Below are positions 1-64,000 of a stretch of 64,000 nucleotides of DNA, one piece after another. Location of the stretch: positions 124,001 through 188,000 of the forward strand of contig JASCOH010000005.1 in assembly GCA_029959295.1 (NCBI GenBank). Direction: 5' to 3'. Source of the stretch: Flavobacteriaceae bacterium PS02334 (lineage in GTDB: Bacteria > Bacteroidota > Bacteroidia > Flavobacteriales > Flavobacteriaceae). The first letter of the stretch is position 1. Each line of letters begins with the position of its first letter. Made by a program: the position numbers and the translations under genes. The notes below the pieces were generated by a model, which did no database searches, was not told where the DNA came from, and saw only the letters and a program-made list of their open reading frames with translations.

Positions 1-846
1 CTTTTGCATTACTTCGCTTACAAATACAGAGGTAAAGAAGGACAAAAAGCATTATATTTTGCTGATAATGACAAATTAGAATTCATCTGGACAATTATTC
101 CGGTAATCGTTTTGGCAGGTTTGATCCTTTACGGATTATACGCTTGGACAAACATCATGTTTGTTGACGAAGATGAAGATGTAATCGTTGTTGAATTATA
201 TGCTAAGCAGTTCTCTTGGGAAGCTAGATATTCTGGAGATGATAATGTCTTAGGAAAAGCTAATGTAAGATACATTGAAGGAATCAATACTTTAGGTGTT
301 GATATTTCTGATCCAAATGCACAAGATGATAAAGTTGTGAATGAATTGCACTTGCCAAAAGGTAAAAAAGTTCTGTTCAAAATGCGTTCGCAAGACGTTT
401 TGCACTCTGCTTACATGCCGCACTTCAGAGCACAGATGAACTGTGTTCCAGGAATGGTAACTCAGTTTGCTTTCACGCCTAACAAAACAACTGAAGAGAT
501 GCGCCAAACTCCAGAGATTGTTGAGAAAGTTTCTCGAATCAATGAATTGCGCGCTAAGAAAAGTGTTGAATTGACTAAAAACGGACAAACTGCACTTGAT
601 CCTTATACTTTTGATTTCCTTTTGCTTTGCAACAAAATTTGTGGCCCTTCTCACTATAACATGCAAATGAAAATTGTAGTAGAAAGTGAAGCAGATTACA
701 AAAAATGGTTAAGCGATAAGCCAACATTGGTTTCAGCTGTAAAAGCAGAAAAAGAGCCTAAAGCAGAAACTGTCGGGCCAACAGCTCCACAAGATACTAC
801 TGCAAAAGCACCTGCTGATACTACAAAAGTTGTTGCAGCTAAATAA
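1..846 (+). CDS. coxB: Cytochrome c oxidase subunit II, 5' end outside window
   Basis: The reading frame is open from base 1, so the start lies to the left of the window and at least 280 residues are seen. Subunit II holds the binuclear CuA centre that takes electrons from cytochrome c. Visible are the end of the membrane hairpin (residues about 25-55), then a cupredoxin domain with DVLHSAYMPHF followed by the CuA motif CNKICGPSHYNM (Cys codons at 628 and 640). The C-terminal tail is rich in Lys, Ala and Thr and probably unstructured. The gene for subunit I follows after 43 bp, which indicates one operon. In relatives this pair sits downstream of alternative complex III genes, which would lie left of the window. 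The call is safe; only the N-terminus is missing. Confidence 0.95.
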   Translation, partial: LLHYFAYKYRGKEGQKALYFADNDKLEFIWTIIPVIVLAGLILYGLYAWTNIMFVDEDEDVIVVELYAKQFSWEARYSGDDNVLGKANVRYIEGINTLGVDISDPNAQDDKVVNELHLPKGKKVLFKMRSQDVLHSAYMPHFRAQMNCVPGMVTQFAFTPNKTTEEMRQTPEIVEKVSRINELRAKKSVELTKNGQTALDPYTFDFLLLCNKICGPSHYNMQMKIVVESEADYKKWLSDKPTLVSAVKAEKEPKAETVGPTAPQDTTAKAPADTTKVVAAK

Positions 847-889
847 TTAATAAAGTATATCTTTTAAATAAAAATTTAAATTATAATAT

Positions 890-2692
890 ATGTCAGCAGT
901 AGCTCACGATATCGATCACGGACACGATCACGAACACGAACATCACCACAAAGATACCTTCATCACGAAGTATATCTTTAGTATTGACCACAAGATGATT
1001 GCGAAACAGTATCTTATTACTGGTATCATCATGGGAATTATCGGTGTTGGAATGTCTTTGCTTTTCAGAATGCAGTTGGCTTGGCCAGAAGAATCATTCG
1101 GAGTTTTCAAATTTTTCCTAGGCGAGAAATTCGCACCAGGAGGAGTAATGAAAAATGATGCTTATCTTGCTTTGGTAACCATTCACGGAACCATCATGGT
1201 ATTCTTCGTTTTGACTGCCGGATTAAGTGGAACCTTCAGTAACCTTTTGATTCCATTGCAAATCGGGGCCCGAGATATGGCTTCTGGTTTCATGAATATG
1301 GTTTCTTATTGGTTGTTCTTTCTTTCAAGTGTAATCATGATTTCTTCACTTTTTGTGGAATCAGGACCAGCATCTGCAGGTTGGACAATTTATCCTCCAT
1401 TATCAGCATTGCCACAAGCAATCCCAGGTTCTGGAACAGGTATGACTTTATGGTTAGTATCCATGGCAATTTTCATCGCATCTTCTTTAATGGGATCTTT
1501 GAATTATGTAGTAACAGTTATCAACTTAAGAACAAAAGGAATGTCAATGACAAGATTGCCTCTTACAATTTGGGCTTTCTTTATCACGGCAGTAATTGGT
1601 ATCGTATCTTTCCCTGTCCTTTTATCAGCAGCATTATTGTTGATCATGGACAGAAGCTTCGGAACTTCATTCTTCCTTTCTGATATTTATATTGCTGGAG
1701 AAGTATTGCACTATCAAGGTGGTTCTCCGGTATTGTTCGAGCACTTATTCTGGTTCTTGGGTCACCCTGAGGTTTACATTGTAATCTTGCCAGCAATGGG
1801 TCTTGTATCTGAAATTATGGCAACGAATGCTCGCAAGCCAATCTTTGGTTACAGAGCGATGATTGCTTCAATTCTTGCAATTGCTTTCTTGTCAACAATC
1901 GTTTGGGGTCACCACATGTTTATCTCAGGAATGAATCCATTCTTAGGATCTGTGTTTACTTTTACAACTTTATTGATCGCAATTCCTTCTGCAGTAAAAG
2001 CCTTCAACTGGATTACTACTTTATGGAAAGGTAACTTGCAATTAAATACAGGTATGTTGTTTTCTATAGGATTCGTTTCGACTTTCATTACTGGAGGTTT
2101 GACAGGGATCATCCTTGGAGATAGCACGCTTGACATCAACGTTCACGATACTTATTTCGTTGTGGCGCACTTCCACTTAGTAATGGGTATTTCTGCTCTT
2201 TACGGAATGTTTGCCGGAATCTATCACTGGTTCCCAAGAATGTTTGGAAGAATGCTTAACAAAAATCTTGGATATGTACACTTTTGGGTAACTTCAATCT
2301 GTGCTTATGGTGTTTTCTTCCCGATGCACTTTATTGGTATGGCAGGCCTTCCAAGACGTTATTATACAAACACAGCTTTCCCATTATTCGATGACTTGCA
2401 GAACGTAAACGTTTTGATCACTGTTTTCGCTTTAGTTGGTGGTGTTTTCCAAATTGTATTCTTATGGAACTTCTTCCACAGTATTTTCTACGGAAAAAGA
2501 TCAGTGCAAAATCCATGGAGATCTACAACTTTGGAATGGACAGCTCCAGTGGAACACATCCACGGAAACTGGCCAGGAGAACTTCCAGAAGTACACAGAT
2601 GGCCTTATGATTACAGCAAGCCAGGCTTTGAAGAAGATTTTATTCCACAGAATGTTCCTTTTAAAGAGGGCGAAGAAGAGCTTCATCATTAA
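890..2692 (+). CDS. coxA: Cytochrome c oxidase subunit I
   Basis: This is the catalytic, heme- and CuB-bearing subunit that reduces oxygen and pumps protons in the inner membrane. At 600 residues it has the usual family length plus a short extension. Seen in order: an N-terminal His-rich tract (about residues 6-20, HDIDHGHDHEHEHHH), the heme ligand region HGTIMVFF, the HPEVY motif of the His-Tyr cofactor, the CuB pair WGHHMF, and the heme ligand block HDTYFVVAHFHLVMG. About twelve membrane spans are apparent. Start is the ATG at 890, 43 bp after coxB. A strong hairpin with a T-run follows the stop, so the operon probably ends here; subunits III and IV are encoded about 38 kb away. Confidence 0.97.
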   Translation: MSAVAHDIDHGHDHEHEHHHKDTFITKYIFSIDHKMIAKQYLITGIIMGIIGVGMSLLFRMQLAWPEESFGVFKFFLGEKFAPGGVMKNDAYLALVTIHGTIMVFFVLTAGLSGTFSNLLIPLQIGARDMASGFMNMVSYWLFFLSSVIMISSLFVESGPASAGWTIYPPLSALPQAIPGSGTGMTLWLVSMAIFIASSLMGSLNYVVTVINLRTKGMSMTRLPLTIWAFFITAVIGIVSFPVLLSAALLLIMDRSFGTSFFLSDIYIAGEVLHYQGGSPVLFEHLFWFLGHPEVYIVILPAMGLVSEIMATNARKPIFGYRAMIASILAIAFLSTIVWGHHMFISGMNPFLGSVFTFTTLLIAIPSAVKAFNWITTLWKGNLQLNTGMLFSIGFVSTFITGGLTGIILGDSTLDINVHDTYFVVAHFHLVMGISALYGMFAGIYHWFPRMFGRMLNKNLGYVHFWVTSICAYGVFFPMHFIGMAGLPRRYYTNTAFPLFDDLQNVNVLITVFALVGGVFQIVFLWNFFHSIFYGKRSVQNPWRSTTLEWTAPVEHIHGNWPGELPEVHRWPYDYSKPGFEEDFIPQNVPFKEGEEELHH

Positions 2693-2702
2693 GATTATAT
2701 AT

Positions 2703-2737
2703 AAAAAAAAACCGTTTCGAGAGAAGCGGTTTTTTTG
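2703..2737. terminator. Bidirectional rho-independent terminator
   Basis: A stem of eight pairs (accgtttc with gaagcggt, one G-T pair) and a GAGA loop is flanked by an A-run on the left and a T-run on the right. It therefore can stop transcripts from coxA on the plus strand and from the Nudix gene on the minus strand. Confidence 0.85.
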
Positions 2738-2825
2738 TTTAGGGTTTAAGGTAAGAGGTTCAAGAGGAAAAGTTCGAAGTTTGCATTTTGACAGCAATTA
2801 GTAAGTTAAATAAATTCAAAAGCAG

Positions 2826-3287
2826 TTATTTTTTTTTAAGAATAGAGAGCAGTTCAATTACAAACGTGTTTTGTGCAGGATTCAACTTCTCTAAAGCTTC
2901 TTTTTCACCAAACCACCCGCATTTATCAATCTCCGGAACATCAATAAACTTTCCCGATTTTGGAGGCCACTCCAACGGAAATTCATTACTAATAATTTTA
3001 TCAGCATCAATATCATCTTCCACAGCCCAAGCATAAATCATCTTTCCTGATTTTAATTTTACAGGAGCGAGCTCGATGAAATTTCCTTTTGGCGTAATTC
3101 CGGTTTCTTCCTTAAATTCTCTTATCGCGGCATCAAAAGCATTTTCATCTTGATTAAATTCTCCTTTTGGAATTGACCATGCCCCAATATCTTTATTTTT
3201 CCAAAAAGGTCCGCCGGGATGCGCTATGAAAAACAGAATCTCATCGTTTTCTTTTTTATAAACTAAAATGCCAGCACTGGTTTTCAT
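2826..3287 (-). CDS. Nudix hydrolase
   Basis: A 153-residue protein that probably hydrolyses a nucleoside diphosphate linked to another group; the exact substrate cannot be read from sequence. A complete Nudix box (G-x5-E-x7-REUxEExGU) lies at residues 42-64, with GEFNQDE at its start and REFKEETGI at its end. The N-terminus TSAGILVYKK and a segment GGPFWKNKDIGAWSIPKG fit the family of small Nudix proteins resembling diadenosine polyphosphate or NTP pyrophosphohydrolases. ATG at 3287 is used. A terminator lies between it and the upstream gene, so it is probably transcribed alone. Confidence 0.9.
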   Translation of the reverse strand: MKTSAGILVYKKENDEILFFIAHPGGPFWKNKDIGAWSIPKGEFNQDENAFDAAIREFKEETGITPKGNFIELAPVKLKSGKMIYAWAVEDDIDADKIISNEFPLEWPPKSGKFIDVPEIDKCGWFGEKEALEKLNPAQNTFVIELLSILKKK

Positions 3288-3306
3288 CTTTTTGATAGTA
3301 ATTTAC

Positions 3307-3341
3307 AAAAAAAAGAGCTTCAATTAAGAAGCTCTTTTTTT
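3307..3341 (-). terminator. Rho-independent terminator after the DUF2383 gene
   Basis: The inverted repeat aagagctt / aagctctt, with A-run on one side and T-run on the other, starts 3 bp past the stop of the minus-strand gene at 3345. It also lies just before the Nudix start and separates the two units. Confidence 0.8.
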
Positions 3342-3344
3342 ATA

Positions 3345-3797
3345 TTATGCTGTAGCATCTCTTAATGCTTTCACTCTGTCGTGATCGGCTCTCAAAGCTG
3401 TCTTCTGTTGCGAAACTAATTGTGTTTGCTCTGCTGTTAAATCTGTAGTGGCTTTTTCAAGTACTGATTCATAAGTTTCCAAAGCTTTGTCTTCTCCAAA
3501 TTCGCAAGAATCTAAAATCGTGTGGCGGTCATTTCCTGTGAATGCGGCTTTCACGTCCATCCAGGCTCTAAAGAATTTTCCGGTAACTCTTGTTCCTTCT
3601 TCTGGTGTTCCGCCCAGGCGTGTTACTTCTGAACGAAGCTCTGATACATTTTTTTGACTTGTCGATGCCAGCTCTCCAAATAGACTTTTTAAATCAGTGT
3701 CTTTTGCTTCTTTTGAGGCTGTTTCATATCCTTCGATACGGTCGTTATTGATTTCAATCAATTTGTTTAAAGCGTCAATGTTTTTTTGATTTTCCAT
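3345..3797 (-). CDS. DUF2383 / PA2169-family four-helix-bundle protein
   Basis: This 150-residue protein has no signal peptide and is nearly all helix. The N-terminal helix (NIDALNKLIEINNDRIEGYETASKEA) and the later FFRAWMDVKAAFTGNDRHTILDSCEFGED segment are typical of the PA2169/DUF2383 family, which has a ferritin-like four-helix bundle. The family is widespread in stress-related regions of Bacteroidota, but its biochemical role is not settled. The spaced acidic and His residues could bind metal; that is inference. It is probably monocistronic, given the terminator directly after it and 185 bp of intergenic DNA before it. Confidence 0.85.
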   Translation of the reverse strand: MENQKNIDALNKLIEINNDRIEGYETASKEAKDTDLKSLFGELASTSQKNVSELRSEVTRLGGTPEEGTRVTGKFFRAWMDVKAAFTGNDRHTILDSCEFGEDKALETYESVLEKATTDLTAEQTQLVSQQKTALRADHDRVKALRDATA

Positions 3798-3982
3798 GGT
3801 GCAATTTTTTTTGTTTTTACTAATTATAAATTTCGGAAATAATTAGCGGTATAACTTTATAGAATTGTGATGGAGGTTTATAAGGTTATATAATTATTTA
3901 AAATTGAAAAAGAATTTGTAATATAGCTCGACTGCTTTTTTTGTAATGCAATTTAACTACATTTATACTAAAAATAATCACA

Positions 3983-4588
3983 ATGAAAATCATCTTTTCT
4001 CTTTGCTTATCGCTTTTTTTGTTCAGCTGTCAGAAAAAAAAAGAAACCTTTCAAACTCCAAATATTGCCGATATCAATGAAATTATTAAAACAATCATTT
4101 ATAGAGACAGTTTGCCTGTTTTTAAAAATGATACAAGCAATACAGCTATTTGTATTCGGTTAAATAAAATAGCTGTAAAAATAAAGCCTTCAGAAAAAGA
4201 GGGTGAATTAATTGCAGCAGTAGAACCTCCTGGCAATTATGTTTATGTGCAACATTTACTTTATTCAAGTAAAAAATCTCCGGCTTTTTTTTCCAAAAGC
4301 GATTCTACTTATCTTTTGTATCAGAATGAAGTTCACAAATCATTAAACATAGATTTAACTTTTTCTAAAAAATTGAAAACGATATCTTTTGAAGAATCTC
4401 AAGCAGACAAATATGGTTCGACCCCTTATTATACACTGTCAATTCCTATTTTCTCAAAGGATGGAAATACTGCCTATGTGGAAGGAAACCATTATTTTGG
4501 AGGAGACGGTGGCGGTTGGGCACTAGTTTTAAAAAGAAAAGATAGACAGTGGCAAATAATTGATACTTTTAGAACATGGTTCTCTTAG
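3983..4588 (+). CDS. Putative lipoprotein, function unknown
   Basis: A 201-residue protein starting at ATG 3983 with a short lipoprotein signal (hydrophobic LCLSLFLFSC, lipid-attachment Cys at about residue 16), so it should be anchored on the periplasmic or outer-membrane face. The mature part has no domain I recognise. It contains mixed beta-type sequence and a Gly-rich turn FGGDGGGWALVLKRKDRQWQI near the end, which resembles the end of small NTF2-like or beta-sandwich secreted proteins. A TACATTTA element at 3958-3965 could be its -7 box. The gene ends by overlapping the convergent DUF2071 gene by 4 bp. Confidence 0.7.
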   Translation: MKIIFSLCLSLFLFSCQKKKETFQTPNIADINEIIKTIIYRDSLPVFKNDTSNTAICIRLNKIAVKIKPSEKEGELIAAVEPPGNYVYVQHLLYSSKKSPAFFSKSDSTYLLYQNEVHKSLNIDLTFSKKLKTISFEESQADKYGSTPYYTLSIPIFSKDGNTAYVEGNHYFGGDGGGWALVLKRKDRQWQIIDTFRTWFS

Positions 4589-5319
4589 ATATTATTCCAG
4601 TCACTTTTTCTAACCTTTTTCTTTCCCCAAGCAATGACTTTCACCCCTTCAGAATAATTGACCAAATCTGGTTTTCTGCCTATTAATTTTTCGAATCTCG
4701 GATAATGCAATTCGATATTTTCAATGATTGCTTCTCGAATTGGCCATTCTTGATGATGGATTTCGTACTCATTGATGAAGTTTTTGGTGTCTTGAAACAA
4801 GGCATATCTTTCAGTTAACCAACGGTCAAGTTCTGTTTTTTGAACTGCTTCCCCGATTTTAAATTTGATGTCTAATCTATCTCCGAATTCTGCATTGGAA
4901 GAACGGTAATATTCCATTTCTCTTTTGATGCTTGAAAAACGATAAGGCAATTCAGAAATCAGTTTAGCTACTTTGCACGACAAATCTTTTCCGCCTTCCA
5001 TGCTCAAAAAATAAACGCCGGTTTTGCTTTTCGTTTTCACGTAAGTCCGTATGTTTATCTCAAAGAAATTTGATATTGGAGAAAAGGCAGGCAAAAACCT
5101 CGGACGAATTTCTTCCATGGCAAAAGCTACGACAGAAACCCAAGGCTTTCCTTCATGCAAATCAATTTCCAATTCTTTTGGGACATGCTTTTTCAATTCT
5201 TCCAGATCAACTTCCCAATGAAGGAAAATTGCATCGTTCCATTCTTGGTAATATTTCCAGCGATCTTTCGGAATTTCCCAAGGACGATGCGCACTTTGTT
5301 CTAAAATCTTTTTAATCAT
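4585..5319 (-). CDS. DUF2071 (YqjF-like) protein
   Basis: A 244-residue soluble protein with the features of the DUF2071/YqjF family: an N-terminal HRPWEIPKDRWKYYQEWNDAI segment, HWEVDLEELKKHVPKELEIDLHEGKPWVSVVAF, then IRTYVKTKSKTGVYFLSMEGG. The family has no established reaction; it is related in fold to acetoacetate decarboxylase-like proteins, which is general knowledge rather than something seen here. Start ATG at 5319. The next gene upstream on the same strand (SnoaL-like) ends 15 bp away, so the two may be co-transcribed with the permease in front. Confidence 0.85.
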   Translation of the reverse strand: MIKKILEQSAHRPWEIPKDRWKYYQEWNDAIFLHWEVDLEELKKHVPKELEIDLHEGKPWVSVVAFAMEEIRPRFLPAFSPISNFFEINIRTYVKTKSKTGVYFLSMEGGKDLSCKVAKLISELPYRFSSIKREMEYYRSSNAEFGDRLDIKFKIGEAVQKTELDRWLTERYALFQDTKNFINEYEIHHQEWPIREAIIENIELHYPRFEKLIGRKPDLVNYSEGVKVIAWGKKKVRKSDWNNI

Positions 5320-5334
5320 AATTCTTGGCGAATA

Positions 5335-5703
5335 TTATTGAAAAGTCATTGACGTGTTTAGCGTCATTAAATAGGAAGTTAATTGTTTTATCTTTTCATT
5401 TTCCATAAGAAATACATCGCAGAAAACTGCGTCAAGTTTGTTTCCATTTATCATTTCGCCCTGTACTGAACCTTCTGCAATGATCACATTACCTTCTTCT
5501 ACCAATCTTTTAATTTGGATTTTTGGCTTTCCCACAAAATTTTCATTTTCTATCTCTTTATCAAATTCTTCCTTCCCGATATGTTTGTAAACGCCGGGCA
5601 TTTCCCAAATAACATCATCGGCCAGGCAGGAAAGAATTTTTGGGTGGTCGCTTTCCCTAAAGCCTTCCATGTATTTTTCTATAATTTTTTTGTTTTCAGA
5701 CAT
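5335..5703 (-). CDS. SnoaL-like / NTF2-fold protein
   Basis: A 122-residue protein whose opening (IEKYMEGFRESDHPKILSCLADDVIWEMPG) and pattern of long helix followed by curved sheet match the SnoaL-like polyketide-cyclase/NTF2 superfamily. Members bind small hydrophobic ligands or act as isomerases, and many are uncharacterised; no specific substrate can be named. Its start is 7 bp from the stop of the amino acid permease gene and its stop is 15 bp from the DUF2071 gene, so the three genes probably form one minus-strand unit. Confidence 0.8.
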   Translation of the reverse strand: MSENKKIIEKYMEGFRESDHPKILSCLADDVIWEMPGVYKHIGKEEFDKEIENENFVGKPKIQIKRLVEEGNVIIAEGSVQGEMINGNKLDAVFCDVFLMENEKIKQLTSYLMTLNTSMTFQ

Positions 5704-5710
5704 TGGCTTT

Positions 5711-7129
5711 TTATTTTAATTCTTTAGGTTTTGTCAAATAATACACCGGAATTCCAGCCAGCATAATCAAAACGCCCCAACCGCAAGTTTCAAACCTTGT
5801 AACTAATAAAGCAACGCACAAAGCAGAAGCAGAAAGAATATAAAGCAAAGGCAAAAATGGATAGCCAAAAGCTTTGTAAGGTCTTTCAGCGTGTGGCATT
5901 TTTCTTCGTAAGATGAAGATTCCGTAAATAGTCAGGATGTAAAAAATGATTACGATAATCATTACGAAATCTAATAAAGCGCCATATTTTCCGGTCAGGC
6001 ACAAAGCAGAAGCCCAAATGCATTGTGCCCACAATGCCCAAGCCGGAACGCTCGCCGAATTTAAAACTGCCGCTTTTTTAAAGAACAATCCGTCTTTTGC
6101 CATCGTATAATAAACTCTTGCACCAGCCATGATCAATCCGTTATTGCAGGCAAAAGTGGAAATCATAATCATGATGGCGATGATTAAAGTTCCGATATTT
6201 CCGAAGATATAATTCGCTGCGACAACAGCAACTCGGTCTGATTTAGCGGTAGCAATTTCTTCAAAAGGAACAACCGCCAAGTACATCAAATTCGCCAAAA
6301 TATAAATTACGGTCACGATAAAAGTTCCTAAAAATAAACTCAAGCCTACATTTCTCTTCGGATTTTTAATTTCTCCGGCAATAAAAGTTACGCCATTCCA
6401 GGCATCGCTTGAAAATAAAGAACCGACCATTGCGGCAGAAATTCCGGTAATCAAAGCCGAACCGCTGATTGGCAGCCAAGAGCCTGAATTTGTGTCAAAA
6501 GATTTCGTGCTCCAAGCGTCAGCCCAATTTGCATCCCAAATTTCTGCTTTTGCGCCCAAAATAAATCCGAAAACTATCAATCCTAAAAGCGACATGATTT
6601 TAATAATAGTCATGACGGTTTGAAGCATCTTGCTGTTTTTGACACCGCGGCTATTTAGGTAAGTAAGAAGAATAATCGTAATTATCGAAACGATTTGAGC
6701 GGCGTTCAATTTGAAATAACCCAAATCAAAAAGAATATTTTCATCACTAAAAGGTTCATATAAATAAGCGGCAAATTTTGAAAAAGCAACACCGACTGCG
6801 GCAATAGTTCCGGTTTGGATTACGGCAAAGAAGCTCCATCCATATAAAAAGGCAATCAGTTTATTGTAAGCCTCCTTCAAGTAAACATATTGACCGCCTG
6901 CTTTTGGGAACATTGCGCTTAATTCGCCATAACTCACTGCAGCAATCACCGTTATCAATCCAGAAATTATCCAAATCAAAGTCAGCCATCCCGCAGAACC
7001 GACTTGCCTTGCGATATCGGCGCTTACGATAAAAATTCCCGAACCGATCATGGAGCCAACGACTAGCATTGTTCCGTCTAATAAGCCGAGTTCTCTTTTT
7101 AAATTATTGTCTTCGTCGTTGTTTTCCAT
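5711..7129 (-). CDS. APC-family amino acid permease
   Basis: A 472-residue inner-membrane transporter with about twelve hydrophobic spans. The first span has the GSMIGSGIFIVSADIARQVGS motif of the amino acid-polyamine-organocation superfamily, close to the LAT-type (amino acid/serine-like) branch. FPKAGGQYVYLKEAYN after span 2 is also characteristic. The substrate is probably a neutral amino acid, but this cannot be fixed by eye. It is the first gene of a likely three-gene minus-strand unit. A TATCTTTA-like -7 box is present on the minus strand around 7167-7174. Confidence 0.9.
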   Translation of the reverse strand: MENNDEDNNLKRELGLLDGTMLVVGSMIGSGIFIVSADIARQVGSAGWLTLIWIISGLITVIAAVSYGELSAMFPKAGGQYVYLKEAYNKLIAFLYGWSFFAVIQTGTIAAVGVAFSKFAAYLYEPFSDENILFDLGYFKLNAAQIVSIITIILLTYLNSRGVKNSKMLQTVMTIIKIMSLLGLIVFGFILGAKAEIWDANWADAWSTKSFDTNSGSWLPISGSALITGISAAMVGSLFSSDAWNGVTFIAGEIKNPKRNVGLSLFLGTFIVTVIYILANLMYLAVVPFEEIATAKSDRVAVVAANYIFGNIGTLIIAIMIMISTFACNNGLIMAGARVYYTMAKDGLFFKKAAVLNSASVPAWALWAQCIWASALCLTGKYGALLDFVMIIVIIFYILTIYGIFILRRKMPHAERPYKAFGYPFLPLLYILSASALCVALLVTRFETCGWGVLIMLAGIPVYYLTKPKELK

Positions 7130-7176
7130 ATTGTTTAGTTTGGGTTGAATTGATGTTAATTTCTGTTAAAGATATT

Positions 7177-7214
7177 AAAAAATCTGAATTTTGATACAAC
7201 TCGATTTTTGAGTA
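7177..7214 (+). repeat. 38-bp direct repeat, left copy
   Basis: Matches 13118-13155 in the same orientation with 3 mismatches in 38 positions, including an unbroken 19-base match at the start and a 12-base match at the end. The two copies lie 5.94 kb apart and bracket the tandem surface-protein island. This copy has lost the good TAnnTTTG box that follows the right copy. Confidence 0.85.
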
Positions 7215-7591
7215 ACCTTATAAGTGTCTGAAAAAAGTAAGTAATTGTATTTGAATTGAAAAATACTGATGACGCACATTTTTTTAAAAGTTATGCCATC
7301 AATTTTGTCATGCTAAAACAAAATAAATACCATGTTAATGTACCGCTTAAAAAAGATTCATCAATGTTATTGTATAAAAGAGTGGGCTAATATTTAAAAT
7401 TAGTTTAATCTGTAGTAATTGACTTGTAATAAATATCAAGTAAAATAGCATTTTGAAGTAATAGATATTAAATATTTTTACAAAAAAAACAAAAAACATG
7501 TATTTTATCGATGAAATGTGTTGTTCGTCGGATAATTGCTTATTTGTGTTATTAATAGCTGTTAAAATGGTGTTAATTGTTTTTTAAAAAA

Positions 7592-7599
7592 TAACTTTG
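7592..7599 (+). promoter_or_regulatory. -7 promoter element TAACTTTG
   Basis: Exact match to the Bacteroidota -7 consensus TAnnTTTG, 33 bp before the ATG at 7633. No good -33 TTTG is at the usual spacing. Its position argues against the TTG at 7597 as the start codon. Confidence 0.5.
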
Positions 7600-7632
7600 A
7601 ACTATCAATATTATATAATTACAGCCCCGATA

Positions 7633-8289
7633 ATGGCAAAAAAGGCTTTTCTCTTTTTTCCGAAAATTATTTTCCTGTTGCTTATGACAAGCATTGGACA
7701 ACTGTGGGCTGGGACTAACGACACTATTTCAAAAAAAAATCAAGCTAAGCCTGTTAATACGGGAGAATTATATGTTTCTAATACCACAATTTATATTTCT
7801 AAAGCAGCTACAGTAAGCCTTTCGGGAAATCTTATTCTTGAAAATAGCATGGTTTTTGGGAGCGGGAAAGTTCTTTTAAAAAGCAACGAAAAGCAAATTA
7901 TACACAGCACTTTAAGTGCTATCAGCAATCTTGAAATTGATAATCCAAATTCAGTCGCACTTATTGGTAACTTAGCCATACTAGAAAATTTGACCGTAAA
8001 AAAAGGGATATTTGACATCTCAGCAGGAACTTTGATACTCAATCCTGAAAATCTTCATCTTTTGGAAGGTGCTTCGCTTTTTAAAGGCAAGCAGCTTGAA
8101 TGGAGCACTGGTTATCCTGTGTCTTCATTAATAAGCCAACCGCTTATTTTAAGCGGTAATTTAGCAGACGCTTTAACAACAGTTTGTTCTTGGAATTTTT
8201 TTTATAAAAAAGCTCCCTTTTCTTTTGAAGAAATGAGATATCGAAATACTACAATTATTCCCTTTTTTAAGCCTCCGATAGAAGCTTAA
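7633..8289 (+). CDS. Secreted protein of unknown function, beta-rich
   Basis: A 218-residue protein if the ATG at 7633 is used; a TTG at 7597 is in frame but lies inside the promoter box. Residues 1-26 form a signal peptide ending near LWAG. The body consists of short alternating strands (TIYISKAATVSLSGNLILEN, then GSGKVLLKS, SNLEIDNPNSVALIGNLAIL, TVKKGIFDISAGTLIL), the look of a beta-helix or adhesin-like stack. No family name can be given. The last 40 residues (WNFFYKKAPFSFEEMRYRN) look different and may be a short tail. It precedes the three tandem surface proteins by about 200 bp and may belong to the same island. Confidence 0.6.
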   Translation: MAKKAFLFFPKIIFLLLMTSIGQLWAGTNDTISKKNQAKPVNTGELYVSNTTIYISKAATVSLSGNLILENSMVFGSGKVLLKSNEKQIIHSTLSAISNLEIDNPNSVALIGNLAILENLTVKKGIFDISAGTLILNPENLHLLEGASLFKGKQLEWSTGYPVSSLISQPLILSGNLADALTTVCSWNFFYKKAPFSFEEMRYRNTTIIPFFKPPIEA

Positions 8290-8486
8290 TCGTTTCAATT
8301 CCTTTTTTTAAAATTTTAGCAGCAATTATTTACCGTTCAAAATCTTCTTGATTTCAGAACTTAATTTCTATTCTCTCATTTTGAAATAGAAGGTTACTAT
8401 TTTAATTTTCTAACGATCATTCGAAACTTTTGCTGGCTATCGGAAAAATATATATTATAAAAACTGCATACCCTAAAAATATTATT

Positions 8487-9899
8487 ATGAAACAAAAATT
8501 ATTAATGATTGGGCTTCTGATGACAGGAGCTTTTTCAAACGCACAAGTGGGAATCGGCACTAACACGCCTGATGCATCAGCTATGCTGGATGTAACCAGC
8601 ACAACCAAAGGTTTCTTGATGCCAAGAATGACCACAGCCAATAGAACATCAATTACATCTCCGGCCTCCGGACTTACCATCTATAATACAGACAATCAAA
8701 GGATTGAAGTAAACATTGGTACGCCGGGCACCCCAAACTGGCAAACTCCAACCAGCGGAACTGCCAATATCTATCTCAATGATGGCACACTGACAAACAA
8801 CCGCACCGTTACTATGGCCGGCAACACACTAAATTTTAATGGTGCCAACGTAGGTATTGGTGCAGCTAGTCCAGGTTCTACCTTGCAATTAGCTGGCTCT
8901 TTTGCTCCCAATTACAATACAGTGGCAACCACACCATATACAATCGCTGCTACTGATTATTATGTAGTTTACAACGGAGCATCAGCAGGGGTTTTTAACT
9001 TGCCGGCCAGTACTGCAGCTATGAAAGGACGTCTCTACACTATAAAAAATACCACCGCCACACAAACTCTAACACTCACACCAAATGGAGCTCAAACCAT
9101 TAATGGTAGTGCAACCCTATCTGTAACACCTGGTTATGGCGTGCAGCTAGTAAGCACCGGCACAACAACTGGCGCTACTTGGGAGATAGTGAGCTTTGGT
9201 GCTGCAGCACCTGCTGCGCCGGGAACTATTTATACTGTAAATGGCACGCTCAATGGTGCGCGTAACATTGCCAATGCAGGAAATTCCCTTACCATTTCTG
9301 GAACTGCGGCAGAAGGATTAATACTAAACAACACTGCCAGCACAGCTACGGATCTACGTGTACAAAACACAGCGGGCCAAGGAAGAATTGGTATTGCCGC
9401 AACAGCAGGGGATTTTGGTGCCCTGCAAGCAGGCGATGTAATGATTAATGGAAACACCGCCGGCAAAGGCGTGGGTATCTCGGTTGCAGGAGTTTCGGCA
9501 CCTGCAGTATATGTAGAAACTAGTGGCAATGTGGGAATGGGTATGACCAACCCACAATCTACGCTAGATTTAGGCGGGTCTTTCGGAGCTAATTATACAG
9601 TTGTTACCGGCAATTATGCTGTTAGCGCTACAGATTATGTAGTGCTTGTAAATAACGGCTCAACTAATGTAACTATCACGCTGCCTGCACTTGCGGGTAT
9701 AGATAGAAGAATGATAAAAATAGCAAGGCATAAAAACAGTACCGGAACGGTAACCATACAAGCCGCATCGGGCGAATTAATAGAGGCTCAAAATGGCACA
9801 ACGGCCAACACCACCACATTAGTCGCACAAGGAACACTGGGTTGCAAAGTTACGTTGCAAGCAACTAGTGCTGGTTGGGCAAGAACTGGAAATGGCTAA
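8487..9899 (+). CDS. Tail-fibre-like secreted surface protein, copy 1
   Basis: A 470-residue protein from ATG 8487 (a TTG at 8430 is in frame but would spoil the signal peptide). Signal peptide residues 1-19 end in NAQ. The mature start VGIGTNTPDASAMLDVTS and PRMTTANRT, GLTIYNTDNQR, PNWQ form the N-terminal domain common in Bacteroidota surface proteins resembling phage tail fibres or YadA-type heads. Two copies of a roughly 110-residue module follow (about 125-235 and 355-470). Each opens with a VGIG/VGMG motif, then (S/T)LxLxGSF, an ATDYxVx strand and an LPA motif. No C-terminal Peptidase_S74 chaperone and no type IX sorting domain is visible, which is unusual. Homologous to the next two genes; richer in G+C than neighbours. 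Confidence 0.75.
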   Translation: MKQKLLMIGLLMTGAFSNAQVGIGTNTPDASAMLDVTSTTKGFLMPRMTTANRTSITSPASGLTIYNTDNQRIEVNIGTPGTPNWQTPTSGTANIYLNDGTLTNNRTVTMAGNTLNFNGANVGIGAASPGSTLQLAGSFAPNYNTVATTPYTIAATDYYVVYNGASAGVFNLPASTAAMKGRLYTIKNTTATQTLTLTPNGAQTINGSATLSVTPGYGVQLVSTGTTTGATWEIVSFGAAAPAAPGTIYTVNGTLNGARNIANAGNSLTISGTAAEGLILNNTASTATDLRVQNTAGQGRIGIAATAGDFGALQAGDVMINGNTAGKGVGISVAGVSAPAVYVETSGNVGMGMTNPQSTLDLGGSFGANYTVVTGNYAVSATDYVVLVNNGSTNVTITLPALAGIDRRMIKIARHKNSTGTVTIQAASGELIEAQNGTTANTTTLVAQGTLGCKVTLQATSAGWARTGNG

Positions 9900-9996
9900 A
9901 AACCATTGGCATGATTTAGAAAACCTTTTTAAAATTTGCTTTCTAAAAGAATGAAAATTTGCATCTACTTATTATATAAAATTTAAAACTATTACA

Positions 9997-11445
9997 ATGA
10001 AATCATACATAAAACCCAATCATAAAGCAGTGAGTAAAAGACAATTTCTCGCACTTTCAATTTTTTTGGCTTTTGGACTTTCAGCAAATGCGCAAGTAGG
10101 TATTGGTAATACTGCTCCAGATGCGACTTCCTTGCTAGATATCACGAGCACTTCCAAGGGATTATTAGTTCCTAGAATGTCGTTGGCAGACAGAACAGCA
10201 ATAGTCACTCCTGCCACCGGACTTACTATATACAATACAAATAATCAACGGATGGAAGTGAACAACGGCACACCTGCCGTGCCCAACTGGCAACCCGCTG
10301 GCAGTGGCAACACCAACATCTATAACGGCGATGGCACATTGGCTGGCACCCGCACTGTTACTATGGCTGGCAACTCTTTGAATTTTACAGGAGGCAATGT
10401 AGGCATTGGCACTACTCCGGGATCTACCTTGCAGGTAGCGGGTTCTTTTGCTCCCAATTATACTAATATTTCAACCACGCCCTACACGATAGCTGCTACC
10501 GATTTTTATACAGTATACAGCGGTGCCACTGCAGGTATTTTTAACCTGCCTGCAAGTGTTGCAACCATGAAAGGGCGCCTTTATACGGTAAAGAATACCA
10601 CCGCAGCCCAAACACTCACGCTTACCCCAAACGGTGCCGAAACCATTGACGGTAACGCTACAATCTCTATAGGAGCAGGAAATAGCGTACAGGTTGTGAA
10701 CACTGGTGCTACAACTGGTGCTACATGGGAAGTAGTAAGTTTTGCTACAGCAACAACTGCGGCACCAGGAACTATTTATACTGCCGATGGAAATCTTAAT
10801 GGTCCACGAACCATTGCCAATGGTGGAAACTCCATCACTATATCAGGAACAGCTACCGAAGGGTTGATACTTAACAACACAACGGCAACAGCTACCGATC
10901 TACGAATCCAGAACAGCAATTACCAAGCTCGGGTGGGTATTGCCGGCACCGCAGGCGATTTTGCCGCACCGCAAGCAGGCGACTTAATGATTAATGGGAC
11001 TAACGCAGGCAAAGGAATGGGGCTTTCTGTCTCTGGGATTGCAACGCCACTTTTATATGCAGCAACCAATGGTAATGTAGGTATTGGCACCACAACACCA
11101 CAATACCCGTTGGACGTCAATGGTTCTTTTGGACTTAATTATTCATTCGCAAGCGGAACCTATACTATTTTACCTATAGACTCTATGTTATATGTAGGCA
11201 GTAATGGAAATCCTGCAGTTACGATGATCTTGCCTGCGCTTTCTAGCGTCAATAAAAGAATAATAACTATATCGCGATATTTTAACTATAGCAATGCAGT
11301 TACCATCACAGCCGCATCAGGAGACTTAATAGAAACCGCAACCGGTACAACAGCTGCTTCAATAACCTTACCCGCACAAGGTACCTATGGTTCTTCTATT
11401 ACCCTACAGGCAACAAGTACTGGGGTTTGGGCAAGAATAAATTAA
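9997..11445 (+). CDS. Tail-fibre-like secreted surface protein, copy 2
   Basis: A 482-residue paralogue of the preceding gene. The start MKSYIKPNHKAVSKRQFLAL gives a longer, Lys/Arg-rich lead before the hydrophobic core, and cleavage is expected after SANAQ. The same order is seen: VGIGNTAPDATSLLDITS head, NIYNGDGTLAGTRTVTMAGN linker, first module with NVGIGTTPGSTLQVAGSF, linker NGGNSITISGTATEGLILNN, and a second module starting NVGIGTTTPQYPLDVNGSF. It ends at WARIN with no sorting signal. Bases 10261-10320 contain 37 G or C out of 60, against about 20 of 60 in ruvB nearby. The upstream 30 bases resemble those of copy 3, so the leader was duplicated with the gene. Confidence 0.75.
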   Translation: MKSYIKPNHKAVSKRQFLALSIFLAFGLSANAQVGIGNTAPDATSLLDITSTSKGLLVPRMSLADRTAIVTPATGLTIYNTNNQRMEVNNGTPAVPNWQPAGSGNTNIYNGDGTLAGTRTVTMAGNSLNFTGGNVGIGTTPGSTLQVAGSFAPNYTNISTTPYTIAATDFYTVYSGATAGIFNLPASVATMKGRLYTVKNTTAAQTLTLTPNGAETIDGNATISIGAGNSVQVVNTGATTGATWEVVSFATATTAAPGTIYTADGNLNGPRTIANGGNSITISGTATEGLILNNTTATATDLRIQNSNYQARVGIAGTAGDFAAPQAGDLMINGTNAGKGMGLSVSGIATPLLYAATNGNVGIGTTTPQYPLDVNGSFGLNYSFASGTYTILPIDSMLYVGSNGNPAVTMILPALSSVNKRIITISRYFNYSNAVTITAASGDLIETATGTTAASITLPAQGTYGSSITLQATSTGVWARIN

Positions 11446-11555
11446 TCATTTTGATTGTATAAATCAGAAATCAATAACAAATTAATTCTTTCTGGTTTAA
11501 GACAATACAAAATTTTGCACGCGTTTATTATATAATAAATTTAAAATCCACTACA

Positions 11556-13022
11556 ATGAAATCACACATACAATCAAATCATAAAAAAGGAAATAAAAGG
11601 CAATTTTTTACATTGGCTATCCTTTTGACCTTTAGCCTTATGGCTAATGCCCAAGTAAGTATTGGCAACTCATCACCAGATGTTTCTGCAATGCTGGATC
11701 TCACGAGTACTTCAAAGGGTTTGCTAGCACCCAGATTGTCTACTGGCAATAGAGGGGCAATGGTTAGCCCAGCTACAGGTCTTACTATATACAACACGAC
11801 CACCCAAAGAATGGAAGTGAACACCGGAACGCCTGGCTCGCCCAACTGGCAGCCACTAGGTGGCACGGGCGTGAATATTTATAACACGAATGGTACCTTG
11901 GGTGGCGCACGACTAGTCACTATGGGAAGCAACACTATTAACTTTACAGGTGGTAATGTGGGCATCGGAGCTGCAACACCAGGATCTACCTTGCAGGTGG
12001 CAGGTTCATTTGCAGCCAACTATAAAACTCAGTCTGCAACGCCATACACTATACTTGCTACCGATTTTTATGTAGTATACACTGGTGCTGGTGCCGGCAC
12101 TTTTAACCTGCCAGCCAGCACAGCGGCAATGAAAGGGCGTCTTTATAACGTGAAGAATGCTACTGCCGCACAAACGCTATCATTAGTTCCAAACGGTAGC
12201 CAAACCATTGATGGCAGTGCAAGTATTGCCGTGTCGGCAGGTACTACAGTGCAGGTAGTGAGCACGGGTCTTACCACTGGTGCCACTTGGGAGGTGGTGA
12301 GTTTTACGGCCGCAACGACGGCGGTACCTGCTAATATTTATACCGGAGACGGAACCCTCACAGGTGCCCGCACGATTAACAATCTTGGAAATTCTATCAC
12401 CGTTACAGGCACTGCTACAGAGCCATTAATTCTTGCTAATACTGCGGCAACATCTAACGACCTTCGTATCCAAAACACAGCAGGGCAAGGGAGGCTTGCT
12501 GTTGCTGGTGCTGCAAACAATTTTAGCGCACTGCAGGCGGGTGATTTTATGATTAACGGAAACACGGCAGGCAAAGGTGTGGGTCTTTCTATTGCAGGAA
12601 TTTCTACTCCGGTCTTATATGCCCAGGGTACTTCGGGTAATGTAGGCATTGGTACTACGACACCAAAATCTGGTTTAGAAATAAATGGTGCTATTGCGGC
12701 AAATTATAGATTTGTTACAGGCACTACCACGCTATCTGCTACAGACCGTATCGTTTATGTAAATAATGGTGCATCAAATGTTACTATAACGTTACCTGCG
12801 GTTGCAACTTCAACTCAAAGACTGATGACTATTGTGAGGTATGGTAATAGCACTGGCGTGATTACTATTGCTGCTGCTGCTGGTGACGAGATAGGGTCTA
12901 TAGCGGGTGTTTATACGGCTAGTACCACAACACTAGCAGCACAAGGTACTTATGGTGCTAAAGTTACCTTTCAAGCATCTGCTCCTGGAGTTGGTTATTG
13001 GTTTAGGTATGAGAATAATTAA
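11556..13022 (+). CDS. Tail-fibre-like secreted surface protein, copy 3
   Basis: A 488-residue paralogue with the same architecture as copies 1 and 2. The N-terminus MKSHIQSNHKKGNKRQFFTL is nearly the same as copy 2, so these two are the most recent duplicates. Head VSIGNSSPDVSAMLDLTS, first module NVGIGAATPGSTLQVAGSF, second module NVGIGTTTPKSGLEINGAI, and C-terminus GYWFRYENN. The last module has diverged most. All three probably form trimeric, fibrous, exported proteins; secretion route and ligand are unknown. A clear terminator follows, ending the array. Confidence 0.75.
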   Translation: MKSHIQSNHKKGNKRQFFTLAILLTFSLMANAQVSIGNSSPDVSAMLDLTSTSKGLLAPRLSTGNRGAMVSPATGLTIYNTTTQRMEVNTGTPGSPNWQPLGGTGVNIYNTNGTLGGARLVTMGSNTINFTGGNVGIGAATPGSTLQVAGSFAANYKTQSATPYTILATDFYVVYTGAGAGTFNLPASTAAMKGRLYNVKNATAAQTLSLVPNGSQTIDGSASIAVSAGTTVQVVSTGLTTGATWEVVSFTAATTAVPANIYTGDGTLTGARTINNLGNSITVTGTATEPLILANTAATSNDLRIQNTAGQGRLAVAGAANNFSALQAGDFMINGNTAGKGVGLSIAGISTPVLYAQGTSGNVGIGTTTPKSGLEINGAIAANYRFVTGTTTLSATDRIVYVNNGASNVTITLPAVATSTQRLMTIVRYGNSTGVITIAAAAGDEIGSIAGVYTASTTTLAAQGTYGAKVTFQASAPGVGYWFRYENN

Positions 13023-13046
13023 TCTAGAGATTTACACTTATTTTTT

Positions 13047-13070
13047 AAACGCCCTAACAAAGGGCGTTTT
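13047..13070 (+). terminator. Rho-independent terminator ending the tandem array
   Basis: A nine-pair perfect stem, aaacgccct / agggcgttt, with a five-base loop and a short T-run, 24 bp after the stop of copy 3. Confidence 0.85.
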
Positions 13071-13117
13071 GTGTGTGTGGTGTTTAATAGTAGAATAATG
13101 GATATTGTATTTTATTC

Positions 13118-13155
13118 AAAAAATCTGAATTTTGATGGAACTTGATTTTTGAGTA
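13118..13155 (+). repeat. 38-bp direct repeat, right copy, overlapping a promoter
   Basis: Same orientation and 35 of 38 bases as 7177-7214. Here the repeat contains the -33 TTTG (about 13131-13134) and, after 19 bases, runs into TATCTTTC at 13154-13161. It thus carries most of the promoter of the GNAT gene at 13182. Confidence 0.85.
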
Positions 13156-13181
13156 TCTTTCCAATTCTAATAAAAAAAACT

Positions 13182-13493
13182 ATGAGCGATAAATATACTG
13201 ACCTTGAACTGGTTAAAAACGAGGATGAAAAAAAATTTGAAATGGAAGTGGAAAACCACACGGCTTTCATCGAATATATTTTGACAAAAGACAATGTGAT
13301 GTTTTTGACGCATACCGAAGTTCCCACTGCTTTAGAAGGCAAGGGAATTGGTGGCAGTATTGTTTCAAAAGCTTTGAATTATATAAAGGAAAATGGACAT
13401 ACTTTAGCGCCTCTTTGCCCTTTTGTAGCTTCGTATGTAAGAAAGCATCCAGAATGGAAAATGCTTTTGGCGAAAGGTTATAATGTAGATTAA
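13182..13493 (+). CDS. YjdJ-type GNAT N-acetyltransferase
   Basis: A 103-residue protein from ATG 13182; the in-frame TTG at 13149 lies in the promoter. It belongs to the small, single-domain GNAT group (YjdJ/YidJ-like). The acetyl-CoA loop is seen in VPTALEGKGIGGSIVSKALNYI, followed by the typical end PLCPFVASYVRKHPEW. Small members of this group acetylate unknown protein or small-molecule targets. The promoter TTTG-N19-TATCTTTC predicts a leader of only about 15 bases. The gene stands alone between the tandem island and ruvB. Confidence 0.88.
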   Translation: MSDKYTDLELVKNEDEKKFEMEVENHTAFIEYILTKDNVMFLTHTEVPTALEGKGIGGSIVSKALNYIKENGHTLAPLCPFVASYVRKHPEWKMLLAKGYNVD

Positions 13494-13514
13494 AAAGTTT
13501 CAAAGTTTCCTTAA

Positions 13515-13580
13515 ATGCCCTTATATTCCTTAAATAAATTAATTTTTTTACAATATAAGGCATATAAGGGCATATAAGTT
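13515..13580. repeat. Short inverted and direct repeats, possible terminator
   Basis: A 12-bp perfect inverted repeat (ATGCCCTTATAT at 13515-13526, its complement at 13562-13573) spans 35 bases. The right side also holds three near-direct copies of ATATAAGG-type units (13553-13578). It lies just after the GNAT gene and could end its transcript, but there is no clean T-run. Confidence 0.45.
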
Positions 13581-13623
13581 TTACAGATGTTCAACCTAAT
13601 GAGTATGATTTAAGCGATTTCTC

Positions 13624-13631
13624 TATCTTTG
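13624..13631 (+). promoter_or_regulatory. -7 promoter element TATCTTTG of ruvB
   Basis: Exact TAnnTTTG match ending only 4 bp before the ruvB ATG at 13636, which would give a leaderless or almost leaderless message. No good -33 box is seen at 19-21 bp, so it may depend on other contacts. Confidence 0.5.
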
Positions 13632-13635
13632 CCAC

Positions 13636-14658
13636 ATGAATGAAAATTTAGACCCAACAAACCAAGGCTATAATCCGGAAGAACTTGATTTAGAAAAAAA
13701 ATTAAGGCCGCTTTCCTTTGATGATTTCACAGGACAGGACCAAGTTTTGGAAAATCTGCAAGTATTTGTACTAGCCGCCAACCAAAGAAATGAAGCTTTG
13801 GACCACACGCTTTTCCACGGACCTCCAGGTCTGGGGAAAACGACGCTAGCCAATATTTTAGCCAATGAATTGGGTGTTGGAATTAAAATTACTTCAGGTC
13901 CGGTTTTAGACAAACCTGGAGATTTGGCGGGTTTGCTGACCAATCTTGAAGAACGTGATGTTCTTTTTATTGACGAAATTCACCGTTTGAGTCCGATTGT
14001 GGAAGAATATCTGTACTCTGCCATGGAAGATTTCAAGATTGATATTATGATTGAATCGGGACCCAATGCAAGAACGGTGCAGTTAAATTTGAATCCGTTT
14101 ACATTGGTTGGAGCCACAACTCGTTCGGGATTATTGACAGCCCCGATGCGAGCGCGTTTCGGAATCCAAAGCCGACTGCAATATTATACGACAGAACTTT
14201 TGACGGCAATTGTAGAAAGAAGTTCGGCGATTTTAAAAATGCCAATCACCATGGAAGCCGCAATTGAAATTGCAGGAAGAAGTCGCGGAACGCCAAGGAT
14301 CGCTAATGCTTTGTTGAGAAGAGTTAGAGATTTCGCCCAAATAAAAGGCAACGGAAAAATTGATATTGAAATTGCCCGATTTTCATTGAAGGCTTTACAC
14401 GTAGACGCACATGGTTTAGACGAAATGGATAATAAAATCTTGACCACAATTATAGATAAATTTAAAGGCGGGCCAGTTGGATTGTCCACTTTGGCAACCG
14501 CAGTTTCTGAAAGTGGCGAAACTATTGAAGAAGTTTACGAGCCTTTTTTAATCCAAGAAGGTTTTATCATGCGAACGCCGAGAGGAAGAGAAGTGACAGA
14601 GAAAGCATATAAACACTTGGGGAAAGTTCGAACAAATATTCAAGGCGGATTGTTCTAG
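13636..14658 (+). CDS. ruvB: Holliday junction branch-migration ATPase RuvB
   Basis: A 340-residue AAA+ motor that drives Holliday junction branch migration with RuvA in recombination and repair. Seen: Walker [10 protein letters not shown] at residues 62-70, Walker B FIDEIH at 111-116, sensor 1 GATTRSGLL near 155, the arginine-finger-containing RARFG segment, and a C-terminal winged-helix domain ending [14 protein letters not shown]. Length is normal. Its partner ruvA is 14 kb downstream, not in an operon with it, as is usual in this group. Confidence 0.98.
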
Positions 14659-14709
14659 AATTTATTCTATAAAAAATCTAATAAAGTGAATATTTAATAA
14701 AAAAAGTAA

Positions 14710-14717
14710 TAACTTTG
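14710..14717 (+). promoter_or_regulatory. -7 promoter element TAACTTTG of the mazEF pair
   Basis: Matches TAnnTTTG and lies 20 bp before the mazE ATG at 14738. No good -33 box at standard spacing is seen. Confidence 0.45.
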
Positions 14718-14737
14718 TAATTACTAAAAAATGTATT

Positions 14738-14983
14738 ATGGATATTTCTGTTATTTCAATAGGAAACTCTAAAGGAATTCGTTTGTCAAAAACTTTACTT
14801 GAAAAGTATAATATTACTGACAAGGTCGAACTTATTCTGGAGAAAGGCTATATTGTTTTAAAGCCCAAATCAGAACCGAGAAATGGGTGGGAAAAGGCAT
14901 TTAAAGAAATGCATAAAAACGGTGAGGATAAATTACTGGTAAATGATGTTTTTGAAGATGAAAATTTTGAAGAATGGATTTAA
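14738..14983 (+). CDS. mazE: MazE-type antitoxin (AbrB/SpoVT fold)
   Basis: An 81-residue protein. Residues 1-45 (ISVISIGNSKGIRLSKTLLEKY, then VELILEKGYIVLKP) form a swapped-hairpin AbrB/MazE DNA-binding domain. The acidic C-terminal tail ([16 protein letters not shown]) is the kind of peptide that wraps around and blocks MazF. The stop overlaps the start of the toxin gene by 10 bp, typical of translational coupling. By family knowledge it should also repress its own promoter with the toxin as co-repressor. Confidence 0.9.
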   Translation: MDISVISIGNSKGIRLSKTLLEKYNITDKVELILEKGYIVLKPKSEPRNGWEKAFKEMHKNGEDKLLVNDVFEDENFEEWI

Positions 14984-15297
14984 AACAATATCAGGTCATT
15001 CTTGTCAATTTAGACCCGACGATGGGAAGTGAAATGAAAAAAACGCGTCCATGCGTAATAATTTCTCCCAACGAAATGAATAAATATCTGAACACGATTG
15101 TTATTGCGCCTATGACAAGCAGTTCGAAAAATTATCCAACAAGATTAGAAATAAATCATGACAACAAAAAAGGTTGGATTGTTTTGGATCAGATTAGAAC
15201 TGTCGATAGGCAGAGGATAATCAAAATTTTAGGCAATCTGACAGAAAAGGAAATTTTAAAAGTAAAAGAAATTTTACGTGAAACATTCGTTGATTAA
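14974..15297 (+). CDS. mazF: MazF/PemK-type endoribonuclease toxin
   Basis: A 107-residue protein with the full PemK/MazF fold. It starts [31 protein letters not shown], where the Arg-Pro-Cys-Val-Ile strand is diagnostic. Then come [17 protein letters not shown] with the conserved Thr/Ser, and [16 protein letters not shown] with Asp, Gln and Arg of the substrate site. By family knowledge it cleaves single-stranded RNA at short motifs and stops growth unless held by MazE. No truncation or missing key residue is visible, so it is probably active. queG begins inside its 3' end if the GTG start is right. Confidence 0.93.
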
Positions 15298-16249
15298 TTG
15301 TCAAATTATCGAAATCATAAATCATAAATCAAAATACACGCAATTCATCAAATCCGAAGCCACTCGCCTCGGATTTTTGTCTTGTGGCATATCCCAAGCC
15401 GGATTTTTAGAACAAGAAGCGCCCCGTTTAGAAGCTTGGCTGAAAAATAACGCGCACGGCCAAATGTCTTACATGGAAAATCATTTTGACAAAAGGCTTG
15501 ACCCGACATTATTGGTTGATGATTCGAAAAGCGTGATTTCTTTACTTTTAAATTATTATCCAGAAGAAACGCAAACACAAATCGCAGGCGAAGACACCTA
15601 TAAAATATCAAAATACGCCTACGGACAAGATTATCATTTTGTCATCAAAGAGAAATTGAAAGAACTGCTTTTTTCCATCCAAGAGAATATCGGCGAAGTT
15701 TCAGGTCGTGCTTTTGTGGATTCTGCTCCGGTTTTAGACAAAGCTTGGGCATCGAAAAGCGGTTTGGGGTGGATTGGAAAAAATAGCAATTTGTTGAGCA
15801 AGCAAGTCGGTTCGTTTTTCTTTATTGCCGAATTAATTGTCGATTTAGATTTGGAATATGACAACGCCGTGACAGATCATTGCGGTTCGTGTACCAAATG
15901 TATCGATGCTTGCCCGACCGAAGCGATTGTTGCACCTTATGTTGTGGACGGAAGCAAATGTATTTCGTATTTTACCATCGAATTAAAAGAAAATATTCCG
16001 TCAGAAATGAAAGGAAAATTTGACGATTGGGCTTTCGGGTGCGATGTTTGCCAAGATGTTTGTCCGTGGAATCGTTTTTCAAAACCGCATCGTGAACCTC
16101 TTTTTAATCCGAATCCCGAATTGCTTTCCATGACCAAAAAAGATTGGGAAGAAATCACAGAAGATACTTTTCGAGCTGTTTTTAAAAATTCCGCTGTCAA
16201 GCGAACAAAATTCGACGGATTGAAAAGGAATATTGATTTTTTGAAATAA
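15278..16249 (+). CDS. queG: Epoxyqueuosine reductase QueG
   Basis: A cobalamin- and Fe-S-dependent enzyme that makes the last step of queuosine, the conversion of epoxyqueuosine in tRNA. Two 4Fe-4S clusters are served by Cys202, 205, 208 and 212, then Cys228, and Cys255, 258 and 262 ([12 protein letters not shown] and [10 protein letters not shown]). [23 protein letters not shown] is the characteristic core motif. The start is uncertain: no ATG exists in frame near the conserved [12 protein letters not shown] opening. GTG at 15278 or TTG at 15290 are the only usual choices, both inside or next to mazF. Length 323 residues is normal. Confidence 0.93.
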
Positions 16250-16292
16250 ATTCTCCTAAAAAAAATCCAATTAATTATTTAGAGGTTATCGT

Positions 16293-16375
16293 AAACTTGT
16301 CATTCCGAAGAATGAGGAATCTCAACAATAGTCAGCTACTAACGGAGATTCCTCATTCTTCGGAATGACAAGTTT
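16293..16375. repeat. 31-bp perfect inverted repeat, REP/MITE-like hairpin
   Basis: The left arm (16293-16323) and right arm (16345-16375) are exact reverse complements over 31 bases, with a 21-base spacer. The arms contain CATTCCGAAGAATGAGG, which is itself a partly palindromic sequence. The hairpin lies between convergent queG and the DUF885 gene, where it could stop both transcripts. Similar interspersed palindromes occur in many Bacteroidota genomes, from general knowledge; no transposase is near. Confidence 0.9.
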
Positions 16376-16395
16376 GTGGTTAAATTGCTAATGCG

Positions 16396-18168
16396 CTATT
16401 TTTTATGTTTACTTGCAATCCAAGTATTGATCTTGTCTTCCAAGATTTTTATAGGCAAACATCCCGCATCCAAAACTTGATTGTGGAATTCTTTTATAGA
16501 AAATTTATTTCCTAATTCTTTTTCAGCTTTAGTTCGCAATTCTCTAATTTTTAACTGGCCGATTTTGTAAGAAAGTGCCTGCCCCGGAATCGCCATATAT
16601 CTCTCGATTTCTGCAACAATACTCGCTTCTGGTTCAGCTTCATTTTCCATTGAATATTTTATGGCTTGTTCGCGCGTCCAACCTTTTGTGTGCATTCCAG
16701 TATCTACGACAAGACGAATCGCACGATGCATTTCAGCGCTCAACATTCCGAAATACTGATATGGATCTTGGTATAAGCCCAATTCTTTTCCAAGCGATTC
16801 GGTGTACAAAGCCCAGCCTTCGCCATAAGCGTTCAACCAAATCGTCTTTCTGAATTCTGGTAAAGCTGTATTTTCTTGCTGTAAGGAAATCTGGTAATGA
16901 TGGCCCGGAATCGCTTCGTGCAAAAACAAATCTTCGTCAGCATAATAATTGTATTTCTTCACATCCGGAATCGGAACATAAAAAACACCAGGCCTTGTTC
17001 CGTCCACAGAACCTTGATTGTATTCTGCGCTTGCGGAATTTTCTCTGAAAGCTTCCGTTCTTTTTACAACAAAAGGCGTTTTTGGTTTCAGGTCGAAAAG
17101 CTTGTCCAAATTCGGTTTCATCTTATCATGAATCGCATTGAAATTGTCAATCACTTGCTGCGGTTCAGTAAAAGGCATCAGTTCTTTTTTCTCACGAACA
17201 TAATTGAAAAATTCTTTCAAATCGCCTTTGAAGCCTACCTGCGTTTTTACTTTTTCCATCTCTGAAGCAATTCTGGCTACTTCTTTTAATCCTAATTCGT
17301 GGATTTCATTAGCAGTCATATCTGTAGTGGTGTATCGCTTGATTAAATGTTTGTAATAAGCTTCACCTTGTGGTATTGCTGAAATTCCAGTTGTTTCTCT
17401 GCTTTTTGCAAGATAATCTGTGCTTACATAATTGTATAAATTCTTTAATGACGGAACTAATTTCTCACTGATTAATTTGGCATAATCTTCGGTAAGTTTC
17501 TTTTTTTCTTCAGATGTAAATGTCTTCGGAAAGTTATTCAATGGCGAATAAAAAAGATGCGATTTGTCTTCTTTTGCCAGATCTTTCAATTGAGGAATTA
17601 TTTTTAAAGTCAATGCTTTTGGCAGAACATACCCTTTTGAAACACCTTCTTTCATTTTAGCTTCTGCGGCAATTACCCAGTCGTTAAAAGCAGTCAATCT
17701 TTCTAGCCAATTTTCATAATCTTTCACCGTTTTGAAAGGTTGCACGCTTGAACCGCCAGCAAATTGCCCGATCGTTAAGTGCATTCCATAAAACTGGTTC
17801 ATCGGAATCAAATTTTCATTGAAGCCAAGTGCATCCAGATTAATGTCACATTCCCAAGTCAAAATAGCCTTGCTCAATTTGTCATTTTCAGATAAATCAC
17901 TGTCGTCAAATTTTGCCAATTCATTTTTATACTTTGTAAAGAAAGCTTTGACTTGGGCAATATATTTATCATCTAAATTATTTGGAAGCAGGTTATTATA
18001 GCGGTCATCGCCTGCTAAAGTCGCTTCCATCGGAAAAAGCTTCAGCCTTTCTTGATAATAATTTTCTAAAAATGTTTTCAATTCAGCATTTTCTTTTTTA
18101 GCGCTTTGTTGTTTGCACGATTGCAAGCTGAAGGAAATAAAACAAATAAGTAAAATCAGTTTTTTCAT
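16396..18168 (-). CDS. DUF885 family lipoprotein, putative zinc metallopeptidase
   Basis: A 590-residue protein with a lipoprotein signal (LLICFISFSLQSC, Cys near residue 17), so it is exported. The catalytic-type motif HEAIPGHH lies at residues 417-424 and fits the HExxPGH zinc-binding signature of DUF885, a group distantly related to M32-like carboxypeptidases. A second conserved block GEGWALYTESLGKELGLY, with its Glu as a likely third ligand, follows about 35 residues later. The substrate is unknown; secreted peptide or dipeptide hydrolysis is the best guess. The LacI gene lies 22 bp upstream on the same strand, so co-transcription is possible. Confidence 0.9.
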   Translation of the reverse strand: MKKLILLICFISFSLQSCKQQSAKKENAELKTFLENYYQERLKLFPMEATLAGDDRYNNLLPNNLDDKYIAQVKAFFTKYKNELAKFDDSDLSENDKLSKAILTWECDINLDALGFNENLIPMNQFYGMHLTIGQFAGGSSVQPFKTVKDYENWLERLTAFNDWVIAAEAKMKEGVSKGYVLPKALTLKIIPQLKDLAKEDKSHLFYSPLNNFPKTFTSEEKKKLTEDYAKLISEKLVPSLKNLYNYVSTDYLAKSRETTGISAIPQGEAYYKHLIKRYTTTDMTANEIHELGLKEVARIASEMEKVKTQVGFKGDLKEFFNYVREKKELMPFTEPQQVIDNFNAIHDKMKPNLDKLFDLKPKTPFVVKRTEAFRENSASAEYNQGSVDGTRPGVFYVPIPDVKKYNYYADEDLFLHEAIPGHHYQISLQQENTALPEFRKTIWLNAYGEGWALYTESLGKELGLYQDPYQYFGMLSAEMHRAIRLVVDTGMHTKGWTREQAIKYSMENEAEPEASIVAEIERYMAIPGQALSYKIGQLKIRELRTKAEKELGNKFSIKEFHNQVLDAGCLPIKILEDKINTWIASKHKK

Positions 18169-18190
18169 TTTTAGTTAATTTTTAAACGTA

Positions 18191-19219
18191 TTAATTTCTT
18201 AGGGTAGATTCCCTCTCGATGATTGTTGTTGGCAGTTCAACTATTTGATGTTTTATCGGAAGATGTTCTTTCGTCTGCGTAATTTCATCAATTAAAATCG
18301 AGGCCGCTCTTTGTCCGATATCATAGCCGGGCTGGTCAATCGTAGTCAGTTTTGGAGAAATTACCGTTGACATAAACCAATTGCTGAAGCCGAAAACGGC
18401 AATTTGTTCCGGAATTTTTATCTGCGCTTCGTTTAAATACTTTATAATTCCGATAGCCACTAAATCCGTAATAGCGAAAATTGCGTCAATGTCTTTGTGC
18501 TGTTCGACCATCAATTTTGCATTTGCATAACCGTCTTCAAAATCAGAATTGTGGTCGCACATATATATTAAGGAAGAATCGTAAGGAATATTATTGTCTT
18601 CCAAAGCTTTTTTATAGCCTAGAAAACGGTCGATAGAATTCTGCGGCACCAAAGATCCTCTAAAATGTGCAATTCGTCTGTAACCTTTTTTAATAAGGTA
18701 ATTGACAGCGTCATAAGCTGCTTTTTTGTCATTGATCACCACTTTAGAACATTCTATTATTTTGGCGATCTTGTCAAATAAAACTACTGGCGTGTTTTTT
18801 TTAATTGCCGTATTTATATGTGTAAAATCATCAGTTTCGTTAGAAAGGGAAATCAAAATTCCGTCGACTCTTTTTTGCAGAAGCAATGCGATCTGTTTTT
18901 TTTCCAATTCATATTTTTCGTTTGATTGGAGTATAATAACTAAATAGCCTCGTTTTTCTGCTTCTTCTAATATTCCGTTTAAAACGCTGGAAAAGAAATG
19001 GTGAACCGTCGCCGGAATAATAACGCCAATGGTTTTAGTTTCATTGGTGCGAAGATTTACAGCATTTGAATTTGGCCTGTAATTCATTTCTTCAGCCATT
19101 TCCAAGACTTTAGAACGTGTTGTTTTGCTGATATCTGAATATCCTTTCAGCGCTTTTGAAACAGTCGTTACTGAAATTCCAAGAGCGGCCGCAATGTCTA
19201 TAAGTTTTGTATCGTTCAT
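18191..19219 (-). CDS. LacI-family transcriptional regulator
   Basis: A 342-residue repressor. The N-terminal helix-turn-helix is at residues 4-30 (LIDIAAALGISVTTVSKALKG) and the hinge helix contains RPNSNAVNLRT. After it comes a periplasmic-binding-protein-like sugar-sensing domain starting IGVIIPATVHHFFSSVLNGI. It is transcribed away from the TonB receptor-MFS-trehalase genes. Two identical palindromes of LacI type lie between them, so it very likely controls that operon and itself. The effector is probably trehalose or a derivative, by context only. Confidence 0.92.
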   Translation of the reverse strand: MNDTKLIDIAAALGISVTTVSKALKGYSDISKTTRSKVLEMAEEMNYRPNSNAVNLRTNETKTIGVIIPATVHHFFSSVLNGILEEAEKRGYLVIILQSNEKYELEKKQIALLLQKRVDGILISLSNETDDFTHINTAIKKNTPVVLFDKIAKIIECSKVVINDKKAAYDAVNYLIKKGYRRIAHFRGSLVPQNSIDRFLGYKKALEDNNIPYDSSLIYMCDHNSDFEDGYANAKLMVEQHKDIDAIFAITDLVAIGIIKYLNEAQIKIPEQIAVFGFSNWFMSTVISPKLTTIDQPGYDIGQRAASILIDEITQTKEHLPIKHQIVELPTTIIERESTLRN

Positions 19220-19268
19220 AATGACTAAAAGTAATAAAATATGTGTTTGCTGAGCGAAATAAAATTTT

Positions 19269-19303
19269 CGAAAACGTTTTCGGTCTTTTCGAAAACGTTT
19301 TCG
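19269..19303. promoter_or_regulatory. Tandem LacI-type operators CGAAAACGTTTTCG
   Basis: Two identical 14-bp perfect palindromes at 19269-19282 and 19290-19303. Their centres are exactly 21 bp apart, two helical turns, so two dimers would sit on one face of DNA. The central ACGT/CG step with flanking A and T runs is typical of LacI-family sites. They lie 50-66 bp before the lacI-type start and about 85 bp before the receptor gene. Confidence 0.88.
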
Positions 19304-19329
19304 GTGTGAAATTCTTATTCCTGCGTTAA

Positions 19330-19360
19330 TTTGTTGTTAAGTTTACAATAAATATTACAA
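19330..19360 (+). promoter_or_regulatory. Possible promoter of the trehalose operon
   Basis: TTTG at 19330-19333 is followed after 19 bases by TATTACAA, an imperfect match to TAnnTTTG. The operators end 26 bp upstream of the TTTG box, an arrangement that may suit activation or looping rather than simple blocking. Tentative. Confidence 0.35.
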
Positions 19361-19387
19361 ATAAATACTAACCAAATAAAAATAATT

Positions 19388-22045
19388 ATGAAACAACTAG
19401 ACGCTTATGGCAGAAAACTGCTTTTAATGCTGTTTTTGATTTTTATTCCGACTGCGATTTTTGCACAAGGAAAAGGCTCGATTTCGGGAATAATATTAGA
19501 TGAAACCGGGCAAGCGCTTCAAGGAGCAACCGTCTCAATTAAAGGCGCAGGAAAAAGCACCGGCACAGATGCAAATGGAGAATATCGATTTTCAAATCTT
19601 GCCGGAGGAAATTACACAATTGTAGTTTCAAGTATTGGTTATAAAAAAACAGAAAAGAAAATCGTTCTTAAAGATGGAGAAAATTTAAAAGAGACTTTTT
19701 CTTTAGAAAGCGAATCTGAAAGTTTAAGCGAAGTCGTAATTACTGGAACTTCTGCACCGAGAACAAAATTAGAAACCAGCGTCGCAATTACTTCTATGGG
19801 AGCAAAAGCGATTGAAGAAAGGGCGCCGATAAGCACAGCGGCAATTCTACAGACGGTTCCTGGTTTCGTAGTAGAATCTTCAGGCGGTGAAGTTGGAAAC
19901 AACTTGTTTGCAAGAGGAATTCCATCAGCGGGAGCTTATGAATATGTTCAAATTCAAGAAGACGGTTTGCCAGTTTTTGAAGACGGAGCTTTGCAGTTTG
20001 CCAATGCCGATGTTTTTTACAGACTAGACGAAACGGTTAAGAAAATGGAAGCGGTTCGTGGAGGTTCAGCGTCAATTTTTGCTTCAAATGCACCTGGTGG
20101 AATCATCAACTTTATTTCTAAAACTGGACAAAATGAATTTCAAGGAAGAGCAAAATTGTCTACAAGTGATTATGGTTTGTTCAGAGAAGATGTGAATTTA
20201 AGCGGTGCAATCGTGAAAGACAGATTGTTTTTTAACGTAGGAGGTTTTTACCGCGTTGACGACGGAATCAGAGATCCAGGTTTCAAAGCCAATAGAGGAG
20301 GTCAAGGAAAAGCAAATATTACTTACAAATTCAATAAAAATAACGAAGATGATTATGTAAGAATCAACTACAAAAGATTAGATGACAGAAACATGTTTTA
20401 TCTTCCGATTCCTTTAAGGAATGAAAATGGAAAGATAAAAGAATTTCCTGGATTTGACGCAAATTATGGAACGCTGGCTTCTTCAAATTTCTCTCATCTT
20501 TCTGTGCCGAAACTGGGTGGTGGCACTTTTGATGCCAATCTTGAAGATGGAGTTCATCCGGTGATCAATGCTTATGGTGGCGAATTCAGCAAGAAAATTA
20601 CAAATAGAATTACGATTAAGAATGCTGTAAAATATACAGATATTGATTTAAACTATAATGCTATTTTTCCTAATGGAGGTCCTTATACCCAAGATTCTTA
20701 TGCCGATGATGTTCGAGGACTTACTGATGCTTCAGATTTAAGCTTTACGTATGTTGACAATGGCGCCACTTTAAATGAAAACTCATTGATAATGAGGGCG
20801 GATCATTGGTATATCCACAAAGACATGAAAAATTTAGCAAATAATTTTTCTGTAAACGTAGATTTAGATCCAGTGAAATTGACTCTAGGATATTATCATT
20901 CTAACTGGGAATCAAAACAATATTGGAACTGGAATACTTATTTAGTTGACGTGACAGATAATCCAAGACTTTTAAATGTTGTAAATACAGCGACCGGAAT
21001 TTCACATACTTATAATGGAATCGAAAGAATCACTTGGTTAGAAAGAGATGCGATGACTAAAGGAAAGCTAAATGACTTTTATGCAGATGCTGAATTTAAG
21101 GCCACAGAAAAACTTACCTTCAATGCAGGTTTGAGATATGACAGCAATAAATATTCGGGCTATAGAGATCATGCTAATTTCAGCTCACAAAATTTAGGAG
21201 TTTTGGCAAATAATACGGCTGATGACGAAGTGACAACAATCACGGGAACTCCATATACTTATTGGACTTATGATGTTGAAGAAGTTTCTTATACAGGTGC
21301 CGCAAACTATGTAATAAATGGCAACATGGCGGCTTATGCACGATATAGCCATGGTTTCAGATCGCCAATCGAAGAGACTTTTTATGAAGCTGCAGGTGAT
21401 GGGGATTTGGGTGAGCTAAAAAACACATTTGTGAACCAGATAGAATTAGGCTATAAATATTCAAATTCTTTTTTGAATGTGAACGCCAACCTTTTCAGGA
21501 TGGATCTTAAAAATGTGCCATTTGCAGACATATTGAGCAACGGGCAATCAGAGAATAAATTTGCTGACATTGTAAATCATGGTTTAGAAGTAGAAGCAAA
21601 TGCAAATTATAATGTTTTTAAGCTTGGTTTTAATTTTACTTACCAGATGCCAGAATACAGAAACTTTTCAGGAAAAAATGCTGACGGAACAGAATTCAAT
21701 TACAACGGAAACGAGGCTAGAAGAATCCCGAAATTCTTCTGTACATTAAGGCCTGAAGTTGATATCACAAAACAGCTTTCGGTTTATGGACAAATGACTT
21801 ATTTCGATAAAAAATATACAAATCAAGACAACAAGCAGACTTTGCCAGCTTTTAAAGAAATTGGAGCAGGAATCAGTTACAAAGTGGACATGTTCAGATT
21901 TGCAGTTGATGGATCAAACCTTTTCAACGCTATAGGCTTGACAGAAGGAGATCCAAGACAGATTGCTTCAGCTTCTACCGACATAATCATGGCAAGACCG
22001 ATTTTAGGGCGTGCTTTCAGATTTTCAGTAGCGGTAAACTTTTAG
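19388..22045 (+). CDS. TonB-dependent outer-membrane receptor (trehalose locus)
   Basis: An 885-residue receptor. Residues 1-26 are a signal peptide ending FAQ. Residues about 30-110 are a CarboxypepD-like beta-sandwich (GSISGIILDETGQALQGATV). Residues about 115-245 are the plug (EVVITGTSAPRTKLE, RGGSASIFASNAPGGIINF). The rest is a 22-strand barrel closing with FRFSVAVNF. No SusD-like lipoprotein gene is adjacent, so it is of the stand-alone type. The two genes behind it encode an MFS transporter and a trehalase, so it probably brings trehalose or a trehalose-bearing compound across the outer membrane; this is inference from context. Confidence 0.9.
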   Translation: MKQLDAYGRKLLLMLFLIFIPTAIFAQGKGSISGIILDETGQALQGATVSIKGAGKSTGTDANGEYRFSNLAGGNYTIVVSSIGYKKTEKKIVLKDGENLKETFSLESESESLSEVVITGTSAPRTKLETSVAITSMGAKAIEERAPISTAAILQTVPGFVVESSGGEVGNNLFARGIPSAGAYEYVQIQEDGLPVFEDGALQFANADVFYRLDETVKKMEAVRGGSASIFASNAPGGIINFISKTGQNEFQGRAKLSTSDYGLFREDVNLSGAIVKDRLFFNVGGFYRVDDGIRDPGFKANRGGQGKANITYKFNKNNEDDYVRINYKRLDDRNMFYLPIPLRNENGKIKEFPGFDANYGTLASSNFSHLSVPKLGGGTFDANLEDGVHPVINAYGGEFSKKITNRITIKNAVKYTDIDLNYNAIFPNGGPYTQDSYADDVRGLTDASDLSFTYVDNGATLNENSLIMRADHWYIHKDMKNLANNFSVNVDLDPVKLTLGYYHSNWESKQYWNWNTYLVDVTDNPRLLNVVNTATGISHTYNGIERITWLERDAMTKGKLNDFYADAEFKATEKLTFNAGLRYDSNKYSGYRDHANFSSQNLGVLANNTADDEVTTITGTPYTYWTYDVEEVSYTGAANYVINGNMAAYARYSHGFRSPIEETFYEAAGDGDLGELKNTFVNQIELGYKYSNSFLNVNANLFRMDLKNVPFADILSNGQSENKFADIVNHGLEVEANANYNVFKLGFNFTYQMPEYRNFSGKNADGTEFNYNGNEARRIPKFFCTLRPEVDITKQLSVYGQMTYFDKKYTNQDNKQTLPAFKEIGAGISYKVDMFRFAVDGSNLFNAIGLTEGDPRQIASASTDIIMARPILGRAFRFSVAVNF

Positions 22046-22069
22046 GGTTTTTGAGTTAGGTTGTTATTG

Positions 22070-22105
22070 CCAAATGCTGTTATCCGACAGCATTTGGTTT
22101 TTATT
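22070..22105 (+). terminator. Hairpin between receptor and transporter genes
   Basis: An 11-bp perfect stem, ccaaatgctgt / acagcatttgg, with a six-base loop and followed by TTTTTATTAT. It starts 25 bp after the receptor stop and ends 33 bp before the MFS ATG. It probably lowers read-through, so that receptor mRNA exceeds transporter and enzyme mRNA. Confidence 0.8.
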
Positions 22106-22129
22106 ATATTTATAAAAAATAAACTCTCA

Positions 22130-23350
22130 ATGAAAAATCTAGGAATAAAAATATCACTTTATATCAACTATTTTGTATTCGCTATTTTGCTGAACAGCGT
22201 TGGGATTGTCATTTTAAAATCGCAGAAAAACTACGGAGTTGATGAAATTCAGGCGAGTATTTTAGAAGCTTTTAAAGATATGCCAATTGCTATAGTTTCC
22301 TTTTTTATAGCTTCCTTTTTGCCAAGGATTGGCTATAAAAAAGCAATGCTGGCAGGTTTGGCTTTGGTGTCTTTTGCTTGTATCGCCATGTATTTCGGAA
22401 ATTCTTTCGACACGGCAAAATTACTTTTTGCAACTGTCGGCGTTTCGTTTGCCCTGATAAAAGTTTCAGTGTATTCATTGATCGGAACAGTTACTGAAAA
22501 TCAAAAACAGCACAATGCTTTAATGAGCAGTATTGAAGGCGTTTTTATGATAGGGATTGCTTTGGCTTATTTCCTTTTTCCGGCCTTCAATAACGAGAAT
22601 AATCCTGATTCTTGGCTGAATGTCTATTGGTTTTTAGCCTTACTTTCGATGCTTTCTTTTGCCTTTTTATTGTTTACAAAATTCGAAAAGCAAGAAGAAA
22701 TTCCAGGAGCAAATATTGCTGACGATTTTTCTCAAATGTTCAAGTTGATGGCAAGAATGTTAATAATAGTCTTTGTAATCAGCGCTTTTTTATTCGTAAT
22801 GATTGAACAGGGAATCATGAGCTGGTTGCCTACATTTAATACAAAAGTGTTGCATTTGCCAGAAAATGTAAGCATAATGATGGCAAGCATCCTAGCTATT
22901 TCGTTAGCAATTGGAAGAATCACTGCCGGAATTATTACGAAGAAAATAAATTGGATTTGGGTTTTAACCGGATGTATTGCAAGTGCGATGCTGATCGTAA
23001 TTTTCGTGCTTCCAAAAACAGTCGGTTTAGAAGTTAAAGATATCAATTCGCTTTCAGATATTCCGTTGATCGGATTTGCATTTCCATTGGTAGGACTTTT
23101 CATTGCGCCGATTTATCCGCTTTTGAATTCTGTGGTTTTGAGTGCTTTGCCAAAAAAACTGCACAGCCCGATGACTGGATTGATTGTAGTTTTTTCTGCC
23201 TTGGGAGGAACTTTAGGATCTAGAACTATTGGCTATTTATTCAAAAATGAAGGTCCTGAAAATGCCTTTTATTTCACATTAATTCCGATGATTTTGTTGC
23301 TGATTTCCTTTTTTATATTAAAAAAATTAACTGCGAAAAATGAAATTTAA
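22130..23350 (+). CDS. MFS transporter, probable trehalose/sugar importer
   Basis: A 406-residue inner-membrane protein with about twelve spans. ATG 22130 is chosen; an in-frame start 69 bp upstream would run through the hairpin and add a non-conserved lead. NSVGIVILKSQKNYGVDEIQASILEAFKD and the later LGGTLGSRTIGYLFKNEG are similar to sugar/H+ symporters of the FHS-like MFS branch. Its end overlaps the trehalase start by 11 bp, so the two are translationally coupled. Since the trehalase has no signal peptide, this protein should import intact trehalose. Confidence 0.85.
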   Translation: MKNLGIKISLYINYFVFAILLNSVGIVILKSQKNYGVDEIQASILEAFKDMPIAIVSFFIASFLPRIGYKKAMLAGLALVSFACIAMYFGNSFDTAKLLFATVGVSFALIKVSVYSLIGTVTENQKQHNALMSSIEGVFMIGIALAYFLFPAFNNENNPDSWLNVYWFLALLSMLSFAFLLFTKFEKQEEIPGANIADDFSQMFKLMARMLIIVFVISAFLFVMIEQGIMSWLPTFNTKVLHLPENVSIMMASILAISLAIGRITAGIITKKINWIWVLTGCIASAMLIVIFVLPKTVGLEVKDINSLSDIPLIGFAFPLVGLFIAPIYPLLNSVVLSALPKKLHSPMTGLIVVFSALGGTLGSRTIGYLFKNEGPENAFYFTLIPMILLLISFFILKKLTAKNEI

Positions 23351-25208
23351 ATTACACATACAAAATACTATTGAAAAATTGCTTGCCCAAGAAGACACGG
23401 ACGGCGATAAAAAAATAACGATTGACGACCAAGGCCCGAAGAGTTTTCTTTTAGAAAATGTCGAAGGAAAGTCAGTTTTAATTGGAGGAACTTACCATCT
23501 CTCGAATTTGCTTCAGGAATTGGCGCTTTCAAAAAGAGAAAATACTGAATTTGCAGAAATCAAATTAAACGCGATAATTGAAAATCCTGTAGATCGAATT
23601 TCTCGAAAAATAAGAGATTTATATTGGGACGGACTCAAGCGCACGATTGATGAAAAAGGCTTGAAAAAAATTGTAGGCGATGAAAAGACAAATCATCACA
23701 TTTCTATTTTATATGTTCCTTCGACGGATCAGATGGCGATTGATTATTTCTCTGAATTGCAAAAGAAAAATAATCATTTTGAAGTTCGAATTTTGGATGA
23801 GAATATTACGCCAGAATATGTTTTGTCACTAAATGAAAATCCGGGAATTTTAGCTTTGGCTTTGCAAAGAGCTGGAGATGAAATTCAAGGTGTTCCTTTC
23901 GTGGTTCCTGGCGGAAGATTTAATGAAATGTATGGCTGGGATAGTTATTTCATCGCTTTGGGATTAATTACAGATGGAAAAATTCAGGAGGCAAAAGACA
24001 TTGCCGAGAATTTTAAATACCAAATTGACCATTACGGAAAAATTTTAAATGCCAATAGAAGTTATTATTTGACCAGAACACAGCCACCTTTATATACGTC
24101 GCTTATTATGGATATTGCTGAAAAAGAACAAGATGTAAATTGGATCGAAAGGCATTTGAAAACGGCAATTAAAGAATATGAAACGGTTTGGATGCAAGAA
24201 GGAAAACGCTTGACTTCTTCTGGATTGAACCGTTATAAAGCAGAAGGAATCGGAATTCCTTTTGAAGTGGAAACCGGACATTTTGATGATATTTTAGAAG
24301 AATATGCCTTGAAGCATAAAATTCCATTGCGTGAATTTGAACATAAATATTTGAAAAGAGAAATTGTCGATGCTGAACTCGATGCTTATTTTATTCAAGA
24401 CAGAAGCATGCGCGAAAGCGGCCACGACACGACAAATCGCTTGGTAAATGTTTGCGCCGATTTGAATACGGTTGCCGTAAATTGCTTTCTTTATAAATAT
24501 GAAACTGACATTGCTTTTTTGATTAAAAAATATTTTAACGGAAAATTCGAAGCCAATTCTAACACAGTGCATCACGCCGATTATTGGCAAAAACAATCTG
24601 ATTTAAGGAAAGAAAGAATCAATTCGCTTTGCTGGAATGAAACAAAAAGTATTTATTTCGATTATAATTTCTTGAAAAAAGAACAGCACGAATTCGAAGC
24701 TGCGCCAACTTTTTTTCCGCTTTGGGCTAAAATTTCCTCTAAAGAACAAGCTGAAAAATTAGTAAAAGAAACGTTGCCGAAATTTAAAATGAAAGGCGGA
24801 ATCGCAGGAAGCACAAAAGAAATGATAGAAACAATTCTTCCAAATGCGCCGGTGAGACAGTGGGATTATCCGTTTGGCTGGGCGCCGCACCAAATTTTGC
24901 TTTGGCAAGGATTATTGAATTATGGTTATAATGATGAAGTGCAGGAAATGATTTACAGATGGCTGTGGCTGATTACTAGAAATGCCGTCGATTATAACGG
25001 AACCATTCCCGAGAAATTTGACTTAGAGATCAGCTCGCATAAAATTTTCGCCGAATATGGAAATGTAGGAACGGAATTCGACTACATCACCGAAGAAGGT
25101 TTTGGCTGGATGAACGCCGCTTATCAATATGGATTGAGCTTGCTGAATAGCGATTATCGAGAAAAATTAAATCTGCTGACAGATCCTGACGAAATGTTTG
25201 TGAATTAA
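23340..25208 (+). CDS. treF: Cytoplasmic trehalase (GH37) with N-terminal calcium-type loop
   Basis: A 622-residue enzyme that splits trehalose into two glucose molecules. Both trehalase signatures are present: PGGRFNEMYGWDSY at residues 190-203 and QWDYPFGWAP at 507-516. No signal peptide, so it works in the cytosol. Residues 19-30 form a 12-residue EF-hand-like loop with Asp at 19, 21, 23 and 30 (DTDGDKKITIDD followed by QGPK). This closely resembles the calcium-binding segment of fungal neutral trehalases such as yeast Nth1, as I remember it. The phosphorylated N-terminal regulatory tail of the yeast enzyme is absent. Last gene of the trehalose operon. Confidence 0.95.
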   Translation: MKFKLHIQNTIEKLLAQEDTDGDKKITIDDQGPKSFLLENVEGKSVLIGGTYHLSNLLQELALSKRENTEFAEIKLNAIIENPVDRISRKIRDLYWDGLKRTIDEKGLKKIVGDEKTNHHISILYVPSTDQMAIDYFSELQKKNNHFEVRILDENITPEYVLSLNENPGILALALQRAGDEIQGVPFVVPGGRFNEMYGWDSYFIALGLITDGKIQEAKDIAENFKYQIDHYGKILNANRSYYLTRTQPPLYTSLIMDIAEKEQDVNWIERHLKTAIKEYETVWMQEGKRLTSSGLNRYKAEGIGIPFEVETGHFDDILEEYALKHKIPLREFEHKYLKREIVDAELDAYFIQDRSMRESGHDTTNRLVNVCADLNTVAVNCFLYKYETDIAFLIKKYFNGKFEANSNTVHHADYWQKQSDLRKERINSLCWNETKSIYFDYNFLKKEQHEFEAAPTFFPLWAKISSKEQAEKLVKETLPKFKMKGGIAGSTKEMIETILPNAPVRQWDYPFGWAPHQILLWQGLLNYGYNDEVQEMIYRWLWLITRNAVDYNGTIPEKFDLEISSHKIFAEYGNVGTEFDYITEEGFGWMNAAYQYGLSLLNSDYREKLNLLTDPDEMFVN

Positions 25209-25220
25209 ATCGTGTAAAAG

Positions 25221-25251
25221 TTTCTCTATTTCGCACATAGCTTTACCTTTG
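25221..25251 (+). promoter_or_regulatory. Promoter of the malic enzyme gene
   Basis: TTTC at 25221-25224, 19 bases, then TACCTTTG at 25244-25251: one mismatch to TTTG-N19-TAnnTTTG. The start codon is 24 bp further on. Confidence 0.65.
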
Positions 25252-25275
25252 CAAGTCAGAATAAATTCTACAAAA

Positions 25276-27573
25276 ATGAACAAGTACAGCAAAAGAAGGG
25301 AAGCACTTTTATACCATGCAAAACCATCTCCAGGAAAAATTGAAGTCGTGCCTACAAAGGCTTACGCTACGCAAAGAGATTTGTCTTTGGCTTATTCTCC
25401 GGGGGTTGCAGAGCCTTGCCTTGAAATTGTAAAAGATGTCAATAATGTTTATAAATATACGGCTAAAGGAAATCTGGTAGCTGTTATTTCAAATGGAACT
25501 GCGGTTTTAGGCTTGGGCGATATTGGTCCCGAAGCTTCAAAACCAGTCATGGAAGGGAAAGCTTTATTGTTCAAAATCTTTGCAGATATTGATGTTTTTG
25601 ATATAGAAGTAGACACAAAAGACATTGAAAAATTCATTGAGACGGTAAAAAATATTTCGCCAACTTTTGGAGGAATCAATTTAGAAGATATCAAAGCGCC
25701 AGAATCTTTTGAAATAGAAAGAAGATTGGTCGAGGAATTGAATATTCCGGTAATGCACGATGATCAGCACGGAACTGCGATTATTTCATCTGCGGCTTTA
25801 TTGAATGCTTTGGAATTAGCAGGAAAGAAGATTGAAGATGTAAAAATCGTAGTTTCTGGAGCTGGTTCTGCAGCTTTGGCTTGTGCGAATTTATATGTTT
25901 TGTTAGGCGTAAATGTTGACAATATCATCATGTTTGACAAAGACGGAGTTCTTTCTGCAGATAGAACTGATTTGTCTGACTTACAAAGAAAATACTCAAA
26001 AGGCTTTAAAAATATTACTTTAGGGGAAACGTTGGTTGGAGCCGATGTTTTCCTCGGACTTTCTGCAGGAAATATTCTTACTTCAGAAATGCTTTTGGGA
26101 ATGGCAAACGATCCGATTGTTTTTGCCATGGCAAATCCAATTCCAGAGATTGATTATAATGTTGCTATTGAAACAAGAAAAGATATCATTATGGCGACTG
26201 GCCGTTCTGACCATCCTAACCAAGTGAATAACGTTCTTGGTTTTCCTTATATTTTCCGCGGAGCGCTAGATGTTCGCGCTACAAAAATCAACGAAGCGAT
26301 GAAAATGGCGGCGGTAAGAGCTTTGGCGGCATTGGCAAAAGCGTCTGTTCCTGAACAGGTAAATATTGCTTATGGAGAAACAAAATTAATTTTCGGAAGA
26401 GATTACATTATTCCAAAACCTTTTGATCCAAGATTGATTGCGGTTGTAGCTCCGGCAGTTGCAAAAGCGGCAATGGAATCGGGCGTAGCTTTGCATCCAA
26501 TTCATGATTGGGCAAAATATGAAGAGGAATTGTTAGAGCGATTAGGTTCTGATAATAAGATGGTTAGACTTTTGGCGAACAGAGCTAAAACTGACCCAAA
26601 ACGCGTTGTTTTTGCAGAAGCTGATCATTTGGATGTACTTAAAGCGGCTCAAATTGTTCTGGAAGAAAAAATCGGAATTCCAATTTTATTAGGAAATAAA
26701 GAAATCATCCAAGAGTTGAAAGAAGAGCTTGGTTTTGATGCGGATGTTGTAATTATCGATCCAAAAACTTCAGAAGAAGACGAAAGAAGATTGCGTTATG
26801 CAAATGCTTTTTGGGAAGGAAGACGACGAAAAGGAACCAGTTTGCTTGATGCCCAAAAATGGATGCGCGAGAGAAATTATTTCGCAGCCATGATGGTTAA
26901 TGAAGGCGAAGCAGATGCTTTAGTTACTGGTTATTCAAGAAGTTATCCTTCAGTTGTGAAGCCGATGATGCAATTGATTGACATGGCGCCGGGCGTTAGT
27001 AGGATCGCTACCACAAATATGATGATGACCAAAAGAGGTCCGATTTTCTTGTCTGATACGGCTATAAATCCAAACCCTTCGGCAGATGATTTGGCTAAAA
27101 TTGCTTTGATGACAGCTAAAACTGTTCGTCTGTTCGGAATGGAACCTGTAATTGCAATGGTTTCATTTTCAAACTTTGGATCTTCACAAGATAAAAGCGC
27201 TCAAAAAGTGTCAGAAGCGGTAGCTTATCTGCATAAATATTATCCTGATTTGGTGGTTGATGGAGAAATCCAGGCCGATTTTGCTTTGAATCCGGATATG
27301 CTTCAGAAGAAATTTCCTTTTTCAAAATTAGCAGGAAAAAAAGTAAACACTATGATTTTCCCAAATTTAGAATCTGCAAATATCAATTATAAAATGCTGA
27401 AAGAATTGGATAAATCAGTTTCTATCGGACCAATTATGATGGGAATGGACAAGCCAGTTCACATTTTTCAGTTGGGTGCGAGTGTAGAAGAAATGGTCAA
27501 TATGGCAGCAGTCGCGGTTGTTGACGCTCAAGAAAAAGAAAAAAAGCAGAAATCTATAAAAGTTAATTTTTAA
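25276..27573 (+). CDS. maeB: NADP-dependent malic enzyme with phosphotransacetylase-like domain
   Basis: A 765-residue two-domain enzyme from ATG 25276. It converts malate to pyruvate and CO2 with NADP reduction. The malic N-terminal domain has TQRDLSLAYSPGVAEPCLEI, then LNIPVMHDDQHGTAIISSAAL. The nucleotide-binding domain has VVSGAGSAALACANLY, and further MANPIPEI and ATGRSDHPNQVNNVLGFPYI. From about residue 430 a phosphotransacetylase-type domain follows (VFAEADHLDVLKAAQIVLEE, ALVTGYSRSYPSVVKPM). In MaeB proteins that domain is regulatory, binding acetyl-CoA, rather than catalytic (family knowledge). Own promoter; ruvA follows. Confidence 0.96.
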   Translation: MNKYSKRREALLYHAKPSPGKIEVVPTKAYATQRDLSLAYSPGVAEPCLEIVKDVNNVYKYTAKGNLVAVISNGTAVLGLGDIGPEASKPVMEGKALLFKIFADIDVFDIEVDTKDIEKFIETVKNISPTFGGINLEDIKAPESFEIERRLVEELNIPVMHDDQHGTAIISSAALLNALELAGKKIEDVKIVVSGAGSAALACANLYVLLGVNVDNIIMFDKDGVLSADRTDLSDLQRKYSKGFKNITLGETLVGADVFLGLSAGNILTSEMLLGMANDPIVFAMANPIPEIDYNVAIETRKDIIMATGRSDHPNQVNNVLGFPYIFRGALDVRATKINEAMKMAAVRALAALAKASVPEQVNIAYGETKLIFGRDYIIPKPFDPRLIAVVAPAVAKAAMESGVALHPIHDWAKYEEELLERLGSDNKMVRLLANRAKTDPKRVVFAEADHLDVLKAAQIVLEEKIGIPILLGNKEIIQELKEELGFDADVVIIDPKTSEEDERRLRYANAFWEGRRRKGTSLLDAQKWMRERNYFAAMMVNEGEADALVTGYSRSYPSVVKPMMQLIDMAPGVSRIATTNMMMTKRGPIFLSDTAINPNPSADDLAKIALMTAKTVRLFGMEPVIAMVSFSNFGSSQDKSAQKVSEAVAYLHKYYPDLVVDGEIQADFALNPDMLQKKFPFSKLAGKKVNTMIFPNLESANINYKMLKELDKSVSIGPIMMGMDKPVHIFQLGASVEEMVNMAAVAVVDAQEKEKKQKSIKVNF

Positions 27574-27625
27574 CCGATTTTTTTGTTGTTCGTCGATTAG
27601 TCGGTTTTCAATAAAACTTTTTCGT

Positions 27626-27633
27626 TACATTTG
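27626..27633 (+). promoter_or_regulatory. -7 promoter element TACATTTG of ruvA-sprA
   Basis: Exact TAnnTTTG match 18 bp before the ruvA ATG. At N19 spacing the -33 box is GGTT, a weak match. A loose inverted repeat aaccga / tcggtt (27573-27578, 27600-27605) lies just upstream, after maeB. Confidence 0.5.
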
Positions 27634-27651
27634 GGAATTATTTAACGATTG

Positions 27652-28233
27652 ATGATAGCACATATACAAGGAAAATTGGTGGAAAAAAATCCGACCGAAG
27701 TAGTCATCGACTGCAATGGCGTGGGATATCAAGTCAATATTTCTCTAAATACTTATTCTTTAATTCCTGATAAGGAAAGCATTAAGCTTTTTACTTATCT
27801 GCAAATTAAGGAAGATTCACATACATTATTTGGTTTTGCCGAGAAATCCGAAAGGGAAATTTTTAAAATGCTAATTTCCGTTTCGGGCATCGGTGCCAGC
27901 ATTGCTCGAACAATGCTTTCTTCAATTGAACCAAAGCAAATTATCCAAGCAATTGCTGTTGGCGACGTTGTTACGATTCAATCTATAAAAGGAATTGGAA
28001 CCAAAACAGCACAGCGAGTAATCCTTGATTTGAAGGATAAAGTGTTAAAAGTGTATGATTTAGACGAAGTTTCCATTTTACAAGACAATACAAATAAAGA
28101 CGAAGCGTTATCTGCTTTGGAAGTTCTGGGATTTAACAGAAAGTTGGCGGAAAAATCCGTAGAAAAAATCGTTAAAGAAAATCCAGAAGCAAGCATTGAA
28201 ACCATTATCAAACAAGCCTTAAAAAACTTATAA
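27652..28233 (+). CDS. ruvA: Holliday junction DNA-binding protein RuvA
   Basis: A 193-residue protein from ATG 27652 (the TTG three bases before is in frame but not needed). It binds the four-way junction and loads RuvB. Domain I starts MIAHIQGKLVEKNPTEVVIDCNGVGYQV. Two helix-hairpin-helix motifs follow (LISVSGIGASIARTML and IQSIKGIGTKTAQRVI). A C-terminal domain contacts RuvB (DEALSALEVLGFNRKLAEKSV). The stop is only 3 bp from the sprA start codon, so the two are co-transcribed, as in other gliding flavobacteria. Confidence 0.97.
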   Translation: MIAHIQGKLVEKNPTEVVIDCNGVGYQVNISLNTYSLIPDKESIKLFTYLQIKEDSHTLFGFAEKSEREIFKMLISVSGIGASIARTMLSSIEPKQIIQAIAVGDVVTIQSIKGIGTKTAQRVILDLKDKVLKVYDLDEVSILQDNTNKDEALSALEVLGFNRKLAEKSVEKIVKENPEASIETIIKQALKNL

Positions 28234-28236
28234 TAC

Positions 28237-31200
28237 TTGAAAACAAACTATACTAAAGACATCGCAAATAACATTAAGATTAGCTTCTCGCTGATTTTGT
28301 TATTTTTTAGTGTAACACTACAAGCCCAAGAAGATGACGAAGTTAAAGACAGCATTCCTGACGGTTATTCTGTCGGAAAAGTTGAACTTAATAATCCTCC
28401 AAGCATCCTTGAAGCCTACACTTATGATTCGGTTACTGATCGTTATATTTACACAAATACGGTTGGCGGATTCAATATCAATTACCCAATTATTCTTACT
28501 AGAGAAGAATATGACGAATTGATTTTGAGAGAATCGATGAGAGAATATTTCAAGAAAAAATCTGATGCAATCGAAGGTAAAAAAGCAGGAAGCGAAGCTG
28601 ACAAGAAAAACTTGCTGCCAAGATATTATGTGAATTCAAGCTTTTTCGAAACTATTTTTGGAGGAAATACAATTGATGTAAAGCCTACAGGTTCTGTTGA
28701 AATGGACTTGGGGGTAAGGCATACAAAACAAGACAATCCTTCATTATCACCGCAAAATAGGACTACGACAACCTTTGATTTTGACCAAAGAATAAGCATG
28801 AGTCTTATGGGAAAAGTAGGTACGAGGCTGAATGTGAATGCAAATTATGATACGGAATCTACCTTTGATTTCCAGAATCTTATTAAATTAGAATACGCTC
28901 CAACGGAAGACGACATCATCCAAAAAATTGAAGTCGGAAACGTAAGCTTGCCTTTGAATAGCTCGTTAATTCGGGGTGCGCAAAGCCTTTTTGGTGTAAA
29001 AGCGCAGTTTCAATTTGGAAAAACAACAATTACTGGAGTTTTCTCTGAGCAAAAATCACAATCAAAAACAGTAACTGCTGAAGGTGGCGGCACGGTTCAA
29101 GAATATGAATTGTACGCATTGGATTATGATACTGACAGACACTTTTTCTTGTCGCAATATTTTAGAAACGAATACAACAATTCGCTTAGAAATTATCCTT
29201 TGATTGATAGCCGCGTTCAGATTACGAGAATTGAGGTTTGGGTAACAAATCGCCAGAACCGCGTGAGCAATACTGACAATAATATGAGAAATATTATTGC
29301 GCTGCAAGATTTAGGTGAGGCACGATTGACGAATTTGACAGATACTGAATTGGTGTCTATTAATCCTGTGCCTGCAGGTTTCTTCGTCGCTCAGCCTAAT
29401 ACGCCTCCAAAAAACTCGAATAACAAATTTGATCCAGGAAAAATAGGGTCTGCTGGATATATTTTGAATCCTGCGATTAGAGAAATTGCTACTTCAAATT
29501 CAGGATTTTCAAACATCGGATCTGCGCCAATCAATGAAGGAACAGATTATTCAAAACTTGAAAATGCCAGAAAATTATCTTCAAGCGAATATACTTTTCA
29601 TCCGCAATTAGGATATATTTCCTTGTCGCAAAAACTTTCGAATGATGAGGTTTTAGCGGTAGCTTATCAATATACAATCGGTGGAGAAGTTTTTCAAGTA
29701 GGAGAATTCGGTACGGATGGAGTTGATGCAACACAAGTAAATTCAGGAATTCCGACGACACAGAGTTTGATCTTAAAGATGCTGAAAAGTAACCTGACAA
29801 ACGTTCAAAAACCAGTTTGGAACTTGATGATGAAAAACATCTATTCTATTCCTGGCGGTTCGCAGTTAGAGCAGGCTGATTTCAAGATGAATATCATGTA
29901 TACTGATCCTTCGCCTTTGAATTATATCACGGCAGCTTCACCGGCGGCATCAAATCCGTTGCCTGCAAATGTTGAACTGACGCCTCTTTTGAGAGTTTTC
30001 AATGTAGACAGGCTAAATTATACGAATGACCCGCAGCCAAACGGAGACGGTTTCTTCGATTTTATTCCGGGACTTACTGTTGACCAGCAAAACGGACGAA
30101 TTATTTTTACAACAGTTGAGCCATTTGGAGAGTATCTTTTCGATAAATTAAATACCACTGGTTCTGGAGCTGATTATGATGTTGCGACAACTTATAACGG
30201 AAATCAAGCGAAATATGTTTACAGAAGCATGTACCGCGATACCCAAGCAAAAGCACTTCAAGACAGTGATAAAAATAAATTTCAATTAAAAGGTAAATTC
30301 AAATCGACAGGTGGTGACGGAATCGCAATTGGTGCTTTCAATGTTCCTCAGGGCTCTGTGACAGTAACCGCTGGTGGAAGATTATTGCAAGAAGGAAGCG
30401 ATTATACGGTGAATTATCAATTAGGAAGAGTCCAAATTTTAGATCCTTCGCTTAAAGCTTCTGGAACTCCGATTGAAATTTCTCTTGAAAATAATGCTGT
30501 ATTCGGACAGCAGACGAGAAGATTCTTTGGTGTAAATGTGGAGCACAAATTCAGCGATAAGTTTCTTGTAGGTGCTACTTTCTTGAAGATGACAGAAAGA
30601 CCGTTTACTCAAAAGTCAAATTATGGACAAGAATCAGTGAACAACTCTATTTTTGGATTGAACACTAATTTTGCGACAGAAGTTCCTTTCTTGACGCGTT
30701 TGGTAAACAAGCTTCCAAATATTGATACTGACGTTCCTTCTAATATTTCCTTCAGAGGAGAAATTGCTTATTTAAAACCAGATACCCCAAAAGCAGACCA
30801 GTTTGAGGGAGAATCTACTATTTATGTGGATGACTTTGAAGGTTCTCAAACAACTATTGACATGCGTTCGCCATATGCTTGGAGCCTTTCGAGTGTTCCG
30901 GCAAATGATGCAGAAAGTGATTACCAGCCGTTTGGAGCGCTTTCAAATACGATAGAATATGGTTACAAAAGGTCAAAATTAGCTTGGTATTCTATTGACC
31001 AGACTTTCTTTGCAGACAGGCCTACAGGAATAACGAGAGATGATCTTAAGCTATATAGCGCCAGAAGAGTTTACAGCCGAGAGCTTTATCCTGTAACGGA
31101 TATCGCGGCTGGACAACAAACTATCATTAATACTTTAGATTTGTCTTATTTTCCGCAAGAAAGAGGACCTTATAACTTTAATCCGCTTGCGGCTAGCACG

Positions 31201-34200
31201 AATACTTTTACGCCAGCACAAGCACGTGAGAATTTTGGAGGTATCATGAGGCCTATAAATTCTACTAATTTTGAACAAGCGAATGTTGAATATATCCAGT
31301 TTTGGGTTCTAGATCCTTATATTCAAGAACAAGATGGTTATGTAAATGCTACAAATACGGGTAAGATATATTTCAACTTAGGAGAGATTTCTGAAGATGT
31401 CTTGAAAGACGGTAGAAAGCAATATGAGAACGGACTTCCGGGTGCAGGTTCGACACAGCCAACTTTGGAAACTATCTGGGGTAAAATTCCAATTTCTCAA
31501 TCTTTAATTTACGCTTTTGATGTTGAAACTGCCAATAGATCTTTTCAAGATGTTGGTTTTGATGGATTGAATGATGCAGAAGAAGCAGCTAAATTTCCAG
31601 CTTTTGCTTCACAGCCCGATCCTGCAGCAGATAATTATCAGTACTTTTTATCAGCAACAGGAAATGTAGTACAGCGTTATAAAAACTACAACGGTCTTCA
31701 AGGGAACTCGCCTGTTGAAGTAAGCAATACAAATCGCGGTTCTACAACTTTGCCTGATACAGAAGATATCAACAGAGATAATACGATGAATGAAATCAAT
31801 GCTTATTATGAATATAGCATTGAAATGAAGCCAAATATGGAAGTAGGCTCGCATCCTTATATTACAGATGTTAGAAGAACAAATGACGCTGAAGTTTCTG
31901 GCGGAGGTACAACATCTGCAAAATGGATCCAGTTCAAAATACCAGTTGCAAATCCTGAAAATACTATCGGAACGATTTCAGATTTCAGATCGATTCGTTT
32001 CATGAGAATGTTCTTGACAGGTTTCTCTGAAGATATTACGCTGCGTTTTGGAGCTTTAGATTTAGTAAGAGGAGAATGGAGAAGATATGAAAAATCATTA
32101 GATCCGATCGAGCAAAATGACGCAGATAATAATAATGACGATACTGCTTTAGATGTCTTGGCTGTAAATATCCAAGAAAATGGAAACAGAACGCCAATTA
32201 ATTATGTTACGCCTCCTGGAGTAACTAGAGAGCAACTGTATAACAGCAATACGATTATCAATCAAAATGAGCAGTCACTTTCATTGCGCGTAAGATCAAA
32301 AAATCCTTCAAGCGTAGGAACTGGAGGTTTGGAAGTAAGAGATTCGAGAGCAGTTTTCAAAAATGTTAGTGTTGACATGCGCCAGTTCAAAAAAATTAAA
32401 ATGTTTTTGCATGCTGAGGCTTTGCCAAATGATAATTTAGGAAACGATGAAATGGTTGCGTTTATACGTTTTGGTAATGACTTTACGCAGAATTTCTACC
32501 AAGTGGAAATTCCTTTGAAGCCAACATCTTTGATGAACCCAAGAGCTACTCCTGAAGAAGTTTGGCCAGAAGCAAATGAAATTGACTTGCCGCTAGCTTT
32601 ATTGACACAGCTTAAAATTCTTGCGATGAGTCCTGGAAATTCTTTAGTTGAGGATGAATTGGGAATTAGATATGCAAATGATTTTGAACTGGATGGTTCT
32701 TTAGCAGGAAGAGCAAATGCAGTAAGAATAGGTATTAAAGGAAATCCAAATTTTGGATTGGTAAGAACATTGATGTTAGGAATTAAAAACGGAAGCGGTG
32801 CTCCTGTTCGAGGTGAAGTTTGGTTCAATGAACTTCGTCTTGCTGAAATGGACAATAAAGGCGGAATGGCTGCGGTGGCAAGTTTTGACGCACAGCTGGC
32901 TGATTTCGCTACGATTTCTGCAACAGGAAGAATGAGCACGCAAGGATTTGGTTCTTTAGAGCAAGGTCCGAATGAGAGAAGCAGAGAAGATATCCAGCAG
33001 TATGATATTGTTACAAATATGAATTTAGGGAAATTGCTGCCTAAAAAATGGGGCGTAAATCTTCCTTTCAATTACGGAATCGGAGAAGAAACGATTACGC
33101 CAGAATATGATCCGTTCAATCAAGATATTAAATTAGACCAGTTGCTTGACGTGACTCAAGACGCTGCTGAAAAAGACAATATTAAAAACAGAGCGATTGA
33201 TTATACGAAGCGAAAAAGCATCAACTTTATTGGTGTGAAAAAAGAAAGAGGGCCAGATCAAAAATCACATGTTTATGATCCAGAAAACTTGACGCTTTCT
33301 TACTCTTACAATGAAATGAAGCACCACGATTATGAAATCGAAAGCCTTTTAGACCAGCAACAAAGAACTTCTGTAGACTATAATTACTCTTTCCAGCCAA
33401 AATCGGTAGAGCCGTTTAAGAAAACGAAATTCATGAAGAAAAGCCAATATTGGAAATTGTTGAGTGATTTTAACTTCAACTATTTGCCAACGACAATCTC
33501 TTTCAGTTCTAACATTGTGAGACAATACAACAGGCAGTCTTACAGAGATGTGGATATTCAAGGAATTGGACTGACACCTTTGTATAGAAGAAATTATATG
33601 TTCAATTATCAGTATGGTTTCAATTATAATTTGACTCGCGCGCTGAAAATAAATTATACCGCTTCTACAAATAATATCGTTAGAAATTATTTAGATGAAA
33701 ACGGCGTTCCGTTGGAAGATTTCTCAATTTGGGATGACTATTGGAATATTGGTGAAGCGAATCAGCACATTCAGCAATTGGTTGTGAATTATGACCTTCC
33801 GTTGAATAAAATTCCAGCTTTAGCATTTGTGAAATCAACTTATTCTTATACAGGAGATTATAGCTGGCAGCGTTCGACAGATGCTTTGTCTGAAATTCAA
33901 ACTGACGAAGGTGTTTTTAGTCTTGGAAATACAATCCAAAATGCAGGTTCGCATCGTTTGAATACTGCGTTGAACATGGATGTTTTCTATAAGTATATCG
34001 GATTGACTAAAAAGCCAAAAGCACCGAAAAAACCGGCTAACCAAGCGCCTCCAAAACCAGGAGAGAAAATTACAAGCCAAAATAAAGCGCAAGCTAAAGA
34101 AAGCAATATATTCTTGGATGGACTGATCGGAGTTTTGACAAGCGTTAAAAATATCCAGATAAATTATACTCAGAATGAAGGAACAGTATTGCCAGGTTTT

Positions 34201-35454
34201 ACGCCAGGCGTAGGTTTCTTGGGTACGACTAAACCGTCTCTTGGATTCGTTTTAGGAAGTCAGTCTGACATAAGATATGAAGCCGCGAAAAACGGTTGGT
34301 TGACAAATTATGAAGAATTCAACCAGAACTTTACGCAGGTTACGACTAAAACGTTGAACATGACGGCAAATGTCGATTTGTTCCCAGATTTTAAAATTGA
34401 CTTGACGGCTGACCGCTCTTATACTGAAAATTTCTCTGAACAATATGATGTTATAAACGGGCAATACAATTCAAGATCGCCTTATAACTATGGAAATTTC
34501 TCTATCTCAACCGTAATGATCGGAACTGCATTTAGCAAAAGCGATGAGATTTCTTCTGCCGCATTTGATGATTTCAGAGAAAACAGATTGGTTGTAGCTG
34601 AAAGATTGGCAAAAGGGTATTATGGGAATAGTGATTTCCCAAGAAGTGCTGACGGTTATCCTGTTGGTTTTGGAAAAAGCAGTCAGTCAGTATTATTGCC
34701 TTCGTTCTTGGCGGCATATACGGGTGGCGACGCCGGAGGAATTTCTTTGGGAGCTTTCAGAAACATTCCGATTCCAAACTGGACTATCAAATATAACGGA
34801 TTGATGCGCTACAAATATTTCAAAGACAGATTCAAGCGTTTCTCTTTGCAACATGGATATAGAGCTTCTTATACTGTAAATTCTTTCCGTTCGAATTTTG
34901 AATATGATAAAAATTCAGATGCAAAAGATGCTAGCGGCAACTTCTTGAGCGAGACAATTATTTCAAATATCAACCTTGTTGAGCAGTTCAATCCGTTGAT
35001 TCGTGTCGATTTTGAGATGAAAAATTCTTTCAAAGTTTTGGCAGAGATGAAAAAAGACAGAACTTTATCGATGAGTTTTGACAACAATTTGCTGACTGAA
35101 GTAAAAGGGCTGGAGTATATCGTTGGTCTTGGATACCGTTTCAAAGATGTGGTGATCACGTCAAGATTGGCAGACAATCCGACAAATACAATTCGAAGCG
35201 ATATCAATATTAAAGCAGATTTGTCGTTGAGAAATTCAAGCACGATTGTAAGATATTTAGATTATGACAACAATCAGCTTGCGGGCGGACAAAGCATCTG
35301 GTCTGTGAAATTGACTGCAGATTATGCTTTCAGCAAAAACTTGACAGCGATTTTCTATTATGACCATTCGTTCTCAAAAGCATTGATTTCGACTGCTTTC
35401 CCGTTGACAAATATCCGTTCAGGATTCACGTTGCGATATAACTTTGGAAATTAA
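28237..35454 (+). CDS. sprA: SprA, type IX secretion translocon / gliding motility protein
   Basis: A 2405-residue outer-membrane barrel, the size expected for SprA (Sov in Porphyromonas). By family knowledge it forms the 36-strand pore through which type IX cargo leaves the cell. The start is a TTG at 28237: no ATG occurs before the signal peptide (ISFSLILLFFSVTLQAQ, ending near residue 31). The first conserved block is NPPSILEAYTYDSVTDRYIYT. Later parts contain long runs of alternating strands, a domain with DDFEGSQTTIDMRSPYAWSL, and a closing strand SGFTLRYNFGN. Its place between ruvA and gcvH matches the known flavobacterial order. Confidence 0.96.
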   Translation: MKTNYTKDIANNIKISFSLILLFFSVTLQAQEDDEVKDSIPDGYSVGKVELNNPPSILEAYTYDSVTDRYIYTNTVGGFNINYPIILTREEYDELILRESMREYFKKKSDAIEGKKAGSEADKKNLLPRYYVNSSFFETIFGGNTIDVKPTGSVEMDLGVRHTKQDNPSLSPQNRTTTTFDFDQRISMSLMGKVGTRLNVNANYDTESTFDFQNLIKLEYAPTEDDIIQKIEVGNVSLPLNSSLIRGAQSLFGVKAQFQFGKTTITGVFSEQKSQSKTVTAEGGGTVQEYELYALDYDTDRHFFLSQYFRNEYNNSLRNYPLIDSRVQITRIEVWVTNRQNRVSNTDNNMRNIIALQDLGEARLTNLTDTELVSINPVPAGFFVAQPNTPPKNSNNKFDPGKIGSAGYILNPAIREIATSNSGFSNIGSAPINEGTDYSKLENARKLSSSEYTFHPQLGYISLSQKLSNDEVLAVAYQYTIGGEVFQVGEFGTDGVDATQVNSGIPTTQSLILKMLKSNLTNVQKPVWNLMMKNIYSIPGGSQLEQADFKMNIMYTDPSPLNYITAASPAASNPLPANVELTPLLRVFNVDRLNYTNDPQPNGDGFFDFIPGLTVDQQNGRIIFTTVEPFGEYLFDKLNTTGSGADYDVATTYNGNQAKYVYRSMYRDTQAKALQDSDKNKFQLKGKFKSTGGDGIAIGAFNVPQGSVTVTAGGRLLQEGSDYTVNYQLGRVQILDPSLKASGTPIEISLENNAVFGQQTRRFFGVNVEHKFSDKFLVGATFLKMTERPFTQKSNYGQESVNNSIFGLNTNFATEVPFLTRLVNKLPNIDTDVPSNISFRGEIAYLKPDTPKADQFEGESTIYVDDFEGSQTTIDMRSPYAWSLSSVPANDAESDYQPFGALSNTIEYGYKRSKLAWYSIDQTFFADRPTGITRDDLKLYSARRVYSRELYPVTDIAAGQQTIINTLDLSYFPQERGPYNFNPLAASTNTFTPAQARENFGGIMRPINSTNFEQANVEYIQFWVLDPYIQEQDGYVNATNTGKIYFNLGEISEDVLKDGRKQYENGLPGAGSTQPTLETIWGKIPISQSLIYAFDVETANRSFQDVGFDGLNDAEEAAKFPAFASQPDPAADNYQYFLSATGNVVQRYKNYNGLQGNSPVEVSNTNRGSTTLPDTEDINRDNTMNEINAYYEYSIEMKPNMEVGSHPYITDVRRTNDAEVSGGGTTSAKWIQFKIPVANPENTIGTISDFRSIRFMRMFLTGFSEDITLRFGALDLVRGEWRRYEKSLDPIEQNDADNNNDDTALDVLAVNIQENGNRTPINYVTPPGVTREQLYNSNTIINQNEQSLSLRVRSKNPSSVGTGGLEVRDSRAVFKNVSVDMRQFKKIKMFLHAEALPNDNLGNDEMVAFIRFGNDFTQNFYQVEIPLKPTSLMNPRATPEEVWPEANEIDLPLALLTQLKILAMSPGNSLVEDELGIRYANDFELDGSLAGRANAVRIGIKGNPNFGLVRTLMLGIKNGSGAPVRGEVWFNELRLAEMDNKGGMAAVASFDAQLADFATISATGRMSTQGFGSLEQGPNERSREDIQQYDIVTNMNLGKLLPKKWGVNLPFNYGIGEETITPEYDPFNQDIKLDQLLDVTQDAAEKDNIKNRAIDYTKRKSINFIGVKKERGPDQKSHVYDPENLTLSYSYNEMKHHDYEIESLLDQQQRTSVDYNYSFQPKSVEPFKKTKFMKKSQYWKLLSDFNFNYLPTTISFSSNIVRQYNRQSYRDVDIQGIGLTPLYRRNYMFNYQYGFNYNLTRALKINYTASTNNIVRNYLDENGVPLEDFSIWDDYWNIGEANQHIQQLVVNYDLPLNKIPALAFVKSTYSYTGDYSWQRSTDALSEIQTDEGVFSLGNTIQNAGSHRLNTALNMDVFYKYIGLTKKPKAPKKPANQAPPKPGEKITSQNKAQAKESNIFLDGLIGVLTSVKNIQINYTQNEGTVLPGFTPGVGFLGTTKPSLGFVLGSQSDIRYEAAKNGWLTNYEEFNQNFTQVTTKTLNMTANVDLFPDFKIDLTADRSYTENFSEQYDVINGQYNSRSPYNYGNFSISTVMIGTAFSKSDEISSAAFDDFRENRLVVAERLAKGYYGNSDFPRSADGYPVGFGKSSQSVLLPSFLAAYTGGDAGGISLGAFRNIPIPNWTIKYNGLMRYKYFKDRFKRFSLQHGYRASYTVNSFRSNFEYDKNSDAKDASGNFLSETIISNINLVEQFNPLIRVDFEMKNSFKVLAEMKKDRTLSMSFDNNLLTEVKGLEYIVGLGYRFKDVVITSRLADNPTNTIRSDINIKADLSLRNSSTIVRYLDYDNNQLAGGQSIWSVKLTADYAFSKNLTAIFYYDHSFSKALISTAFPLTNIRSGFTLRYNFGN

Positions 35455-35466
35455 TCAGCGAAACAT

Positions 35467-35497
35467 TTTATAAATATATAAGTTAATAATACATTTG
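35467..35497 (+). promoter_or_regulatory. Promoter of gcvH
   Basis: TTTA at 35467-35470, 19 bases, TACATTTG at 35490-35497, 18 bp before the ATG at 35516. The in-frame TTG at 35495 falls inside this box and is rejected as a start. Confidence 0.65.
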
Positions 35498-35515
35498 CCG
35501 AAAACAACTAAACAA

Positions 35516-35896
35516 ATGAACATACCAGCAAATTTAAAGTACACAAAAGACCACGAATGGATTAGCCTTGAAGGCGATGTTGCAACGGTGGGAATTACTG
35601 ATTTCGCGCAAAAAGAATTAGGCGATATCGTTTATGTAGAAGTAGAAACGCTTGACCAAACTTTAGACAAAGATGAAGTTTTTGGAACAGTAGAAGCTGT
35701 AAAAACGGTTTCTGATTTGTTTTTGCCACTTGCCGGAGAAATTATTGAATTCAATGAGTCGCTTGAAACAGCTCCTGAAAAAGTGAATTCTGATCCTTAC
35801 GGAGAAGGTTGGATGGTAAAAGTAAAAGTTTCAGACGTTTCTGAATTCGAAAATTTATTGGATAGCGAAGCATATAAAAATCTGATTGGAGCTTAA
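35516..35896 (+). CDS. gcvH: Glycine cleavage system H protein
   Basis: A 126-residue lipoyl carrier that shuttles the aminomethyl group among the P, T and L proteins. Residues 9-35 ([28 protein letters not shown]) are the family opening; the lipoyl-Lys is K63 in [25 protein letters not shown] closes the fold. ATG 35516 is used because it follows a good promoter and gives the usual length. P, T and L proteins are not in this window. The 3' end overlaps the start of the VanZ-like gene by 11 bp. Confidence 0.96.
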
Positions 35897-36269
35897 AAAA
35901 ACAAATAAGTATTTGGCACTGGCGCTGTTTTGGACAGCTGTTGTAACTGTAGCGTGCCTAGCGAGTATTTCTGATGTCCCAGATGTAGATCTTGGAGTAG
36001 AAAATGCAGACAAATTGGTGCATTTTACTTTTTATGCGGTTTTTGCGGTGCTTTGGTTTTCTTATTTGAAAATGTATGTAACGAATCACAAGAAGCTTTA
36101 TATCTTGGTTTTTAGTTTGTCAGTTTCATTCGGAATTATCATAGAAATCTGCCAGTCACTATTTACTGAAACCAGGCAGGCCGACGTTGTCGATGCAGTT
36201 GCAAATACTTTGGGAACTCTTTTGGGGTTGCTGCTGTTGAAGTTTTACAATAATAGATTTAAAAAATAA
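35886..36269 (+). CDS. VanZ-like membrane protein
   Basis: A 127-residue protein starting at TTG 35886, inside the end of gcvH, so probably translated by coupling. Four membrane spans are apparent. The conserved VanZ features are present: [18 protein letters not shown] near the middle and [29 protein letters not shown] near the end, with the Glu, Arg, Asp and Asn of the family. VanZ was named for low-level teicoplanin resistance, but most chromosomal members have no proven role. The same position after gcvH is found in related species. Confidence 0.88.
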
Positions 36270-36279
36270 TCGGAAAATT

Positions 36280-36305
36280 ATCCCGCATCAGCGGGATTTT
36301 TTTAT
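36280..36305 (+). terminator. Rho-independent terminator after the vanZ-like gene
   Basis: Stem atcccgc / gcgggat with an ATCA loop and a following T-run, 11 bp after the VanZ-like stop and directly before deoC. Confidence 0.88.
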
Positions 36306-36314
36306 TTTTATCCC

Positions 36315-37058
36315 ATGGATATCAAACAATACTTAGATTCGACTTATCTCAAGACGCCAGAACAGGCAGGAATCAGCGATGCAGAAAATGAAACGATTGT
36401 CAAAAGTTTTATAAAAGAAGCGATTGAAGAGAATTTCAAGCTCATCATGATTTGTCCGAATAGGGTGAAAATCGCTAGAGAAATGATCGACAAATCAAAT
36501 TCAAAAGTTTTGATCGGAACCGTAATTGGATTTCCAGAAGGAACACATTCCTTAGAAAGTAAATTAGAAGAAGCTAAAATTGCAATTGCAGATGGCGCTG
36601 ATGATTTAGATTTCGTATGCAATTACGAAGCTTTTAAAAACGGAGAAATTGATTTGGTCAAAGAAGAAGTTTTGAAAGGAACACAACTCGGACTTTCTTT
36701 TCATAAAACGGTAAAATGGATTATTGAAGCTGCAGCTTTAAATAACCAGCAAATCATGCAACTTTCGTGTTTGATTAAAAATTGCATCATCACAAATTTC
36801 TCTGAAGAGAATTTCAATTCCGTTTTTGTGAAATCATCTACAGGATTTTATAAAACAGAAAATAATCTTCCGAATGGCGCTACAATTGAGAATATTATAA
36901 TGATGCTTGAAAATGCTTCGCCATTGCCAATCAAAGCTGCAGGTGGCGTGAGAACTTTGGAAGAAGCGGAAGAAATGATTCGTTTAGGGGTGAAAAGAAT
37001 CGGAACTTCTTCGGCAAAAGCAATCGCATCTGGAAAATCTTCGGATAGCAATTATTAA
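36315..37058 (+). CDS. deoC: Deoxyribose-phosphate aldolase
   Basis: A 247-residue class I aldolase that splits 2-deoxyribose-5-phosphate into glyceraldehyde-3-phosphate and acetaldehyde in deoxynucleoside salvage. The Schiff-base Lys is in FVKSSTGF; the Asp in ADGADDLDFVCNYEAF and the phosphate-binding AAGGVRTLEEAEEMI are also visible. TIM-barrel order and length are normal. The leader is very short because the preceding terminator ends about 10 bp before the ATG; a promoter must overlap it or the gene is read through. remB follows after 23 bp. Confidence 0.93.
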   Translation: MDIKQYLDSTYLKTPEQAGISDAENETIVKSFIKEAIEENFKLIMICPNRVKIAREMIDKSNSKVLIGTVIGFPEGTHSLESKLEEAKIAIADGADDLDFVCNYEAFKNGEIDLVKEEVLKGTQLGLSFHKTVKWIIEAAALNNQQIMQLSCLIKNCIITNFSEENFNSVFVKSSTGFYKTENNLPNGATIENIIMMLENASPLPIKAAGGVRTLEEAEEMIRLGVKRIGTSSAKAIASGKSSDSNY

Positions 37059-37081
37059 ACAAAAACAATTTCCAAAAATAG

Positions 37082-39184
37082 ATGAAAAAAGGAATTACTA
37101 TTTTATTATTGCTGTTGAGCAGCGCTTATTTGCAGGCACAAAATGCTCAAGAAAGAGAGCAATTTCCTGTTTTTCCAAATTGTGAAGGCCAGCAGTCAAA
37201 AGCTTTGGAGACTTGTTTTTATAACCAGCTTCAAGATTTTGTTTATACAAATTTTAAAGTTCCTCAAGAAACAGAAGCTAAAAATTTTGCCGGAAATATT
37301 ATCGTGCTTTTTGAAGTAGATACCGTTGGGAATTTTAAAATTCTATATGTTGACGCCGCAGATAATGCCTTGAAAGAAGAAGCGAAAAATGTATTTGCAA
37401 AACTTCCTAAAGTGAAACCGGCGACTTACAATGGAAATCCGTCGTATGCAAAATATACGATTAGAATAGCAATTCCGTTGCAAAAACCAGCTGAAATTAC
37501 GCTAGAGAAAAAAGAAGAAAAAATAAATTCTTTAGACAGAGACAAAAGCAAAGAATTGACAGAATTGGATAGTATTGTTTACAAGAAATTCGATAATCCG
37601 CAATTGACAAGCACACTGAATATTCCGCTTTCGCATAGTTATTATGCGCAATTTGACCGCGCAATGAATCAAGTTGGGGCAAATAATCATACGGCTTCAA
37701 AACCTTTTACTTACGCAGAAGTCAATAAATATTATGACCTGAACGAAGCCAACCGAAGAATTATGAAAAATAAGCAAGGTTGGTGGGGAAGAAAATTATG
37801 GAATGAAAGCTTGGTTCAGATTCAAGGCGAAGGCTATTGGTTTACTATGAATCCGATATTGGATTTGCGAATTGGAAAAAGTGATCCGAGCAAATCAAGC
37901 TATACTTATCAAAATACAAGAGGTTTGCAGATTCAAGGCGCAATCGGCGAACAGCTTAGTTTTACCACTACAATTTATGAAAGCCAAGGACGTTTTGCTG
38001 ACTATTTTAATGATTATGCAAGATCAATAAAGCCTTCGGGAGGAAATCCTGCAATAATTCCAGGAATCGGAATTGCTAAGAAATTTGGCGATGACTCGTT
38101 CGATTTTCCTCTGGCGGAAGCAAATTTGACCTACACGCCAAGCCGATTTTTCAACTTGCAATTAGGTTATGGAAAGAATTTTCTAGGAGAAGGTTACCGT
38201 TCGCTTCTTCAAGGCGATGGCACGAGCCCTTATCCTTATTTTAAAATCAACACGACTTTTTGGAAGATAAAATATACGAATACTTATATGTGGCTGAAAG
38301 ATGTTCGGGAAGCTGCGACACTTGACAATACCTATTCTAAGAAATTTATGGCAAATCATTATTTGAGCTGGAATGCTACAAATCGATTGAATATTGGTTT
38401 TTTTGAATCAGTAGTTTGGTCAGATTCGAATGATAGAGGTTTTGATGCAAGTTTTATAAATCCGATTATTTTTTATCGTTCAGTAGAATTCGGATCGTCT
38501 TCAAAAAGCGGAAATGCACTTTTGGGACTTACTTCAAAATACAAATGGAGCAATCAAGTTCAGTTTTACGGACAGTTTTTGCTTGATGAATTTTCATTGG
38601 GAGACATGAAAGCCGGAGAAAAAAGCTGGAAAAATAAATTCGGATATCAAATCGGAGCTAAATATTTTGATGCTTTCAAAATCGACAATCTTTTATTGCA
38701 ATTGGAATACAATCACGTGCGCCCTTATGTGTATGCGCACAGCGATCCTTTGACGAATTATGGACATAATAACCAAAGCATGGGGCACCAATGGGGCGGA
38801 AATTTCCAAGAATTTATTGCAATTGCAAGATATTTCAAAGGAAGATGGTTCGCAGATGCCAAATTAACTTACGGAAAGCGCGGGTTGGATTTCGATAATG
38901 ATGATATTCTTAATAATTATGGTTCGAATATCTACAAAGATTACGACAACAGGCCTTTCGATAAAGGCGTAACTGTTGGTCAAGGAAATAAAACAACGAT
39001 AATGATTGCTGATTTGCAAGGCGGTTATTTAATAAATCCGGCGACAAATTTGAAACTTTTCGGAAGTTTGATTTATAGAAATTTTGATCCGACGATGAAC
39101 AATGCTGTTGATTTTAAAGAAAATACAACCTGGTTTTCTGTCGGAATTAGAGCTGATATTTCAAATTGGTATTTCGATTATTAG
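37082..39184 (+). CDS. remB: RemB-like gliding motility outer-membrane protein
   Basis: A 700-residue protein with a signal peptide (cleaved after LQAQ, about residue 20). Residues about 25-140 match a TonB C-terminal-like domain: FPVFPNCEGQQSKALETCFY, then GNIIVLFEVDTVGNFKI and VFAKLPKVKPATYNG. A linker follows, then from about residue 185 an outer-membrane barrel resembling capsule-assembly (Wzi-like) proteins, with GWWGRKLWNESLVQIQGEGYWFTMNP and GYGKNFLGEGYRSLL. The gene order sprA-gcvH-vanZ-deoC-remB is what I recall for Flavobacterium johnsoniae, where RemB has a part in cell-surface gliding. The name rests on that order. Confidence 0.8.
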   Translation: MKKGITILLLLLSSAYLQAQNAQEREQFPVFPNCEGQQSKALETCFYNQLQDFVYTNFKVPQETEAKNFAGNIIVLFEVDTVGNFKILYVDAADNALKEEAKNVFAKLPKVKPATYNGNPSYAKYTIRIAIPLQKPAEITLEKKEEKINSLDRDKSKELTELDSIVYKKFDNPQLTSTLNIPLSHSYYAQFDRAMNQVGANNHTASKPFTYAEVNKYYDLNEANRRIMKNKQGWWGRKLWNESLVQIQGEGYWFTMNPILDLRIGKSDPSKSSYTYQNTRGLQIQGAIGEQLSFTTTIYESQGRFADYFNDYARSIKPSGGNPAIIPGIGIAKKFGDDSFDFPLAEANLTYTPSRFFNLQLGYGKNFLGEGYRSLLQGDGTSPYPYFKINTTFWKIKYTNTYMWLKDVREAATLDNTYSKKFMANHYLSWNATNRLNIGFFESVVWSDSNDRGFDASFINPIIFYRSVEFGSSSKSGNALLGLTSKYKWSNQVQFYGQFLLDEFSLGDMKAGEKSWKNKFGYQIGAKYFDAFKIDNLLLQLEYNHVRPYVYAHSDPLTNYGHNNQSMGHQWGGNFQEFIAIARYFKGRWFADAKLTYGKRGLDFDNDDILNNYGSNIYKDYDNRPFDKGVTVGQGNKTTIMIADLQGGYLINPATNLKLFGSLIYRNFDPTMNNAVDFKENTTWFSVGIRADISNWYFDY

Positions 39185-39285
39185 TAAATTGAAATCTCCT
39201 GAAAAGCAAGAAATGACTTGGATGTAGAAATAATCGTTCTAAATTTTGTCATTTTTTGCTTTTCATGGTTTTTTGTGAGTACTTT

Positions 39286-39317
39286 TTTGTGATTTTAATG
39301 AGTAAGGAGTATCTTTG
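39286..39317 (+). promoter_or_regulatory. Promoter of ctaB and the oxidase subunit cluster
   Basis: TTTG at 39286-39289, 20 bases, TATCTTTG at 39310-39317: a full match to the Bacteroidota consensus. The ctaB ATG is 20 bp further. Confidence 0.8.
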
Positions 39318-39337
39318 CGCAAGATTTCAAAATCCAA

Positions 39338-40252
39338 ATGAAAGCAGCATTGAGCACTACAGCAAACAACTTTTCCTTAAAATCAATCTACGTAGATTTC
39401 AGAGAAATCACAAAGGCAAGACTAGCGATAAGCGTTGTTTTTTCTTCAGTTGCTGGCTATTTGCTTGGTTTTGATGACAGCAATCCATTTTCTTGGAACG
39501 TTTTAATCATGCTTTTTATCGGAGGTTATTGTATGGTTGGAGCTTCGAATGCTTTCAATCAAATCATTGAAAAAGACCTTGACGTTTTAATGGACAGAAC
39601 TAAAAATCGTCCAGTTCCGGCAGGAAGAATGTCAGTAAATACGGCATTTGTTATTGCATGTTTGTTGACAGCTGTTGGTTTAGCCATACTTTATAGCATC
39701 AATCCAAAAACAGCAATGTTTGGTGCGATTTCCATCTTTTTATATACTAGTATTTATACGCCTTTAAAAACAAAAACGCCTTTGTCGGTTTTTGTCGGAG
39801 CATTTCCAGGAGCAATTCCTTTTATGCTTGGATGGGTTGCGGCAACAAATGAATTCGGAATTGAAGCAGGAACTTTGTTCTTGATTCAGTTTTTCTGGCA
39901 ATTTCCGCACTTTTGGGCAATCGGATGGTTTTTATTTGACGATTATAAAAAAGCAGGATTCTTCATGCTTCCTACTGGAAAAAAAGACAAATCAACGGCA
40001 ACACAAATTATTTTGTATACAATTTGGTTGATTGTAGCTTCGTTGCTTCCGTCTTTAGGTTACACAGGAAGACTGTTTATTACGCCTTATGCTGCAGTTG
40101 CCGTATTTTTATTAGGAATCTGGATGCTTGTTTACGCATTTAAATTATACAATTCAAGAGAAGCAAAGGCGGCCAGAACATTGATGCTTGTCAGTGTTTC
40201 TTATATTACCTTGCTTCAAATTATTTACATAGCAGATAAATTTTTAAGATAA
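39338..40252 (+). CDS. ctaB: Protoheme IX farnesyltransferase (heme O synthase)
   Basis: A 304-residue integral membrane prenyltransferase that adds a farnesyl group to heme B to give heme O, needed for the cytochrome oxidase. The Asp-rich prenyl-diphosphate motif is seen at about residues 71-92 (NAFNQIIEKDLDVLMDRTKN followed by RP). The second conserved region is YTSIYTPLKTKTPLSVFVGAFPGAIPFMLGW. About nine spans. It starts a plus-strand run that continues with two subunit III-type genes at 2 bp and 42 bp spacing. Confidence 0.96.
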   Translation: MKAALSTTANNFSLKSIYVDFREITKARLAISVVFSSVAGYLLGFDDSNPFSWNVLIMLFIGGYCMVGASNAFNQIIEKDLDVLMDRTKNRPVPAGRMSVNTAFVIACLLTAVGLAILYSINPKTAMFGAISIFLYTSIYTPLKTKTPLSVFVGAFPGAIPFMLGWVAATNEFGIEAGTLFLIQFFWQFPHFWAIGWFLFDDYKKAGFFMLPTGKKDKSTATQIILYTIWLIVASLLPSLGYTGRLFITPYAAVAVFLLGIWMLVYAFKLYNSREAKAARTLMLVSVSYITLLQIIYIADKFLR

Positions 40253-40254
40253 TT

Positions 40255-40836
40255 ATGGCAATGACAATTCAAGAACATAAGGAAAGAAGTGCAAGATCAT
40301 ATAAATTGCTTTTGTGGTTTGCGATGATCAGCATGACGATGATGTTTGCAGGACTTACAAGTGCTTATGTGGTTAGTAAATCAAGAACCGACTGGATGAA
40401 AGATTTTCAAATGCCTGTTGCTTTTTTTATAAGCACGGCTTTGATTCTTGTTTGCAGTCTTACATTCTTATTGGCTAAAAAAGCAATTAAAAAAGACGAT
40501 AGAAATACTACAACCCTGATGCTTTTTACTACTTTAGTGGCTGGCGCAGGATTTGTTTATTTTCAGCTCGACGGATTTCATTCGCTGGCTGAAAGTGGCG
40601 CATTTCCGGTTGGAGGAGCAGGCTCGATTACGATTTCTTTTCTTTATATTATAGTGCTTGCGCACCTTGCGCACCTTGCGGGAGGGATTATTTCGCTTTT
40701 AATCATAATTTATAATCATTTTAAACAAAAATACAATTCAGGTCAAACCCTTGGTATAGAGCTTGGTGCGATGTACTGGCACTTTTTGGATTTTCTCTGG
40801 CTGTATTTGTTTTTGTTTTTATATTTCTTTAAATAA
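40255..40836 (+). CDS. Heme-copper oxidase subunit III, short form
   Basis: A 193-residue membrane protein with five spans, the size of quinol-oxidase-type subunit III. TSAYVVSKSRTDWMKDFQMP, GGAGSITISFLYIIVLAHLAHLAGGI and the end YWHFLDFLWLYLFLFLYFFK are typical. The His of the last span and the Glu/Asp pairs are kept. It is read from ATG 40255, 2 bp after ctaB. A second, longer subunit III follows; having both side by side is usual in flavobacteria. Confidence 0.9.
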   Translation: MAMTIQEHKERSARSYKLLLWFAMISMTMMFAGLTSAYVVSKSRTDWMKDFQMPVAFFISTALILVCSLTFLLAKKAIKKDDRNTTTLMLFTTLVAGAGFVYFQLDGFHSLAESGAFPVGGAGSITISFLYIIVLAHLAHLAGGIISLLIIIYNHFKQKYNSGQTLGIELGAMYWHFLDFLWLYLFLFLYFFK

Positions 40837-40854
40837 GAAAAAAACGTAAATTTG
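40824..40854 (+). promoter_or_regulatory. Internal promoter before long subunit III gene
   Basis: TTTC at 40824-40827, 19 bases, TAAATTTG at 40847-40854; the ATG is at 40879. It overlaps the end of the preceding gene and allows separate expression. Confidence 0.6.
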
Positions 40855-40878
40855 AAAACTTTTTAACTAATAACTTTT

Positions 40879-41907
40879 ATGGGAGCGACTGTTACTACTG
40901 CAAATAGTGAAGCTAAAACTTGGGGAGGCGGCAATGAGCCGATGGGTGCTAATTATGGTAAATTGATGATGTGGTTTTTTATCATGTCTGATGCCTTAAC
41001 CTTCTCGGGATTTCTAGCAGCTTACGGTTTTTCAAGATATAAATTTGTTGAAACTTGGCCTTTGGCAGATGAAGTTTTCAACCATTTTCCATTTATGCAC
41101 GGTGTTGAAGCGCCGATGTATTATGTTGCCTTGATGACATTTATTTTGATCTTTTCATCAGTAACAATGGTTTTGGCTGTAGATGCTGGTCATCACATGA
41201 AAAAACAAAAAGTAGCAGTTTATATGTTCCTTACCATCATTGGTGGTGGAATTTTCTTAGGTTCTCAAGCTTGGGAATGGAAAAATTTTATCAAAGGGGA
41301 ATATGGTGCTGTTGAAACAAAAGGAGGAAGCATTCTTCAATTTGTGAATACAAAAGGTGAAAGAGTAGCGCTTGCTGACTTCGCAGCTAATGTTCCTGTG
41401 GAAAGAGAGCAGTTGGAAAGAAGCAAAGCGACTTGGTTCATGAGCGAAAGTTCTTTGCCGACTTATTCTGTTGAACAAATTGTTGAAGGTTTTAAAGCAA
41501 ATCCTGATCTTTTAGTGAGAACAGAAACTATCTTTCACGATAATGAGATTACGAAAAAAGATGCAAAATTAGACAAAGCATTAAATAAAAATAAGCATAA
41601 AACAGTTTTGACAAGAGAAGCTTCTCTAGAAAGACTTAAAGAAGTACATTATGTTGTGGAAGGTGCCAACTTGGTAAGAAATGAATATGGCCAAAAATTA
41701 TTCGCTAATTTCTTTTTCTTCATTACAGGTTTCCACGGTTTCCACGTATTTTCAGGAGTTCTTATCAATATCCTAATTTTTCTCAACGTAGTTCTTGGAA
41801 CTTACGAAAAAAGAAAAAATTATGAAATGGTTGAGAAAGTTGGTCTTTACTGGCACTTTGTCGATTTAGTTTGGGTATTTGTATTTACATTCTTCTATTT
41901 AGTTTAA
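40879..41907 (+). CDS. Cytochrome c oxidase subunit III, long form with hydrophilic insert
   Basis: A 342-residue subunit III. The first part (MGANYGKLMMWFFIMSDALTFSGFLAAYG, then MYYVALMTFILIFSSVTMVLA, HHMKKQKVAVYMFLTIIGG and GSQAWEW) and the end (FITGFHGFHVFSGVLINI, YWHFVDLVWVFVFTFFYLV) are standard. Between them, residues about 137-270 form a charged, non-membrane insert (GEYGAVETKGGSILQFVNTK and on) of about 130 residues not found in textbook subunit III. It probably sits outside the membrane and may touch cytochrome-carrying partners; this is inference. Confidence 0.92.
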   Translation: MGATVTTANSEAKTWGGGNEPMGANYGKLMMWFFIMSDALTFSGFLAAYGFSRYKFVETWPLADEVFNHFPFMHGVEAPMYYVALMTFILIFSSVTMVLAVDAGHHMKKQKVAVYMFLTIIGGGIFLGSQAWEWKNFIKGEYGAVETKGGSILQFVNTKGERVALADFAANVPVEREQLERSKATWFMSESSLPTYSVEQIVEGFKANPDLLVRTETIFHDNEITKKDAKLDKALNKNKHKTVLTREASLERLKEVHYVVEGANLVRNEYGQKLFANFFFFITGFHGFHVFSGVLINILIFLNVVLGTYEKRKNYEMVEKVGLYWHFVDLVWVFVFTFFYLV

Positions 41908-41926
41908 TTTTAGAAATCATTATATT

Positions 41927-42277
41927 ATGGCACACGAGCACGTTTCTAATACAAAAAGAATTTGGATGGTTTTCGGAATTTTATCCGTAGTAACCATTAT
42001 TGAGGTAATTTTCGGTATTTTCAAGCCGGCAATGTTGCACGACACTTTATTGTTTCAAATGAACCTTTTGAACTGGTTGTTTATCGGTTTGACAATTTAT
42101 AAAGCATACTATATCGTTTGGGCATTTATGCACCTTGAAGGCGAAAAAAGCAATCTTAGATGGAGCATTGTTGCTCCGGTAGTTTTTCTAATTATCTATT
42201 TAGTGTTCATCTTACTAGTTGAAGGTAATTATATTTTTGATGTGTTCAAGAGTTCTCAGATAAAATGGAATTTTTAA
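41927..42277 (+). CDS. Cytochrome c oxidase subunit IV (CyoD-like)
   Basis: A 116-residue protein with three spans, from ATG 41927, 19 bp after subunit III. Opening NTKRIWMVFGILSVVTIIEVIFGIFKP and the central YYIVWAFMHLEGEKSNLRW fit the prokaryotic subunit IV family. It has no cofactor and helps assembly or stability of the complex by family knowledge. A strong terminator follows, so the structural-gene unit ends here. Confidence 0.9.
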   Translation: MAHEHVSNTKRIWMVFGILSVVTIIEVIFGIFKPAMLHDTLLFQMNLLNWLFIGLTIYKAYYIVWAFMHLEGEKSNLRWSIVAPVVFLIIYLVFILLVEGNYIFDVFKSSQIKWNF

Positions 42278-42293
42278 CAGCATATTAAATCAC

Positions 42294-42324
42294 AAAAAAA
42301 GACGGTATTACACCGTCTTTTTTT
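42294..42324 (+). terminator. Rho-independent terminator after subunit IV
   Basis: Stem aaaaaaagacggt / accgtcttttttt with a five-base loop and T-run. A TATTTTTG box (42324-42331) starts right at its end and may be the -7 element for the next gene at 42355. Confidence 0.88.
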
Positions 42325-42354
42325 ATTTTTGCACTGGATTAATTCCGCATCAAA

Positions 42355-43020
42355 ATGAAAAAATATCTTGTTCTCTTTTCGCTGTTTATATTGCCGATTG
42401 TTGCTTATCTTTTCTTTGCTTCCGGCGTCAATAGTTTTGCCAAACTTCCAACGATTACACCAAAAATTCCTGAAATATCTCAATGGACGAATTCAGAAGG
42501 AAAACCTGTTTCACTTAAAAATAAGATCACAATTTTAGGTTTTACAGGAAATGAGATTATTTCCAACGAAGGAAACTACTTTAATCTCAATCAAAAGATT
42601 TACAATAAATATAAAGACTTTAAAGATTTTCAATTCATAATGATTGCTCCGAAAGGCTCAGAAGTTCAAGTTAAAGAATTGCTTGAAAAATTGAAACCTT
42701 TGGCAAATGACCAAGACATGAAAAAGTGGAATTTTGTTTTTGCTCCTTCAGAAGAAATAGCTAATTATTATTCGAAGCTCAATCTTGTTGGTCAATTGGA
42801 TAAAAATTTCGGAACTCCAAATGTTTTTATTGTCGATAAAGATTTGAATTTACGCGGAAGAAAAGGTAAAAACATAAAAGGAGAAGACGAATATAAAGAA
42901 GGTTACAATACTATTTCTGCAGCCGACCTTCACAATGAAATGGGTGACGACGTGAAAATCATACTTTATGAATATCGCGCGGCGCTTAAAAAGAATAACA
43001 AATACAAAAGAGAAATATAA
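42355..43020 (+). CDS. Membrane-anchored thioredoxin-fold protein without Cys pair
   Basis: A 221-residue protein with an N-terminal anchor (VLFSLFILPIVAYLFFASG) and a periplasmic domain that looks like a thioredoxin or SCO relative. It has EISQWTNSEGKPVSLKNKITILGFTG at the strand-one position, then FQFIMIAPKGSEVQVKELLEKLK, and GTPNVFIVDKDLNLRGRKGK near the end. The usual CxxxC or CxxC is replaced by TGNEI, so neither copper binding nor disulphide chemistry by that pair is possible. It lies 12 bp before the SCO gene and probably helps oxidase assembly; the exact task is unknown. Confidence 0.75.
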   Translation: MKKYLVLFSLFILPIVAYLFFASGVNSFAKLPTITPKIPEISQWTNSEGKPVSLKNKITILGFTGNEIISNEGNYFNLNQKIYNKYKDFKDFQFIMIAPKGSEVQVKELLEKLKPLANDQDMKKWNFVFAPSEEIANYYSKLNLVGQLDKNFGTPNVFIVDKDLNLRGRKGKNIKGEDEYKEGYNTISAADLHNEMGDDVKIILYEYRAALKKNNKYKREI

Positions 43021-43032
43021 TTTCTTCATAAG

Positions 43033-43767
43033 ATGAAAAACAAATCTTACATCGGAATTTCTTTTATAATTCTAGTTTTCGGAATCTATGCTATTCCAAA
43101 AATAATAGATAGATTCCAAAATGGTGATGTCGTAAAACAAGATCGTTTGAATTCTGGAATCACTTCAGAAAAAGAACCCCACGTCAATTTGACGACAATC
43201 GGTAAAGCTCCAAAATTTAGCCTTACGGATCAAAACGGAAAAACAGTCACGAATGAAGATTATGCCGGAAAAGTATATGTGGTGGAATTTTTCTTTTCTA
43301 CTTGTCCTTCAATCTGTCCGATCATGAATGAAAATATGTTGTTAATCGAAAAGGAATTCGGAACGCATAAAAACTTTGGAATTGCTTCTTTTACTATCAA
43401 TCCAGAATATGATACGCCAGAAGTTTTGAAAAATCATGCCAAGCAATTAGGAGTAACTTCTCCGAATTGGCATTTTTTGACTGGAGATCAAAAGTATATT
43501 TATGAGCTTGCAAACAAAGGTTTTAATATTTATGCAGGAGAAAGTAAAAAAGACGGCGATGCTGGTTTTGAGCATTCAGGATATTTTGCTTTGGTGGATA
43601 AAAAAGGAAATATTAGAAGCAGAAAAGACAAATCAGGAAACCCAATTATCTTTTATACAGGCTTGAATTATGACGATAAAGAAGGTTTTAAAGACAATTT
43701 GGAAGGCAAGTACAAGCCTGGAATTTTTGCAATCAAAGAGGATATTTCAATTTTATTAGAAGAATAA
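43033..43767 (+). CDS. SCO1/SenC-family copper chaperone
   Basis: A 244-residue protein with an N-terminal anchor (residues 6-22). The thioredoxin-like domain has the copper site CPSIC (Cys91 and Cys95) and the conserved His in GFEHSGYFALVDKKGNIR. SCO proteins deliver copper to the CuA site of subunit II, which is coxB at the left end of the window. Preceding residues KAPKFSLTDQNGKTVTNEDYAGKVYVVEFFF are typical. Followed after 5 bp by the DUF420 gene. Confidence 0.95.
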   Translation: MKNKSYIGISFIILVFGIYAIPKIIDRFQNGDVVKQDRLNSGITSEKEPHVNLTTIGKAPKFSLTDQNGKTVTNEDYAGKVYVVEFFFSTCPSICPIMNENMLLIEKEFGTHKNFGIASFTINPEYDTPEVLKNHAKQLGVTSPNWHFLTGDQKYIYELANKGFNIYAGESKKDGDAGFEHSGYFALVDKKGNIRSRKDKSGNPIIFYTGLNYDDKEGFKDNLEGKYKPGIFAIKEDISILLEE

Positions 43768-43772
43768 TCAGA

Positions 43773-44321
43773 ATGGAAAATAATTTAAACGCTGTTGAGC
43801 TAAAATATAGAAAGTGGATTATTGTTTTGTCAATAGTAATTCCGGTTGCTGTGGCAATTCTTTTTGGTGTCAAGCTGAAAGATTTTGGCTATGATGTAAA
43901 ACCTTTGTCATTTCTTCCTCCAATTTATGCCACAATAAACGGAATTACAGCGGTACTTTTGGTTACTGCAGTTTGGGCTGTGAAAAACGGAAAGTTAAAG
44001 GTTCACGAAAATTTAATGAAATGTGCGATTGGATGTTCAGTTGCTTTTTTGGTAATGTACGTTGCTTATCACATGACGGCAGACAGCACGCCTTTTGGCG
44101 GTGAAGGAATCATTAAATATGTGTATTTCTTTATTTTGCTGACCCATATTTTGTTGTCGATTATTATCATTCCTTTTGTTTTGATAACGTATGTCAGAGC
44201 TTTGGCAGAACGTTTTGACAAGCACAGAAAATTGGCCAGAATCACTTATCCGATGTGGCTTTATGTTGCTGTAACTGGCGTAATTGTTTACCTAATGATC
44301 TCTCCTTATTATGTACATTAG
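43773..44321 (+). CDS. DUF420 membrane protein, oxidase-linked
   Basis: A 182-residue protein with five spans. DVKPLSFLPPIYATINGITAVLL, KVHENLMKCAIGCSVAFLVMYVAYH, THILLSIIIIPFVLITYVRAL and KHRKLARITYPMWLYVAVTGVIVYLMI fit DUF420 (CtaM/YozB-like). The related Gram-positive protein CtaM is needed for aa3-type oxidase assembly, so a like role is probable here. The conserved His residues in spans 2 and 3 could take part in heme or copper handling. Its end overlaps the upstream possible start of the next gene by 11 bp. Confidence 0.92.
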   Translation: MENNLNAVELKYRKWIIVLSIVIPVAVAILFGVKLKDFGYDVKPLSFLPPIYATINGITAVLLVTAVWAVKNGKLKVHENLMKCAIGCSVAFLVMYVAYHMTADSTPFGGEGIIKYVYFFILLTHILLSIIIIPFVLITYVRALAERFDKHRKLARITYPMWLYVAVTGVIVYLMISPYYVH

Positions 44322-44610
44322 AAAAGAAAATAGGCAAGAGGCAAGAGGCAAGAGCTTGGAGAAAAGAAGCAAGAAGCAAGAAGCAAGAAACAAGATATTT
44401 ATGCTTTTTGCCTCTTGCCTCTTGCCTCTTGCCTCTCTTAATGCACAATGCGCAATGTGCCGTGCGGCTTTAGAAACAGAAGAAGGCGGTGTAAAAGGCG
44501 AAGCTGTCAATGACGGAATCCTTTACCTGATGGTGATTCCTTATCTTTTAGTTGGAATTTTAGGCTTTGCGATTTACAGAATGTATTTCAAGAAAAAGAA
44601 GGCGCAATAA
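44311..44610 (+). CDS. Small CxxC membrane protein with repeat-encoded signal peptide
   Basis: Up to 99 residues. Two starts are possible: ATG 44311, overlapping the DUF420 gene, or ATG 44401, giving 69 residues. With the later start the protein begins MLFASCLLPLASLNAQ, a short signal peptide made almost wholly from a 7-bp DNA repeat. The mature part CAMCRAALETEEGG has a CxxC pair at its N-terminus. A single span (ILYLMVIPYLLVGILGFAIY) follows, with a basic end. It is conserved next to DUF420 in relatives, from memory. A redox, heme or copper role in oxidase assembly is likely but unproven. Confidence 0.7.
   Translation: MYIRKENRQEARGKSLEKRSKKQEARNKIFMLFASCLLPLASLNAQCAMCRAALETEEGGVKGEAVNDGILYLMVIPYLLVGILGFAIYRMYFKKKKAQ
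44332..44435. repeat. Heptamer repeat with 23-bp perfect inverted arms inside a gene
   Basis: Left part: three GGCAAGA units (44333-44353), then degenerate GAAGCAA/GAAACAA units (about 44364-44395). Right part: four exact TTGCCTC units (44408-44435). Bases 44332-44354 and 44412-44434 are perfect reverse complements over 23 positions, so a long hairpin can form. It overlaps the 5' end of the small CxxC gene. Confidence 0.9.
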
Positions 44611-46005
44611 TTATTTCAGTCCGTCGATGCTGACGTCAACTTTTCCGTTTATTCCGATAAAAGCGATAATGGCTTTGTTGGTCAATTGTATTTTCTTGAA
44701 CTGAATATCTTCAATTGTTCCATTTACAAAAACACCTGGCATCGGAGAAAAATTCTTCATGTAAGTCATCATGTTTTTCTTTCCTTCATCTAAATTTGGC
44801 TGGATGGAATAACGGCAGGCTTCCTGCATTTTTCTTAAAACCAATCCCGAAGCGAGCCAGTTTGCGGTTTTAATGAGTCTGCTTTTTGTATCTAAGACAT
44901 AATCTAATTGATCGAAATAGATTTCTTTCGTAGCTTCATTATATTGAGGAAATCCAGAAAGATAAATCGTTCCGTTAAGGCTTCCTAATAAGTCGAGGGC
45001 AATAATCATCTTGTTGTTTTTCTGCCAAATAGCTACATTTTGAACCTTTACTTTTTTGCTTCCTGAACCAAATTCTTGTCCTTGGAAATTCTTAGTCATA
45101 ATTTTTGAAGCGTCTTGATACGTGGAAACAGCGGCGATATTTGCAGTCACTTTTTCAGGCATTTTATTGACAGGTTTCAAGGCAATTTTATCTTTGTCGA
45201 ATTTGTTCTGCGGTTGGTGCCCGACAACGGTTTCCATGTTGCATTTCAGTCCCATTTCAAGGCTGATTTGGTTTTTTTGAAGTTTTGCTTCTGTAGAATA
45301 AAGCTCAATAGGAACAATTCGCAACCAAGAATCATAAGTTTCGCTCATTTGAAAAGGCGTGCAGATTTTATCCAAAGCATCTAAAACATTTGGCTTGAAA
45401 TCCATCGATTTTTTAATAGATTCATCCAAAGTATTTTCGATTTTCGATTTGAAAAGACGGACAGCTGGATTTATCAAATAAGTAATCATGACTTCTTTTC
45501 CGGCAATTTTAATCGTAGGGCTTTCGTTCCATTCTAATGATTTTATGGCGGTGTTGGTTTTCATTTTCCAATTCGTAAGTCCGACATCACTCAATAAAGT
45601 CAGTACGCCATTCATATTTATTTCACGCGTGTCATAAAGTTTTATGCCTAATTTATTGATTCCATATCTATAATTTACCGTGATTTTTAGCGGAAGAACT
45701 GTCTTTATTTTGCCGTTTTCTTCGGATATTTTTATCGGAGCCAATTTCCAAACCTTCATCTGGATATCATCATCTTCGATATCTTTATCTTCATAAATCA
45801 CTCCATTTAGATATTTATTGGTTTGATTTTCAATATCCTGAAGCTTTATCTTTATCGGAAGACTGATAAAAGAAGTTGTGTTTTCATAAACCAATGGCGA
45901 GGCATCATCTGGTTCAGGTTTCAAAGCGGCAATCTGATTTGTAGTAGAACAGCCAGCCAGCAAAAGCAAGAAAATTGAAGAGATGAAAACAGCAAGTTTA
46001 TTCAT
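44611..46005 (-). CDS. DUF4403 family lipoprotein
   Basis: A 464-residue protein with a lipoprotein signal (SSIFLLLLAGC, Cys at residue 19). The body matches DUF4403: TSFISLPIKIKLQDIENQTNKYLNG near the start, KTVLPLKITVNYRYGI, and the final QLTNKAIIAFIGINGKVDVSIDG. This fold resembles the lipid-tunnel BPI/TULIP type according to general knowledge, which would suit transport of lipids or other hydrophobic matter in the envelope. No partner gene is close. It is convergent with the cytochrome oxidase assembly genes, with no bases between the two stops. Confidence 0.85.
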   Translation of the reverse strand: MNKLAVFISSIFLLLLAGCSTTNQIAALKPEPDDASPLVYENTTSFISLPIKIKLQDIENQTNKYLNGVIYEDKDIEDDDIQMKVWKLAPIKISEENGKIKTVLPLKITVNYRYGINKLGIKLYDTREINMNGVLTLLSDVGLTNWKMKTNTAIKSLEWNESPTIKIAGKEVMITYLINPAVRLFKSKIENTLDESIKKSMDFKPNVLDALDKICTPFQMSETYDSWLRIVPIELYSTEAKLQKNQISLEMGLKCNMETVVGHQPQNKFDKDKIALKPVNKMPEKVTANIAAVSTYQDASKIMTKNFQGQEFGSGSKKVKVQNVAIWQKNNKMIIALDLLGSLNGTIYLSGFPQYNEATKEIYFDQLDYVLDTKSRLIKTANWLASGLVLRKMQEACRYSIQPNLDEGKKNMMTYMKNFSPMPGVFVNGTIEDIQFKKIQLTNKAIIAFIGINGKVDVSIDGLK

Positions 46006-46103
46006 GAGATTTGACGATTTAATTTCGGAGTAAATGTAATTTTATTTTTAATATCTTTAGAAAAAAATCTGTTGTAACGATTTGCAGTTTTGTGCGTCTA
46101 ATC

Positions 46104-46134
46104 TTTTATTAACTCACTAAAAAAACTAAATTTG
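46104..46134 (+). promoter_or_regulatory. Promoter of the tolC-adaptor-tsaB unit
   Basis: TTTT at 46104-46107, 19 bases, TAAATTTG at 46127-46134, giving a leader of about 30 bases before the ATG at 46173. Confidence 0.6.
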
Positions 46135-46172
46135 TAATATCGTTAATTGCACTTTTTTGTACGTAATTATAT

Positions 46173-47615
46173 ATGAAAAAAAAAATAGTAAGTAGAGCAT
46201 TCTTTATTTTCGTATTCTTCGTGAGTATAGTGGCAAATGCTCAAATAAGAAGATGGACGTTGCAAGAATGTGTTGAATACGCACTTCAAAATAATATTTC
46301 GATCAAACAGTCTGATTTAGATAATCAGATTTCAGAAATTGATAAGAAAGACGCTTTTGGAAACTTTTTGCCTTCTATAAATGGAAGTGCTTCGCATTCG
46401 TGGAATATTGGTTTAAATCAGAATATTACTACCGGTTTGCTTGAAAATCAGACAGTGCAATTTACTTCTGTCGGACTGAATGCGGGAATTGATATTTACA
46501 AAGGACTTCAAAATGTAAATCGATTAAAAAGGTCGAGACTTTCAATGATAGCTTCACAATATCAGCTAACGAAGATGAAAGACGATGTTTCGCTGAATGT
46601 AGCCAACGCCTTTTTGCAAATACTTTTCAATAAAGAAAATCTAAAAGTTCAAAAAGAGCAATTAAAAAATAATGAAAAACAAATTGAGCGAACTACAGAA
46701 CTTGTAAATGCGGGTTCTTTGCCGCGCGGTGATTTGCTAGATATGAAAGCAACTGTTGCGAGCAGTCAGCAAGCGGTTATTATAGCTGAAAACACATTGC
46801 TTATTTCAAAATTGAGCCTGACTCAACTCTTGCAATTTGAAGATTTTCAGAACTTTGATATTGCAGATAATGATTATGAAGTTAAAGAAAGTGAAACAAT
46901 GCTTCAAACTCCTTATCAAATATTTGAAAAAGCCAAAGAGACTAGGGTAGAATTGAAGCTGGCCAAAGCGAATCTTGATATTGCAGAAAAAGATGTAGCT
47001 ATTTCTAGAGGTGCATATCAGCCAACTTTACAAGGATTTTATAGCTTTAGCAGTAGAGCTGCATATTCTGATAGAGTCGTTGGCGCGGTTGAAAATACTA
47101 CAAATCCAACTTCGCCAATTGGTTTTGTACAAGGAACAAATCAGGTTGTCGTACAGCAAAATTATTCTCCAGTTTTAGGTGGTCCAGCTCCGATTTTTGA
47201 TCAATTTAGCGATAATAAAGGACATTCTTTTGGTGTTCAATTGAGCATTCCAATACTAAACGGATTTTCTGCGAGAAATAATGTAGAGCGTTCAAAAGTT
47301 GCTTTAGAGCGTTCAAAGATTGCTTTTAGTCAGCAAGAATTAGACTTGGAAAGAAATGTTTATACTGCTTTTACAGATGCAAAAGGCGCTTTGAAATCGT
47401 ATGAGTCTGCTTTGGTGGCTGTTGAAGCAAGAACTGAAGCTTATAATTATGCTAAAGAAAAATTTGATGTTGGCTTAATGAATGCTTTTGATTTGAATCA
47501 GGCACAAACACTTTTTGTAAACGCACAGTCAGAGGTTTTAAGAACAAAATTTGATTATATTTTTAGAGTAAAAGTGCTAGAATTTTACTTCGGAATTCCA
47601 ATTACCCAAAAATAA
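46173..47615 (+). CDS. TolC-family outer-membrane efflux protein
   Basis: A 480-residue protein with a signal peptide ending VANAQ. It has the two-fold repeat of long coiled helices and short barrel strands seen in TolC: WTLQECVEYALQNNISIKQSDLDNQI at the start, and in the second half FEKAKETRVELKLAKANLDIAEKDVAI followed by VQLSIPILNGFSARNNVERSKV. Together with the adaptor 5 bp downstream it forms two-thirds of a tripartite export system. No inner-membrane pump is encoded next to them. Confidence 0.93.
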   Translation: MKKKIVSRAFFIFVFFVSIVANAQIRRWTLQECVEYALQNNISIKQSDLDNQISEIDKKDAFGNFLPSINGSASHSWNIGLNQNITTGLLENQTVQFTSVGLNAGIDIYKGLQNVNRLKRSRLSMIASQYQLTKMKDDVSLNVANAFLQILFNKENLKVQKEQLKNNEKQIERTTELVNAGSLPRGDLLDMKATVASSQQAVIIAENTLLISKLSLTQLLQFEDFQNFDIADNDYEVKESETMLQTPYQIFEKAKETRVELKLAKANLDIAEKDVAISRGAYQPTLQGFYSFSSRAAYSDRVVGAVENTTNPTSPIGFVQGTNQVVVQQNYSPVLGGPAPIFDQFSDNKGHSFGVQLSIPILNGFSARNNVERSKVALERSKIAFSQQELDLERNVYTAFTDAKGALKSYESALVAVEARTEAYNYAKEKFDVGLMNAFDLNQAQTLFVNAQSEVLRTKFDYIFRVKVLEFYFGIPITQK

Positions 47616-47620
47616 TTTAC

Positions 47621-48928
47621 ATGAAAAAGAAAACAGTTTATATTTTATTAGGTTGCGTGGTTGTAATTATTGTACTTCTTTTAGTGCTTTCAAAATCTGG
47701 GGCAATTGGAAATAATAATAAAGGAAAAGAAGTAGAAATTGCCAAGGTGGCACAAACGACAATTATCGAAACGGTTTCTGCGACTGGAAAAATTCAGCCA
47801 GAAATTGAAGTAAAAATATCTTCGGAAGTTTCTGGAGAAATTATTGAATTGCCTGTAAAAGAAGGACAAGTTGTGAAAAAAGGAGATTTGCTTGTTCGTA
47901 TAAATCCAGATTTATATACATCGGGATTGAATAGATCTGTAGCAAGTTTATCTGGATCTAAAGCAGGTTTGAGTCAAGCGGATGCTCAATTTAAAGAAGC
48001 AAAAGCAAATTATGACAGAAACAAAACTTTGTTTGACAAGGGAATTATTTCAAAATCAGATTGGGATAAAGCGGTGTCAACTTATGCGGTAGCGCAGGCA
48101 ACAAAACAATCGGCTTATTACAACGTACAATCTGCAGCAGCAACAGTTAATGAAGCACAAGATAACTTAGGAAGAACTACGATTTATGCGCCAGCTGACG
48201 GCACGATTTCTTCATTAGGAGTAGAGCTTGGAGAGAGAGTTTTGGGAACGCAGCAAATGACAGGAACAGAATTGCTTCGTGTTGCTAATCTTAATAATAT
48301 GGAAGTTGAAGTTGATGTAAATGAAAATGATATCGTTAAAATCAGCGTTGGAGATTCTGCAAAAGTAGAAGTTGATGCTTATTTGAAAAAAGAATTTAAG
48401 GGAATTGTAACTAGTATTTCAAATTCAGCAAGTGCAGATTTGACGGCTGATCAAGTAACAAATTTTAAAGTAAAAGTTAGAATTTTAAAAGAATCTTACG
48501 CAGATTTATTAGAAGAAAAACCAGAAAGCTATTCTCCATTCCGTCCGGGAATGACGGCTACAGTTGATATAATTACGAAGAGAAAAGAAAATGTTTTAGC
48601 GGTGCCAATCAGTGCCGTTGTTGTAAAATCAGATACTTCTTCAACCGCCAAACCAGCGGTTGCTGTTGCTGAAGGACAAGGGAATCAAGCTCCAAAATCG
48701 GATAAGAAATTCGAATGCGTTTATGTAAAAGTAGGCGACAAGGCAAAAATCAGAGTCATCAAAACCGGAATCCAAGACGACACAAATATTGAAGCTGTTT
48801 CTGGATTAAAACCTGACGATGTTGTTATTGTCGGGCCGTATTCGGTTGTTACAAAAGATTTGAATTCAGGCGATTTAGTTACGGTTAAATCAGATGAGCA
48901 AGCTAAAAATGCAAAGCCTAAAAAATAA
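47621..48928 (+). CDS. Periplasmic adaptor (HlyD/MacA-like) of an efflux system
   Basis: A 435-residue protein with one N-terminal span (VYILLGCVVVIIVLLLVL). Then come a barrel-sandwich lipoyl half (ISSEVSGEIIELPVKEGQVV and KKGDLLVRINPD), a helical hairpin, the second half ATVNEAQDNLGRTTIYAPADGTISSLGVELGERV, and a beta-barrel domain (FRPGMTATVDIITKR). The MacA-like features suggest an ABC-type (MacB) partner, but no such gene is here. The last base of its stop is the first base of tsaB. Confidence 0.92.
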   Translation: MKKKTVYILLGCVVVIIVLLLVLSKSGAIGNNNKGKEVEIAKVAQTTIIETVSATGKIQPEIEVKISSEVSGEIIELPVKEGQVVKKGDLLVRINPDLYTSGLNRSVASLSGSKAGLSQADAQFKEAKANYDRNKTLFDKGIISKSDWDKAVSTYAVAQATKQSAYYNVQSAAATVNEAQDNLGRTTIYAPADGTISSLGVELGERVLGTQQMTGTELLRVANLNNMEVEVDVNENDIVKISVGDSAKVEVDAYLKKEFKGIVTSISNSASADLTADQVTNFKVKVRILKESYADLLEEKPESYSPFRPGMTATVDIITKRKENVLAVPISAVVVKSDTSSTAKPAVAVAEGQGNQAPKSDKKFECVYVKVGDKAKIRVIKTGIQDDTNIEAVSGLKPDDVVIVGPYSVVTKDLNSGDLVTVKSDEQAKNAKPKK

Positions 48929-49602
48929 TGGCATATATTCTTAATATTGAAACGGCAACTAAAAACTGTTCGGTAAGCATTGCAAAAGAGGGGGAAACTC
49001 TCTTTTGCAAAGAAATTGCTGAGCAGGGTTATTCTCATGCTGAAAAACTACATCTTTTTATAGAAGAAGCGTTAAAAGACTTAAATTTAAATTTTTCTAA
49101 TTTAGATGCGATTGCTGTAAGCCAAGGCCCAGGTTCTTATACTGGATTGAGAATTGGAGTTTCAGCTGCCAAAGGATTATGCTACGCATTAGATATTCCG
49201 TTGATTGCTGTGGATACTTTAGAAGTTTTAGCTTCAAAATTAAGTATTTCAGAAGGCATAGCTATTCCAATGATTGATGCTAGAAGGATGGAAGTTTATA
49301 GTGCTATTTTTGATTCAAAAGGTCAAAAAACAAGAAATACTGAAGCGCAAATCATTAATGAATATTCTTTTCAGGACATTGACCAAAAAATAAATCTGAT
49401 TGGCGACGGAGCAATGAAATTTAAAGATATTTTGACTTCGGATAAATTCATATTTCATTCAGAAATTGTATATCCTTCGGCAAAAGAAATGAGCAAGCTT
49501 TCATTTGAAAAGCACAAAAAAAGCGACACTGTTGATGTCGCTTATTTTGAACCTTTTTATTTGAAAGATTTTATGATTCTAAATGAAAAGTTACAAAGTT
49601 GA
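48928..49602 (+). CDS. tsaB: tRNA threonylcarbamoyladenosine synthesis protein TsaB
   Basis: A 224-residue protein of the ASKHA fold. ILNIETATKNCSVSIAKEGE is the N-terminal phosphate-loop region and AVSQGPGSYTGLRIGVSAAKGL the hallmark motif. TsaB is the scaffold partner of TsaD in making t6A37 on ANN-decoding tRNAs. It overlaps the adaptor stop by one base (ATAATG-type coupling). The 3' end overlaps the convergent secreted protein by 12 bp. Confidence 0.95.
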   Translation: MAYILNIETATKNCSVSIAKEGETLFCKEIAEQGYSHAEKLHLFIEEALKDLNLNFSNLDAIAVSQGPGSYTGLRIGVSAAKGLCYALDIPLIAVDTLEVLASKLSISEGIAIPMIDARRMEVYSAIFDSKGQKTRNTEAQIINEYSFQDIDQKINLIGDGAMKFKDILTSDKFIFHSEIVYPSAKEMSKLSFEKHKKSDTVDVAYFEPFYLKDFMILNEKLQS

Positions 49603-50280
49603 AATAAATTCAGTTGCTTTTATGATGTCATTTTCGTCACTGAAAGAAATATCATTATCTTTTAAATAAGTAGTAATGGCTTCTTTTTTGTCTTCAAATA
49701 ATGCAATAAATTTCTTTTTGTTTTTTGGGAATTCAACAATCTGCTTATTTTTTAACTGAAGATAAAATTCATCTTTTGCTCTTACCAATTTAGCAGGAGA
49801 ACTCATTGTATAACTGTTTTCAGCTTCTTTCCCTTTTACAAAGTTTACTTTTTCTTTTTTGAAAAGACTAACTTCATTTTTGCTGAATTTTTCAATTAAA
49901 TAGCCATGAACTTCAGCTCCCTTAGTATCTTTATAATCCACTAGTCTGAATTTATGGCCTCCATTTTTAAGATCAATTGTGCTGTATTGTGTATTTTTTG
50001 GTAAAGTATAATGTTTATTATTGCCTTCGTTATTATCTACTTCAATTTCATCAGCTTCTGCATTATATCTCACCAAAACAGGATTTTGAACTCCTGCGAT
50101 TGAAGCCATTGCAAATTTATCATTTATATAAGGACTTCCTGTTGCTTTCTCGTACTTGTTTTCTAAACGATTGTTTCTAATCAAGTCAACATTTGTTCTG
50201 CTAAACATGTCAATCGTGTTTTGTCCTGAAGCGGAAAAAATCATAAAACTGCATAGGGCAGAAAAGAAAATTTTTTTCAT
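49591..50280 (-). CDS. Secreted protein of unknown function
   Basis: A 229-residue protein with signal peptide MKKIFFSALCSFMIFSASGQ. The mature part (TIDMFSRTNVDLIRNNRLEN, GSPYINDKFAMASIAGVQNP, and later YSTIDLKNGGHKFRLVDYKD) has beta-rich character with an acidic EIEVDNNEGNNKH turn and a helical end. No domain is recognised. Similar small secreted proteins are common in flavobacteria. The mechanosensitive channel gene is upstream on the same strand with 28 bp between, so co-transcription is possible. Confidence 0.65.
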   Translation of the reverse strand: MKKIFFSALCSFMIFSASGQNTIDMFSRTNVDLIRNNRLENKYEKATGSPYINDKFAMASIAGVQNPVLVRYNAEADEIEVDNNEGNNKHYTLPKNTQYSTIDLKNGGHKFRLVDYKDTKGAEVHGYLIEKFSKNEVSLFKKEKVNFVKGKEAENSYTMSSPAKLVRAKDEFYLQLKNKQIVEFPKNKKKFIALFEDKKEAITTYLKDNDISFSDENDIIKATEFISTL

Positions 50281-50308
50281 TGTTTTAGTTTATAGTTTTT
50301 GTTAATAA

Positions 50309-51118
50309 TTATGTATTCACCCTCGCAAAAGGGTTTTTTTCTAGTTTTTCTAATTCTCTGAGGCTGAATTCTAAAATATCAGAACTCATGCTGCCAAAGT
50401 TCTCGTTTTTTGACCAAGGTCTTACTACCAAATTTATGCCAGTATCGGTTAATTCGTTAATTATTATTGCCGGAGCCGGATTTCTTAACACTTGCGGATG
50501 GCTTTTCATGATTTCCATAAGCTTTTCTTTCACGGTCTTGATGTCAGTGTCGTAATTAATCTTAACGACGATATCAGCTCTTCTAGTATTATTTTGCGAG
50601 AAATTTTTTATCTTATTATTCGATAATATTCCATTTGGTATGTAAACTGTCTGATTTGAAGCAGTCAATAATTTAGTTGTGAAAATTTGAATCTCAAGAA
50701 CTTTTGCTGTTTCACCTTGCGCTTCGATCGTATCGCCAACCTTAAAAGGCTTAAAAAGTATAATCAAAACACCTCCGGCAAAATTAGACAGAGAACCTTG
50801 AAGCGAAAGTCCGATAGCCAAACCTGCAGCTCCTAAAATGGCTACAAACGAAGAAGTTTCCACACCTAATTGCGATATGAAAATCACAAAAAGCAATACT
50901 CTCAAAACCCATATTAAGATATTAGCTAAAAAAGTAGTCAAAGTCGGTTCAAGATTTCTCTTCACCATAATTCTTTGAGCCACTCTATTCAGCAATCCGA
51001 TCAGCCATAATCCCACAAAAAGAATTACAAACGCGGAAATTAATTTTGGAGAATAATCAACTATTCCGGTAATGAGCCGGTCAGTATAAAACGATATTTT
51101 GTCAGTGTCAACAGTCAT
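50309..51118 (-). CDS. Small-conductance mechanosensitive channel (MscS family)
   Basis: A 269-residue channel that releases solutes on osmotic downshift. Three N-terminal spans are seen; the pore helix and following region AAGLAIGLSLQGSLSNFAGGV then LFKPFKVGDTIEAQGETAKV are nearly diagnostic. The vestibule domain continues with TKLLTASNQTVYIPNGILSNN. The Gly/Ala packing of the pore helix is intact. Preceded by about 150 bp of noncoding AT-rich DNA. Confidence 0.95.
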   Translation of the reverse strand: MTVDTDKISFYTDRLITGIVDYSPKLISAFVILFVGLWLIGLLNRVAQRIMVKRNLEPTLTTFLANILIWVLRVLLFVIFISQLGVETSSFVAILGAAGLAIGLSLQGSLSNFAGGVLIILFKPFKVGDTIEAQGETAKVLEIQIFTTKLLTASNQTVYIPNGILSNNKIKNFSQNNTRRADIVVKINYDTDIKTVKEKLMEIMKSHPQVLRNPAPAIIINELTDTGINLVVRPWSKNENFGSMSSDILEFSLRELEKLEKNPFARVNT

Positions 51119-51268
51119 GGTTCAATTCAAAATTCTTTTTTCAGAATTCGCCAAAACTAATAATTTTAAAACAGAGTTTTTTATAATTAACTAATAATTT
51201 TAAAAGTTTTAAGCATTTAGGCGAAGAGAAAATTAGTAATTGCTTATTTGACATATTTTAGATTTTTT

Positions 51269-53296
51269 TCAGAATTTTAATTTTTCTAAAACACTACTTA
51301 ATTTAGTATCAGGCAAGTCACAAGTTTTGTTTTGGCAGATATAAAATAAATCTTTTCCAGGAATGTATCTGTCTTTTAAAAATGGCAAAAATGAATCTTT
51401 TCTGCTTCCGGCAAATAGTATGTTAGGCAAATAATGTTTTTGAATTTCAAGACTGTTTTCAAGAGCATTTTCGCCACAAATTGCCAATTCTCTATTTTGG
51501 TCTGAAAAATTCAAAAATACATTGAGCCAATTCGCAAACGCTGACGGATAATCAATATTTGGCAAAACCTGTGATAGCATTTTTTGAGCAATTTTTTCAT
51601 AATACGAATTTTCAAAATAAATATGCAATTTGAATAAATTTCCAGCCATGACAGAATTTGAAGCAGAAATTACATTGTCCTCAATTTCATAATGTTTTGT
51701 AATTAAAGGTTCGTCTTTATTGGAAGTAAAAGCAAAAAAGTGATTGTTTTTATCATAGAAATTATCAAAACAGTAATCGGCCAGTTGCTTTGAATAATTT
51801 AGCCATTTTTCGTCAAGCGTAATTTCATAGAGCGAAATAAAAGCTTCGATTACAAAGCAATAATCTTCTAAATAGCCATTAATTGTCGTTTTTCCATCTT
51901 TATAATTGTGGAGTAAATTGCCTTCTGGTTTCCAAAGATTTTGTAGAATGAAATCAGCATTTTTTAGTGCAATTTCTAAATATTTATTGTTTCCTAAAGC
52001 TTTAAAAGCATCAGCAAACCCTTTTAGCATCAGGGCATTCCAAGAAGTCAGGCATTTGTCGTCAAGTCTTGGCTTGCTTCGCTTTTCTCGTGCTATGTAT
52101 AATGTTATTTCCCAAGATTTTTTCTTTTCGTGTAATTCAAAAAGCTGTAAGTTTTCTTCTTTTGCAATTTTTTCCAAAGATTTATTTTGGATCAAAACGT
52201 AATTTTCTTCTTCCCAGAAACCAAAATCATTGATATTGAAAACTTTGCTGAATAATCCGAAATCGTCTTTCAGTAAATCTTGCAATTCTTCTTTTTTCCA
52301 AACGTAAAATGCACCTTCTTCCAGATGATTTTTCTCGTTCAAGCTGTCAGCGTCATAAGCAGAATAAAATCCGCCAACAGAATTTGTCAATTCAGTTTCT
52401 ACAAAATCTAAAGTTTTTTCAATCACTTCCTTATATAAAGGTTTTTTAGTCAATTTATAAGCATCAGCATACAAAGAAATCAATTGGCCGTTGTCATAAA
52501 GCATTTTTTCAAAGTGCGGCACATGCCATTTCATATCTACAGAATATCTAGAAAAGCCTCCGCCCAAAGTATCGAAAAGTCCGCCATAAGCCATTTTGGT
52601 TAACGTGAGATTTACGAAATCTAATAATTCTCGATCGTTTTTTTGGTAGCCATATCTAAGAAGAAATGCATAGTTGTTCGGCATCATAAATTTCGGAGCT
52701 CTTGCATAACCTCCAAATTCCCAATCAAAACTTTTTTTCCACTTTTCAAGGAAGCCTTCGATTAAACCGAAATCAAAATTATCCTGGCTTTCCGTTTTTG
52801 GAAATAATCTGATGGATTCAATTCCTTGATGAAGTTTTTCGGCGTAGTCAATCATTTTTTCGGAATTTGAAACGTATAATTCTTGCAATTGGTCCAAAGT
52901 TTCCATCCATTCCGCTTTTCTGAAATAAGTACCGCCCCAAACCGGACGTCCATCAGGCAAGCAAACTACATTCATCGGCCAACCGCCACGTCCCGTCATG
53001 ATTTGTACCGCTTTCATGTAAACTGCATCAATATCTGGGCGTTCTTCGCGATCGACTTTTATGCTGATAAAATTCTGGTTCATTACTTCGGCAGCTTCTG
53101 AATCTTCAAAAGTTTCATGCTCCATGACGTGGCACCAATGGCATGCGGAATAGCCAACGCTGACAATAATCAGCTTGTTTTCTTTTTTTGCCAAAGCCAA
53201 AGCTTCCGGATTCCAGGCTTTCCAATGCACAGGATTTTCTGCGTGCTGTAATAAATAAGGACTTGTTTCTTTATGTAATTCGTTTTGTGATTTCAT
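51269..53296 (-). CDS. YyaL/DUF255 thioredoxin-domain protein
   Basis: A 675-residue cytoplasmic protein of the YyaL (spermatogenesis-associated protein 20) family. Residues 1-160 are a thioredoxin-like domain with [21 protein letters not shown] and the active-type site C52-HW-C55 ([15 protein letters not shown]). [13 protein letters not shown] follows. The rest is an alpha/alpha-barrel like that of N-acylglucosamine epimerases and cellobiose epimerases ([34 protein letters not shown]). The reaction is unknown, though the barrel suggests carbohydrate. No signal peptide. Length is normal. Confidence 0.93.
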
Positions 53297-53461
53297 GTCG
53301 TGAGGTTTTTTAGCCCAGATGTGAACGGAAAGCCCGGAATTGAAAAAACTTTTTGTTTCTTTTTTAAAAAAGCGACCAGAGGAAGCTCTTTTTGAAAATT
53401 AGAAACATTAGTTTTTTAATGAGGACTTGCAGTGTCAGCTGGAAATAGCTTCAAAAAATAA

Positions 53462-53486
53462 AAGCGCTCCTGAAATTGGAACGCTT
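53462..53486 (-). terminator. Rho-independent terminator after the Nfu gene
   Basis: On the minus strand: AAGCGTTCC, seven-base loop, GGAGCGCTT, then TTATTTTTTG. One G-T pair in nine. It follows the Nfu stop at 53515 and separates it from the YyaL-type gene. Confidence 0.8.
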
Positions 53487-53514
53487 AAATTTAGTGATTT
53501 TTGAGAGAAGAATG

Positions 53515-54414
53515 TTATGCGTTTACCGCTTCCACTTTAATGTTTTCGTCATTCAGCATGTCTTTCAGCATATTTTCGATACCGCTTTTCAATGTAAAAG
53601 TCGAAGAAGGGCAGCCGCTGCAAGCTCCCTGAAGCACCACTTTCACGCGTTTTTCAGTTTCATCATAAGAATCAAAAAGAATGTTTCCGCCGTCAGCCTG
53701 AACTGCTGGCTTTACATATTCTTCTAAAATATTGATGATCTGCTGTGAAGTCGTATCTAAATTGTCGAAGTTCTCGATTTTCTGCTTTTCGATTTTTGGA
53801 TTTGCAGCCGCAATTGTTTCGTCTAAAACTGTGCCGCCGTTTTCAATAAATCCTTTGATGAAAGTTCTTAATTCCATCGTAATGTCTTGCCATTCTTGAA
53901 CAGCATATTTCGTAATTGAGATGTAATTTTCATCGATGAAAACTTCTTTTACATAAGGAAATTTGAATAATTCCATCGCCAGCGGAGAAGAAGTTGCTTC
54001 GTCGATATTTTTAAATTCAACGGCAGTTTTGGTCATCATTCTGCTTCCGACAAATTTTTGAACAGCAGGATTTGGCGTACTTTCAGCATAAACTGACATT
54101 GGCGATTTTTGTGTTTTCTTTTCAGAAATAGTGATAATCGTGCCTCCTTTGTTTACAAAACTATCGATTTGTTCAGCTACAGCATCTTTCACATCGTCCC
54201 ATTCAACGATATTATATCTTTCGATTGCGATGAAATTTCCAGAAATGTAAACCGATTTTACGAAAGGAAGATAAAAAAGCTGTTGTGCTAAAGGAGAATC
54301 TTTTGCTTCGTCAATATTTTTGTATTCGAAACTTTCGTTCTGCGTAATAAATTCAGGGAATTCGAATTTCAAAATCGCAGGGTTTTGAGTTTCTCGTATG
54401 GTGATTTTAGTCAT
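53515..54414 (-). CDS. Nfu/NifU Fe-S carrier with two Nfu N-terminal domains
   Basis: A 299-residue protein. Two homologous Nfu_N-type domains lie in tandem (residues 1-98 and 106-203), each with an NPA(I/V)xKF start, KNIDEAxxSPLAxxLF centre and FVKSVYI or YVKEVFI strand. A C-terminal NifU-like domain at 220-299 carries the cluster-binding C265-SG-C268 (GACSGCPSS). By family knowledge it receives and passes 4Fe-4S clusters to target enzymes. The duplicated N domain is an extra compared with the single-domain Nfu of other bacteria. Confidence 0.93.
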   Translation of the reverse strand: MTKITIRETQNPAILKFEFPEFITQNESFEYKNIDEAKDSPLAQQLFYLPFVKSVYISGNFIAIERYNIVEWDDVKDAVAEQIDSFVNKGGTIITISEKKTQKSPMSVYAESTPNPAVQKFVGSRMMTKTAVEFKNIDEATSSPLAMELFKFPYVKEVFIDENYISITKYAVQEWQDITMELRTFIKGFIENGGTVLDETIAAANPKIEKQKIENFDNLDTTSQQIINILEEYVKPAVQADGGNILFDSYDETEKRVKVVLQGACSGCPSSTFTLKSGIENMLKDMLNDENIKVEAVNA

Positions 54415-54741
54415 GAGTATTTATTTTCTGCAAATTTAACAAAGAAATTTTCAGCGAAATATTATATTTGGTTTTTTAAACATTAAATTAACAGTAGGTT
54501 TGGTTTGATTTAATATATCATTAAGAGAATGATATCATAATTATTATAAAGTTTTAGCCTAAAAGTGCTAGATTTTATGATATTTCAAGACCAACCTATG
54601 ACAAAAATTTATATATTTGACCGCTGCTGAAAATTACCTACCTCATTTATAAAATAAAAAGTTTTATAAATGATTTTATTTTTTAGTTAGCGAACTGTCA
54701 GTGAAGTATTTACAATGCATTTCATTAAAAAGGTAAACCCA
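54415..54741. other. 327-bp noncoding region before the PorP/SprF gene
   Basis: AT-rich DNA between divergent genes. A TATATTTG -7 box is at 54612-54619, which would give the PorP/SprF gene a leader of about 115 bases. No RNA gene or clear repeat is recognised in the leader. Confidence 0.5.
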
Positions 54742-55743
54742 ATGAATTTTAAAAAGAGGTATTTAGCATTATTGTTGTTGTTGGTCTCGCAAATATCGTT
54801 TTCACAAGAAGGAATCGCAGTTTATTCAGATTATCTTTCTGATAACTACTACTTAATACATCCTTCTATGGCCGGTGCTGCAAATTGTGCTAAAGTTAGA
54901 TTGACAGCACGTCAGCAATGGTTTGGTCAAGACGATGCGCCAGCTCTCCAAACTTTAAGTTTTAACGGAAGAGTAGGCGAGCAGTCAGGTGTGGGTATTA
55001 TTGCTTTTAATGACCGAAATGGATATCATACACAAACTGGTGCAAAAATTACTTATGCTCACCACATTCTTTTTTCAAGAGGGCAAGATGATTTGAATCA
55101 ATTGTCTTTTGGTATGAGTGCCGGATTAGTTCAAAGTAATTTGGATGAAACAGAATTTTTAGAATCTGGAGATTTTGATCCAATTGTTGACGGTACTATC
55201 ACTCAAAAATCATCTTACTTCAATGTTGATTTTGGTTCTTCTTATAACTATTTAGATTTTTATGCTCACTTTACTGTAAAAAATGCAGTTTCAAGTGAAA
55301 GAAAATTATATACTGGCATTGAAACTGATAACTTGAGAAAGTATTTGTTCAGCGCTGGGTATGTTTTTGGAGATTCTGAAAGAATTCAATTAGAGCCTTC
55401 TTTCTTGTTTCAATATGTAGATCAGACTAAAGAGAAAACAATCGATTTGAACTTGAAAGCTTATAAAGATCTTGAGTTCGGAAAACTTTGGGGCGGTTTG
55501 TCATACAGAAGAAGTTTTGACGGAGCTCAATTTGTAGACGGAAACAGTGTTTCTGATCAAAAATTGCAATATCTAACGCCAATTATTGGTGTGAATTATA
55601 AAAATTTCATGTTTGCTTACACCTATTCTCATCTTTTTGGAGATGTGAAGTTTGACAATGGCGGTTTCCACCAGATTACTCTTGGAATCAACCTTTTCTG
55701 CAAAAGAGAAAAATGGGATTGTAATTGTCCTGCTGTTAATTAA
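54742..55743 (+). CDS. PorP/SprF-family outer-membrane protein, orphan
   Basis: A 333-residue protein from ATG 54742; the ATG at 54715 is in frame but the later one gives a clean signal peptide (MNFKKRYLALLLLLVSQISFSQ) and follows an AAAAAGG site. The family opening YSDYLSDNYYLIHPSMAGAANC, then LTARQQWFGQDDAPALQTLSFNG and the final QITLGINLFCKREKWDCNC are clear. PorP/SprF proteins are 14-strand barrels that help export and anchor type B type IX cargo such as SprB. They are usually encoded beside that cargo gene. No cargo gene is here. Confidence 0.93.
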   Translation: MNFKKRYLALLLLLVSQISFSQEGIAVYSDYLSDNYYLIHPSMAGAANCAKVRLTARQQWFGQDDAPALQTLSFNGRVGEQSGVGIIAFNDRNGYHTQTGAKITYAHHILFSRGQDDLNQLSFGMSAGLVQSNLDETEFLESGDFDPIVDGTITQKSSYFNVDFGSSYNYLDFYAHFTVKNAVSSERKLYTGIETDNLRKYLFSAGYVFGDSERIQLEPSFLFQYVDQTKEKTIDLNLKAYKDLEFGKLWGGLSYRRSFDGAQFVDGNSVSDQKLQYLTPIIGVNYKNFMFAYTYSHLFGDVKFDNGGFHQITLGINLFCKREKWDCNCPAVN

Positions 55744-55766
55744 ATTTAAAGTTGATATTAATTCAG

Positions 55767-55802
55767 TCCCGGTAATTTATTTTATCGGGATTCTTTTTTT
55801 AA
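55767..55802 (+). terminator. Rho-independent terminator after the PorP/SprF gene
   Basis: Stem tcccggtaa / ttatcggga (one G-T pair) and a run of T, about 24 bp after the stop. The next ATG is only 11 bp beyond. Confidence 0.75.
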
Positions 55803-55812
55803 ATTCGATCCT

Positions 55813-56331
55813 ATGCTTATAAAATCTGTAAATGGCAAAAGCCCATCAATTCCGGAAGATTGTTATGTAGCCGAAAATGCTACGATTATTGGTGATGTGA
55901 CTTTCGGTGAATCTTGCAGTGTTTGGTTCAATGCTGTAATTCGCGGTGATGTAAATTTTATTACGATCGGCAATAAAGTCAATATTCAAGACGGAGCCGT
56001 AATTCATTGTACGTATCAAAAACATCCGACGGTAATTGGAAATAATGTTTCAATTGGACATAATGCTATTGTACATGGCTGTAAGGTTCATGATAACGTC
56101 TTAATAGGGATGGGAGCAATCGTGATGGATAATTGCGTAATTGAAAGCAATTCAATCATTGCGGCAGGCGCTGTAATTACTCAAAACACAACCGTTGAAT
56201 CTGGATCGATTTACGCGGGTGTTCCTGCAAAAAAGGTAAAAGATATCAACAAGTCTGACTTTGCTGGGGAGATTGAAAGGATTTCCAATAATTATGTAAT
56301 GTATTCTGGTTGGCTAAAAGACGAAAAATAA
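55813..56331 (+). CDS. Gamma-carbonic-anhydrase-like hexapeptide protein
   Basis: A 172-residue left-handed beta-helix protein with repeated hexapeptides (ATIIGDVTFGESCSVWFNAVIRGD, ITIGNKVNIQDGAVIHCTYQ, VIGNNVSIGHNAIVHGCKVHDNVLIGMGAIV). The three metal-binding His of the gamma-CA/YrdA group are visible in VIHC, SIGHN and IVHG. Members are trimeric and bind zinc; many lack proven carbonic anhydrase activity. Signal peptide absent. A plus-strand gene between the orphan PorP/SprF protein and the convergent LytTR regulator. Confidence 0.92.
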   Translation: MLIKSVNGKSPSIPEDCYVAENATIIGDVTFGESCSVWFNAVIRGDVNFITIGNKVNIQDGAVIHCTYQKHPTVIGNNVSIGHNAIVHGCKVHDNVLIGMGAIVMDNCVIESNSIIAAGAVITQNTTVESGSIYAGVPAKKVKDINKSDFAGEIERISNNYVMYSGWLKDEK

Positions 56332-56332
56332 T

Positions 56333-57046
56333 CTAAAATTGGATTTGCTGGTAAAGTAGCGTTTTATAATTTTCGCCTACTGGAATTCTTTTATCCATGA
56401 TTACTACTTTGTTTTTTTGTATGGATTTTACATGTTTTAAATTTACAATATAAGATCGGTGTATGCGAAAGAAATCACTGTTTTCTAACGAAACTTCAAA
56501 TTTCTTCAAGCTATTTAATGTAAGTATATATTTTCCATTTGATGTGTGGATTTTTACATAATCTTTTAGGCCCTCAATATAGAGTATGTCATTGAGATTT
56601 AGTTTTATATTTTCATATTCAGCTTTGACAAAAATGTATTCTTGAACGCTTTTTTGAGGTAGAATAGTTGCTATGATAGGCTGTGCAGTTTGAGTGCTAG
56701 CCATTTGTTGTGCTCTCAGAACAGCTTTAAAAAAACGATGAAAAGGGATGGGTTTCATTAAATAATCTACAGCTCCAATATTAAAACCATCAACAGCATA
56801 TTCTGAATAAGCAGTAGTGAATATTACCATTGGTATTTTATCAAGCGATTTTAGAAATTCAATTCCGTTAAATTGGGGCATTTCTATATCTAAAAAAATC
56901 AAGTCAACATTGGATTGATTCATAAATGAAATAGCATCAATTGCATTGTTAAAAGTGGCTACAAGTTCAAGTATTTCTATTCTGGAAGTAAATTCTTTTA
57001 AAACATCAACAGCTAATGGTTCGTCATCAATTATTACACATTTCAT
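56333..57046 (-). CDS. LytTR-type response regulator
   Basis: A 237-residue regulator. The receiver domain holds the acidic pair DD at residues 7-8, the phospho-acceptor D53 in FLDIEMP, Thr in IFTTAYSEYAVDGF and Lys in DYLMKPIPFHRF. The C-terminal LytTR DNA-binding domain starts near residue 130 (EYIFVKAEYENIKLNLNDILYIEGLKDYVKI and FRIHRSYIVNLKHVKSI). It ends a five-gene minus-strand unit and pairs with the kinase 11 bp upstream. Confidence 0.95.
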   Translation of the reverse strand: MKCVIIDDEPLAVDVLKEFTSRIEILELVATFNNAIDAISFMNQSNVDLIFLDIEMPQFNGIEFLKSLDKIPMVIFTTAYSEYAVDGFNIGAVDYLMKPIPFHRFFKAVLRAQQMASTQTAQPIIATILPQKSVQEYIFVKAEYENIKLNLNDILYIEGLKDYVKIHTSNGKYILTLNSLKKFEVSLENSDFFRIHRSYIVNLKHVKSIQKNKVVIMDKRIPVGENYKTLLYQQIQF

Positions 57047-57057
57047 ACTTTTACTTT

Positions 57058-58137
57058 TTAAATTTTTATTCCGTCAAGTTTCAAAATCAGATGAAGTTTG
57101 TATTTTTCATCTTCCGTTGTAATGTTTAATTCATGTGAATTTGGATAAAGAAGTTCAAGCCTGCTTTCAATATTCTTAATTCCTATTCCTGAATTTTCTT
57201 CGTCTTTAGGATGATTACCAATTTTATTTTCAATGCAAAAATCAAGCTGGTTATCTCTAATTTCAATTAAGATTTTAACCCAAGTGCTTCCCTTATAATC
57301 TGTTCCGTATTTGAAGGCATTCTCAACAAAAACAATAAGAAGAAGCGGTTCAATAAATTTATCTTTTGTGTCTCCATGAATATTAATTTTTATGTTTTCA
57401 ATGTCATTGAGCCTCAGTTTTTGGAGTTCTATATAATTGCTGATATACTTAAGTTCTTTTTCTAAAGAAACTACATCATGGTCTGTTTCATATAGCATAT
57501 AACGCATTAATTCAGAAAGCGTAACAATGGCATCTGGAAGCAAATCTGATTTTTTATAAGCCAACGAATAAAGACTATTCAGGGAATTGAAGAGAAAATG
57601 TGGATTCGTCTGCTTTCTTAAATAGATTAGTTCCGTTGTTTTTTTCTGAGTTTCTCCAATTAATCTATTTTTTTGATTTTTATAATATTCGGACAATGTC
57701 TTAATCGTAATGCTTATTGCTGTAATCAAGAGATAAAAAAAAACCGGTATTAATTTTGGAAGGAAAGGCATTGGTCTTTTATTAAAGTCAATGATAACTT
57801 CTCTCTTTATTGCCGAAGCCGTATCAGTTTTGATGTGTAGATTTTTGAATTCTGGAGGGAAGTAATAACTTCTTATACTAACAAATAGTACAATAATGCC
57901 CAACAGAAATAAAAAGTAGGTCAGATAATTTTTTTGCAATAATAACTTCGGAACTAGATAAATATAATTGATATAAAATAGTAGAATTGTAGTTACCCAT
58001 TGAATATAAAAATCGATTCCAAGAATAAAGGGACTTTGGTAAAATTGTAATAAGGATGCCAAAATAAAAAAGCACCATATCAGGCTATGGATGAAAATGC
58101 TTCTAATCAAACTGCTTTTTAAGTAGGCTGTTTTCAT
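57058..58137 (-). CDS. LytS/YehU-type sensor histidine kinase
   Basis: A 359-residue membrane kinase. Four hydrophobic stretches occupy residues about 10-145. A short linker leads to the His_kinase module with the phospho-acceptor H180 in NPHFLFNSLNSLY. An ATPase domain has FVENAFKYG (N box) and ENSGIGIKNIESRL (G box). It shows no periplasmic sensor of note, so it may sense through its membrane part. Overlaps the DUF4907 gene start region by 4 bp, so translation is coupled. Confidence 0.95.
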   Translation of the reverse strand: MKTAYLKSSLIRSIFIHSLIWCFFILASLLQFYQSPFILGIDFYIQWVTTILLFYINYIYLVPKLLLQKNYLTYFLFLLGIIVLFVSIRSYYFPPEFKNLHIKTDTASAIKREVIIDFNKRPMPFLPKLIPVFFYLLITAISITIKTLSEYYKNQKNRLIGETQKKTTELIYLRKQTNPHFLFNSLNSLYSLAYKKSDLLPDAIVTLSELMRYMLYETDHDVVSLEKELKYISNYIELQKLRLNDIENIKINIHGDTKDKFIEPLLLIVFVENAFKYGTDYKGSTWVKILIEIRDNQLDFCIENKIGNHPKDEENSGIGIKNIESRLELLYPNSHELNITTEDEKYKLHLILKLDGIKI

Positions 58138-58445
58138 CTAATGTTAATGTTAAGCAATTTTAATTCGTTTTCGGTTATAGTAGGAGGAACATTCTTTGCT
58201 ATTTTTTCTGCAACTAAATGTGCAACTTTTAAAGCGTCTTCTTCACTTTTAAAGCTTTTTATTTCACTAACAGCAGGAATGGAGCTCTGTTTTATATAGA
58301 TTTTTCCTGACTTTGAAATTGAATATCCCCAGCCATTTTTAGTTCTAAAAGCATTTGCTTTCCACTCAGCATTGTTATTGCACGAATAAATAAAAGCAGA
58401 AAAAATAATAAAGGCAAGTGTTTTAACAATAAGGTTTTTCATCAT
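58134..58445 (-). CDS. DUF4907 small lipoprotein
   Basis: A 103-residue protein with a lipoprotein signal (TLAFIIFSAFIYSC, Cys near residue 22). Mature part matches DUF4907: AFRTKNGWGYSISKSGKIYIKQSSIPAVSEIKSF followed by SEEDALKVAHLVAEKI. Small proteins of this kind occur next to Kelch proteins in flavobacteria. Its role is unknown. Its coupling to the kinase and its envelope location make it a candidate partner or signal for that kinase; that is inference. Confidence 0.85.
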   Translation of the reverse strand: MMKNLIVKTLAFIIFSAFIYSCNNNAEWKANAFRTKNGWGYSISKSGKIYIKQSSIPAVSEIKSFKSEEDALKVAHLVAEKIAKNVPPTITENELKLLNINIR

Positions 58446-58456
58446 ACTTAAAAATT

Positions 58457-58490
58457 AAAAACTCCCGCAGAAATTCCACGGGAGAAAAAT
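58457..58490 (-). terminator. Hairpin after the Kelch gene, possible attenuator
   Basis: On the minus strand CTCCCG, eleven-base loop, CGGGAG, then a T-run. It lies between the Kelch stop (58511) and the DUF4907 start (58445), so it may reduce transcription into DUF4907, kinase and regulator. Confidence 0.7.
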
Positions 58491-58510
58491 GTAAAAAAAT
58501 CAACAACCAA

Positions 58511-59524
58511 CTAATCCTCGTCGTCATATTCTTCAAACGGCATAAATTCCCATAAGTCATCGAAGAAGCTACTTCCGGTTCTCCCTAATACGACGTAGCC
58601 TCTTGAATTTTGTATAGAAAATGCTGTTGCATCATAACGAACAGTTCCTTCATAGGATGTTTTTTCATCCCAAGTATCATTATTTGGATTGTATTCCCAA
58701 ACGGAACTTATGGCTCCTGTATTTACTCCACAAGCGATATAGCCATAACCGTTTATTGCGAAACCGCTGGCATTTGATCTGGCAATATTATAAGAATCCT
58801 CATAGTCTAAGTTGCGTTTTCTAGTCCAAACTTCTGTTGTAGGATCAAATTCCCAAAAATCAGTTTCATAAAGTCCGTTGTTTGAGCCAGTTCCCAAATA
58901 AGCTTTATTGTTGATGATGAAAACTGCGGCATCTCGTCTCTTGTTTCCCCCATATCCGTTATTTGTTACCCAAGTTCCAAGTTCAGTGTCTGTGGTACCT
59001 GGGATATATTGATAGATATCTTTTTGGTAATTTCCATCATAACCAGTTCCAATATAGGCTTTGTCTCCCACTTGAAATCCAATTGCTCCATATCTGGCAG
59101 TACCTGCATAATCTGCTTTTTGAGACCATGTGTTTGTTGAAGGATCATATTGGTAAAAATCTTTCAATCGGTTAGTTCCATCATATCCTAAACCAAGATA
59201 TCCTTTTCCGTTAAGTTCAAAGCCAGAAGCAGAACTTCTTCCAATTCCGATAAAATTTGCTTTTTGCTCCCAAAAATCCCCATTTGGATTATATACCCAC
59301 AAATCATTTAAATAACCGTTGTTTTCTCCTGTATATCCAGTTGCGATGTAGGCAAGGTTGTCAATTACAAAACTAACGGTACTTGACCTGGCAGGTCCGT
59401 CGAAAGCAGAACGATTAATCCAGTTTCCGTTTGTTGAATCACCATCATCGGCATTACAACTTGTAAATGCTATTGAGATTAAAATGCAAATAATAGTTGC
59501 ATGTCTTTTTTTGAACTTAATCAT
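58511..59524 (-). CDS. Kelch-repeat lipoprotein
   Basis: A 337-residue protein with a lipoprotein signal (ATIICILISIAFTSC, Cys near 23). Six Kelch-like blades follow, each about 50 residues with an FxxxGKGYxGxGYDG-type strand and a later W (for example NDLWVYNPNGDFWEQKANF, DFYQYDPSTNTWSQKADYAG, DFWEFDPTTEVWTRK). It should form a beta-propeller on the outer surface or in the periplasm. Ligand unknown. The C-terminus is very acidic (EEYDDED). Second gene of the five-gene unit, 12 bp after the outer-membrane protein. Confidence 0.9.
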   Translation of the reverse strand: MIKFKKRHATIICILISIAFTSCNADDGDSTNGNWINRSAFDGPARSSTVSFVIDNLAYIATGYTGENNGYLNDLWVYNPNGDFWEQKANFIGIGRSSASGFELNGKGYLGLGYDGTNRLKDFYQYDPSTNTWSQKADYAGTARYGAIGFQVGDKAYIGTGYDGNYQKDIYQYIPGTTDTELGTWVTNNGYGGNKRRDAAVFIINNKAYLGTGSNNGLYETDFWEFDPTTEVWTRKRNLDYEDSYNIARSNASGFAINGYGYIACGVNTGAISSVWEYNPNNDTWDEKTSYEGTVRYDATAFSIQNSRGYVVLGRTGSSFFDDLWEFMPFEEYDDED

Positions 59525-59536
59525 AGTAAAAATTAT

Positions 59537-60382
59537 TTATAGTTGATATTTAATGCCTAGCTTGAATGTGTATCCGTCATTTATGTTTAAATCATATCTA
59601 ATGTTGTCGTCGCTGTCGTTGAGATGAATTTTTTTATTAAAATCATAACCTCCTTTGAGTTCTAACGTGAAATTTTCGTCGAATTTTCTTTTATATTGAA
59701 ATCCAGTAGTCATTTGAGACCAAGAGACTCTTTCGATTTTAGTATTTTGTATAGTTATTTTCTCATTCGTATTATAGAAATAGCCATTGAAATCATTAGT
59801 AATACTGAAAGTATTTCGTTCATTATTTGAATAGGAAATCTTCGCACTTGGAAATCCTAAGTCTAGTTCCATTTTGTTTTTAAAACTATACTTAAAATGG
59901 AATGTTGGCAGAATTTCAGGTTTTCCAAAAATTGTATTTCTTTGAACTCCAATTGCTATTTGTGCGTTTTCTGCAAGCTTGTTTGTGAACTCAATTCCGC
60001 CAAAAAGGCTAATGTCTGAAGCATGGATTTTAGTCTCAAAATTCGCTACAGGATTCGCAATAATTGTAAACGAATTCTTATCTGAAAAAACATAGTTATA
60101 TTCTAAAGCATAGTTTAGGCTGTTGAATTGATCCAGATAATCATCATTTCCATATTCAGTATCAGAATAGGAGATGGATGAATTGGTATAGCCAAATTTG
60201 CTATTTAGTTGATTTTTTTTGTCTTTCATAATCCTAAAACCAAAATTCAGTTCTGTTTGATTTATGGATATATTTTCTGAGTGCTGTGTTTTTAGATTTA
60301 TTTCTGCAAAGCCGTTCTCTTGTGAAAAAGTATAAGACGAAATAAAAAATAAAACCATAATTGAATTAATGCGGATTTTCAT
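59537..60382 (-). CDS. Outer-membrane beta-barrel protein (DUF6268-like)
   Basis: A 281-residue protein from ATG 60382; the in-frame start 108 bp upstream would run through the promoter. Signal peptide MKIRINSIMVLFFISSYTFSQ. The body is alternating strands with aromatic ends (FAEINLKTQHSENISINQTE, LNYALEYNYVF, FHFKYSFKNKMELDLGFP) and closes with YTFKLGIKYQL, as in small porin-like barrels. It resembles the DUF6268 group, though I am not certain of that name. First gene of the minus-strand unit that carries the kinase and regulator. Confidence 0.7.
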   Translation of the reverse strand: MKIRINSIMVLFFISSYTFSQENGFAEINLKTQHSENISINQTELNFGFRIMKDKKNQLNSKFGYTNSSISYSDTEYGNDDYLDQFNSLNYALEYNYVFSDKNSFTIIANPVANFETKIHASDISLFGGIEFTNKLAENAQIAIGVQRNTIFGKPEILPTFHFKYSFKNKMELDLGFPSAKISYSNNERNTFSITNDFNGYFYNTNEKITIQNTKIERVSWSQMTTGFQYKRKFDENFTLELKGGYDFNKKIHLNDSDDNIRYDLNINDGYTFKLGIKYQL

Positions 60383-60398
60383 GTTTTTAATATTGAGC

Positions 60399-60429
60399 CA
60401 AAAGTATCTGTTAAGGTTAACTATTAAAA
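60399..60429 (-). promoter_or_regulatory. Promoter of the five-gene minus-strand unit
   Basis: On the minus strand, TTTT at 60429-60426, 19 bases, TACTTTTG at 60406-60399, then about 16 bases to the ATG at 60382. Confidence 0.6.
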
Positions 60430-60599
60430 ATATTATAGATGAACACCCCAAATGTGTAGACCAAACCTGATTTTTTGCATCTGAAATCAATTTGACTGCA
60501 AAAACCTGATAATTTGCTATTTATAGATGTAAATATCCTTTTGGTCGTTGGAATAAAGCTGTTGGTATATGTTATAATCGAGGCTTGATGCTTCAATTA

Positions 60600-60607
60600 T
60601 ATATTTG
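60600..60607 (+). promoter_or_regulatory. -7 promoter element TATATTTG before the DUF4270 gene
   Basis: Exact TAnnTTTG match, 15 bp before the ATG at 60623. The usual -33 TTTG is not seen at 19-21 bp, which may mean activator dependence, possibly on the neighbouring LytTR regulator. Confidence 0.5.
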
Positions 60608-60622
60608 TCCAAAAAGAATAAT

Positions 60623-61951
60623 ATGTATAAAGCGATTATCATATCGGCATTTGTGGCTCTCATGGCATCTTGCACAAGTGATTTCAATAATGAGAAATAT
60701 GTGGTTGGGGAGGATTATATCGAGAACATGGATGGTGTTATTTTGGTAGATACTTTAACCGTTGAAGTTTCTACAGTAAGCTTGGATTCTCTGATTACTT
60801 CAAGCCAAGAAAGAATTTTAGTTGGAAATTATACCGATCCTATATTTGGTAAATTAAAATCGGAAAGCTATTTTGAGCTAACGGCAAATAATTATAGGCT
60901 CAAGACTTCAACTTCAGATACTGATTATACCAATTTTGTTTATGATTCTATTGCAGTTATTCTTAGACATGACAATTATTATTATGGCGACACATTGCAA
61001 AACCAGATATTAAGCGTTCATAGGCTTTCAGAAAAAGTATTGTATGATGACGAAGCAACGAGTTTTTATAATACTTCTACTTTAGATTATGAATCAGGAA
61101 GTTTGGGTACGATTACATACAAACCTGAACCAAATAGAAAAGACTCGATTTATATTCCGATAAGTGATGCTTATGGTCAAGAATTGTTTCAAAAGCTAAA
61201 AACGCAAGAAATTTCTACGAAAGATGAATTTATAAATAAATTTAACGGATTAATGATTAAGTCTATAGGTGAAAATAGTTCCAGCGTTATTGGGTTTTCA
61301 GCTTCTAAAAGCAGCGTCTTGAGATTGTATTATTCGGATAATGAAGAAACTAACGAAGAATCATTATATAAAGATTTTTACATTTCAGATCCAGCTCGAC
61401 AATTTAATAGTGTCAGCCTCGATAGAAACGGAACGATAATCCAAAATCTTCAATCGGGTTCTAGTTTTCAGCCGAGTGGTTTAACTGGAAACCAATCTTT
61501 TATTCAAGCTGGAAGCGGAATTGTTTGCAGATTAGATTTTCCAAGTATAAAACGATTGTATGATCTTTCTGAAAACGGAACCATAGTAGATGCTCAATTG
61601 CTTCTTAGGCCTGTGAAGAATAGTAATTCAAATGTCTATCCATTAAAAGATTCTTTGAGTGTTTATGTTGCGGATCAATACAATAGGATTTCAAATGTTT
61701 TGTATGATTATAATGGCACCCAGGCCTACGCATTGCTCAATCAGGAAATTGATGAATTTCATGAAAATATTGGTTATTCGATTTCTATTGCAGGCTTTTT
61801 GAATACCGAATTGACCAAACAAAGCAATACCAGATCGACGCTGCTTTTTTCTCTTCCAAGTGCATCGAAGTCGGTAGACAGATTGGTTATTGGTGACCAG
61901 AATAATTCAGAAAATAAAATCAAGTTAAAAATCTATTACCTCTCTTATTAA
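60623..61951 (+). CDS. DUF4270 family lipoprotein
   Basis: A 442-residue protein from ATG 60623; the TTG at 60605 overlaps the -7 box. Lipoprotein signal AFVALMASC with Cys near residue 16. The DUF4270 pattern is clear: SLDSLITSSQERILVGNYTDPIFGKLKSESYFEL near the start, YDSIAVILRHDNYYYGDTL, and a second half with FIQAGSGIVCRLDFPSIKRL. The family is exclusive to Bacteroidota and has no known function; it looks like a beta-sandwich surface protein. Coupled to the next gene by a TAATG overlap. Confidence 0.9.
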   Translation: MYKAIIISAFVALMASCTSDFNNEKYVVGEDYIENMDGVILVDTLTVEVSTVSLDSLITSSQERILVGNYTDPIFGKLKSESYFELTANNYRLKTSTSDTDYTNFVYDSIAVILRHDNYYYGDTLQNQILSVHRLSEKVLYDDEATSFYNTSTLDYESGSLGTITYKPEPNRKDSIYIPISDAYGQELFQKLKTQEISTKDEFINKFNGLMIKSIGENSSSVIGFSASKSSVLRLYYSDNEETNEESLYKDFYISDPARQFNSVSLDRNGTIIQNLQSGSSFQPSGLTGNQSFIQAGSGIVCRLDFPSIKRLYDLSENGTIVDAQLLLRPVKNSNSNVYPLKDSLSVYVADQYNRISNVLYDYNGTQAYALLNQEIDEFHENIGYSISIAGFLNTELTKQSNTRSTLLFSLPSASKSVDRLVIGDQNNSENKIKLKIYYLSY

Positions 61952-63183
61952 TGAACAAAATCATTTTAGCTGCTAGCTTGATATTTCTGAATGTCGGGAT
62001 GCTTTTTTCTCAAAATGAGTCTAATTCTCCTTATTCTTTATTTGGTCTCGGAAGTCTTTATGAGTCAAATTATGGTAGTATTCCTTCTCTTGGAGGTTCT
62101 GGAGTAGCCTTGCCTACAAAGCGATTTATAAACAATTTAAATCCGGCTTCCCTAGCCTTTATTGACAGAAATAGCTTCTTATTTGATTTGGGCGGAAAGG
62201 CTTCGAGTACTTCCTATAAAAATCAAGATACGAATGAAAAGAAAGATAATTTCTATTTTTCTCATATTGCTTTTGCTTCACCAATAACGTCTAAATCTGG
62301 TTTTAGTTTTGCACTGAAGCCTTTTACGAATTCAACGTATGAAATAACAAATCTTGAAATTCCAATTCAAGGAACGACAGAATCTTATCTTGCTAGTATA
62401 GTTGGAACAGGAGGGTTGAATGCCTTTGATTTTTCCTATGGCTATTTGCTTTCTGATAAACTTTCTGTTGGTTTTACTGGCTCGGTGTTTTTTGGTTCGA
62501 TAGATGAAAAACGTACTATGGCTATTGCCGAATCTATAACTACGATTCAAGAAGAGAATAATTATCATGGTTTTCGACCAACATTAGGTGTCCAATTTTC
62601 TATTGACAGCACTCTTACGATTGGAGCCACGGTCAAATTGCCAACAACTCTAGGAGGTTCTCAAGTGCGTTCTATTAGTACGATTAATAATTCGGGTACG
62701 ATTGTCGTTGAAGATGAAGAAGATTATGACGTTGATAATTTTCGCCTTCCCACAGAAATAGCTTTTGGTGTCTCAAAAACTTTTAAGGATTTGAATCTTA
62801 CATTGGATTATGAAAGAAAATTTTGGGGAAGCACAAATCAGTCAGATGAATTTGGAGATTTTTCAGACCAGAATAAGTTTTCTTTTGGTGCTTCCTATAT
62901 GAGAAAAGGGAGGGAGATATCTTATTTAGACATGATTCAATATAATGCAGGAATAAGCTACGATACGGGGTATCTAGTTATTGATGATGAAAAAGTTCAA
63001 AATGCTGGCGTGCACATTGGACTCGGATTTCCGCTAGAAAATTTTCATTCTTTTTTAAATGTGACTTATTCTTATGGACAGCGAGGTAAGGTCAGCGAAA
63101 CATTGATAAAAGAAAACTATCATCTTTTGTCGCTTAATCTTAGTCTGGAAGGAATTTGGTTCGTTAAAAGAAAATATGACTAA
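61951..63183 (+). CDS. Outer-membrane barrel protein (FadL/OMPP1-like)
   Basis: A 410-residue protein with signal peptide ending LFSQ. The N-terminus NSPYSLFGLGSLYESNYGS, then GVALPTKRFINNLNPASLAFIDR, is the pattern of FadL/OMPP1-type barrels in Bacteroidota, where early Gly, Asn-Pro and Ala residues precede the strands. FSIDSTLTIGATVKLPTTLGG and the closing LSLNLSLEGIWFVKRKYD are also typical. Its ATG shares a base with the DUF4270 stop, so it is the likely membrane partner of that lipoprotein. Ends by overlapping murI by 4 bp. Confidence 0.8.
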   Translation: MNKIILAASLIFLNVGMLFSQNESNSPYSLFGLGSLYESNYGSIPSLGGSGVALPTKRFINNLNPASLAFIDRNSFLFDLGGKASSTSYKNQDTNEKKDNFYFSHIAFASPITSKSGFSFALKPFTNSTYEITNLEIPIQGTTESYLASIVGTGGLNAFDFSYGYLLSDKLSVGFTGSVFFGSIDEKRTMAIAESITTIQEENNYHGFRPTLGVQFSIDSTLTIGATVKLPTTLGGSQVRSISTINNSGTIVVEDEEDYDVDNFRLPTEIAFGVSKTFKDLNLTLDYERKFWGSTNQSDEFGDFSDQNKFSFGASYMRKGREISYLDMIQYNAGISYDTGYLVIDDEKVQNAGVHIGLGFPLENFHSFLNVTYSYGQRGKVSETLIKENYHLLSLNLSLEGIWFVKRKYD

Positions 63184-63959
63184 AAATCTTTTTGTATAAC
63201 AGAATATTTATGTTCTAAAATATCATCCAAAACTTCTGTATTTGCATTTGTGTAAAATACAGAAGTACTCGGCATATTGCTGTCATTTAAGACATTTTTC
63301 TGTTCAAGTAATTTCTGTGTTTGTTTGGCAACAGCTTCTCCTGAATCAATTATCTGGATGTGTTTTGGAAGTATTTCTTTTATCTGAGGAATTAGATAGG
63401 GATAGTGGCTGCAACCTAAAACTAAATAATCAATATTAGCTTCAATCATTGGTTCTAAATATTTATGCAGCAAAGAAGTCATCTCTTCAGAGTGCATCTG
63501 TCCGTCCTCAATCAATTTAACTAGATTGTAGCCGACTTGTTCAATGATCTTTGTGTCTTGGAATCTCTCTGTCGCTTTATTGAAAAGTTCGCTGTTTAGG
63601 GTTCCTTTCGTGGCAAGAATGCCTATGGTTTGCGTTTTTGAATTGTTTGCGGCAGGTTTTATTGCCGGCTCAATTCCTATAAAAGGAACGTCAAACTTTG
63701 CTCTTAATTCTTTTATTGCATTTGTAGTGGCTGTATTGCAGGCTACAACAATTATTTTTGAATTTTGCTCTAAAAGAAATTCGGTATTTTTTATGCTTAA
63801 TTCAATGATTTCCTCTTTTGATCTCTGGCCATAAGGAGCATTTTTTGTATCTGCAAGATAAATAGTATTTTCATTAGGCAATAGCTGGTGGATTTCTTTC
63901 CATATGGAAGTACCGCCTATTCCCGAATCAAAAAGTCCGATTGGTTGTGATTTTATCAT
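63180..63959 (-). CDS. murI: Glutamate racemase
   Basis: A 259-residue cytosolic enzyme that makes D-glutamate for peptidoglycan. Both catalytic cysteines are present: C74 in VVACNTATTN and C183 in LVLGCSHYPYL, with H185 next to the latter. The N-terminal GLFDSGIGGTSIW and APYGQRSKEE are family motifs. The start ATG at 63959 is fixed by the GLFDSGIGG opening. Its length is normal. A terminator-like inverted repeat lies upstream, cut by the window end. Confidence 0.97.
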   Translation of the reverse strand: MIKSQPIGLFDSGIGGTSIWKEIHQLLPNENTIYLADTKNAPYGQRSKEEIIELSIKNTEFLLEQNSKIIVVACNTATTNAIKELRAKFDVPFIGIEPAIKPAANNSKTQTIGILATKGTLNSELFNKATERFQDTKIIEQVGYNLVKLIEDGQMHSEEMTSLLHKYLEPMIEANIDYLVLGCSHYPYLIPQIKEILPKHIQIIDSGEAVAKQTQKLLEQKNVLNDSNMPSTSVFYTNANTEVLDDILEHKYSVIQKDF

Positions 63960-63971
63960 AAAAACAAATAT

Positions 63972-64000
63972 AAAAAAAACTGCTCAGATTGCCCGAGCAG
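63972..64000. terminator. Partial rho-independent terminator at window edge
   Basis: An A-run, then ctgctc, nine bases, gagcag, which ends exactly at base 64000. The expected T-run lies outside. It probably ends a gene located to the right, as it precedes murI. Confidence 0.6.

Follow-up and report, generated by a model that had tools for sequence, protein, structure and literature searches.

Heptamer repeat arrays as putative signal-peptide code at a recurrent gene junction of Flavobacterium

Cyanobacterial STRR sequences are dispersed tandem units of 7 nt, of the same kind as the heptamer repeats of Xanthomonas and Nostoc. Rickettsia palindromic elements are dispersed non-coding repeats that stand in frame inside genes. 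The same is described for the enterobacterial RU elements (Delihas 2007, PMC2759123), and in the accessible part of that source the RU and Rickettsia elements have a fixed sequence, measure 103-168 bp and are single cases. The Xanthomonas and Nostoc heptamers, as far as the available text of their description goes, are 7-nt tandem units dispersed genome-wide and mostly at gene ends, within 50 bp after a stop codon on the coding strand and before a start codon on the non-coding strand; their units are rich in G, are under-represented in coding regions and have been discussed as formers of quadruplexes (PMC4692102). Excerpts of further reports describe the P6b stem-loop of the Nostoc trnL intron, a 7-nt-repeat hairpin whose repeat classes were repeatedly swapped among relatives (PMC4476775), the TAACTGA heptamer direct repeats of Beggiatoaceae, which lie mostly just 5' of start codons and occur in five Bacteroidetes too (PMC4679880), and coding palindromes in the mitochondria of Nematomorpha (PMC6649704).

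The Flavobacterium arrays analysed here resemble the Xanthomonas and Nostoc heptamers, as portrayed in the available text (PMC4692102), in being dispersed 7-nt units that follow the same strand rule, but differ from them in that, at one junction, many units substitute for one another and are translated. They share with P6b a heptamer hairpin at a fixed place and the repeated replacement of classes; according to the same excerpt (PMC4476775), however, P6b is a structural RNA with two motif classes, whereas the Flavobacterium segment is coding, uses many units and does not always keep the pairing. Unlike the RU and Rickettsia elements, the arrays vary in their unit and recur at one junction in dozens of species; and while TAACTGA is, in the excerpt available, one fixed and mostly intergenic unit (PMC4679880), the units of the junction arrays vary and are coding. 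Among the matches listed by a literature search, with most subscription papers outside its scope, none described heptamer-coded signal peptides or the present Flavobacterium arrays. We consider it probable that dispersed heptamer elements, together with local slippage, repeatedly overwrote the signal peptide of one small gene in Flavobacterium.

The small CxxC protein gene and its arrays

The window (the whole 64,000-nt stretch of DNA analysed) contains the following features of the gene and its surroundings.

43033..43767, + strand: SCO1/SenC gene of the same cluster (Pfam PF02630, E 2.6e-30)
43773..44321, + strand: DUF420 (CtaM-type) gene (Pfam PF04238, E 3.2e-47)
44311..44610, + strand: small CxxC membrane protein gene, 99 aa (ORF, translation and orthologues)
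44311..44321, + strand: overlap of the start codon of the small gene with the end of the DUF420 gene (ORFs 43773-44321 and 44311-44610)
44311-44445, + strand: putative signal region of the same 99-aa gene, with the conserved QCAMCR domain from 44446
44332..44354, + strand: purine-rich run of the heptamer AGGCAAG, an exact period-7 run forming part of the n-region code and encoding RQEARGK
44364..44389, + strand: second purine-rich run, AAGAAGC, an exact period-7 run of n-region code that encodes KKQEARS and continues in degenerate form to 44395
44408..44436, + strand: pyrimidine-rich array of TTGCCTC, 4.1 perfect copies (TRF score 58; exact run)

The 99-aa ORF reads MYIRKENRQEARGKSLEKRSKKQEARNKIFMLFASCLLPLASLNA, continues with QCAMCRAAL... 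and has a second hydrophobic stretch further on. A preliminary description of this DNA had placed the TTGCCTC units inside the gene, reading as FASCLLPLAS, and on this TRF and the translation agree: the array encodes that peptide, which makes up most of the hydrophobic core, and LNAQC comes next. Furthermore, TRF assigns the purine-rich region 44334-44395 a period of 7 with 77% matches. In the translation, the 15-residue core has a hydropathy of 1.73 and the n-region a net charge of +7. Signal peptidase typically wants small residues at -3 and -1, and L at -3 is atypical. The clean end at NAQ that had been described stands only in part: the presumed cut A|Q has A at -1 but L at -3. Export of the small protein is suggested by the make-up of the segment and by the conserved domain that follows it.

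Upstream of the small gene, the cluster comprises a UbiA prenyltransferase gene, two COX3-type genes, one unassigned gene, SCO1 and DUF420. In the available part of PMC9145763, DUF420 is identified as CtaM, which is required for cytochrome oxidase in Staphylococcus and Bacillus. The small protein scored above the cut-off for no Pfam or NCBIfam family; its CxxC and its position beside SCO1 and CtaM make an uncharacterised oxidase-assembly factor possible. Its QCAMCRAAL...NDGI domain (44446-44607) is strongly conserved, with 25 of 54 columns invariant in an alignment of 8 sequences.

Heptamer arrays at the orthologous junctions

The comparison covered 109 loci with the small gene, namely the window, 28 of 29 loci from relatives and 80 loci obtained by scanning 84,980 species genomes (the best 80 of at least 575 relatives); L032, whose stretch lacks the small gene, was left out of the counts. 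By junction we mean the DNA between the DUF420 stop and the conserved QCAM(CR); 108 of the 109 junctions are distinct (L013 and L041 being identical). DUF420 lies directly 5' of the small gene at all 109 loci, and the junctions range from 60 to 151 nt in length.

Arrays of 7-nt units recur at this one junction, with many different units and with the reading frame kept. At a score of at least 12, they are present in 49 of the 108 distinct junctions (0.3 expected) and absent from the other 59, while the counts at periods 5, 6, 8, 9, 10 and 11 are 0, 1, 0, 0, 0 and 0. Mere low complexity was rejected in view of the absence of excess at these other periods. Self-matching at lags of 7, 14 and 21 nt amounts to 0.471, 0.455 and 0.392, against 0.353, 0.345 and 0.324 after local shuffling of the same 108 junctions; the rise at lag 6 is smaller (0.388 against 0.355). 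Among the best 80 of the at least 575 relatives, 31 exact runs fall within 130 bp before QCAM (in 26 of the 80 loci), as compared to 3 in the remaining 471 kb of those loci. The background is 26 arrays in 1.51 Mb from four genomes, focal places excluded, from which we infer an array density at the junction more than two orders of magnitude higher.

The 26 perfect focal runs of at least 21 nt comprise 19 distinct units. Tandem heptamers at the individual loci include AAAAGGG and CTATTGC (L045, L046), AAAGAGC (L049), AAAGTCG (L061, L095), AAGAGCC and TTCTTGC (L063), AAAGCCA (L066, L086) and TTCTTTG (L080), and the longest perfect arrays reach 41 nt (L080). The tandem unit in the window and in the other array-bearing junctions is exactly 7 nt, as in STRR-like dispersed repeats. 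Other orthologues carry plain and short signals (among them L031, L035, L042, L079, L088, L106 and L114), and the heptamer-coded junctions use units other than that of the window. The earlier claim is borne out in so far as the repeat lies in the gene and supplies what looks like its signal-peptide code, as judged by the array translation in the window and by the heptamer-coded orthologous junctions.

An assembly artefact at the repeat may be practically discounted. The window does come from a draft assembly of 69 contigs; nevertheless, the arrays are short and lie within a 374-kb contig, and the single-contig genomes G051 and G036 have comparable arrays at the same junction (L010, L019). Two of the loci (L071, L072), of the Flavobacterium type, come from metagenome bins that carry the titles Bdellovibrio sp. 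ZAP7 and Rhizobium sp. Q54 and are probably mislabelled or misbinned. The 151-nt junction of L012 (G031) has an insert-like stretch, TTGCTTCGCCAATTCGCTAACGCTCGGGTC, between its heptamer arms.

The segment turns over between relatives. On a quick tree of the flanking proteins (28 of 105 inner branches open), the presence of arrays changes at least 28 times, and among the nearest tree relatives of the window are the array-free L037 and L042 as well as L036, whose array differs. L046 and L048 have flanking proteins that are 98.8% identical and junctions of equal length, and yet their units differ and their junctions are only 63% identical; the L046 junction is common to L045 (99%). Similarly, L044 and L023 (96.8%) set a 100-nt array type against a 60-nt plain type in which the start is shifted. 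Both differences look like block replacement of the segment. A single old insertion followed by slow drift is rejected, in view of these changes and of segments that differ between relatives whose flanking proteins are 97-99% identical.

Pairing and reading frame

The purine-rich and pyrimidine-rich parts of the window gene form the best inverted repeat.

44327..44354, + strand: 5' arm of the best inverted repeat (partner 44412-44439)
44412..44439, + strand: 3' arm of the best inverted repeat (partner 44327-44354)

An upstream inverted set able to pair over 23 bases had been described; it does pair, but over a slightly longer 28 nt (93% complementarity, arms 57 nt apart), and the purine side consists of two runs instead of one. 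The RNA fold of 44291-44470 reaches -72.8 kcal/mol (z -7.36; 0 of 200 dinucleotide shuffles as good), and with the purine and pyrimidine parts shuffled apart the z of -5.70 is the lowest among the 109 junctions. These values favour a regulatory hairpin, whose arms would fold in the mRNA just past the start codon and set the translation level or coupling, as does the finding that the fold exceeds the make-up of both parts (z < -2) in 21 of the 109 junctions and that none lies above +2. Against it, the mean z is only -0.99, many array-bearing junctions show no excess fold (L010 -0.28, L061 +0.25, L080 -0.99), the arms are absent from plain orthologues, and the start codon of the window gene (44311), which overlaps the DUF420 stop, sits outside the main helix. 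The hairpin therefore covers the start region only roughly, in partial agreement with the preliminary description, and we hold such regulation to be improbable. Control of translation as a general function of the hairpin is not upheld, and a conserved regulatory hairpin as a general rule was rejected, the pairing not being kept across orthologues.

A phase-variable start had also been put forward for the repeat. In a contingency locus of this kind, gain or loss of one 7-nt unit would shift the frame and switch the protein on or off; a unit length that is not a multiple of 3 and perfect arrays as long as the 41 nt of L080 speak for it. Between species, however, 100 of the 109 junctions have an ATG that overlaps the DUF420 stop and from which the frame stays open as far as QCAM, and an in-frame start codon lies further down in the other 9, which leaves phase variation very unlikely and the earlier suggestion unsupported.

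Because 7 equals 1 modulo 3, all three frames of a perfect array are rotations of one cyclic 7-residue peptide, and the arms in the window read alike in every frame, except for one stop at the edge of the first purine arm. Not one of the 26 perfect focal runs contains a stop within its cycle; at an assumed 65% AT, the share expected by chance would be 0.61 for purine-rich units and 0.14 for pyrimidine-rich ones. The purine units have a mean hydropathy of -2.23 and a net charge of +2.19 per 7 residues (16 units, range -3.93 to -0.21), and the pyrimidine units (10 units) a mean hydropathy of +2.32, as against +0.68 for random stop-free pyrimidine-rich units. For selection against a matching pyrimidine arm where it would code for charged residues, the counts pointed in the expected direction (0 of 5 focal places against 7 of 19 dispersed ones) but fell short of significance (p 0.27).

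Dispersed copies and the source of the arrays

Several units are dispersed in Flavobacterium genomes. Arrays of AAAGTCG have matches in 10 of the 18 genomes searched, non-focal in 9 of them, while the reversed control gave none; G102 has matches at the focal place only, and G110 has 34 matches (3 focal and 31 non-focal). AAATTCC arrays occur in 5 of 23 genomes, chiefly in G115, G116 and G006, whose junctions are of the AAATTCC type, and also in G118 (5 matches) and G100 (1 match), both with other junction types; the reversed control gave 2 matches in G000. CTATTGC was found in 4 of 23 and in 7 of 334 genomes (controls none), and the unit of the window in 15 of 398 genomes, including its own (reversed control 2). 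STRR-like repeats have one unit at many places of a genome; AAAGTCG and AAATTCC do so in other genomes, and the unit of the window does not in its own.

The non-focal places of three units amount to 45 distinct ones, of which 30 are intergenic and 15 lie within an ORF called by a simple caller, several of these right at the ORF start. Among the intergenic places, 26 of 30 are at most 100 nt from a gene end, and 21 of these 26 follow the orientation rule, with the purine strand after a stop or the pyrimidine strand before a start (p 0.0025). In a small sample not selected by unit, the rule holds for 8 of 9 by the nearest gene end (p 0.048) and for 9 of 13 if gene ends on both sides, up to 100 nt away, enter the count. 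The dispersed places are in this respect STRR-like, mostly intergenic at gene ends and with a strand rule, while the focal array itself is coding. At the dispersed AAAGTCG places, a matching pyrimidine arm lies 3' in 7 of 19 and 5' in none of 19. A MITE or a Rickettsia-type palindromic element of fixed sequence is rejected, as the loci share only arrays of a changing unit. AAAGTCG arrays also stand inside conserved-gene ORFs that are left open, in L152 (G047, 811 aa), L166 (G109) and L155 (G111, 273 aa). We take the L152 ORF to be leuS-like and the L166 ORF to be prmC-like.

The window genome has one AAAGTCG element with a pyrimidine arm elsewhere (L157), and a copy of the window's own array was sought there as its source in vain: neither TTGCCTCTTGCCTC nor CAAGANNCAAGANNCAAGA has an exact match elsewhere in the 4.59-Mb genome, where the unit occurs at this site only. 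AGAGCMA was likewise found at two focal places only, and nowhere else, in 23 genomes. The unit of the window and AGAGCMA, found at the focal place only in the genomes searched, count against a dispersed source for both. They favour purely local slippage, in which purine-rich n-region code and pyrimidine-rich core code would slip by 7 nt and arrays would form on the spot in each lineage, with no dispersed element involved, and so does the frequent difference of only one base between the units of neighbours (by eye). Nevertheless, AAAGTCG, AAATTCC and CTATTGC are dispersed within the same genomes, close relatives differ in whole segments, and the junctions show no excess at periods 5, 6 and 8-11; slippage on its own is therefore a rather unlikely, if serious, alternative. 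As the unit of the window occurs nowhere else in its own genome, the last step there was probably local amplification, or else the donor has been lost.

The reading that we prefer, that of dispersed heptamer elements combined with local slippage, would proceed as follows. Heptamer elements may settle at tight gene junctions, with purine-rich heptamers placed just after the upstream stop and pyrimidine-rich ones ahead of the following coding stretch. As the small gene begins at the DUF420 stop, both arms are translated; the purine arm would become a basic, hydrophilic n-region and the pyrimidine arm a hydrophobic core. The purine-then-pyrimidine order matches that of a signal peptide, which would make capture easy and leave selection to keep the frame, and since a perfect array gives the same peptide in all frames, only the array ends must restore it. 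Later changes of unit would come from new invasion, from the exchange of whole blocks between relatives and from slippage in place, with stops and frame loss presumably removed by selection. Several observations count against this reading: 59 of the 108 junctions have no array at the threshold used, AAATTCC is dispersed in G118 despite the other junction type there, the reversed control of that unit has matches in G000, the orientation sample not selected by unit is small, and the presumed cut has L at -3.

Apparently heptamer-coded signal regions are also present in two unrelated genes. Of the 16 distinct other places fetched for the unit of the window, 2 appear to be signal regions in these genes. 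L234 encodes a TonB-dependent receptor, with the putative signal region ...ILCFLASCLLPLASFSQ, and L238, which follows a uvrC-like gene, encodes a patatin-Omp85 protein, with the putative signal region ...VIAYCLLPIASKAQ. CTATTGC stands at 13 distinct places in 7 genomes, of which 2 are at the focal gene and 3 at the patatin gene (one being L238 again). Arrays with four different units were found in the 170 nt before the domain in 5 of 21 patatin loci, 2 of the 5 having been known beforehand; 30 loci had been fetched and 21 were motif-matched, and the 9 unmatched ones were left out of the counts. We tentatively suggest that heptamer hairpin elements could be a frame-blind source of signal peptides in Flavobacterium, from which unrelated exported families repeatedly swap signals as from a shared pool.

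The junction provides a replicated natural series of more than 100 loci, in which repeats of a non-coding type came to be apparently working code and were swapped repeatedly, so that the origin of targeting sequences becomes directly testable. Purine/pyrimidine order and a unit length of 7 would be a simple reason for easy capture. Heptamer repeats seem to have become, time after time, the export tag of this small respiratory-cluster protein and now and then of unrelated ones, and would thereby illustrate a route from non-coding repeats to protein code. Low-complexity 5' ends of Flavobacterium genes may, by the same token, be real code.

Two further sets of arrays were observed. One Flavobacterium genome, G219, has long mixed GCAAGAG and GCAATAG arrays (12 and 20 matches; L240, L252, L265-L267). 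CTATTGC arrays precede a DUF58 gene in three genomes (L247 in G361, L248 in G153 and L253 in G129); this junction is a second recurrent site, where the arrays are not translated as a signal.
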